34,273 nt of DNA from an uncultured Verrucomicrobiales bacterium. GTDB lineage: Bacteria; Verrucomicrobiota; Verrucomicrobiia; Verrucomicrobiales; Akkermansiaceae. The DNA lies in assembly GCA_913060685.1 (NCBI GenBank), contig CAJXVQ010000009.1:1-34273 (forward strand), written 5' to 3'. Positions 1 through 34,273 of the stretch are shown here, one piece after another. Position numbers and translations under genes: made by a program. Numbering within the stretch: position 1 is the stretch's first letter; each line of letters begins with the position of its first letter. The notes beneath the pieces were generated by a model that saw only the letters and a program-made list of their open reading frames with translations, was not told the origin of the DNA and made no database searches.

Positions 1-49
1 ATCTACACAGAGTAGATCGTCGGCAGCGTCAGATGTGTATAAGAGACAG
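1..49 (+). other. Nextera i5 adapter and Tn5 mosaic end (not genomic)
   Basis: Seen directly: ATCTACAC at 1-8, an 8-base index AGAGTAGA at 9-16, the Nextera read-1 primer part TCGTCGGCAGCGTC at 17-30 and the 19-base Tn5 mosaic end AGATGTGTATAAGAGACAG at 31-49. Genomic sequence starts at 50. The index matches my memory of Illumina i5 S504. Any open frame starting here is an artefact: the mosaic end encodes the peptide MYKRQ in the frame beginning at position 35. Confidence 0.98.
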
Positions 50-1767
50 ACGGTGCCCTCAACCAATCCGGCCTCCCCTGCTACCTCTCACTTCTCCTCG
101 CCAAAAAGTGCGGCGTTGAGCACCCCGAAGTCAATGCCGCCATCACCCGCGCCAGCCGCTTCTTCTCGGAATTCATCGATAACGGATCAATCGGATACGG
201 TTACCACCGACCCAGTCTCGAAGTTTACGCCAGCGGTCGCAACGGCCTCTCCGGAAATGGCAAAAACGGCATCGCCGCCGTCGCCTTCCAGGTCGAGGGC
301 AATCGCAATGGTCAACACTTCTTCTCAAAACTCACGGCCTCCCTTCACAACACCTGCGAATACGGACATAGCGGAAATTCCTACAGCTACTTCTGGGATC
401 CCCTCGGGGCCAACGCCGGTGGCCCCAAACTCGCCGCGGCCTTCCTCAAAGAGCTCCAGTGGTATTACGCCCTCACCCGCCTCCCCGACGGTAGCTTTGC
501 CAACCAACCTCTCGGCGGTCACTACGGCGGAAAATTTCTCGACCCAACCGCCGCCCAGATCCTCATCGCCACCCTGCCACGCCGGGCCATCCACCTCACC
601 GGAAAAGGCCAAAACGAAAAGCACTGGCTCGATCAAACCCAGACCGACAAAACAATCCGTTCAGGGCGCTGGAGATTGGCCGGGACCGACCAAATGACCC
701 CAGCCGAGATCATGTCCGATCTCGCCGATTGGTCCCCCATCGCCCGAGAGTGGGCCGCCAAAGCTCTCGCAGAAAAGGAAGGTGATTTCATCCCCCAACT
801 CCTCACTCTCCTTAAAAGTAAAAACGCTTCCGAACGAGCCGGAGCCTGCGCCGCTCTCGGCCATCTCGGTGAACGTTCCGCCAAAGCCGTCCCCGAAATT
901 GCCCAGGCTCTCTCGGATGCTGAATCCACCGTCGCCATCGCGGCCGGCTACGCCCTCGCCCGTCTCGGCAAGACCGCCGCATCAGCCCTCCCCGATCTCA
1001 TGCGTGCCCTCGTCCTCTGCTCGGAAGAAGGCAGCCTCCGCCCTCGCCAACAAGCCCTGGGTTATGCCTTCGGCCACGTCAAAGCCCGCACCGCGCCCCT
1101 CTACTTCAACGGCCTCCTCGCCCAAACCGCTGAGAGCGGAAATCCACTCGATGGCCTCGATCGCCCCCTCCTCTACTCCGCCATCACCAAGCTCCTCCAT
1201 GACCCCTCCGGTCGCGTTCGCGGTTGCGGAGCCTATGCCTTCCAATTCTTCAGCCGCGAAGACGCCGCCAACATGGCCCAACAAATCCACGACGCCATCA
1301 AGGTCCCTTCAATGAGCTACATGATGTTCGAGGACGCTCCACGTGTCTACGCGCTCGACCTCATGGCACGCTTTCATCTCAAGGAAGGAGTTCCCCTCGC
1401 CATCGAAACCTTCGGCCTGAAACGCTGGGGGGCCTACGCCCGTTTTCCAGCCCGCTTCAAAACCCTGCAAGCCTACGCCGGCAGCGCAAAGCCCTTTCTT
1501 CCGCGACTCTACGCGATGCGCGAAAACTGGAAATCCGGCGAACACCGCGAGAACCTTGAGAAGACCATCAAGATCATCGAGTCCGATCAAAATCCGACTC
1601 CCCTCATCAGCCTCCACGACCTCGTCGATGAACGCCTCGCCCGTGACTTCGCCAAACTATCGTCCGACAAGGACCGCATCGACCTCTGCCGTAATGCGAG
1701 CAAAACGCATCCAGAGGACACCTTCTACCAAGCCGCCTGCCTCCGCTATCTCACCAAAGGCAAATGA
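50..1767 (+). CDS. DUF6288-type secreted HEAT-repeat protein, 5' truncated by contig end
   Basis: The frame with codons at 52, 55 and so on is open from the adapter junction to the TGA at 1765-1767, giving about 571 residues of a protein whose start lies outside the contig. The ATG at 676 is internal. The encoded N-terminal part (for example GNGKNGIAAVAF, then CEYGHSGNSYSYFWDP and FLKELQWYYALTRLPDGSF) aligns by eye with the middle of the complete protein at 3529-5934 (NGKNGMAAVLF, GHTGNFCNILWSMPG, WMKEFGGWYFDLARRWNGTF). The two are therefore paralogues. The C-terminal half is a run of HEAT-like helical repeats (about residues 225-330 of the visible part). The missing part should hold a signal peptide and a PDZ-like domain, as in the paralogue. 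Biochemical function is unknown. It overlaps the next gene by 4 bases (ATGA). Confidence 0.85.
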
Positions 1768-3506
1768 CCCCAACTCGCTGCAATCCTGCCTCCATCGCCA
1801 ACGTATCTCTCTCCACCAAGCTATCCGTGAAATTCTCAATCGCATTCCTCCTCGCCCTCTTTCATCTCCTGCCGGCCGTTTCCGCAAAGCTCCGGCTTCC
1901 CCATATTTTCAACGGCCAAATGGTCCTCCAACGCGACAAGCCCGTGAACATCTGGGGCTGGGCGGATCAAGAAACCGACGTCACTGTCTCCTTCGCCGGA
2001 CAGGAGAAGACCATCACCTCCGGGAAAGACGGCAAATGGCTCATCTCCCTTGACGCCATGGAGGCCAACGCCTCCGGCCGCAATCTGAAGGTGCAATCCG
2101 GCAACATCTCAATCGATTACCATGATGTCCTCGTCGGCGACGTTTGGATCTGTGGAGGTCAAAGCAACATGGAGTGGCGCTTGCGCAGCTCGCGCGATGC
2201 CGACATCGAAATCCCCAGCGCCAACTACCCCGCCATCCGCTTCATCCGCATCGAACCCGAAGGAGCCCCGGAACCACTTGAGGATTTCCCCGCCGAAAAG
2301 GATGCTGGCGTTTGGAGAGTTTGCTCTCCTAAAACCATCGGCGATTGCTCCGGCGTCGCCTACTTCTTCGGACAACGCCTCCACCGCCGCCTTGATGTCC
2401 CCATCGGCCTCATCAACGCCGCCTGGGGTGGCACCATGGCCCAACACTGGGTCACCCGTGAGACCCTCGAAACCCTCCCCACCGCCAAGCCTTACATCGA
2501 GGAATACGAAACCAAACGCCAGCTCTGGATCGAGGGTGGAAAAGAAAAAGGAGCCACCAAGCGCTTCGCCGCCGACCTCGCAAAGTGGGAGAAGCTAGCA
2601 GCCGCTGCCAAAGCCGCAGGCGAGAAAGCTCCCGGTGGCAAACCCAACCTCAAAAGCTATGCCGATCCCGGCACCCAAGGCCGCATTCCCGCCGGCCCGC
2701 TCAACGCCATGATCATGCCCATCGCCGGCCTCTCCGTTCGCGGCGCTCTTTTCTACCAAGGCGAAAACAACGCCTTCGGCAACACCTGGATCCCCTTCCC
2801 CGAAACCTTCCCTGCCGTCATCTCGGACTGGCGAAAACTCTTCAACGATAAAGACCTCCCCTTCGGCATCATCCAGATTGCAGGCTGGAGCACCCGCCGC
2901 TCGATGACTTATGATATGAACCACCACACCAACGTGATTCGTGAGCAACAATTCCTCACGTGGCAAAAGACTCCAAACACGGGCCTCATCGTCAGCTTCG
3001 ATGCAAACAGCGACTCCAACATTCACCCCGGCCGTAAATATCCCGTCGGGGATCGTTCCGCCCGCTGGGCCCTCTCCACCGTCTACGGCATCGAGGACGC
3101 CACCCGCCCCGGCCAGCCTCTCCAGTGGCACGGCCCCATCTACAGATCAATGGAGAGGAAGGGCGAAAAAATCGCAATTCAATTTGAAAAATCCGGATCC
3201 GACGGCCTCCGCCTTGATCAGAACGACGCCCGCGGATTCTACATCGCCGGAGCCGATCAAGTTTTCCACCACGCCGAAGCCCGCATCTCAGGCGCTCGTG
3301 GCCAGGCCCCGGAGATCGAAGTCTGGTGCAAAGAAGTCCCCGATCCCCTCGCGGTCCGCTACGCCTTCTCAAACCTTCCTCTTGGCACATTAATGAATGG
3401 CAAGGAATTGCCAGCCTACCCTTTCCGCACCGACACTTGGCCCCTCAAACCGCACTACGGCGAGGACCTCTACCACGTCAATTCACCGCAAAAATCCGGC
3501 GAATAA
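1764..3506 (+). CDS. Secreted sialate O-acetylesterase-like SASA/SGNH hydrolase
   Basis: Carbohydrate esterase of the SASA family, which removes O-acetyl groups from sialic acids or from other acetylated glycans; the real substrate here is unknown. Counting from the ATG at 1764 (580 aa), the nucleophile motif GGQSNMEW has Ser134. The block FYQGENNA is at about 330-337 and the catalytic Asp/His block DSNIHPGRKYP at 417-427, with His421. The family motifs therefore look intact. A signal peptide is clear only from residue 22 onward (VKFSIAFLLALFHLLPAVSA), so a GTG start at 1827 is a good alternative. The ATG at 1764 overlaps the stop of the upstream DUF6288 gene by 4 bases, and the next gene begins 22 bases downstream. 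This is translationally coupled operon structure and suggests extracellular or periplasmic glycan processing. Confidence 0.87.
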   Translation: MTPTRCNPASIANVSLSTKLSVKFSIAFLLALFHLLPAVSAKLRLPHIFNGQMVLQRDKPVNIWGWADQETDVTVSFAGQEKTITSGKDGKWLISLDAMEANASGRNLKVQSGNISIDYHDVLVGDVWICGGQSNMEWRLRSSRDADIEIPSANYPAIRFIRIEPEGAPEPLEDFPAEKDAGVWRVCSPKTIGDCSGVAYFFGQRLHRRLDVPIGLINAAWGGTMAQHWVTRETLETLPTAKPYIEEYETKRQLWIEGGKEKGATKRFAADLAKWEKLAAAAKAAGEKAPGGKPNLKSYADPGTQGRIPAGPLNAMIMPIAGLSVRGALFYQGENNAFGNTWIPFPETFPAVISDWRKLFNDKDLPFGIIQIAGWSTRRSMTYDMNHHTNVIREQQFLTWQKTPNTGLIVSFDANSDSNIHPGRKYPVGDRSARWALSTVYGIEDATRPGQPLQWHGPIYRSMERKGEKIAIQFEKSGSDGLRLDQNDARGFYIAGADQVFHHAEARISGARGQAPEIEVWCKEVPDPLAVRYAFSNLPLGTLMNGKELPAYPFRTDTWPLKPHYGEDLYHVNSPQKSGE

Positions 3507-3528
3507 TCGCATCTCAATATTTCCTACC

Positions 3529-5934
3529 ATGATCTCATCCCGATCCACTTCACTCCTCGCTGCCCTCCTCATGGCCCTCCCGTCTCCGGGAGCCGGACCA
3601 CAGGGAAAAATGACCCTTCCCGATTTCACCAAGGGTGATCGCATTCCGGAAGGAGCCACCCACGACTGGAACCTCGGAGCCACCGGCGCACGTGGCTGGA
3701 TGTTCTGCGATAAGATGGTCACCACCGACGCACGCCAAATCCGCGTCACCGAAGTCGCCAAGGGATCTCCGGCGGACGGTATCCTGGAAGAAGCCGACGT
3801 CATCCTCGGAGCCGGTAAAACCCCGTTCGCGTATGATCCTCGTACTGAAATGGGCAAAGCTCTCACCGCTGCCGAGACCAAGGAAGGAAAAGGCGAACTC
3901 TCTCTCCTCCGCTGGCGCGATGGCAAAAAGGAAACGGTAACGCTCACCCTGCCCGTCCTTGGAAGCTACAGCGCCACCGCACCTTACCATTGCCCCAAAT
4001 CAAAACTCATCTTCGAGCAAGGCTGCAAAGCCCTCGCCGAACGCATCCAGGATCCGGGCTACAAGGAAAACCCCATCACCCGCTCCCTCAATGCCCTCGC
4101 CCTTCTTGCCAGCGGCGAACAGGAATACCTTCCCATTATTCGCAAGGAAGTCGACTGGGCCGCCGGCTACTCCAACCGCAGCTTCCAAACCTGGTATTAC
4201 GGTTATGTCATCATGCTCCTCTCCGAGTACACCCTCGCCACCGGCGATAAGTCAGCCCTCCCCAGCCTCAAGCGCCTCGCCATGGAAGCCGCCGAGGGAC
4301 AAAGCATCGTCGGCTCCTGGGGACATCGCTTTGCCAATCCCGATGGTCGCCTCGCCGGATACGGCATGATGAATGCCCCCGGCCTGCCCCTCACCACCTC
4401 CCTCATCCTCGCCCGCGCCGCCGGTGTCGATGATCCCAAGCTCAGCGAAGCCATCGAGAAAAGCGCCCGCCTTCTCCGCTTTTACATTGGCAAAGGAGCC
4501 GTCCCATACGGGGATCACGCTCCCTGGATTGAGACTCACGACGACAATGGCAAAAACGGAATGGCCGCCGTCCTCTTCAACCTCCTCAACGAGCCAAAAG
4601 CGGCCGAGTATTTTTCACGTATGAGCGTCGCTTCCCACGGTAACGAACGCGACCAGGGACACACCGGTAATTTTTGCAACATCCTATGGTCCATGCCCGG
4701 AGTGGCACAATCCGGCCCCCACGCCACGGGTGCTTGGATGAAGGAATTTGGTGGATGGTATTTCGACCTCGCCCGCCGCTGGAATGGCACCTTCCCGCAC
4801 CAGGGACCTCCGGAAATGCGCAAGGACAGCTACGCCAACTGGGACTGCACCGGATCCTACCTTCTGGCTTACGCCATGCCCTTGAAAAAAATCTACCTCA
4901 CCGGGAAACGCCCTTCGGTAGCTCCGCAGCTCGACGCCAAGGAAGCGCAGCGCATTGTCCTCGACGGACGAGGCTGGAACAACAAGGACCGCTACTCTGC
5001 CTACGATGAGCTCAATAGTGACGTCCTCATCGAGGCCCTCACCAGCTGGTCACCCGTCGTCCGCGAGCGCGCCTCCATGGCCCTCGCCCGCCGCAAGGGT
5101 GACGCACCTGTCGAAGCCCTCATCAAGCTCCTCGATTCTCCTTCTCTTGACGCCCGCTACGGTGCCTGCCAAGCCATCGTGCAATTTCGCGGACGTGCCG
5201 CGAACGCAATCGACGCCCTTCAAAAAAACCTCAAGTCGGACGACCTCTGGATGCGAATCAAAGCCGCCGACGCTCTCGCCGCCATTGGGACTCCCGCCAT
5301 GAAGGCCGCTCCCGAACTTCTTGAGATCCTCACCAAGGTCGATCCCAAGAATGATCCTCGCGGCATGCAGCAGCGCTACCTCTCCTTCGCCCTCTTCAAC
5401 CAACGCGGAGGCATGCTCAGCCGCTCGCTCGAAGGAGTGGATCACGAGGTCCTCTACAAAGCGGTGAAAGCCGGCCTCAAAAACGAAGACGGCCGCGCCC
5501 GTGGCAGCATCGGATCGGTCTACCGCAATCTCTCTGAGGAGGAGATCAAACCCCTTCTCCCGGCCATTCTCGAAGCCGTCGTCACACCCGCTCCAAGCGG
5601 CGTAATGTTTGCCGATGAAATCCGCGTTGAAGGCCTCCGCATCCTCGCCACCCACCGCGTCGCCGAAGGCATCAAAGGCTGCGTCGACTACACCCGCGAC
5701 CAAAACCCTTGGGCCAGCGAAAAACGCACTCCGCAGCTGATGGAAATTCTTCTCACCTACGGAGCACGCGCCAAGTTCGCCATCCCCGAGCTCGAAAAAA
5801 TCGCGGCCGATTTCGCCGATGGCGAAGTTGATTTCCCAAGAAGACTCAGCGTCCAGAAAGCCGAATCGGTTCGGGCCGCCATCGAAAAAATCAAAACCTC
5901 GAAAGATCTCCCCGAGCTCAATTCCATCCGCTAA
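3529..5934 (+). CDS. DUF6288-type secreted protein: PDZ-like domain, helical toroid-like region, HEAT repeats
   Basis: The frame is open from 3397, but the ATG at 3529 is preferred because it follows the esterase stop by 22 bases and gives a signal peptide (MISSRSTSLLAALLMALPSPGAG) on an 801-aa protein. Residues about 45-145 look like a PDZ domain (ARGWMFCDKMV, then VAKGSPADGILEEADVILGAG). Residues about 170-500 are an aromatic, glycine-rich helical region with repeated SLNALALLASGE-like helices. Residues about 540-790 are HEAT-like repeats (SPVVRERASMALARR, SLDARYGACQAIVQFRG). It is a full-length paralogue of the truncated gene at 50-1767. DUF6288 proteins are, to my knowledge, characteristic of Planctomycetota and Verrucomicrobiota and have no assigned reaction. 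The location beside a glycan esterase suggests a role in handling extracellular polymers, which is inference only. Confidence 0.85.
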   Translation: MISSRSTSLLAALLMALPSPGAGPQGKMTLPDFTKGDRIPEGATHDWNLGATGARGWMFCDKMVTTDARQIRVTEVAKGSPADGILEEADVILGAGKTPFAYDPRTEMGKALTAAETKEGKGELSLLRWRDGKKETVTLTLPVLGSYSATAPYHCPKSKLIFEQGCKALAERIQDPGYKENPITRSLNALALLASGEQEYLPIIRKEVDWAAGYSNRSFQTWYYGYVIMLLSEYTLATGDKSALPSLKRLAMEAAEGQSIVGSWGHRFANPDGRLAGYGMMNAPGLPLTTSLILARAAGVDDPKLSEAIEKSARLLRFYIGKGAVPYGDHAPWIETHDDNGKNGMAAVLFNLLNEPKAAEYFSRMSVASHGNERDQGHTGNFCNILWSMPGVAQSGPHATGAWMKEFGGWYFDLARRWNGTFPHQGPPEMRKDSYANWDCTGSYLLAYAMPLKKIYLTGKRPSVAPQLDAKEAQRIVLDGRGWNNKDRYSAYDELNSDVLIEALTSWSPVVRERASMALARRKGDAPVEALIKLLDSPSLDARYGACQAIVQFRGRAANAIDALQKNLKSDDLWMRIKAADALAAIGTPAMKAAPELLEILTKVDPKNDPRGMQQRYLSFALFNQRGGMLSRSLEGVDHEVLYKAVKAGLKNEDGRARGSIGSVYRNLSEEEIKPLLPAILEAVVTPAPSGVMFADEIRVEGLRILATHRVAEGIKGCVDYTRDQNPWASEKRTPQLMEILLTYGARAKFAIPELEKIAADFADGEVDFPRRLSVQKAESVRAAIEKIKTSKDLPELNSIR

Positions 5935-5953
5935 TTCCTTCCCACTCAAAATC

Positions 5954-6991
5954 ATGTCCAACTATCTCCTCCGTCCCCTCCTCATTGTTGCCACTCTGTT
6001 AATAGCGCAAGCCCATCCTGTTCCCGAAAGCCCAAAGTGGCTCACCTACTCCGGTGGAGATGGCCCGGGCAAAGGAAAACACATCGTCCTAATTGCGGCT
6101 GATCAGGAATACCGCAGTGAACAAGCCATGCCTATGATGGCAGGGATCCTCAGCAAGCATCACGGCTTCGATTGCACCGTCCTCTTCGGCGTGAACGATG
6201 AAGGAAAAGTCGACCCAACCATGCCGGTTTACCCCAAAAAGGGAAAGGAAGCGGAGTTTAAGAAGCAGAATATCCCCGGCCTCGAGCACCTCAAGTCAGC
6301 CGACCTTGTCATCTTCTTCCACCGCCTCCTCACTCTTCCCGAAGACCAGTTAAAGGACATCGTTTCTTACCTCGACTCCGGAAAGCCCATCATCGCTCTC
6401 CGCACCGCCAACCATGGATTCCGTGGCCGCATCCCTTACGAAATCGATGGCAAGAACGTCAATTTCGGACGAGATCTTCTCGGAGGTTCCTTCATGGGAC
6501 ACCACGGGCGCTGGCATGCCGATTCCACCCGCGGCACCATCGTCAAAGAACTCAAAAACCATCCTATCGTGACCGGTGTCACTGACATTTGGGGACCCTC
6601 CGATGTCTATCGTACTTACAAGGAAGGCACCGCCCTCCCTGAAGACTGCACCGCCCTTGTCTGGGGTCAGCCCCTCATGGGAAGAAGCCACGACGATGAA
6701 GTCAACACCAAGAAAGAGCCCCTCCCCGTCGCTTGGTTCAAGACATGGAAAACGACTCAAGGAAAAGACACCCGCGTCTTCAACACCACCATGGGCAGCG
6801 CCAAGGATCTCCAAAGCGCCGGCCTCCGTCGCCTCCTTATCAATGCTGCCTATTGGGGAATGACGATCGAGGACAAGATCACACCCGATCGTAGCGTCGA
6901 GATCGTGGGCCCTTACAAGCCCATCGCCAGTGGCTTCAACTACGAAAAACTCGGAGTCATTCCCCAACTTCCTGCCGCATACCGTCAGTAG
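5954..6991 (+). CDS. Secreted ThuA-like domain protein
   Basis: The ATG at 5954 lies 19 bases after the previous stop and gives MSNYLLRPLLIVATLLIAQA, a clean signal peptide. The frame is open further upstream, but only inside the preceding gene. The mature protein (345 aa in total) begins with a glutamine-amidotransferase-like fold: KHIVLIAADQEYRSEQAMPM, LKSADLVIFFHR, SGKPIIALRTANHGF, GGSFMGHHGRWHAD and HPIVTGV, ending with LRRLLINAAYWGM. This order matches ThuA-like proteins, a family named after a trehalose-utilisation gene and common as exported proteins in PVC bacteria. The reaction is not established for this branch. As last gene of the 50-6991 cluster it is probably co-transcribed with the esterase and the DUF6288 proteins. 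Confidence 0.85.
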   Translation: MSNYLLRPLLIVATLLIAQAHPVPESPKWLTYSGGDGPGKGKHIVLIAADQEYRSEQAMPMMAGILSKHHGFDCTVLFGVNDEGKVDPTMPVYPKKGKEAEFKKQNIPGLEHLKSADLVIFFHRLLTLPEDQLKDIVSYLDSGKPIIALRTANHGFRGRIPYEIDGKNVNFGRDLLGGSFMGHHGRWHADSTRGTIVKELKNHPIVTGVTDIWGPSDVYRTYKEGTALPEDCTALVWGQPLMGRSHDDEVNTKKEPLPVAWFKTWKTTQGKDTRVFNTTMGSAKDLQSAGLRRLLINAAYWGMTIEDKITPDRSVEIVGPYKPIASGFNYEKLGVIPQLPAAYRQ

Positions 6992-7141
6992 ACTGGTTTC
7001 CGCCGCGACAAAGCAGAGGCTCTTAGCCAAGTGGCAAAAACGAGTGGGACTCTGAACCTCGCCCTTCCGCTCGAGTCCTTCCAAAGTAAAGAATCCCCTC
7101 GGTAAGACCCAAAAAACCTTTCCCCTGCGGGATTTCTCCTG

Positions 7142-7164
7142 TTTCCTCGCGGCCCGCGAGGAAA
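7142..7164 (+). promoter_or_regulatory. Perfect 10-bp hairpin in the glyQS leader
   Basis: TTTCCTCGCG (7142-7151) and CGCGAGGAAA (7155-7164) are perfect inverted arms around a 3-base loop, ending 18 bases before the glyQS ATG. There is no T-run after it, so it is not an ordinary intrinsic terminator. It could act in the mRNA leader or as a DNA operator; the sequence does not decide. Confidence 0.45.
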
Positions 7165-7182
7165 ATCTCCCGCCCCAAGACA

Positions 7183-8580
7183 ATGGCTAATAAAGACCAG
7201 ACCGATACCGCACGCATGGAGAAGATTGTCTCCCTGTGTAAACGCAAAGGATTCATTTTTCAGTCCGCCGAAATCTACGGCGGCCTCAATGGTTGCTGGG
7301 ATTACGGCCCGCTTGGAACCGAAGTCAAAAGGAACCTCAAGGAACTCTGGTGGCGTAAGAACGTGCAGGAACGCGATGACGTTCTCGGCATGGACGGATC
7401 AATCTTGACCCACCACTCGGTGCTCACGGCCTCCGGACACGTGGGCGGATTCTCCGATCCCATGGTCGATTGCAAGGTTTGCAAAAAACGCTACCGCGCC
7501 GACCAACTCGACGACGTCCCCCCTTGCGAGAAGAAAGCCACCCTTCCCAAAGGAGAGGACAAGACTTGCGAATTGACCGAGCCTCGTGAATTCAACCTCA
7601 TGTTTCAGACTCAGATGGGAGCATCGGCCGATGAAAACGATCCCAATTCCGTGGCCTACCTCCGTCCGGAAACAGCCCAATCGATCTTCGTCCAATACAA
7701 GAATGTCCTGGACTCCAACCGCGTGAAGCTTCCCTTTGGAATCGCTCAGATTGGTAAGTCCTTCCGCAACGAGATCAATCCTCGTAACTTCACCTTCCGT
7801 TCCCGTGAGTTCGAGCAGATGGAGATCGAGTACTTTTGTCGCCCCGAAGACGGCCTTCGCCTCACCGACGAGTGGCTTGAAACCCGCCTCAAGTTCTACG
7901 CCGAGATTGGACTCGATTCCGAGAAGCTCCACGTCCTCGACATCCCCGATGGCGAGCGCGCGCATTACTCCGAGAAGACCTACGATATTGAATACGACTT
8001 CCCCTTCGGCCAGCAGGAGCTCGAAGGAGTGGCCTATCGCGGCAGCTACGATCTCGGCAAGCATCACGAGCACTCCGGTAAGCCCCTCGAATATTTCGAC
8101 GAGCAAACCAAGGAACGTTTCATCCCGCACGTGGTCGAACCATCCGCCGGTTGCGACCGGACGATTCTTGCGCTCATTTGCGAAGCCTATGACGAAGAGG
8201 ACCTTACCAAAGAAGGCGGCAAGCCCGACGTCCGCACCGTGATGCGCTTCAAGCCTTGCGTGGCTCCGATCAAAGCGGCGATCCTACCTCTTCTTAAGAA
8301 CAAGCCCGAGCTCGTGGAAAAGGCCAAGGAGGTCAAAAACCTTCTCCAGCCCTTCATGAATATCTTCTACGACGAAACCGCCGCCATCGGCCGCCGCTAC
8401 CGTCGACAGGACGAAGTCGGAACGCCCTTCTGCATCGCGATTGACTTCGAAACCCTCGGACTCGAAGAAGGCAAGGAAGACCTCAAGGACACCGTGACCA
8501 TCCGCCACCGTGACTCCATGGAGCAGGAACGCATCGCCATCAGCGATCTCCTCCCCTGGTTGCTTGAGCGCATTCGCTAG
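7183..8580 (+). CDS. glyQS: Glycyl-tRNA synthetase, single-chain alpha2 class II type
   Basis: Charges tRNA-Gly with glycine in the cytoplasm using ATP. The 465-aa protein shows class II signatures: GGLNGCWDYGPLGTEVKRNL near the N-terminus, VAYLRPETAQSIFVQYKNVL, the motif-2 region IGKSFRNEINPRNFTFRSRE, the EFEQMEIEYF segment, and motif 3 EPSAGCDRTILALICEAYDEE-like residues. The C-terminal anticodon-binding domain follows (APIKAAILPLL, then RRYRRQDEVGTPFCIAIDFE). The insertion DCKVCKKRYRADQL is normal for this family. The length matches the one-gene GlyRS rather than the alpha2beta2 glyQ/glyS form. The start is supported by the immediately conserved N-terminus. A strong terminator follows at 8601. 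The tRNA-Gly(GCC) gene at 30440-30514 encodes one of its substrates. Confidence 0.96.
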   Translation: MANKDQTDTARMEKIVSLCKRKGFIFQSAEIYGGLNGCWDYGPLGTEVKRNLKELWWRKNVQERDDVLGMDGSILTHHSVLTASGHVGGFSDPMVDCKVCKKRYRADQLDDVPPCEKKATLPKGEDKTCELTEPREFNLMFQTQMGASADENDPNSVAYLRPETAQSIFVQYKNVLDSNRVKLPFGIAQIGKSFRNEINPRNFTFRSREFEQMEIEYFCRPEDGLRLTDEWLETRLKFYAEIGLDSEKLHVLDIPDGERAHYSEKTYDIEYDFPFGQQELEGVAYRGSYDLGKHHEHSGKPLEYFDEQTKERFIPHVVEPSAGCDRTILALICEAYDEEDLTKEGGKPDVRTVMRFKPCVAPIKAAILPLLKNKPELVEKAKEVKNLLQPFMNIFYDETAAIGRRYRRQDEVGTPFCIAIDFETLGLEEGKEDLKDTVTIRHRDSMEQERIAISDLLPWLLERIR

Positions 8581-8600
8581 TCGGAACCGCTCTCAAAACA

Positions 8601-8634
8601 ACCTCACCTCGCAAGCCGCGGGGTGGGGTTTTTT
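8601..8634 (+). terminator. Intrinsic terminator of glyQS
   Basis: A 12-bp stem pairs 8601-8612 (ACCTCACCTCGC) with 8618-8629 (GCGGGGTGGGGT), including two G-U pairs, around a 5-base loop. T residues run from 8629 to 8634. It begins 21 bases after the glyQS stop. Confidence 0.85.
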
Positions 8635-8795
8635 CCTTTACCTGTCCCCCTCTTACTGCCTCCGGTTTCTCGCGGGTTCTCTTAAAAAACCTCTCCAAGT
8701 ATAACCCAAAGTAAAAAACTCCCCCAACACATCAGCATTGACCATTTCCATCCCGAAAACCCAGCCATGGTAATTGGAACGGTAATTTGGAATCA

Positions 8796-11700
8796 CTAAC
8801 CAAGCCACGGTCCCAGCTCACGCTGCAGTGCCACATTGAGCGTGGCATGGAATTCCTCGGGAAGCTCAATCGTGGCACGCTTACCGGCCCCATTTTGAAT
8901 GTGGAGAAGCACTGGCGTCTTACCAGGATACTCGGCGAGGATACTTTTGATCTTCTGAAGATCCTCCGGCTTATTTCGTCCGGTCCAAAGCGTCAGCTCA
9001 ACAAAACCATTCTTCTTCCCACGTTTCGCCTTCAACTCACGAATTTGCGACCCCATGAGCCTCCGCTGTTCGGTGCGATCATCAACCGTCACTTGCGCTT
9101 TAAACTGGACCACCTTCCCTGCCATCATCAAGCCAGCGTCGCGAGCCGGAAGATAGCTCTCGCTCCAACAAACCATTTCACGATCTCCGGTGAAATCTTG
9201 AATCACGACCACTCCAAAGGGCTTCCCGGTCTTGGTCATCTTGTGCTCCACACTTCGAACCATTCCCGCAAAGGGAAAACGGGCGCGCTTGTCACTCAGG
9301 TCGACCTCATCCAACAAGCCCAATTTAATGAAGCGGTCCGAATCAACCACCCCGCGAAACTTATCGAGCGGATGGCCGGTGACATAGAATCCCAGCAGTT
9401 CCTTTTCATGCTCGAGTCGCTCATCTTTCGGCCACTCTTCCGGAGCCGGTGAGTCATCGGTCACCGGCGGTGGTGCCGCAAATTCCATGGCATCGAAAAG
9501 TCCGCCCTGCCCCGAAGCCCGATCCTTTTGCGCGCTACTCGCACTCGCAACCACTTTCTCAACTCGATCCGCCATCCCGGCCCGCGTTTCCCCGGTCCAG
9601 TCCATCGCGCCCGCTTTGATCAGGTTCTCCAAAATCCGCTTGTTGATGACCTTGGAATCAAGTCGATCACAGAAGTCATCGAGTGATTCGTATTTGCCGT
9701 TCTCCTCCCGCTCCTTAATCGCCATCGCCATCGCAGCCGCCCCGACATTCTTAATCGCGGACAAGCCGTACCGAATCCCCTGCTTCCCTCCGAGGATCAC
9801 CTCAGGAGCGAACCTCAGCATCGATTCATTCAAGCTCGGAGGAAGAATCTCAAACCCCATCCGAAAGCACTCGTTCACGAAGATGCTGATCTTATCTGTA
9901 TTGGTGATTTCGTTCGACAGCAGGGCCGCCATGAACTCGATGGGGTGATTGGCCTTCAGGAAGCCCGTCCAATATGAGATGAAACCATAGCATGCAGAGT
10001 GGGATTTGTTGAAACCGTATCCCGCAAAACCGGCAATCTTGTCGAAGATCAGGTTGGCATTGCGTTCATCGATCTGGTTCGTCTTAAACGCTCCCTCCAC
10101 AAAAATCACCCGCTGCTTCGCCATCTCGGAGGGTTTCTTCTTACCCATCGCCCGACGGAGAATATCCGCACCTCCGAGGGTATATCCGGCCAGCATCTTC
10201 GCGGCATTCTGGACCTGCTCCTGATAAATCATGACACCATAGGTATCGCCGCAAATCGTCTCAAGCAAGGGGTGCTCATAGACGGGCTTTTTGCGGCCCT
10301 CCTTCACCTCGATCATCTGGTCGATATACTGCATCGCACCCGGGCGATAAAGGGCCAGGAGGTCAATGATGTCCTCAATCTTATTAATCCCGTACTTCCG
10401 GCAAGTCTCGACCATGCCGCCACTCTCCAACTGGAAGACGCCCATTGTCTCGCCCGCATTGAGCATCTTGAAGGTCGGAGCATCTTCCAACGAGATTTCA
10501 TAGATATCAAATTCCGGCGTGTGCAGATGAATCGAGTCAATGGCCTCCTGAATCACCGTCATGTTCTTGAGGCCCAGGAAGTCCATCTTCAAGAGCCCCA
10601 CATCCGTGATCGCACTCATGTCGTATTGAGTCACGACCTCGCCCTCGTTTCCGCGGGTCAGAGGCACGTGCTCATCCAGCGGTCTGTCGCCAATCACGAC
10701 CCCCGCCGCGTGGACACCCACGTTCCGGCTCATCCCCTCCAGCTTCAAACAATATTCCCAAAGTTCCTGATAAGTCGCACTGCTCTCAATGACCTCCCGC
10801 AAGTCCGCCTTTTCCTCATACTCCTTGGCTAATTTCACCCCGGGTTTGGCCTCGATCATCTTGGAGATTCGATCCGCCTCCCCGTAGGCGATCCCCATGA
10901 CACGGGCGACATCACGAATGACCGACTTGGCCCCCATCGTGCCGTAGGTGATGATGTGGGAGACATTGCGCTCGCCATATTTTTGGCGGACATACTCGAT
11001 CACCTCCGGCCGCCGCGTTTGGCAAAAATCGATATCAACATCGGGAGGTGACACCCGCTCCGGATTTAGGAATCGCTCGAACAGGAGACCAAAACGCATC
11101 GGACAAACATCAGTAATCCCCATGGTGTATGCCACCAACGAACCCGCCGCCGAGCCACGGCCCGGCCCCACCGGAATCTTCTGCTCCTTCGCCCAGTTGA
11201 TGAAGTCCGCTGTAATGAGGAAGTACGAAGCAAACTTAAGTTGAATAATAATTCCCATCTCATATTCGAGACGGTCGATGAGTTCCTTCTCCTGAGCCTT
11301 CTCCGCGCCATAACGGATCTCCAACCCCTTGAAACAAAGCTCGCGGAAGTGGTCGTTTGGCGTCGAACCGTCATCAGGCTTGTATTCCGGGTATTTCTCG
11401 GACGAAGTCGGATCAAGAATGAACTCAACATTGCACCGCTCCGCAATTTCCAAGGTGGTGTCGCATGCCCCCGGGTAATCGGCAAAAAGAGCACGCATTT
11501 CCTCGGCGGTCTTGAAGTAAACTTCCGGCGAGTAGCGCTTACGGTTCTCATCAATGACCAGTCGGCCAATCCCGATACAGATCATGACATCGTGCGCCTC
11601 GTGATCCTCACGATTCAGAAAGTGAACATCGTTCGCCGCCACCAGCTTGAGATCCATCTTCTCAGCATACTTAACCAGCGTGTCGCGAATTTTGGCCTGC

Positions 11701-12254
11701 TGTTCCATCCCGTGATTGTGGATTTCAAGGTAGAGATTCTCTTTCCCGTAAATATCCAGCAACTCCTGCGCAGTCTCCCAAGCCTGGTCCTCCTGGTCTT
11801 GCAAAATCCACTCGTTGATCGGCCCGGAAAGACATCCCGACAGACAAATAATGCCCTCGGAATGCTCCCGTAAAATCTCGCGATCCACCCGGGGGTTCCC
11901 ATGCCACATGCCTTCCAGGTGCCCTTTCGAAACGAGCTTCTGCAAGTTCACCCACCCCACGTTATTCTCAGCCAGCAAAGTCAGGTGACAGTCCCGCTTG
12001 CGACCCGCGATTTCCTCGCGCTTCTCGATTGATTCCGGAGCAAGATAAATCTCACACCCCATGATCGGCTTCACTCCGGCCTCTTTGCACGCCTTGTAAA
12101 AACTAATGGTGCCATAGAGATTGCCATGGTCCGTCATTGCCACCGCCGGCATCCCCAACTCCTTGGCCCGGGCGGCGACATCCTTGGTGCGACAGGACCC
12201 ATCCAGAGTGGAATACTCGGTATGAAGGTGGAGGTGAACAAACGAGTCGGACAT
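8796..12254 (-). CDS. dnaE: DNA polymerase III subunit alpha
   Basis: Replicative polymerase of the chromosome. Translation from the ATG at 12252-12254 gives MSDSFVHLHLHTEYSTLDG, the exact start of the PHP domain, so this start is preferred over in-frame ATGs 6 and 21 bases upstream. The protein has about 1152 aa, close to the 1160 of E. coli DnaE. The PHP domain (about 1-270) keeps the HLHLH and TDHGNLYG metal-site motifs. The polymerase core shows PGRGSAAGS near 364-372, the catalytic block PDVDIDF with Asp407 and Asp409, and LLKMDFLGLK with the third acidic residue. The finger region (HPLLETICGDTYGVMIYQEQ), a helix-hairpin region and a C-terminal OB fold (FAGMVRSVEHKMTKTGKPFG) follow. No proofreading exonuclease domain is fused. 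It is monocistronic and convergent with glyQS. Confidence 0.97.
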   Translation of the reverse strand: MSDSFVHLHLHTEYSTLDGSCRTKDVAARAKELGMPAVAMTDHGNLYGTISFYKACKEAGVKPIMGCEIYLAPESIEKREEIAGRKRDCHLTLLAENNVGWVNLQKLVSKGHLEGMWHGNPRVDREILREHSEGIICLSGCLSGPINEWILQDQEDQAWETAQELLDIYGKENLYLEIHNHGMEQQAKIRDTLVKYAEKMDLKLVAANDVHFLNREDHEAHDVMICIGIGRLVIDENRKRYSPEVYFKTAEEMRALFADYPGACDTTLEIAERCNVEFILDPTSSEKYPEYKPDDGSTPNDHFRELCFKGLEIRYGAEKAQEKELIDRLEYEMGIIIQLKFASYFLITADFINWAKEQKIPVGPGRGSAAGSLVAYTMGITDVCPMRFGLLFERFLNPERVSPPDVDIDFCQTRRPEVIEYVRQKYGERNVSHIITYGTMGAKSVIRDVARVMGIAYGEADRISKMIEAKPGVKLAKEYEEKADLREVIESSATYQELWEYCLKLEGMSRNVGVHAAGVVIGDRPLDEHVPLTRGNEGEVVTQYDMSAITDVGLLKMDFLGLKNMTVIQEAIDSIHLHTPEFDIYEISLEDAPTFKMLNAGETMGVFQLESGGMVETCRKYGINKIEDIIDLLALYRPGAMQYIDQMIEVKEGRKKPVYEHPLLETICGDTYGVMIYQEQVQNAAKMLAGYTLGGADILRRAMGKKKPSEMAKQRVIFVEGAFKTNQIDERNANLIFDKIAGFAGYGFNKSHSACYGFISYWTGFLKANHPIEFMAALLSNEITNTDKISIFVNECFRMGFEILPPSLNESMLRFAPEVILGGKQGIRYGLSAIKNVGAAAMAMAIKEREENGKYESLDDFCDRLDSKVINKRILENLIKAGAMDWTGETRAGMADRVEKVVASASSAQKDRASGQGGLFDAMEFAAPPPVTDDSPAPEEWPKDERLEHEKELLGFYVTGHPLDKFRGVVDSDRFIKLGLLDEVDLSDKRARFPFAGMVRSVEHKMTKTGKPFGVVVIQDFTGDREMVCWSESYLPARDAGLMMAGKVVQFKAQVTVDDRTEQRRLMGSQIRELKAKRGKKNGFVELTLWTGRNKPEDLQKIKSILAEYPGKTPVLLHIQNGAGKRATIELPEEFHATLNVALQRELGPWLG

Positions 12255-12282
12255 CGGGCGCATCCTGCCCCGCAAAAGAACG

Positions 12283-12312
12283 ATTTTAAATCCCGAACTA
12301 CGACTCTCTCAA
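12283..12312 (-). promoter_or_regulatory. Candidate sigma70-type promoter of dnaE
   Basis: On the minus strand TTGAGA (12307-12312) and TAAAAT (12283-12288) are separated by 18 bp, each one mismatch from consensus. They lie about 30-60 bases upstream of the dnaE start. No experimental support. Confidence 0.5.
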
Positions 12313-12460
12313 CTTTCAGTGTGAATAAGTCCGCCCCTCTTTGAAAATTATCGATCAGGAGAGTTCAAAGGACGTTGACATTCGAATTGGCTCGAGCCAG
12401 GGAAATCAGGCCGACAATTTGTATTCGTCACGAGCGCCCATCTTCAGGTAAAAGAGGGCA

Positions 12461-13729
12461 ATGAAACGAAAAACCTTTCTTGCTCTTACCACACTCGGAG
12501 CTCTTGCCACCTCTGCTACCGCCACGGATTGGCCGCAATGGAGAGGTCCGGATCGCACTGGTCTATCTTCGGAAAAAGGGATCATCAAAAGCTGGGAGAA
12601 TTCTGCTCCAAAACTTCTCTGGAACGTTGAGGGATCTGGAAATGGATTCTCCTCAGTCTCCATCGTCAATGGCGTCCTTTACACGACCGGCAACTTCAAG
12701 GGAGATAAGAAGGGACAGGGCGTCAGCGCTTTTTCAATTAAGGATGGCAAGCTCCTCTGGCAAACTCCGGTGACCGATTACATTCCCGATCACGGTTACA
12801 AAGGAGCCAGATCCGCACCGACCGTCGATGGTGACCGCCTCTACGTGACCACTTCGGATGGCATCATAGCCTGTCTCGACACGAAAGGAAAGCTAGTCTG
12901 GTCGAAGGAATTTAAAAAGGAATGGAATGGCAAAATGATGTCAGGCTGGGGCTTCTCAGAGTCCCCTCTCGTCGATGGAAACCGGGTCGTCTGCACCCCC
13001 GGTGCCGATGACGCCTTTATGGTCTCGCTCGACAAACGCACGGGAACCACCAAATGGAAAACAAAACTCGGTAAAGTCGGGAAAAAGGGCAAGGACGGCG
13101 CTGGCTACAGCTCCATTGTCATCTCCAATGGTGGCGGCGTGAAGCAGTATGTCCAAATGACCGGTCGCGGTGTCATTGGAGTCCGGGCCAATGACGGACG
13201 CTTCATGTGGAACTACAACCCCGTCGCAAATTCCACGGCAAACATTCCCACCCCCGTTGTCGATGGTGACTATGTTTTCTGCTCGACCGGCTACGGCACT
13301 GGCTCGGCCCTTCTCAAACTTAAAAAAGAAGGCAGCGGAGTTGCCGCGGAAGAAGTCTATTTCCTCAAGCCCAAGACCCTGCAAAACCACCACGGCGGCA
13401 TGGTCCTCGTGGATGGATACATTTACTGCGGCCACAAGCACAACGGAGGTGATCCAATCTGCATTGAAATGAAGACCGGCAAGGTCAAGTGGGGTCCCGA
13501 AAAAGGCGTCGGCAACGGCTCGGCATGTGTGACCTATGTCGATGGCCATCTCATCTATCGTTACCAAAGCGGTCACGTCTCTCTCGTCAAAGCCACCCCT
13601 GAAGGATACCAGCTCAAGGGCAGCTTCATGCCAGCGCACCAAGAGGCCGAATCATGGTCCCACCCCGTGGTCTCCGATGGCAAGCTCTACCTCCGTGAGC
13701 AGAATCACATCATGTGCTACGAGCTCTAA
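12461..13729 (+). CDS. Exported PQQ-type beta-propeller repeat protein
   Basis: A 422-aa protein with a signal peptide (MKRKTFLALTTLGALATSATAT), then TDWPQWRGPDRTGLSSEKGI, the usual opening of BamB/PQQ-like propellers in Planctomycetota and Verrucomicrobiota. Repeated blades have the pattern GxLLW or GKVKW after a VDGxxLYVxT strand, for example DGDRLYVTTSDGIIACLDTKGKLVW, MVSLDKRTGTTKW and DGRFMWNYNPV. The last strand is DGKLYLREQNHIMCYEL. Proteins of this type either bind PQQ in quinoprotein dehydrogenases or act as structural propellers. No obvious dehydrogenase catalytic site is visible, so a non-enzymatic or unknown exported role is more likely. A weak AAAGAGGG ribosome-binding site lies just before the ATG. 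The 262 bases between this gene and the next show no gene I can support. Confidence 0.85.
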   Translation: MKRKTFLALTTLGALATSATATDWPQWRGPDRTGLSSEKGIIKSWENSAPKLLWNVEGSGNGFSSVSIVNGVLYTTGNFKGDKKGQGVSAFSIKDGKLLWQTPVTDYIPDHGYKGARSAPTVDGDRLYVTTSDGIIACLDTKGKLVWSKEFKKEWNGKMMSGWGFSESPLVDGNRVVCTPGADDAFMVSLDKRTGTTKWKTKLGKVGKKGKDGAGYSSIVISNGGGVKQYVQMTGRGVIGVRANDGRFMWNYNPVANSTANIPTPVVDGDYVFCSTGYGTGSALLKLKKEGSGVAAEEVYFLKPKTLQNHHGGMVLVDGYIYCGHKHNGGDPICIEMKTGKVKWGPEKGVGNGSACVTYVDGHLIYRYQSGHVSLVKATPEGYQLKGSFMPAHQEAESWSHPVVSDGKLYLREQNHIMCYEL

Positions 13730-13991
13730 TTTCCCAAAAACCACCCGTGCAAACGGCTGGCTCGAGTTGCCAAGCTTGCTTAAACCCTCCAAAAAAGAAT
13801 GCGCGGCAAGAGACCGAAATATCTGCGAGCAGGATGGCATCGAAGGCTGGAAGACCACGCGCTCCCCGAACATCCATCTCAATCCCCTGTTTATGAAGAG
13901 CACGGGCTGCTTCACGCTGCTGCTGGGGCTGATTTCATCACCGTTGCGATCATCAGAGTGTCACAACTTTATAACAAGAGGCTTCGTTCAC

Positions 13992-15416
13992 CTACGAGTG
14001 CAGCCAGCAATAGAGGGACACCACCCCAACTCCGATCAAGTTGAGGACCACTCCTTCCCGCATCATCCTTGGGACAGTGAGGTGTCCTGACCCGAAAACA
14101 ACCGCATTGGGCGCCGTCGCCACCGGTAGCATAAAGGCACAGCTTGCACTGAGCGCCGCCGGCAACATCACGACCAACGGATCAATATCATTGGCCAAAG
14201 CCACCGACGCCAGGATTGGCATGATCAAGATTGTGCTCGCGGTATTACTGGTCAACTCAGTGAGAAAAGTCATCAACAGACACACCATCAGCACCAGAAC
14301 CAGCACCGGAAGACTCCCCACCCCCGTTAAAGCTCCCGCAATTTGCGAACTCAAGCCCGAGTCCTTGATCCCCGCCGCCAGGCAAATCCCTCCGCTAAAA
14401 AGCAACAATACGCCCCAAGGGACATCCTTACAGCTCTCCCAATCCAAGAGCCGTCCCTGCTCTCCTTTCCGACCCGTGCCATCAGGAATCAAGAACATGA
14501 CCATCACTCCGACAAAAGCCACCGAGGCATCATTGGCCCCTTGAAGGCCCAGCCACTCACTCCATCCTCCAAAGGGTTCCAGCCGGGTGATCCACCCCAA
14601 AGCCGTCAGCCCAAAAACAATCAAAGTCCTCCGCTCGGCCGGACGCCACGCACCTGAATCCGGAAGCGTCAACACCATCTCCCCCGCTTGATTCCGGCTC
14701 AGCCAAAGCCACATCAGCGGCAGCATGACAACGATCACCGGCACTCCGTAAGCCATCCACTGCGTAAACGTCATCACTTTGCCCGTCGCCTCCTGATATT
14801 GCTCGATAAAGACCAAATTCGGAGGTGTCCCAATCGGCGACCCCAACCCGCCCACGCTCGCAGCATAGGCGATCGCCATCATCAGCGGTGCCGCCAGCGG
14901 ATTGACACCTTCCTTGGATTCACTTCCATCTAGCACCGCCAGAGCAATGGGCAGAAGCATCAGCACGGTCGCGGTATTTGAGATCCACATGCTCAAAACT
15001 GCAGCCGCCAGCATGAATCCCAACATCAACGCTTTTGGTTTTGTCCCCGCCTTGTCTCCCCCTCCTCCGCACACGCGCACCATCCCAAGCGCGAGGCGAC
15101 GATGCACCCCGCTGCGTTCCATCCCCTTTGATAAAAAGAACCCGCCAAGCAGCAACAGAATCAGGGGGTGCCCATAACTTTTCGCCACCGCCGTCTTCGC
15201 ATCGAGCACTCCCAACAGCGGGAGCAGGGCAATCGGCACCAGCGAAGCAATCGGAATCGGGATCGCTTCAAACATCCACCAAAGCGCGGTCACCACCGTG
15301 ATCCCCAGCGCGATCGCCGCCGGAGCCTCAAGGCCTGCGTTCCTGGATATTCCCCACGCCACCACCCCCAAAACGGGAGCAAGCCAGCGCATGTTCGATC
15401 TCATCTCGGACACCAT
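13992..15416 (-). CDS. SLC13/DASS-family sodium-coupled anion transporter
   Basis: An inner-membrane transporter of the divalent anion:sodium symporter family, which takes up C4-dicarboxylates, citrate, sulfate or similar anions. The 474-aa protein is almost wholly hydrophobic, with roughly a dozen membrane segments. It carries the two family SNT motifs: SNTATVLMLLP in the first half and TELTSNTASTILIMP in the second, each next to conserved proline-rich stretches (SPIGTPPNLVF; LPVATAPNAVVFGSG). Both sodium/substrate sites therefore look complete. Substrate cannot be read from sequence. Alternative in-frame starts exist at 15404 and 15392, and no ribosome-binding site decides between them. The secreted rhodanese gene is upstream on the same strand, separated by a 261-base gap holding an inverted-repeat element. 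Confidence 0.9.
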   Translation of the reverse strand: MVSEMRSNMRWLAPVLGVVAWGISRNAGLEAPAAIALGITVVTALWWMFEAIPIPIASLVPIALLPLLGVLDAKTAVAKSYGHPLILLLLGGFFLSKGMERSGVHRRLALGMVRVCGGGGDKAGTKPKALMLGFMLAAAVLSMWISNTATVLMLLPIALAVLDGSESKEGVNPLAAPLMMAIAYAASVGGLGSPIGTPPNLVFIEQYQEATGKVMTFTQWMAYGVPVIVVMLPLMWLWLSRNQAGEMVLTLPDSGAWRPAERRTLIVFGLTALGWITRLEPFGGWSEWLGLQGANDASVAFVGVMVMFLIPDGTGRKGEQGRLLDWESCKDVPWGVLLLFSGGICLAAGIKDSGLSSQIAGALTGVGSLPVLVLVLMVCLLMTFLTELTSNTASTILIMPILASVALANDIDPLVVMLPAALSASCAFMLPVATAPNAVVFGSGHLTVPRMMREGVVLNLIGVGVVSLYCWLHS

Positions 15417-15474
15417 TCATGAGCTTAGATTGGCAGGACCAATCACAAAACTAAAAAGCCCCCCCCGGTCTGGA

Positions 15475-15664
15475 CAGGGCGATCAAGCTAAGGAGAAAAG
15501 CGGAGCGAACTGGTAGAACCACCATGGCGATTCGCCTTTAGCGATTGGCCCCTAGCTTTCCCGCGATGGATTCCGGTTGACCGGGCTAATAGCTAAGAGC
15601 CAAACGCTAATAGCCGACGTCGTAAACCCTGTAGCTCCTTAGTTTCCCTAGCTTGATCGCCCTG
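15475..15664. repeat. 190-bp inverted-repeat element (MITE-like or relic)
   Basis: CAGGGCGATCAAGCTA (15475-15490) is repeated perfectly in inverse orientation at 15649-15664. A second matched block, CTAAGGAG (15488-15495) and CTCCTTAG (15635-15642), continues the pairing after a short bulge. Inside are two direct GCTAATAGC copies (15585-15593 and 15606-15614) and other AGCTA-rich words. No open frame fills it. No clear target-site duplication is visible. It sits in the gap between the rhodanese gene and the transporter start. Confidence 0.6.
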
Positions 15665-15677
15665 GCTGCCTGGATGA

Positions 15678-16070
15678 CTACTTCTTTGTGGGCACAACCA
15701 GTGGCTGGCCAGCCTTTACCCAGCCAAGGGTTCCGCTCGAAAGATGCAAGACGTTCTTAAATCCCAGTCGCTTCCAAACGGGAAGCGAAGACGCACTACG
15801 ACCGCCGCTCCGGCAGTGCATGATGTATGTTTTATCCCGCTCAAGCTTCCCCAGTTTCTCGGAAAAGTCCTTACTGTTCATGTTGATATTCACCGCACCC
15901 TTGATGTGCCCCTTCGCAAATTCCTCCGGTGTCCGAATGTCCACCACGACGATCTTGGGGTCCTTCTTCAGGCGGGCAGCGGCTCGCTTTGCCGTAATCG
16001 TAGTCACGTCGGCACCCGCAAAAATCGTCAACGCCAATAAAGTCACGACGGTTGTCATCATCTTTTTCAT
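15678..16070 (-). CDS. Secreted single-domain rhodanese
   Basis: A 130-aa protein with an N-terminal signal peptide (MKKMMTTVVTLLALTIFAGA) followed by one rhodanese domain: KIVVVDIRTPEEFAKGHIKGAVNI, then the active-site loop MHCRSGGRS with Cys86, and the final segment NVLHLSSGTLGWVKAGQPL. The cysteine is present, so sulfurtransferase activity (for example thiosulfate to an acceptor) or persulfide carriage in the periplasm is plausible. The six-residue loop CRSGGR is typical of rhodaneses rather than Cdc25-like phosphatases. The start codon is 247 bases downstream, in transcription order, of the stop of the large secreted-protein gene; that gap shows no gene I can support. Confidence 0.92.
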   Translation of the reverse strand: MKKMMTTVVTLLALTIFAGADVTTITAKRAAARLKKDPKIVVVDIRTPEEFAKGHIKGAVNINMNSKDFSEKLGKLERDKTYIMHCRSGGRSASSLPVWKRLGFKNVLHLSSGTLGWVKAGQPLVVPTKK

Positions 16071-16317
16071 AGTCGGACCTTAGCATCCAATCATTTTCCC
16101 GAAAGAGGAAAAACCGCAGAACCAGACCAACTCCACGGCCATCCTTATTCGACGGAAGCGATCACTCTCACTTCGCAAAAAGCTGGCCGTCCTTATCTGC
16201 AAACATCTTAAACTCCGGGTCATTCCCGGACGGGGTCTCAATGTCAGATCACGTTGCTGCTCCAATGAAGAAATTCGCGAATAACAGCGCTGCGCTGCCA
16301 ATCCGACAGGACGCGCT

Positions 16318-18489
16318 CTACTCGTTTGGAATCGGGGTGACGCGGTAGAATTTACGTTCAGGGCGCGGCGCCACTTCCGTCGTCGTGAAGATTGAGGTCT
16401 CGCCGGCGGAGGGCGCAAATCCATCCTCGAGTTCAGTCCACGGAGCATTCAGATCGGCAGACGATTCGATCCGGTAGAGAAATCCGGGGTTCGAAGTGAA
16501 GGTGAGCGCCAGGTCACCAGTTCCGTTGTCGTAGGAGATCGCGATGATCTGAGTGAGTTCGCTTGGAACCCGGACGGTGAAGAATTGCTCTCCGGGCTGG
16601 GCGCTCAGGTCGATCGAATTGGGTGCTCCAAGGTTTCCAGAGCCTGCGGGAAGAGCTCCCAGAAACTGGTTCGAGGCGAAGTCGTGGTTCGAATTATTAA
16701 TGAAGGCGCAGATTCGGAGATCGGATACCGGCAAGCCGATGTCCGCCAGATCGATGCAGAGTTCGATACCGGTATTCACAGCGGCGGCGGCAACCTGGTC
16801 AGCGGACGCGCCTTCAATACCGCCGATTCCCGCAGAATTACTGCCGTCGTAGGCGACTCCAATCGATGAGGGATTCACGGCAAAGGTCGAGTTCGTCGGC
16901 GCACCGGTGCGGGCGCGTCCTTCGGTTCCCGGAGCGAAGACATCGAGGTAGGAAGCGAACTGACCCGCCGTCAGATCGGCGAAGTCCAGGTCAAATTTAT
17001 CATCACCCCGCCGCAGAATGAGATGGAACTCAGGCGTCAATTCGGTGTCAAAGGTGAGGTTGTCCATCACGCTGGCGTTGTCATTGCCGGCGGAGGTGAA
17101 CACGTTGCTGCCGCCGGTGGCGGAATCGATAAAGATCTCAAGCTTGTTGAAGTTGGTTTCGAGATTCCCGGTAAGCAACAGATAGAGCTTGCCCTTGCTG
17201 ATCGCCGCATAGGCTGCATTGAGCTCGTTCTGGTTGTCGCCAAATCCTGTCTGGATGCCCTGCACCGCGAGCGGGTCGAGGTAGAGCGCGTCGCGGGTTC
17301 CGTCGGTGATAAAATTCCCGAGCGCCGCAGAGCTGCTTGCGGGATCCAGTGGATCGGTGCCGGCCTCGATCTCAATGGCGTCGTTCTCGCCATCTCCGTC
17401 GGTGTCCGCATTGTTTGGGTTGGTGATGGAGCCATTGGCGCTGCTAACCTCGTCACCGTCATTCACCGAATCGCCGTCCGAGTCCGGATTGTCCACAAGC
17501 GTCATGGCTCCGTCGAACGCGTTCCCGCTGCCGTCGAGTTCGGCAGGGTCGTTGATCATGTCACCATCCGTATCGGCCTGATTCGGGTCGGAGCCAGCGA
17601 GGAATTCCGCGAGATTCGAGAGCGTATCGGAATCCACATCGGCGTTCGGATCGTCGACGTTGTTGAGGAACTCCCATCCGTCATCCATGCCATCGCCGTC
17701 GGCATCGGGGTTCACCGTTCCGGTGATGTCGTTGAAGGTGGTGCCGATGCGAAGTTCGTCGAAGGCAATGCCCGTGCTGTCGGTGAAGCGAGCGAACGAA
17801 GTGCGATCGAAACGGAAATCGATGTTCGAAATCGTAGCCGTAGCAGTGTTGTTGGCCTCCACGGTAAGGTCCGTCGGGTTGCGAAAGACCGTGATGGTGT
17901 CGCTGCCCGCCGCGTCGGAAAAATCGATACGGATGACGAACAGGTTGACGTCCGCGTCGTGTCCTCCGAGCGACATCCCGGTGGATTCGTTGATGCGGAG
18001 CGCAAAATCGCTGGCCGGCACGAGACCACCGACTGACTCACCGACGGCAATTTGCAACTTGCGGTTGCCGCCGTCGTCGAAGCCTCCCTCGTGGAGTTCG
18101 AAGGCGCGGTAGTCACTGCTCGCGGTCTCGAGTTGAATGAGAACGCCGACGTAGATCGAGCCGGAATAGTTATTGTCGTAGCCGGAGCTGAGGATGCGCC
18201 CGCAGCGCCCACCACCTCCACCGGTGTAACGGATGGCACCGCCAGCCGAGGTGAGGCCGGCGTAGGCAAGGCCGGTTTCGAGAACATCCGGTGATTGCGC
18301 GCCGCCGTAGGCGGGCAACCATTCGCCGCTATAGCCGGTGAGCGCGGGACCTTGGGCGATGAGATTGTTGATACCCGGGGTGTAGTTTCCGGCTCCTGTC
18401 AAAAACGGATCTGCGGAAATCTGGACAGCTCTGGAGATGGGAGCGACCGCCAGGAACAAGAGTGTTGGGAGGAGAAGGGAGGATTTCAT
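16318..18489 (-). CDS. Large secreted protein with calcium-binding DxDxDG repeats
   Basis: The start chosen is the ATG at 18487-18489, which gives the signal peptide MKSSLLLPTLLFLAVAPISRA; an upstream in-frame ATG at 18516 adds nine non-signal residues. About 723 aa. The N-terminal 250 residues form a glycine-rich, probably beta-sandwich domain (LamG-like in appearance). A stretch of thrombospondin-type-3-like repeats follows (PDADGDGMDDGWE, DPNADVDSDTLSN, NNADTDGDGENDAIEIEAGTD), expected to bind calcium and act as a stiff linker. A second beta-rich domain comes next (LYLDPLAVQGIQTGFGDNQ). The C-terminus (GFLYRIESSADLNAPWTELE and then RKFYRV) matches a small module common at the ends of secreted verrucomicrobial proteins. 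The product is very acidic. Function is unknown, with surface or extracellular localisation likely. Confidence 0.78.
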   Translation of the reverse strand: MKSSLLLPTLLFLAVAPISRAVQISADPFLTGAGNYTPGINNLIAQGPALTGYSGEWLPAYGGAQSPDVLETGLAYAGLTSAGGAIRYTGGGGGRCGRILSSGYDNNYSGSIYVGVLIQLETASSDYRAFELHEGGFDDGGNRKLQIAVGESVGGLVPASDFALRINESTGMSLGGHDADVNLFVIRIDFSDAAGSDTITVFRNPTDLTVEANNTATATISNIDFRFDRTSFARFTDSTGIAFDELRIGTTFNDITGTVNPDADGDGMDDGWEFLNNVDDPNADVDSDTLSNLAEFLAGSDPNQADTDGDMINDPAELDGSGNAFDGAMTLVDNPDSDGDSVNDGDEVSSANGSITNPNNADTDGDGENDAIEIEAGTDPLDPASSSAALGNFITDGTRDALYLDPLAVQGIQTGFGDNQNELNAAYAAISKGKLYLLLTGNLETNFNKLEIFIDSATGGSNVFTSAGNDNASVMDNLTFDTELTPEFHLILRRGDDKFDLDFADLTAGQFASYLDVFAPGTEGRARTGAPTNSTFAVNPSSIGVAYDGSNSAGIGGIEGASADQVAAAAVNTGIELCIDLADIGLPVSDLRICAFINNSNHDFASNQFLGALPAGSGNLGAPNSIDLSAQPGEQFFTVRVPSELTQIIAISYDNGTGDLALTFTSNPGFLYRIESSADLNAPWTELEDGFAPSAGETSIFTTTEVAPRPERKFYRVTPIPNE

Positions 18490-18638
18490 AAAATAGAGGG
18501 GATGGGGGCGATGCAAACACCGCCAGTGCCAAAAGCTTAGACTGTAATCTTAAGTATTGGACAGGTCATTCTTTCGCATCTCCATGGAACCAGCTCCCAT
18601 TCTCCCCTCTCAACAACGCCCCACCCAAAAGGCAAATT

Positions 18639-19523
18639 CTAGCAAAAATGCTGCGCAACTTTGCCTTTCAGGAAATCGACACTGCGGGCAAGTTGATCCA
18701 TTCCGTCGACCCCATCCTCGATACTGATCCAGCCATCGAACCCCTTGCTTATCAGTTCGGTGAAAATGGCATCGTAGTCGTTTAGGCCCTTGCCGATTTC
18801 TCCGTGCCGGAGGCGTTTGGCGTAACCGGTGGCGCCCCCTTCCTCGCGTCGGAGATCTTCGATCGTGCCTTCGGCGAGATAACGGTCGCTGGCGTGCATG
18901 GTGAGAACCCGGTGCGAGACGCGTTGGAGAAGTTCGAGCGGATCTTCGCCCGCGAGGTAGGTGTTACTCGGGTCATAGTTAACCCCGAAACAGGGATGAT
19001 CGATCTGGTCGATCAGTTGGCAAAAGACCTCCATTTTCTGGGCGAATTCGGGATACTCCCAGAAGTCATCCTTGTAGTGATTTTCGATAATCAGCGCGAT
19101 CCCCCGCTCTTCCGCATACGGCAGGCAGGCTTCGATGGAGTCCACCGCAAATTTGATCCCTTCGTCGATACTCAGTTCGGGACGACGTTGCCCGCTCAGG
19201 ACCCGGCAATAGCTGCCGCCGAGGATTTCAGTCATATCGATCCAGCGTTTCTGCCTGGCGATTTCTCTCTCCCGGAAGGCGGCGTCAGGATGGGTGAAAT
19301 CGGGTGAGCAACACATCATCGGAATCACCTTTCCGGTGTCTTCGACTTCGGTGCGGAATTGGGACCACTTGGACTCATCCTCCATTTCGAGAAACCCGGC
19401 GTACCATTCCAGACCTTGTATATCGAGTTTGGAGGCGAGTTGAATCCATTCGGAAACGGTCATGCTGCCATCTTTGCAGAGAGCATGCATGAAGGCTTTG
19501 GGAAAGGCAGCGAGCTTTGGCAT
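18639..19523 (-). CDS. Sugar phosphate isomerase/epimerase-family TIM barrel (AP endonuclease 2 fold)
   Basis: The ATG at 19521-19523 gives MPKLAAFPKAFMHALCKDGS, a normal family N-terminus; the frame is open upstream only through the neighbouring SDR gene. The 294-aa protein shows metal-site segments of the xylose-isomerase-like barrel: IQGLEWYAGFLE, ALIIENHYKDDFW (Glu), CFGVNYDPSNTYLAG (Asp), LTMHASDRYL (His) and GWISIEDGVDGMDQL (Glu). Members epimerise or isomerise keto-sugars or their phosphates with a divalent metal, for example IolE-, IolI- and UlaE-type enzymes. No signal peptide is seen, so it is cytoplasmic. It is the last gene of a same-strand run with SDR, zinc-type dehydrogenase and HPS-like genes, 23 bases after the SDR stop, and so probably acts in one sugar-degradation pathway with them. 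Confidence 0.85.
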   Translation of the reverse strand: MPKLAAFPKAFMHALCKDGSMTVSEWIQLASKLDIQGLEWYAGFLEMEDESKWSQFRTEVEDTGKVIPMMCCSPDFTHPDAAFREREIARQKRWIDMTEILGGSYCRVLSGQRRPELSIDEGIKFAVDSIEACLPYAEERGIALIIENHYKDDFWEYPEFAQKMEVFCQLIDQIDHPCFGVNYDPSNTYLAGEDPLELLQRVSHRVLTMHASDRYLAEGTIEDLRREEGGATGYAKRLRHGEIGKGLNDYDAIFTELISKGFDGWISIEDGVDGMDQLARSVDFLKGKVAQHFC

Positions 19524-19546
19524 GGAATAGAATTGGGATTGAGCAA

Positions 19547-20335
19547 CTAAATCGTCGAATCGTCTTTGGGCGGGTTGCGACCAATAAAGGGATACTGCTC
19601 CAGATCGACGACCTGACCGCTGATCGGTCCGCTTTCGTCCGCCAACCAATAGATTGCGGCCATTGCGATTTCCTTGGGGTTCAGGATGCGACCCGAGGGA
19701 GCGTAGACTTTCGGGAGCTTGGTATACCAATCATCACTTAATCCGTGATCCCGCTTCCGTTGGGTTTCATTTTCGGTCAGCACCCAACCGGGGTTGATCT
19801 GGTTGACGCGGACCCCGTTCTCTCGCATTAGGGTATCGCCGAGGTTTCGCGTCATCGTCATGAGAGCGCCTTTTGACATACTGTAAGGAAGCAAATCCGG
19901 TTCGCCACTCCATGCATTGACGCTTCCGATATTGAGAACACAACCCTGCTCCTTCTCTAAGTGTGGCAGGGCCGCTTTCGTGATTAAAAACGGGACAACA
20001 GAATTCACGGCAAGGATGTTCTTCAAAAAGGCCTCGTCGGTCGTGTGGATATTTCCGGAGGCGACCAATGCCGCGTTATTTACGACTGCATCGAGTTTAC
20101 CGAAGGTCTCAACCGCAAGACGAACCAAACGATCAACACAGCCATTTTCCAATAGATCTTCAATATGCAGTATCGCTTTGTCCGATCCCAATTCGGAGAC
20201 TACCGATCCTCCCCATTCCTTTTCGAGGCCGTGAATCACCACTCTGGCACCTTCCGCGACGCACTGCCTTGCAATCGCTTTCCCGATACCGGTGCAACTC
20301 CCGGTCACGATGATGACTTTATTTTTAAGGCGCAT
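19547..20335 (-). CDS. Short-chain dehydrogenase/reductase (SDR)
   Basis: Classical NAD(P)-dependent SDR of 262 aa. The cofactor motif TGSCTGIG lies at 11-18, followed by VVNNAA, the serine region LNIGSVNAWSGEPD and the catalytic YSMSK motif, then the NQINPGWVLTE segment. The second beta strand ends with VVIHGLEKE, without an obvious acidic NAD-specific residue, so cofactor preference is open. The likely substrate is a sugar, polyol or sugar acid, because the gene lies 5 bases downstream of a zinc-type dehydrogenase and 23 bases upstream of a sugar isomerase/epimerase. Two different oxidoreductases in one operon would allow two sequential oxidations, or oxidation at one carbon and reduction at another. 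Confidence 0.9.
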   Translation of the reverse strand: MRLKNKVIIVTGSCTGIGKAIARQCVAEGARVVIHGLEKEWGGSVVSELGSDKAILHIEDLLENGCVDRLVRLAVETFGKLDAVVNNAALVASGNIHTTDEAFLKNILAVNSVVPFLITKAALPHLEKEQGCVLNIGSVNAWSGEPDLLPYSMSKGALMTMTRNLGDTLMRENGVRVNQINPGWVLTENETQRKRDHGLSDDWYTKLPKVYAPSGRILNPKEIAMAAIYWLADESGPISGQVVDLEQYPFIGRNPPKDDSTI

Positions 20336-20340
20336 CGTCT

Positions 20341-21363
20341 TCAGGGTTTCAATACGGATTTCACAACTTCACCGGAGTGCATTTTTTCGAATGCCTCGTG
20401 CCAGTCTTCGATCGCCCAGACGCCTCCGATGATTGGTTTGACATCAAGTTGTCCACTCGAAAGCAGTGCGATGACCCGCTCCCAGATTGGCCAGTTATGA
20501 CTAAAGCTTCCCTGCAAGGTGACGTTTTTTTGAACGAGAGGATCGAGACTGAAATTGAGTGGCTGTGGCCCCCATCCAACCTTGCTGATCCAGCCAGCGG
20601 GTCGCACCAAATCGAGTGCGATCTTCAGGGTGACGCTTGCGCCGGCGGCATCGATGACGCCATTACACCCAAGTCCATCCCGCGCCATCGCCCACGGCCC
20701 GGCGTCACCGATGATGACCTCGCAGCCGTATTGCTTCGCGATTTCAAGCCGGTGACTGTCCTGCTCCAATCCGACAATTGCGACCTCCGCCCCGCAGAGC
20801 CGGGCCATCGCAGCACAAAGTATTCCGATCGTTCCGGGGCCTAACACGACAATTCGGTCTCCTGGTTCGATGCGGGCATTTTTCACCACGGCACTGTAGG
20901 CAACGCAACAAGGCTCGGTGAGGCAGGCTTGTTCAAAAGGGAGCGATTCCGGGATGTTGTGAAGAATCCTCGATGGAACTTTGACATACTTGGTCATGGC
21001 TCCGTTCACACCGTAACCAAAGCCTTTTCGGGTCGGGTCGAGATTGTAGAGTCCGCGCCGGGTCATGGGATTGTCGGCATTGATGATGGCTGCTGTTTCG
21101 GAGACAACGCGATCTCCTTCCTTCCAGTTTTCGACCGATTTACCGACTTCGACAATGTGACCACCAAACTCATGTCCCAGGACAACAGGATAGTTCACCG
21201 GCCAGGAATGATCAGCCGTCCATTGATGCAAATCACTCCCGCAAACACCCACGTTCGCGACTTCCAGCAAGACATCATCGGGCCCGATTTCGGGTCTCTC
21301 GATTTCCCGAATTTCGACGGAGCCTTTTTCAGGAGCATAGTTGACGACAGCAGCAGATTTCAT
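20341..21363 (-). CDS. Zinc-type medium-chain dehydrogenase lacking the structural-zinc cysteines
   Basis: A 340-aa MDR protein related to threonine, sorbitol and other polyol dehydrogenases. Catalytic-zinc ligands are present: Cys41 in GVCGSD, His64-Glu65 in LGHEFGGHI, and Glu150 in LTEPCC. The NAD(P)-binding glycine motif is VLGPGTIG (about 173-180). In close relatives the loop before YNLCPTRKGFGYG carries four structural-zinc cysteines. Here the flanks are kept (RRGLYNLDPTRKGFGYG), but the four positions are Asn95, Asn98, Thr101 and Asp109. The structural zinc is therefore very probably absent. It lies between the HPS-like gene (24-base gap) and the SDR gene (5-base gap), consistent with a role in oxidising a sugar, polyol or sugar acid. 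Confidence 0.9.
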   Translation of the reverse strand: MKSAAVVNYAPEKGSVEIREIERPEIGPDDVLLEVANVGVCGSDLHQWTADHSWPVNYPVVLGHEFGGHIVEVGKSVENWKEGDRVVSETAAIINADNPMTRRGLYNLDPTRKGFGYGVNGAMTKYVKVPSRILHNIPESLPFEQACLTEPCCVAYSAVVKNARIEPGDRIVVLGPGTIGILCAAMARLCGAEVAIVGLEQDSHRLEIAKQYGCEVIIGDAGPWAMARDGLGCNGVIDAAGASVTLKIALDLVRPAGWISKVGWGPQPLNFSLDPLVQKNVTLQGSFSHNWPIWERVIALLSSGQLDVKPIIGGVWAIEDWHEAFEKMHSGEVVKSVLKP

Positions 21364-21387
21364 AGTAGGAAAAGAAAAGGCGTGGAG

Positions 21388-22086
21388 TTAAAACTCGGGA
21401 ACATCCTGAGCGTGAATGGCCTCGCAAATCATCCGCAGGGAGGATTCGAGATCGCCATCGGCGGTCTTAAATGATTCGGCATCGATCGTAAGCGGAGCGC
21501 CAAGAACGACGAGCGGAGCACCAAATTGCGGGCACTTGATGGCTTCCTCAATACTCAATCCACCCACCGCCTGAACCGGAACATCGACCGCTTCCACGAC
21601 TTCGCGGAGCTCATCGAGTGGACTCGGCATACGCTGACCCGCTGCTGCAATGCCACGCCGCTCGTCGTATCCGATGTGGTGGATGACATAACCGCAGCCC
21701 AGGTCGGCGAGTATCTTCGCGCCATCAACCATGGTCGTGTAGCCGAGATTATCGCCCATCACCTCGCAGCCGAAATCGGCCCCTGCTTGCACCACGCATT
21801 TGATGGTCTCCGGATGAGCCTGGGCCATGACCACGACGTGAGTGGCTCCGGCCTTTGCCATCATCTCGGCTTCGAGATACCCGCCATCCATCGTCTTCAA
21901 ATCAGCGACCACGGGGACATCGGGAAAGGCCTCGCGTAGTGCCCGGACGCCGTGCAGGCCCTCGGCGAGAATCAGCGGAGTCCCCGCTTCCAGCCAATCC
22001 ACCCCCGCCCGGCGGGCCAGCGCCGCCGTTTCGAGAGCCTCGTCAATGTTGGTGAGATCAAGCGAGATTTGAACAATCGGTTTCAT
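21388..22086 (-). CDS. OMP decarboxylase-superfamily enzyme, HPS/KGPDC-like
   Basis: A 232-aa TIM barrel of the group containing 3-hexulose-6-phosphate synthase (HPS), 3-keto-L-gulonate-6-phosphate decarboxylase (KGPDC/UlaD) and OMP decarboxylase. Visible signature residues are WLEAGTPLI (Glu33) and the metal/catalytic motif DLKTMDGG (Asp62, Lys64, Asp67), followed by EAEMMAKAGATHVVVMAQA. His136 lies in VIHHIGYD, and the phosphate-binding end is VQAVGGLSIEEA plus LVVLGAPLT. The H-x-x-G-Y-D pattern resembles HPS more than KGPDC as I remember them. No 6-phospho-3-hexuloisomerase (hxlB) gene is adjacent, so formaldehyde fixation is not supported by context. A sugar-acid decarboxylase or an aldolase role with the neighbouring dehydrogenases is the better guess. 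It is the first gene of the operon, divergent from 22317. Confidence 0.8.
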   Translation of the reverse strand: MKPIVQISLDLTNIDEALETAALARRAGVDWLEAGTPLILAEGLHGVRALREAFPDVPVVADLKTMDGGYLEAEMMAKAGATHVVVMAQAHPETIKCVVQAGADFGCEVMGDNLGYTTMVDGAKILADLGCGYVIHHIGYDERRGIAAAGQRMPSPLDELREVVEAVDVPVQAVGGLSIEEAIKCPQFGAPLVVLGAPLTIDAESFKTADGDLESSLRMICEAIHAQDVPEF

Positions 22087-22150
22087 GGTGAATTATTAAG
22101 AGTTTGGTGGATGTAGAGTTGCCTCTCAATCTCCTTTTTTGGTGGAGTGT

Positions 22151-22194
22151 TCTGGGACCGTTTTCGAAAGGATGCAGCCGATTTTTGTCCCAGA
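22151..22194. promoter_or_regulatory. Inverted repeat in the divergent intergenic region
   Basis: TCTGGGAC (22151-22158) and GTCCCAGA (22187-22194) are perfect 8-bp inverted arms, 28 bases apart. They sit in the 230-base gap between the sugar operon and the divergent DUF1549/1553 gene. This is a candidate operator for one or both directions. No regulator gene is nearby, and the two half-sites could also be chance. Confidence 0.3.
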
Positions 22195-22316
22195 GGATGG
22201 CCAAGCTATCATCTGACGCAGAGCCGACGAAGCGCGAAGTCATCAAGCGCAAAAAGCCGACTCGTCTTTTACCTTGAGCCGCCATCAGTTCCGCCGATGA
22301 TGGAAGACTTACGAGG

Positions 22317-24992
22317 ATGTGGAATCAAAGCCCAACTCCCGCTCGATCATCACGAGAAGTAGCGGTGTTCACTCGCGTCGTTTTGCTTGCCGCTGCGATA
22401 TCGGGTGTTGGCTTGTTGCACGCTGAAGAAGGCGACCCAGGCAAACTGTGGTCTTTGCAAGCGCCGGGAAACCCAACGCCTCCTCCGGTGGAGAAAGGCG
22501 CTTGGGGACGCAACGCAATCGATGCTTTTATCCTAAGAAACTTTGATGCAAAAAACTTAAGTCCGGGACCGGCGGCGGATCGGCGAAAGCTGATCAGACG
22601 AGCAAGTTACGGACTGATCGGACTTCCGCCGGCTATTTCTCAAGTCGAGAAATTCGTGACCGACCCGACACCTGATGCAGAAGCGTTTCAGACAATCGTT
22701 GATGATCTTCTCGCATCGAAGCACTACGGTGAACGTTGGGGGCGGCATTGGTTGGACGTGGTGCGCTATGCCGATACTGCGGGCGAGAACAGCGACCATC
22801 CGCTTCCCCACGTCTGGCGCTACCGCAACTGGGTGATCGATGCCTTCAACCAGGACAAACCCTATGATGTCTTTGTTCGCGAGCAATTGGCGGGTGACCT
22901 GCTCGCAAGAAACAAAGAGCCGAAGGAACGGTCGGCGAAGATCATTGCCACCGGATACCTCGCCCTGGCACGTCGCTTCGGCCATGACATCGACAAGAGC
23001 ATGCACCTCACCTACGAGGACGCGATCGATAATCTCGGCAAGGCCTTTCTCGGACTCAGCATTTCATGCGCGCGCTGTCATGACCACAAGCACGATCCGA
23101 TTCTGATGCGCGACTACTATTCGCTCTACGCGATGTTGGATAGCACACAATTCTCATCTCCCGGATGCGAGCCAAAGCAGCAACCCCGCGACCTGATCCC
23201 GATTGGGAACGCTGAACTCCAGACAAGGCGCGAAGCCTGGGAAAAGACTCGCAGCGAATTGCAAGCACAGGTGGATGCCGGTGGAGCGGCAGAGACCCAA
23301 CGAGTAAAAGAGCTCGCTGCGAAAAGCGATAAGGTGCTCACGAAAGGTGACGTCCCGGACGGCGGCTCGGTCCACGTGACGCCGAAGCCGATCATTCTCT
23401 CGGTGAGAAAGGGGGAAGCGATTCATCTTTCGATTCTCCCACAGGCGAACTACGGCGCGGACACCACCATTCTCGATTACACGATCACTTATCGTGCTGC
23501 CAAGGAAGAGATCCGCTGGTCGCTCACAGACCTGATCGACGACCTCACCGTTGGGAATCCCCACGACGCTAAACTCGGAGCCAAGTGGTGTTTTCTAAAT
23601 ACGACCAATGATGAGCCACGCTTCCTCACCGGAAGGAAGGAGAGCGTTCAGGGGAAGCCGGAACTGCGGGCCTGGGAAGACGATGCTCCGCCATCGGTCC
23701 TGGTGAATACATCGCAGAATCCGGTCAAGGTATGGACGACACTTCCGGGCCGCACATTTTATGTTCATCCCGGTCCACAGGGGCCGGTGGCGATCGCATG
23801 GCTGAGTCCAATCGACGGGCAGATCGAGATCGATCTCAAGGTGAGCGATGGCCATCCGGGCGGGGACGGTGTGGGGTGGAGATTGGAGCACTTTGCGGAG
23901 CCAGAGATCTCGGCAGCGTATCTCGCTTTAGCAAGGAGCACCGCCAGTCGGAATAAACACCTGACCGCGCTGCTTGAACATGCCGCGATGGAACCGCAAA
24001 TGAATTTGGCCTATGCCGTTGCCGAAGGCGAGCCGAAGAAAGCGCGACTGCAGGAGCGTGGTGATCCGGAAGTTCCCGGAGAGAACGTGCCGCGCGAATA
24101 CCTGGCAATTCTGGGAGGCGGACTGCTGGGCAACGGGCAAGGGAGCGGCCGGCTCGAATTGGCGGAGCGAATCGCGAGCGCCGACAATCCCCTCACCGCT
24201 CGCGTGATGGTGAACAGGATTTGGGCTTCACACTTCGGCCGGGGGCTGGTGGCCACGCCGAACGATTTTGGCAACCACGGTCAAGCGCCGAGCCATCCGG
24301 AGTTGCTCGACTACCTCGCCCGCTACTTCATCGAGCACGACTGGAGTGTGAAAGCAATGCACCGCCTGATTCTAGCGAGTGCGACCTACCAGCAAGCCGC
24401 AAGCGACGGAGTCACGGCAGGAACGTTTTCAGCGTTTACGCACCGCCGCCTCAGTGCGGAAGAACTCCGTGACACCTTGCTGCTCGCAGCCGGGACGCTC
24501 GATCTCTCACCGGGTCAAGAGCACCCCTTCCCAGCGGAACCGAGTTGGTCATTCACACAGCACGCACCGTTTGCGGCCGAGTATGCCAGCAATCGCCGCA
24601 GCATCTACCTGATGCGCAAGCGCAACCGGAACAGCGCCTATTTTGCGCTCTTCGACGGAGCGGACCCGAACGCCAGCACCGCAGAACGGGGCGTGACAAC
24701 CCCACCGACCCAGGCTCTCTATTTCATGAACGATCCCTTCTTCCACGATTGCGCCGAGCGCTTCGCGGTGCGGATCCGGGCGGCGGCTCCCGACACTCCC
24801 GGCCGACTCGACTTCGCCTGTCGCGAACTCTTTTCGCGTCCGGTCACAGATGAAGAGGTGACAGCCTTCGAGGAATTCGCGGCAACCTTGGCCACGACGC
24901 TTAATGGGGACGCGACGGCGATCGAGAGAGAGTCCTGGTCGGCCTGGGCACGAATCCTTCTTGCGAGCAACGAACTGCTTCACACAGATTGA
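22317..24992 (+). CDS. DUF1549 and DUF1553 domain protein (planctomycete-type, CxxCH motif)
   Basis: A secreted protein of up to 891 aa from the ATG at 22317. A GTG at 22365 gives a tidier signal peptide (VFTRVVLLAAAISGVGLLHA) and may be the true start. Residues about 60-275 are DUF1549: RNAIDAFILRNFD, RRKLIRRASYGLIGLPP, HYGERWGRHWLDVVRYADT and a conserved SCARCHDHKHDPI with Cys251, Cys254 and His255, which looks like a haem-c attachment site. A beta-rich insert follows (about 350-560). DUF1553 spans about 615-860 (NPLTARVMVNRIWASHFGRGLV, LIRxAD-like TTPPTQALYFMNDPF). The N-terminal PSCyt1 cytochrome domain of many relatives is missing. Such proteins are almost always paired with DUF1501, as here 8 bases downstream. 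Their reaction is unknown. Confidence 0.88.
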   Translation: MWNQSPTPARSSREVAVFTRVVLLAAAISGVGLLHAEEGDPGKLWSLQAPGNPTPPPVEKGAWGRNAIDAFILRNFDAKNLSPGPAADRRKLIRRASYGLIGLPPAISQVEKFVTDPTPDAEAFQTIVDDLLASKHYGERWGRHWLDVVRYADTAGENSDHPLPHVWRYRNWVIDAFNQDKPYDVFVREQLAGDLLARNKEPKERSAKIIATGYLALARRFGHDIDKSMHLTYEDAIDNLGKAFLGLSISCARCHDHKHDPILMRDYYSLYAMLDSTQFSSPGCEPKQQPRDLIPIGNAELQTRREAWEKTRSELQAQVDAGGAAETQRVKELAAKSDKVLTKGDVPDGGSVHVTPKPIILSVRKGEAIHLSILPQANYGADTTILDYTITYRAAKEEIRWSLTDLIDDLTVGNPHDAKLGAKWCFLNTTNDEPRFLTGRKESVQGKPELRAWEDDAPPSVLVNTSQNPVKVWTTLPGRTFYVHPGPQGPVAIAWLSPIDGQIEIDLKVSDGHPGGDGVGWRLEHFAEPEISAAYLALARSTASRNKHLTALLEHAAMEPQMNLAYAVAEGEPKKARLQERGDPEVPGENVPREYLAILGGGLLGNGQGSGRLELAERIASADNPLTARVMVNRIWASHFGRGLVATPNDFGNHGQAPSHPELLDYLARYFIEHDWSVKAMHRLILASATYQQAASDGVTAGTFSAFTHRRLSAEELRDTLLLAAGTLDLSPGQEHPFPAEPSWSFTQHAPFAAEYASNRRSIYLMRKRNRNSAYFALFDGADPNASTAERGVTTPPTQALYFMNDPFFHDCAERFAVRIRAAAPDTPGRLDFACRELFSRPVTDEEVTAFEEFAATLATTLNGDATAIERESWSAWARILLASNELLHTD

Positions 24993-25000
24993 ATGATAAA

Positions 25001-26407
25001 ATGAGCCGATTCTCCAACACGCCCGATCGTCGCAGCATCCTGCGCTCATTCGTTGCCGGGTCGACGCTGATGCCAGGGATCCTCCGGCAGTTGCAAGCGG
25101 AGGAAGGAGACGGCCTCGATCCACTCGCCCCGAAACCGCCGCACTTTCCGGCCAAGGCGAAGAACGTGATCTTCCTCTTCATGACGGGCGGTGTCTCACA
25201 CGTCGACACCTTCGATCCGAAGCCGAAACTCAGGGCAGATGTCGGCAAGGAAGTGAAACTGGACCACCCCGAAATCAAAGATCGCGCCGGCTACGAGCGG
25301 ATTTTTTTGAAAGCGCCACAGTGGGATTTTTCGCCGCAGGGCAAGTGCGGCACCGAGGTGAGCTCGCTGTTCCCGCATGTCGGTGGATGCATGGACGAGA
25401 TCGCGCTGATCCGATCGATGCACACCGATCACTCGAACCATTACAACGCCACTCTCGGGATGCACACCGGTTCGTTTGCGTTCGCACGACCGAGCCTCGG
25501 GGCGTGGGTCAGCTACGGACTGGGGAGCGCGAATCAGAACCTCCCTTCATTTGTCACCATCGCCCCGGCGCAGACCTATGCCGGGACGCAAGTGTACGCC
25601 AGCGACTTCCTGCCGGGCGCGCATCAGGGGACACTGGTGGTCCCGGGGGCGGAACCAATCGCGAACGTGAAGCCGCGGATCGCGACAAGCAAGCAGCGCA
25701 TTGAATTGGCGGCACTGCAGAAGCTCAATCGCCAACACCTCGCCGCGCGCGGCGGACACGCCCTTTCCGAGGCCCGGATCAAAAGCTTCGAGACCGCCTT
25801 TGGGATGCAGATGGCAGCGCCGGAGGCGTTCGACTTTTCTGCGGAGAGCGACGCGACCCACGCCCTCTACGGATTGGAACGTGGCAGCACGAAGGGCTTC
25901 GCCTGGCAATGTCTCGCCGCCCGACGCCTGGTCGAACGCGGGGTGCGCTTTGTGGAACTGATCGATACCGGTTCGTCCGGGAACTGGGACTCGCACGGAA
26001 ATATGAAGGACCACGAGCGTCTCGCGAAAAATGTCGACCACCCGATTGCAGGCTTGCTGAAGGATCTCAAATCACTTGGCATGCTTGAGGACACGCTCGT
26101 CGTCTGGACCACCGAGTTCGGGCGCACGCCGTTCAACAACAAAGCCGACGCACTGGGGCGCGAGCACCACAACTGGGCATTCAGTTCGTGGATGGCCGGA
26201 GCCGGGGTGAAGCCGGGGATCGTCCACGGCGCCACCGACGAATACGGGATAAAGACGGAAGTCGATCCGGTGCATGTCCACGACTTCCATGCGACGATCC
26301 TCCACCTGATGGGACTCGATCACGAAAAGCTCACCTACCGCCACAGCGGCCGCGATTTCCGGCTCACGGATGTGTTTGGGAATGTGGTCACGGAGATCCT
26401 TTCCTGA
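25001..26407 (+). CDS. Tat-exported DUF1501 protein
   Basis: The ATG at 25001 gives MSRFSNTPDRRSILRSFVAG with the twin-arginine motif RRSILR at 10-15. A TTG at 24989 in the same frame overlaps the previous stop but adds only four residues. About 468 aa. DUF1501 belongs to the alkaline-phosphatase/sulfatase-like fold: VIFLFMTGGVSHVDTFDPKP near the start, SLFPHVGGCMDEIALIRSMH, RLVERGVRFVELIDTG, VVWTTEFGRTP and GREHHNWAFSSWMAGAGVKPG follow the family order. No enzyme activity has been assigned to the family as far as I know. Export folded through Tat suggests a metal or cofactor centre. It forms a two-gene unit with the DUF1549/1553 gene. Confidence 0.9.
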   Translation: MSRFSNTPDRRSILRSFVAGSTLMPGILRQLQAEEGDGLDPLAPKPPHFPAKAKNVIFLFMTGGVSHVDTFDPKPKLRADVGKEVKLDHPEIKDRAGYERIFLKAPQWDFSPQGKCGTEVSSLFPHVGGCMDEIALIRSMHTDHSNHYNATLGMHTGSFAFARPSLGAWVSYGLGSANQNLPSFVTIAPAQTYAGTQVYASDFLPGAHQGTLVVPGAEPIANVKPRIATSKQRIELAALQKLNRQHLAARGGHALSEARIKSFETAFGMQMAAPEAFDFSAESDATHALYGLERGSTKGFAWQCLAARRLVERGVRFVELIDTGSSGNWDSHGNMKDHERLAKNVDHPIAGLLKDLKSLGMLEDTLVVWTTEFGRTPFNNKADALGREHHNWAFSSWMAGAGVKPGIVHGATDEYGIKTEVDPVHVHDFHATILHLMGLDHEKLTYRHSGRDFRLTDVFGNVVTEILS

Positions 26408-26534
26408 GTGAGGACGACGAACCTCCCGTCCGGGAAGGCAAGCCCAGCTCGACCGCGATCTTATCTTCATAACCGAAACCCGCCGGTCGCCAGATTTCCC
26501 TCGCTCTGCCGTCACTTTTCCTCGAAGTTCCATC

Positions 26535-27863
26535 ATGCCCGAGACCCAGACCTCCCGCCGTCAGTTCCTCAAGACCGCCGCCGGCGCCCCTTTGATCTTC
26601 AGCAATCTCCGCGCCGCACCCTCCGCGAACGGAAAGCTCAACCACGCCGCCGTTGGCGTCGATGGCAAGGGCTGGAGCGACCTCACGAGCATCGCCTCCC
26701 ATGCCAACGTTAACGTCACCGCGATCTGCGACGTCGATACCGCGCGCATGGCTAAAGCCGCCGCAAAATTCCCCGACGCCCGCAGATACCAGGATTGGCG
26801 CGAAATGCTCGAGAAAGAGGGAGACAAGATCGACTCCGTGCATGTCGCCACCCCTGACAACATGCACGCCCCGATTTCCATCGAGGCGATGGAGCGAGGC
26901 AAGCACGTCTATTGCGAGAAGCCGCTGGCGCACGAAGTCGCCGAGACCCGCGCCATGGTCGAAGCCGCCGCCAAATCCGGTGTCGTCACGCAAATGGGAA
27001 ATCAAATTCAGTCGACCATCGAATACCGTTCCGCCGTCGCGCTCATCCAGCAGGGCGTGATCGGTAAGATTAAAGAGGTGCACGCCTGGGCCGGTGCCTC
27101 ATTCCCCGGCAAAGGTCGACCCAAGGGAGCCGATCCCGTGCCTGAAACTCTCGACTGGGACAAGTGGCTCGGCGTCGCACGCGTGCGCCCCTATAAAAAC
27201 GGCATCTATCATCCCTTCCAGTGGCGCGCTTGGCAGGATTTTGGCACCGGCCCGTTGGGAGATTTTATGTGCCACATCATGGATTCCCCATTCAAGGCAT
27301 TGGAACTGACGGCACCAACCAGTATCAAAGCCACCAGCGTCCCTGACGATTGGGCGGCAAACGAGGCCGCCTTCACCGAGAATTGGCCCGCGTGGGCAAC
27401 CTACGAATATCTTTATCCCGGTACGAAATGGACCGTCGGCAACACCATTAAAACTTTCTGGTATGACGGCGGCAAACAACCCCCGCGCGAAATCTTCGGG
27501 TTCGCCGACGACAAGCGGAACCCACCCGGCGGCGGCAGCCTCTTCATCGGCGAGGGCGGCAACCTCTTGCTTCCCCACGTTGGCGGACCACAGCTTTTGT
27601 CCAACTCGAGGAACAAAGACCTCAAACTCCCGAAGCTCAAAAGCCGCAGCCACTACCACAGCTTCGTCGATGCCTGTCTCGGCCGTGGCGCGACCACCAG
27701 CCACTTCGCCTTTGCCGGCCCCCTCACCGAAGCCACCCTCCTCGGCAACATCGCCAACCGCCACCACGGCAAGGAGATCAAGTGGGACACCGCCGCACTC
27801 AAGATCACCAACAACAACGACGCCAACGGGCTTGTGAAGCGCGACTGGCGGAAGTTCGCGTAA
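26535..27863 (+). CDS. Tat-exported Gfo/Idh/MocA-family oxidoreductase
   Basis: A 442-aa protein starting MPETQTSRRQFLKTAAGAPL, with twin-arginine motif RRQFLK at 8-13. The N-terminal Rossmann domain (about 36-150) includes VTAICDVD, SVHVATPDNMHAP and the family motif CEKPLA with Glu128-Lys129-Pro130. The C-terminal domain (about 155-430) binds substrate: WAGASFPGKGRPKG, ETLDWDKWLG, HPFQWRAWQDFGTGPLGDFMCHIMD and RSHYHSFVDACLGRG. Members use NAD(P) to oxidise or reduce sugars. Tat-exported versions, numerous in Planctomycetota and Verrucomicrobiota, are exported folded with their cofactor and resemble glucose-fructose oxidoreductase. It follows the DUF1501 gene by 127 bases and may be a separate transcription unit. 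Confidence 0.92.
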   Translation: MPETQTSRRQFLKTAAGAPLIFSNLRAAPSANGKLNHAAVGVDGKGWSDLTSIASHANVNVTAICDVDTARMAKAAAKFPDARRYQDWREMLEKEGDKIDSVHVATPDNMHAPISIEAMERGKHVYCEKPLAHEVAETRAMVEAAAKSGVVTQMGNQIQSTIEYRSAVALIQQGVIGKIKEVHAWAGASFPGKGRPKGADPVPETLDWDKWLGVARVRPYKNGIYHPFQWRAWQDFGTGPLGDFMCHIMDSPFKALELTAPTSIKATSVPDDWAANEAAFTENWPAWATYEYLYPGTKWTVGNTIKTFWYDGGKQPPREIFGFADDKRNPPGGGSLFIGEGGNLLLPHVGGPQLLSNSRNKDLKLPKLKSRSHYHSFVDACLGRGATTSHFAFAGPLTEATLLGNIANRHHGKEIKWDTAALKITNNNDANGLVKRDWRKFA

Positions 27864-28198
27864 GCGACGCACTTCTATCAACGCCTTTCCCACCTGATAA
27901 GAAACGAGTGGATAAAGCCTGGAAGATTTCGGAGTGGTGGCGATGGCATCAATGAGATCGCATCGATCCTCACGAAGATCGATGTGGCTACCTGCTTGGA
28001 TTCGACGACTCCGCTCTTTGAGCAATCTTCGATTGGCACCAAAAAGGATCTCAAAGTCATCTCAAGCTTTCCGGTCTCGGAGTTCGCGAGCGCGCGAACA
28101 AGACTACGCAACTATCCTTTACCCGAAGATCATTGGCTCGCAGAGGCGACTGACGGGGAGTTGTCCCTCTCTGGTCAGCGAGCCCTGCCGGGCGCTAA
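27864..28198. other. 335-base gap without a supported gene
   Basis: Between the Gfo/Idh/MocA stop and the left tRNA-derived repeat. One plus-strand frame stays open through this stretch and on into the terminator and tRNA fragment, but it resembles no family I know, and its continuation through structural RNA sequence argues against it. A decayed gene is possible. Confidence 0.4.
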
Positions 28199-28205
28199 AA
28201 AAATT

Positions 28206-28233
28206 AAGGGGTTACGATTTCTCGTAACCCCTT
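28206..28233 (-). terminator. Terminator hairpin attached to the tRNA-Gly fragment
   Basis: AAGGGGTTACGA (28206-28217) pairs perfectly with TCGTAACCCCTT (28222-28233) around a 4-base loop. On the minus strand a T-run (complement of the A-run ending at 28203) follows, so it would terminate tRNA transcription reading leftward. Confidence 0.8.
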
Positions 28234-28242
28234 GTAAAAGAA

Positions 28243-28287
28243 TGGAGCGGGTGAAGAGATTCGAACTCTCGACATCGACCTTGGCAA
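28243..28287 (-). pseudogene. tRNA-Gly(GCC) 3'-half fragment
   Basis: Forty-five bases identical to the 3' part of the tRNA-Gly at 30440-30514: encoded CCA, discriminator T, 3' acceptor strand, T arm, variable loop, 3' anticodon stem and anticodon loop. The 5' half is replaced by unrelated sequence from 28288, so it cannot fold as a tRNA. Confidence 0.92.
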
Positions 28288-28382
28288 AGTGACCAAAAAC
28301 AATGCAATCAAAGGGTTTTGGAGGCCAATCCTACCAAAATTTGCCGATTTCCAGAAATAAGTGCCATTTTAGCTGCACTCAC

Positions 28383-28402
28383 AATCGCACTTTGACAGCA
28401 CC
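28383..28402 (+). repeat. Subterminal repeat near the left end of the island
   Basis: AATCGCACTTTGACAGCACC matches AACCGCACTTTAACTGCACC at 30360-30379 in 17 of 20 bases, same orientation. Related words lie close by (AGCTGCACTC ending at 28380; GGTGCATTTTGAGTGCG starting at 28427). Repeated sites near both ends would fit arm-type integrase or excisionase binding sites. The rest of 28288-28580 shows no gene before fic. Confidence 0.5.
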
Positions 28403-28551
28403 TTATTTGGTCTCTCACTGAGAACAGGTGCATTTTGAGTGCGACAAATGCTACCTTGCCTTGAGACCCTAAAGCATAAGACCATTACAACGGTGTAAAA
28501 TCTTCTTCATTCGCCAATTCTCGAAATATTTGCGCCTCATCATTAATCGGG

Positions 28552-28579
28552 TATAATCAGGTAGATTTACGGTAAATCT
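28552..28579 (+). promoter_or_regulatory. -10 box and palindromic operator in front of fic
   Basis: TATAAT at 28552-28557 is a perfect -10 hexamer; the -35 region is poor. AGATTTAC (28563-28570) and GTAAATCT (28572-28579) form a perfect 8-bp palindrome with a one-base centre, ending one base before the fic ATG. The predicted transcription start falls inside it, so the message would be almost leaderless and the palindrome would cover both transcription start and translation start. Confidence 0.6.
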
Positions 28580-28580
28580 C

Positions 28581-29627
28581 ATGAATTCCACGATTACGAT
28601 TACTCCCGAAATATTGAAACTCATCGCGCAAATCGACGAGTTTAAAGGGCGTTGGGAGGCCTTAGGAGCGATTTCAAGAGATCGTCTCACTCAGCTTAAA
28701 AAAACGGCAACAATCGAGAGTATCGCCTCTTCAACTCGTATTGAAGGCGTTACGCTGACAGATCAAGAGGTGGAATCGCTCTTGACCAACCTTGAGATTC
28801 AGGAATTTCGAACTCGGGATGAGCAAGAAGTAGCAAGCTACGCCCAAGCAATGGAAATGGTTTTTGAGTCTTGGGAGCATCTGCAAGTCAGTGAGAATCA
28901 TATTCAGCAACTTCACGCTACACTTCTTAAGTTTTCAACCAAAGACACCCGACATCGAGGTGGATATAAAACCCTCGATAACCATGTCGTCGCCTTTGAT
29001 GCGGAGGGAAAGCAAGTCGGGATCGTTTTCGCAACTACGTCACCCTTCGACACTCCAGCCTACATGCGGGAACTTATCGAATGGTATCACTCAGAGGAAG
29101 CGGTTCACTCGATGCATCCCTTGCTCAGAACAGCTCAGTTTATCGTTCGATTCTTAGCCATTCATCCCTTCCAGGATGGAAATGGGAGGCTTTCGCGGAT
29201 TCTGACCACCTTACTCCTTCTCCAATCAGGATATGACTATGTTCCATATGCTTCCATAGAGCGGATCGTAGAGGACAATAAAGATGGCTACTATCGCGCC
29301 CTCCGCACGACGCAGGCAAGCTTTCAAGACCCTGTCATCAATTGGGAACCATGGCTCTTGTTCTTTCTCCGCACCCTCTGGAAGCAATGTAAAGTGCTAC
29401 GCGGCAAAGTCGAAGACCATCGTGTCATGCAGAATCAAAATCTTACTCCTCTGGCTGTCAAAATCCTCACTCTTTTCAAAGACCACTCACAATTGAGTAA
29501 TCGCGAAATCGTCGGCCTTACCGATTCAAATTCGAATACGATCAAGGCCACCCTTTCAAAGCTCGTGCAGGAACAGCTCCTTCGAATTGAAGGAAGGGGA
29601 AGATCGACCACTTACCGGCTTCAATAA
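28581..29627 (+). CDS. Fic-domain AMP-transferase with N-terminal inhibitory helix and C-terminal winged helix
   Basis: A 348-aa Fic protein. The Fic motif is complete: HPFQDGNGRLSR at 195-206, with catalytic His195 and the GNGR phosphate-binding loop, so transfer of AMP (or another NMP) from NTP to a hydroxyl side chain is expected. The inhibitory motif [S/T]xxxE[G/N] is present as STRIEG at 51-56 (Glu55, which competes with ATP gamma-phosphate binding), placing it among Fic proteins with an N-terminal inhibitory helix. The flap segment is HVVAFDAEGKQVGIVF. Residues about 285-348 look like a winged helix-turn-helix (LSNREIVGLTDSNSNTIKATLSKLVQEQLL), so it may bind DNA and control its own promoter. 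It is followed after 18 bases by a TOTE-primase gene and lies within the tRNA-Gly island. Target unknown. Confidence 0.92.
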   Translation: MNSTITITPEILKLIAQIDEFKGRWEALGAISRDRLTQLKKTATIESIASSTRIEGVTLTDQEVESLLTNLEIQEFRTRDEQEVASYAQAMEMVFESWEHLQVSENHIQQLHATLLKFSTKDTRHRGGYKTLDNHVVAFDAEGKQVGIVFATTSPFDTPAYMRELIEWYHSEEAVHSMHPLLRTAQFIVRFLAIHPFQDGNGRLSRILTTLLLLQSGYDYVPYASIERIVEDNKDGYYRALRTTQASFQDPVINWEPWLLFFLRTLWKQCKVLRGKVEDHRVMQNQNLTPLAVKILTLFKDHSQLSNREIVGLTDSNSNTIKATLSKLVQEQLLRIEGRGRSTTYRLQ

Positions 29628-29645
29628 GCATCATCTTGGATTTAA

Positions 29646-30404
29646 ATGAGCGAAGACCTCCATCAGCGAATTCGTGAATTGGAAGAAGAATGCCAAAAAC
29701 TACGAGCAGAAAACACTCAGCTCCGAGAAAGTCAGAAGCCGTCCCCTCCAATAATCAACCAGAACAAAAAAGCGAATGGCATCGACGCTTACTTATCACC
29801 AGAGGACAAAATAAAACTCTTTCGCAACCTGTTCCGAGGCCGTGAGGATGTCTATCCCATCAGATGGCAGAATCACGAAGGGAAGTCTGGTTATTCACCA
29901 GCCTTTGATCGGTCTAAAGGATTTGTCGCGAAAGAAGATCGTGTATTTCTTCCGCTAAGCGATCAGGTCATTCGTGATCATTTGAGTGGAAAAATCATTA
30001 CCGGAGTCTACGCGATTATTCCCGATGACTTGTGTTGGTTCTTGGCCGCTGACTTTGACAAAAAAACTTGGAAGGAAGATTGCCGAGCTTTTTTAACTTC
30101 CTGTGAGGCTCTTGAAATCCCAGCAGCCCTTGAATGCTCTCGATCAGGAAACGGAGGTCATATCTGGATTTTCTTTCAGGAACCAATCACCGCAAACCTT
30201 GCTCGACGGCTCGGCGCCGTTCTCTTAACCCACACGATGCAATCTTTTTGTCGTAGAGAAAAGCTTGCCCTTGTGCCAATTCCTCGACGGCAAACACGAC
30301 GATTTTTCAAAAGAAAAACACAACCCAAAATGGGTCGTGCGCTGATAATAACTGCACCAAACCGCACTTTAACTGCACCAGAGCCATATCAGGGCAAAAA
30401 TTAA
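29646..30404 (+). pseudogene. TOTE-type archaeo-eukaryotic primase domain protein, 3' truncated
   Basis: A 252-aa frame. It opens with a coiled coil (RIRELEEECQKLRAENTQLR, 8-27), then the AEP domain as found in TOTE conflict systems: LFRNLFRGREDVYPIRW, VIRDHLSGKIITGVYAIIPDD, motif I WFLAADFDKKTWKED (Asp136, Asp138) and motif II ALECSRSGNGGHIWIFF (His172). Family resemblance stops near residue 198, and the tail is basic, low-complexity sequence running into the right repeat. The third catalytic motif and the helicase and nuclease domains that normally follow are absent, as are the zinc-binding cysteines I would expect around residue 90. A functioning primase or helicase is therefore unlikely. 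It is probably co-transcribed with fic. A short accessory form is conceivable but less likely than a remnant. Confidence 0.72.
30350..30380 (+). repeat. Tandem AACTGCACCA sites near the right end of the island
   Basis: AACTGCACCA occurs at 30350-30359 and 30371-30380, 21 bases (two helical turns) apart. The stretch between them completes the 20-base match to the left-end site at 28383-28402. Candidate protein-binding sites of the mobile element. Confidence 0.5.
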
Positions 30405-30484
30405 GGGCTTACGATTCCTCGTAAGCCCTTGAAAAAGAATGGAGCGGGTGAAGAGATTCGAACTCTCGACATCGACCTTGGCAA
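30396..30484. repeat. Right direct repeat: tRNA-Gly 3' half plus terminator (attR-like)
   Basis: Partner of 28199-28287 (85 of 89 identical). It includes the terminator of the intact tRNA gene and the tRNA from its CCA end up to the anticodon loop. Confidence 0.93.
30403..30430 (-). terminator. Terminator of tRNA-Gly
   Basis: AAGGGCTTACGA (30403-30414) pairs perfectly with TCGTAAGCCCTT (30419-30430), 4-base loop. On the minus strand the complement of AAAAATT (30396-30402) supplies the T-run, 9 bases past the tRNA CCA. Confidence 0.85.
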
Positions 30485-30514
30485 GGTCGCGCTCTACCAC
30501 TGAGCTACACCCGC
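30440..30514 (-). tRNA. tRNA-Gly(GCC)
   Basis: Read on the minus strand: acceptor GCGGGTG pairs with CACCCGC, the D arm is GCTC...GAGC, the anticodon stem CGACC/GGTCG encloses loop TTGCCAA with anticodon GCC, the T arm is GAGAG-TTCGAAT-CTCTT, the discriminator is T and CCA is encoded. Seventy-five bases with CCA. All stems pair, with one G-U at the base of the T stem. It decodes GGC/GGU glycine codons. Its 3' end abuts the island, as expected for an integration site kept functional. Confidence 0.97.
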
Positions 30515-30864
30515 ATTGCTAATCCCAAAAGGGCTTCGCGTGCGCGCACTCTTTGCCATCGTGAAAGACCTCCGACAAGAGTTTTTTCACAAGAATTTTC
30601 AAGAGCCTATTTTTGAACGATCCTTTACCGATCTTAAAATTCATCTTCGTCCGGCTCCAACACCCGTATGTGCACCGTTTCACGTTTTTTATGAGATGGG
30701 ATCCGCAAAATGGTAACTTCGGGATATTTTTTATCCTTTTCGCGGTTCGTTTGAAAAGGATTTGTGGAACTGACTTCCCTCCCCCGCCCCGTAGACATTT
30801 TTCCTTTTGAAGCGCGAGAAGGTAACGGAATCTCCGCTCCTCCTCAAGTGAAGGGGAACTTACC
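30515..30864 (+). promoter_or_regulatory. 350-base nrdR leader with a candidate promoter and two exclusive hairpins
   Basis: There is no gene in this stretch. TTGAAC (30613-30618) and TAAAAT (30635-30640) with a 16-bp spacer form a moderate promoter about 220 bases before nrdR. Downstream, GGATA (30722-30726) can pair with TATCC (30732-30736), while ATCCTTTT (30733-30740) can instead pair with AAAAGGAT (30754-30761). The two hairpins share bases and cannot form together. An AAGGGGA ribosome-binding site precedes the nrdR ATG. Confidence 0.4.
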
Positions 30865-31353
30865 ATGCGTTGTATTCAGTGCGGAAACCATCAGGACAAG
30901 GTCATCGACTCGCGTTCGTCAAAAGACGGAACGTCGATTCGCCGTCGTCGAGAGTGCCTGAATTGCGGATCTCGCTTCACCACCTACGAGCAGGTCGAGC
31001 GCACTGAACTCCGCGTCATCAAACGCGATGGCACCCGGGAGGCGATCAACCGCGAGAAGCTCTTCCGCGGCCTCGTGAAAGCCTGCGAGAAGCGGAAAGT
31101 CTCCATGGATGTCATTGGACGATCCGTCGATGAAATCCTCAGCGAGCTTCACAAGGACCACCACAACGAGGTCCCCTCGGCTAGCATCGGCGCGAAGGTC
31201 ATGGACAAACTCCACAACATCGATCCCGTCGCCTACGTCCGCTATGTCTCGGTTTACCGTCAGTTTGATGACGTGGGCGAATTTATCCGCGAAATCCAGG
31301 CTCTGGAAAACCGCTCCCGTCAGGACGCCATGCAACGCAAGCTCTTCAAATAA
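30865..31353 (+). CDS. nrdR: Transcriptional repressor NrdR
   Basis: A 162-aa zinc-finger/ATP-cone repressor of ribonucleotide reductase genes, which senses dATP/ATP. The zinc ribbon uses Cys3, Cys6, Cys31 and Cys34 (MRCIQCGNHQDKVIDSR and RRECLNCGSRFTTYE). The ATP cone spans about 49-139, beginning VIKRDGTREAINREKLFRGL and ending DPVAYVRYVSVYRQF. Length and motifs match the family closely. No nrd operon and no obvious NrdR box are in the window. It is followed after 5 bases by an unrecognised gene and then by a HIT protein, apparently one operon. Confidence 0.97.
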   Translation: MRCIQCGNHQDKVIDSRSSKDGTSIRRRRECLNCGSRFTTYEQVERTELRVIKRDGTREAINREKLFRGLVKACEKRKVSMDVIGRSVDEILSELHKDHHNEVPSASIGAKVMDKLHNIDPVAYVRYVSVYRQFDDVGEFIREIQALENRSRQDAMQRKLFK

Positions 31354-31358
31354 TCACC

Positions 31359-31925
31359 ATGATTTGTTTCGCAGAAAATCTCCCCGCTCTTCAAGTCGGC
31401 CGCCAACAAGTTGTCGGCTACAAGACTGATTGGATTGAGGAATCCCTCAACCGGGCCGCCACCGCTTGTGGTCGGACAGATTGCCCTTTCCTCAACGACA
31501 TCCGAAACGGCATCCAGCATTTTCTTGAGAAACGCTGCTCGCTCAAAGTCTTGCCAATCGAAGACCTCTACGAACGCATGCGAGGTATGCTTCGTAAAAT
31601 CGGTTGCCACGAAATAGCCGCTCACCTCACCCCTCTCGCCCCACCGGTCGCGGTGTCCTTGATCGGCCCGGCCCGTAAAGCCGGCAACGGATACGAACTG
31701 GTTTTCTTCCAGCTCTTAAAAGATGAAATTGAGCTTCTCCACGATTCCGGTGCCGAGTCCATTCGCTTTTGTGATATCGACGAAAGCGTGAAGCTCTTGC
31801 GGAGCAGCGATACCACCGGGGAACCCGGCCGCCAGCTTAAGATCGAAATCACGACCTTCCTGGAAAGCTACCATCGCCAGATCCCCGCACCCCATCGCGA
31901 ACTTCATCTTACCCTCGATCCATGA
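31359..31925 (+). CDS. Unrecognised conserved-looking protein, possibly ATP-cone-like
   Basis: A 188-aa soluble protein that I cannot assign. The N-terminal half (about 15-90) contains WIEESLNRAATACGRTDCPF, a stretch ending FLEKRCSLKVLPIEDLYER, and MRGMLRKIGCHEIAAHL. Its helical spacing and the pattern ending in IEDLYERMRGML recall ATP-cone domains such as that in the preceding nrdR, but without the usual basic VxKRDG start. The C-terminal half is mixed alpha/beta and ends in LHLTLDP. No signal peptide or membrane segment. It begins 5 bases after nrdR and overlaps the HIT gene by 4 bases (ATGA), so it is translationally coupled to both. The coding sense is well supported by this packing and by GC use like its neighbours. 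A nucleotide-related role is inference. Confidence 0.8.
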   Translation: MICFAENLPALQVGRQQVVGYKTDWIEESLNRAATACGRTDCPFLNDIRNGIQHFLEKRCSLKVLPIEDLYERMRGMLRKIGCHEIAAHLTPLAPPVAVSLIGPARKAGNGYELVFFQLLKDEIELLHDSGAESIRFCDIDESVKLLRSSDTTGEPGRQLKIEITTFLESYHRQIPAPHRELHLTLDP

Positions 31926-32272
31926 GCCACGAACCCACTCTTTTTGAGAAAATCATCGCCCGCGAAATCCCCGCCGAGATCGTCTTCGAGGATGACCTCT
32001 GCCTCTGCTTCCGCGATATCGCGCCCCAAGCTCCGGTTCACCTTCTCCTCATTCCCAAGAAGCCAATCACCCGAATCGCCCTCGCCGGGCTTGATGACCA
32101 GGCCCTCCTTGGCCACATGTTGCTCAAGGTCGGAGAAATCGCGCGTCAGGAAGGCTACGCCGAAGAGGGTTTCCGGGTCATCATTAACAACGGCCCCCAC
32201 GGGGGAGAAGCCGTTCCGCATCTTCATCTCCACCTCCTTGCTGGCCGCCAACTCCGATGGCCTCCGGGCTAG
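31922..32272 (+). CDS. hinT: HIT-family nucleotide-binding hydrolase (HinT-like)
   Basis: A 116-aa histidine-triad protein. It has the triad VPHLHLHLL (His100, His102, His104), the upstream His/Gly loop NNGPHGGEA, and an N-terminal TLFEKIIAREIPAEIVFEDD identical in pattern to HinT proteins, followed by HLLLIPKKPI. HinT enzymes cleave AMP-lysine-type phosphoramidates and related adenylates. The usual GGQ before the triad is GGE here, a mild change. The start overlaps the preceding stop. Co-occurrence with a Fic AMP-transferase nearby is probably coincidental. Confidence 0.93.
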   Translation: MSHEPTLFEKIIAREIPAEIVFEDDLCLCFRDIAPQAPVHLLLIPKKPITRIALAGLDDQALLGHMLLKVGEIARQEGYAEEGFRVIINNGPHGGEAVPHLHLHLLAGRQLRWPPG

Positions 32273-32419
32273 CAACCTGAAGGCCACCACCATGCTACGG
32301 TGAAGACAGAAACACCGTGCAATACCATAGTAAGTAACCCGTAGAATTTGCTTTTGGGATTGAGCGCTTGAGGGCGTCGTTGAAGGGATCGGAGGGGGGA
32401 GATTCGCTCCGCTTGTAAT

Positions 32420-33823
32420 CTAGAACCCGGTTATTCTGAACCGGGACAACAGCTGGTCATCATCCGAAGCAAGATATCCCAAAGAGCCGTCATCGAGGAA
32501 CACGACACCCTGAACTTTTGGGTGGGTCGCCCTGATTTCGCCATCGACCACAATCGAAACACCTTTCTTAGTCCCGATAAGATAGCAATAACGAGCACTA
32601 TCAGGGCTAAAGTTGAATCCATCGACCGCGATAAATTCTCCGGCAGGGCCAAATTTCCCGTCGACAACCCAACGGGAGGGTCCCCTCTTCCCCACAGGGT
32701 AGGCGAGCCGCTTCGAATCCGGGCTAAACCGGGGTGCCTCTATCCTATGGCCTGGTGGTAAGTTCACTGACACTGCTTTTTCGTTCAGCCAAAGAGCCAT
32801 CTTGGCATCGCGAATCCCAACAAAGGCGAGCTGCTTTCCGGCCGGGCTGAAGGTGAGAGTGCCGTCGACAAGATCGTTAATCGCGAACGGTAGAGAGGTC
32901 TTTCTTACAATGGAGCGTTTCCCGTCCGGATACGCCATGTAGGCGAAGTCGGACCCGTCCGGGGAAAAGACGAAGTCGATGCCGAGATTTTGGTAGGCCG
33001 GTTCCGGCTTTCCATTGACGACAATACGCGTGAGAGTGCCATTAAACTGACTGTAGGCAAAATGCTGGCTGTCGGCGCTGAAGTCCAAGCCGAACTTGGG
33101 AGGTTGGGCCGCCTTGCCCCGGGCGTTGATCAGCGCACCGAAGCCCGACGAAATACTCATCGAGACTCCGACGCTCCAACCGCCAGGTTTACCATCTTGC
33201 ACAATCCGCATCTTCCTTTCAGCTTTCAACCACTCGACATAAACGAGCCGCTTCGAATCAGGACTAAAGGCGGGGGCGGCATCATAGGGGATCGGCTTTC
33301 CAGACCCCTTGGCGGGGACGGCTTTTCCATCCACGACAAGGATGCTGCCATTCGCGACATAGGCGTGGCGTTTGCCATCTTCACTGAAGGCAAATGAGGT
33401 GGGGGTAAGCTTCTGAAAGGAGGGACCCTCGACTCCATTGATGACCCAGCGCCACTTGTTGTCCTTTTGGGCACAATACGCGACCGATTTTCCGTTTGCG
33501 CTGAAAAGCGGGGTCTCTTCCCTGATTTTGGAGTAGCGTGGTCCCTCCTTCCCGTCGACCCTCACGGAAAAGCCGTCGTGCAAGGCACCACTCAGGGCGG
33601 CGGCCCGACAACCATTCCGGGTAAAGGAATAAGCCACCGAGATAATTCCCGCAGCGGGGGGATTTGCGTCCACGACCGTCTTCTTTACCTCCGCTCCCTC
33701 CCAATTTTCGGCGCTGGCTGTAGACGCTGTCGAACAGCACACTGTAACGGCAAACAAAAGGCGACCCAATGACCGGATAGATGAGGGGGACTTAACTATA
33801 AATTTATTATATGATATTTTCAT
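32420..33823 (-). CDS. Secreted WD40/TolB-like beta-propeller protein
   Basis: The ATG at 33821-33823 is preferred: it gives MKISYNKFIVKSPSSIRSLG followed by LLFAVTVCCSTASTASA, a signal peptide, on a 467-aa protein. The frame continues upstream without a better start. About eight repeats of the form FSPDSKRLAY are visible (FSANGKSVAY, FSEDGKRHAY, FSPDSKRLVY, FSADSQHFAY, FSPDGSDFAY, FSPAGKQLAF, FSPDSKRLAY, FSPDSARYCY). They alternate with a second repeat, WVVDGK-GP or IVVNGKPEP. This gives a TolB/WD40-like propeller. No enzyme motif is seen. Upstream sequence is AT-rich and could hold its promoter. Confidence 0.85.
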   Translation of the reverse strand: MKISYNKFIVKSPSSIRSLGRLLFAVTVCCSTASTASAENWEGAEVKKTVVDANPPAAGIISVAYSFTRNGCRAAALSGALHDGFSVRVDGKEGPRYSKIREETPLFSANGKSVAYCAQKDNKWRWVINGVEGPSFQKLTPTSFAFSEDGKRHAYVANGSILVVDGKAVPAKGSGKPIPYDAAPAFSPDSKRLVYVEWLKAERKMRIVQDGKPGGWSVGVSMSISSGFGALINARGKAAQPPKFGLDFSADSQHFAYSQFNGTLTRIVVNGKPEPAYQNLGIDFVFSPDGSDFAYMAYPDGKRSIVRKTSLPFAINDLVDGTLTFSPAGKQLAFVGIRDAKMALWLNEKAVSVNLPPGHRIEAPRFSPDSKRLAYPVGKRGPSRWVVDGKFGPAGEFIAVDGFNFSPDSARYCYLIGTKKGVSIVVDGEIRATHPKVQGVVFLDDGSLGYLASDDDQLLSRFRITGF

Positions 33824-34224
33824 CTTATGGTAAAAATTTAACTCGAATCGAATAGTATTTAAAAGTCTGAAATCACATGATCCCGAGGTATTTCGTTGCC
33901 CGGATTTCCCATCCACACTTCGGACAGTTGTCTGAACACATCAACAAGCTCGGATAAGCTTGGATCATTCCATTCGAAGTCGTTCTCATTCTACCGGGGT
34001 TCGTCACCAGCACCGATCCTGCTTGTGAGCGTTGTCGATGATGTGGCCGCGAGCAAATCGTCTGTCATCTTAAACGCCCCTCGGCCCCGACAGAAGCCAT
34101 AGCAGCGTTTAATATGCGGGGGCTGGGTTTTACCTTTGGGGTTGTACTTCGAGCGACGAGCGACGAGCGATTCTACTCTTGGCCCAACAAATTTCGGTCG
34201 AAAAATTAGCGAGCAGATGAAAGA
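33824..34224. other. 401-base terminal stretch without a supported gene
   Basis: Upstream of the propeller gene and up to the adapter. It contains a short tandem repeat of GAGCGAC (34151-34170, almost three copies). The one minus-strand frame of note (about 33991-34239) begins inside the adapter with MYKRQ and is not a gene. Confidence 0.5.
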
Positions 34225-34273
34225 CTGTCTCTTATACACATCTCCGAGCCCACGAGACCGAGGCTGATCTCGT
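34225..34273 (-). other. Tn5 mosaic end and Nextera i7 adapter (not genomic)
   Basis: CTGTCTCTTATACACATCT at 34225-34243 (reverse complement of the mosaic end), CCGAGCCCACGAGAC at 34244-34258, index CGAGGCTG at 34259-34266 (matches N710 as I remember it) and ATCTCGT at 34267-34273. Confidence 0.98.

Follow-up and report, generated by a model that had tools for sequence, protein, structure and literature searches.

Cis-mobilizable elements (CIMEs) have kept attL and attR and have lost the genes for integration and transfer, and successive elements can arrive at the site of such an element (PMC5704250; this description and those of the other known systems below follow excerpts of the cited papers). 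The segment described here lies at a tRNA-Gly(GCC) gene in a stretch of 34,273 nucleotides from an uncultured Verrucomicrobiales bacterium, which we call the window. It resembles a CIME as excerpted in PMC5704250, since attL and attR are kept at the sequence level, with cores and candidate arms, since the contig has no match to the integrase profile PF00589, and since fic and a primase fragment are the only open reading frames (ORFs) of at least 100 aa in the interior. Genes for integration and transfer would once have been present in the segment. In contrast to the CIMEs of that source, it comprises only 2.2 kb with one intact gene, and no neighbouring element was seen on its contig.

There are also likenesses to three other systems. 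With the islands collected by the Islander method the segment shares an intact tRNA gene together with a displaced 3' fragment, the correct side and orientation of this fragment, and a subsite centred on the anticodon (PMC4383910, in part). However, it differs from them in lacking an integrase and would therefore fail the integrase filter of that method, and its length of about 2.2 kb is just above the 2-kb limit given in the same excerpts. The ssrA islands of Dehalococcoides occupy one RNA gene repeatedly, as is likely here too, and some of them have no integration module, but they use ssrA and a serine recombinase, whereas the window has a tRNA-Gly gene and a lambda-like att layout (excerpts of PMC3146451). 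Elements with primases of the AEP type are also described in tRNA genes (PMC5862659). The segment resembles them as a primase-bearing element at a tRNA gene; the excerpted text of that paper concerns PrimPol-PV1 families, whereas the primase in the window is an AEP-TOTE fragment.

Overall, the segment consists of probably foreign DNA and is best read as the remnant of a genomic island of a known kind, though an unusually small and clean one. It illustrates the extent to which such islands can be reduced with both recombination sites still readable. Its GTGC repeats provide explicit arm-site candidates for the putative integrase. If its ends should still be active, a possible defence gene would here be carried by a mobile unit of very small size.

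Probable attachment sites and candidate integrase arms

The following features define the ends of the segment:

30440..30514, minus strand: intact tRNA-Gly(GCC) gene (ARAGORN)
30396..30484, minus strand: near att block (attL side) with the 3' half of the tRNA starting at the anticodon loop, the terminator and AATTTTT (repeat alignment)
28199..28287, minus strand: far att block (attR side) with the displaced tRNA 3' half, the terminator and AATTTTT (repeat alignment; the junction recurs in genome G026)
30478..30484, minus strand: probable 7-bp crossover site TTGCCAA in the anticodon loop, near copy (placed by the start of identity)
28281..28287, minus strand: probable 7-bp crossover site TTGCCAA, far copy (placed in the same way)
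28281..30484, no strand: mini-island between both probable crossover sites (repeat alignment)
30403..30430, minus strand: terminator hairpin, near copy (fold)
28206..28233, minus strand: terminator hairpin, far copy, with a compensatory change (fold)

The original prediction described a direct repeat of 89 bases, with 85 of them identical and 52 identical in a row, at an offset of 2197 bases. Alignment of 28199-28287 with 30396-30484 reproduced all of these values (four differences), and the pair can be extended to 28290 and 30487, respectively, with 87 of 92 bases identical and 52 bases as the longest identical run. The identity starts at the 7-nt anticodon loop TTGCCAA, as had also been predicted, and past the loop one mismatch is followed by two matching bases. 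This edge coincides with a known crossover subsite, the anticodon loop, as the subsites are given in excerpts of PMC4383910. The tRNA-Gly(GCC) gene is the sole tRNA called by ARAGORN in the window, and its position on the minus strand agrees with the claim that an intact tRNA faces the island with its 3' end.

In both copies the tRNA part is followed by a 44-nt tail that consists of a 12-bp hairpin and AATTTTT, with folding z-scores of -5.8 and -6.6, and the two hairpins differ by a compensatory pair. Since the repeat copies differ, a plain assembly duplication is ruled out. In a comparison with its own genome (6.93 Mb on 840 contigs), the far copy matched three places. Apart from its own position, these were the near copy (E 3.8e-35) and, on contig C40, a decayed piece of 38 bp, where a decayed copy of the far junction is kept. 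The whole interval gave two extra short matches, one to its tRNA part on contig C22 (50 bp, 84%) and one to its part with the Fic motif on contig C2 (27 bp).

Two sets of short repeats lie inside the att blocks:

30350..30378, minus strand: candidate P' arm with three GTGC-type repeats at a spacing of 10-11 bp (repeat statistics; putative function)
28371..28401, minus strand: candidate P arm with three GTGC-type repeats at a spacing of 11-12 bp (repeat statistics; putative function)

The candidate P' arm follows the 3' end of the tRNA at a distance of about 60 bp, and the candidate P arm precedes the far crossover site by about 80-115 bp. Both sets are on the tRNA strand, in direct and not in inverted orientation. 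They are the only two triples of GTGC with 10-12 bp spacing on either strand of the window, and both occupy the inner ends of the island; shuffled versions of the window (n=60) contained on average 0.017 such triples, with a maximum of one. No 4-mer other than GTGC has a triple of this kind in each of the two 200-bp end segments. A common triple of any 4-mer was absent from all 3000 shuffled pairs of end segments and from 5000 draws of real segment pairs outside the interval (pairs less than 250 bp apart were skipped), although the motif had been spotted before testing and the use of any 4-mer offsets this only in part. Tandem arm sites spaced by about one helical turn resemble the P' arm of phage lambda, and the GTGC triples are likely arm sites of a missing integrase of the lambda type. 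A gapped pattern built from both sites had no further match in the 6.93-Mb genome; two of the other 259 family genomes contained matches, both at simple tandem repeats, and the reversed pattern used as a control matched in two of 260 genomes (nine matches and one match).

The cargo and its relatives

The interior had been predicted to be richer in AT than its surroundings, and indeed its GC content is 0.43-0.49 in 500-bp windows between 28250 and 30249, versus 0.57-0.65 in the flanking windows from 25000 to 27999 and 0.53-0.59 in those from 30750 to 33749. Low GC values also occur directly next to the tRNA (0.46-0.49) and where the window ends (0.46-0.50). The genes considered here are:

28581..29627, plus strand: intact Fic-domain gene of 348 aa with the motif HPFQDGNGRLSR and an HTH-like C-terminal part (PF02661, 3.6e-18)
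29646..30404, plus strand: truncated AEP-TOTE primase ORF of 252 aa (PF22548, positions 1-157 of 230; breakpoint by comparison with genome G010)
30865..31353, plus strand: nrdR, the conserved neighbour on the tRNA side, outside the island (PF22811 and PF03477; synteny)

The Fic protein matches SoFic of PADLOC at 1.6e-50 and, with its C-terminal part, a family of phage regulators at 0.00015. It also contains SSTRIEG, closer to the start than HPFQDGNGRLSR, which we take to be a motif of the inhibitory-helix type. Fic relatives are widespread, with 545 confirmed genome loci; among the best 80 of these and 27 viral loci, a TOTE match was found in one of the 107 loci, many of which are cut by contig ends. 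The closest named relative among the matches listed belongs to a Prosthecobacter MAG (64%). Adjacent pairs of fic and primase genes occur three times in 117 family genomes, in all cases no more than 0.5 kb from a tRNA 3' end, two of them at tRNA-Gly and one, in G034, at tRNA-Ser. Literature searches for Fic together with an AEP primase or a primase-helicase returned nothing on point, and those for TOTE and for mini-islands returned no paper.

G010 represents another species. There, a fic-primase pair lies 220 bp from the same tRNA and is 94.4% identical to that of the window over 1725 bp, versus 73.5% over 1421 bp for the nrdR flank. The fic genes differ at 73 positions, of which 58 are third positions, and these differences cause 14 amino-acid changes; in the primase part there are 12 differences with six amino-acid changes. 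The common cargo corresponds to 28520-30244 and thus ends before both candidate arms. The 20 kb of G010 that were read also gave no far repeat. Transfer by way of these att sites is therefore unsupported for G010.

The identity of the primase ORF with the G010 copy stops at 30244, and the remainder of the frame lies in unrelated sequence that includes the candidate P' arm. The primase gene in the window is thus a fragment, which probably no longer works. For comparison, G026 contains an open TOTE frame of 943 residues; the G010 primase resembles this protein up to about residue 282, with one in-frame TGA upstream of that point, and the G034 primase does so up to about residue 514.

Origin of the segment

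The proposal that this is an island targeted to a tRNA gene has gained from the phased inner repeats, from the recurring far junction, from the cargo at the tRNA in G010 and from the finding that the tRNA is a breakpoint of synteny. We consider it very probable that site-specific integration at tRNA-Gly gave rise to the 2.2-kb segment. As for its present state, it is best described as CIME-like, the deletion remnant of an element that had integrated with tRNA-Gly(GCC) as its attB, and we give this reading a probability of roughly 0.7. In such a course of events, a tyrosine integrase of the lambda type, aided by the arm repeats, would have exchanged strands across TTGCCAA. The incoming DNA would have brought a 3' half and a terminator, so that the tRNA was kept whole, and the earlier 3' half would have been displaced to 28199. 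The integrase and most of the cargo would have been lost afterwards. With the cores and arms of both ends still recognizable, it is conceivable that a related integrase acting in trans might still excise the segment, or that it might move in tandem with a newcomer.

It had been left open whether the segment is a deletion remnant or a satellite. The cut primase gene and the presence of only two interior ORFs of at least 100 aa favour the former, and the satellite is the less favoured part of that proposal. In such a non-autonomous satellite, a minimal fic cassette would be kept between complete att sites, and an integrase from another locus would move it regularly. Recognizable cores and arms at both ends, an open fic frame with changes mostly at third positions and an almost identical cargo at the same tRNA in the other species would all agree with this, and a source of the enzyme could be sought among 12 matches to PF00589 on other contigs of the same genome, 10 of which exceed the family cut-off and some of which are probably XerC/D. 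However, about a quarter of the segment is taken up by the primase fragment, the copy in G010 has no att ends, and the arm pattern has neither a second locus in its own genome nor, apart from the two genomes with simple tandem repeats, any match in the other 259 family genomes. Moreover, a stricter form of the pattern gave no match in genome_contigs (from which the own genome is possibly excluded), and the far junction had no exact match in viral_contigs. We therefore regard a satellite as unlikely. The bolder version, a trans-mobilized defence cassette of about 2.2 kb in which complete attL and attR sites enclose a functional fic gene and which would move between species at tRNA-Gly, appears about as unlikely; there, the portable block of tRNA 3' half and terminator would re-equip the tRNA with each move.

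Two further explanations do without an integrated element of this kind. Ordinary recombination might have duplicated the tRNA locus as a segment, with foreign genes inserted later between the copies, and the near identity of the copies, including the 44 bp past the tRNA that they have in common, would be in line with that. But the copy begins at the anticodon loop, G026 has the same far junction together with similar upstream DNA, and the phased repeats at both ends would be left unexplained, which makes a duplication very unlikely. The inner repeats could instead be the ends of a transposon that landed beside a tRNA fragment, as some IS ends carry multiple short terminal repeats. IS21-like ends were considered for this and dropped, because the repeat sets are direct and not inverted and because the pattern occurs nowhere else in the genome. 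The two interior ORFs of at least 100 aa, fic and the primase fragment, do not speak for a transposon either, and we see hardly any chance that this explanation is correct.

The claim that the island has no integrase was borne out by the profile search on the window contig (C9), and there was also no match to PF00589 on C40, on C19 of G010, on C240 and C507 of G026 or on C184 and C112 of G012. A longer island with an integrase at tRNA-Gly, which was to be looked for in relatives, was not found in this search of 27 genomes. As the search turned up no enzyme belonging to this att family, the integrase is a putative one. Searches with the junction and arm patterns in 260 family genomes, viral_contigs and genome_contigs found no parental element of the conjugative or mobilizable kind (ICE or IME) from which a CIME derives.

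The tRNA-Gly/nrdR locus in the genus

The two sides of the tRNA gene differ in synteny. On the nrdR side, all 20 genomes with at least 900 bp of sequence fall into one syntenic group, and on the island side seven groups exist among the 18 genomes with at least 900 bp. These counts cover genomes in which the locus was fetched, an exact 5' anchor was present and 900 bp were available on the respective side, the last of which omits G011, G013 and G026 on the island side and G012 on the nrdR side (where its short contig alone entered the comparison). The tRNA-Gly/nrdR locus is thus an apparent hotspot of turnover in the genus.

A 45-nt query for the tRNA 3' half (up to three mismatches) matched in 15 of 27 congeneric genomes, in 12 of them once and in three twice. 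G012 was dropped as a two-copy genome, because its contigs C112 and C184 overlap in one tRNA and were taken as one locus, which leaves the genome of the window and G026 with two places. In none of the 12 genomes with one copy was the far flank of the window found joined to the 3' half. The empty site that relatives might have offered was not found with this far flank among 27 genomes, neither by way of the flank DNA nor by way of the oxidoreductase gene that lies beyond it. The flank DNA (27865-28198) matched only itself and, in G026, a 30-bp REP-like repeat. A protein search with the oxidoreductase gave a match at E ≤ 1e-120 in eight genomes, including that of the window, and in G026 the gene is located elsewhere. 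The left flank of the window resembles contig C379 of G026 at 88-91% up to 27887 and then diverges, and the contig with the tRNA in G026 stops at the tRNA 3' end.

With up to three mismatches, the far junction was present in two of 260 family genomes, namely that of the window and, on C240, that of G026, where the likeness extends for 11 bp into the island-side DNA with nine of 11 bases identical. Past the block on C240, a stretch similar to P' has 18 of 27 positions identical in one alignment. However, in a test over 49 nt, 30 positions were identical, which is inside the chance range (95% point of 31 in 396 random comparisons), and a tandem junction on C240 is thus only a possibility.

The 44-nt tail differs by one to six bases among the near and the far copy of the window, C240 of G026 and G012, versus 10-34 differences from a further 17 tRNA-Gly tails of the genus. 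Among the latter, the closest are found in G004 (10 differences) and in G003, G006 and G021 (12 differences), all with related terminator hairpins, so the block is possibly native in part to the genus. From these comparisons, the block of tRNA 3' half and terminator may be carried along by the elements or be partly native to some species, and successive occupations of the tRNA-Gly site by this family of elements seem likely, though with less support than the deletion remnant. In G012, the next 49 nt past the tail are also similar to the window, with 35 identical positions, where the highest of 396 random comparisons reached 34.

Small inserts behind tRNA genes

Within the Akkermansiaceae, tRNA genes are seen that carry small inserts immediately 3', with examples in three related genomes:

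L034 (G010), 2615-2749: small insert behind a tRNA gene
L036 (G020), 5045-5199, in tRNA orientation: small insert behind a tRNA gene
L089 (G034), about 11585-11763: small insert behind a tRNA-Ser gene

In such inserts the last 18 nt of the tRNA are repeated with at most two mismatches, the repeat starting 117-160 bp downstream, and this arrangement was found in five tRNA-Gly contexts and one tRNA-Ser context of the family. The inserts of G010 and G020 contain an inverted copy of the T-arm, and several of the small inserts have a purine-rich body. The body pattern has matches in 4 of the 27 genomes of the genus-level set, every one at tRNA-Gly. Among the loci examined, a downstream copy of the tRNA end occurs in 9 of 52 unique tRNA contexts and an upstream copy, which served as control, in 4, a count that takes in tRNA arrays.

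The fic-primase pair

Window, 28581-30244: fic and AEP-TOTE primase pair

An AEP-TOTE primase gene lies directly 3' of fic in three family genomes (window, L034 and L089), and the TOTE gene is shortened in all three. Among the matches listed, Chitinophaga sp. CF418 (L223) also has the primase gene directly 3' of fic.

Sequences at or resembling the boundaries of the probable island

L129 (G026:C240), 5751-5839: att-like block

This block is flanked on either side by a gene cluster for putative efflux systems, as judged from the reading frames, and is possibly a junction between two tandem islands. The REP-like sequence GGTCAGCGAGCCCTGCCGGGCGC, which adjoins the far repeat (the displaced tRNA-Gly 3' half) at window 28166-28195, recurs in G026, on contig C315 (L135). 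In the window's own genome, contig C40 (L051) carries at about 9390-9470 a decayed relic of the far junction, which overlaps the 5' start of a putative dehydrogenase-like ORF.
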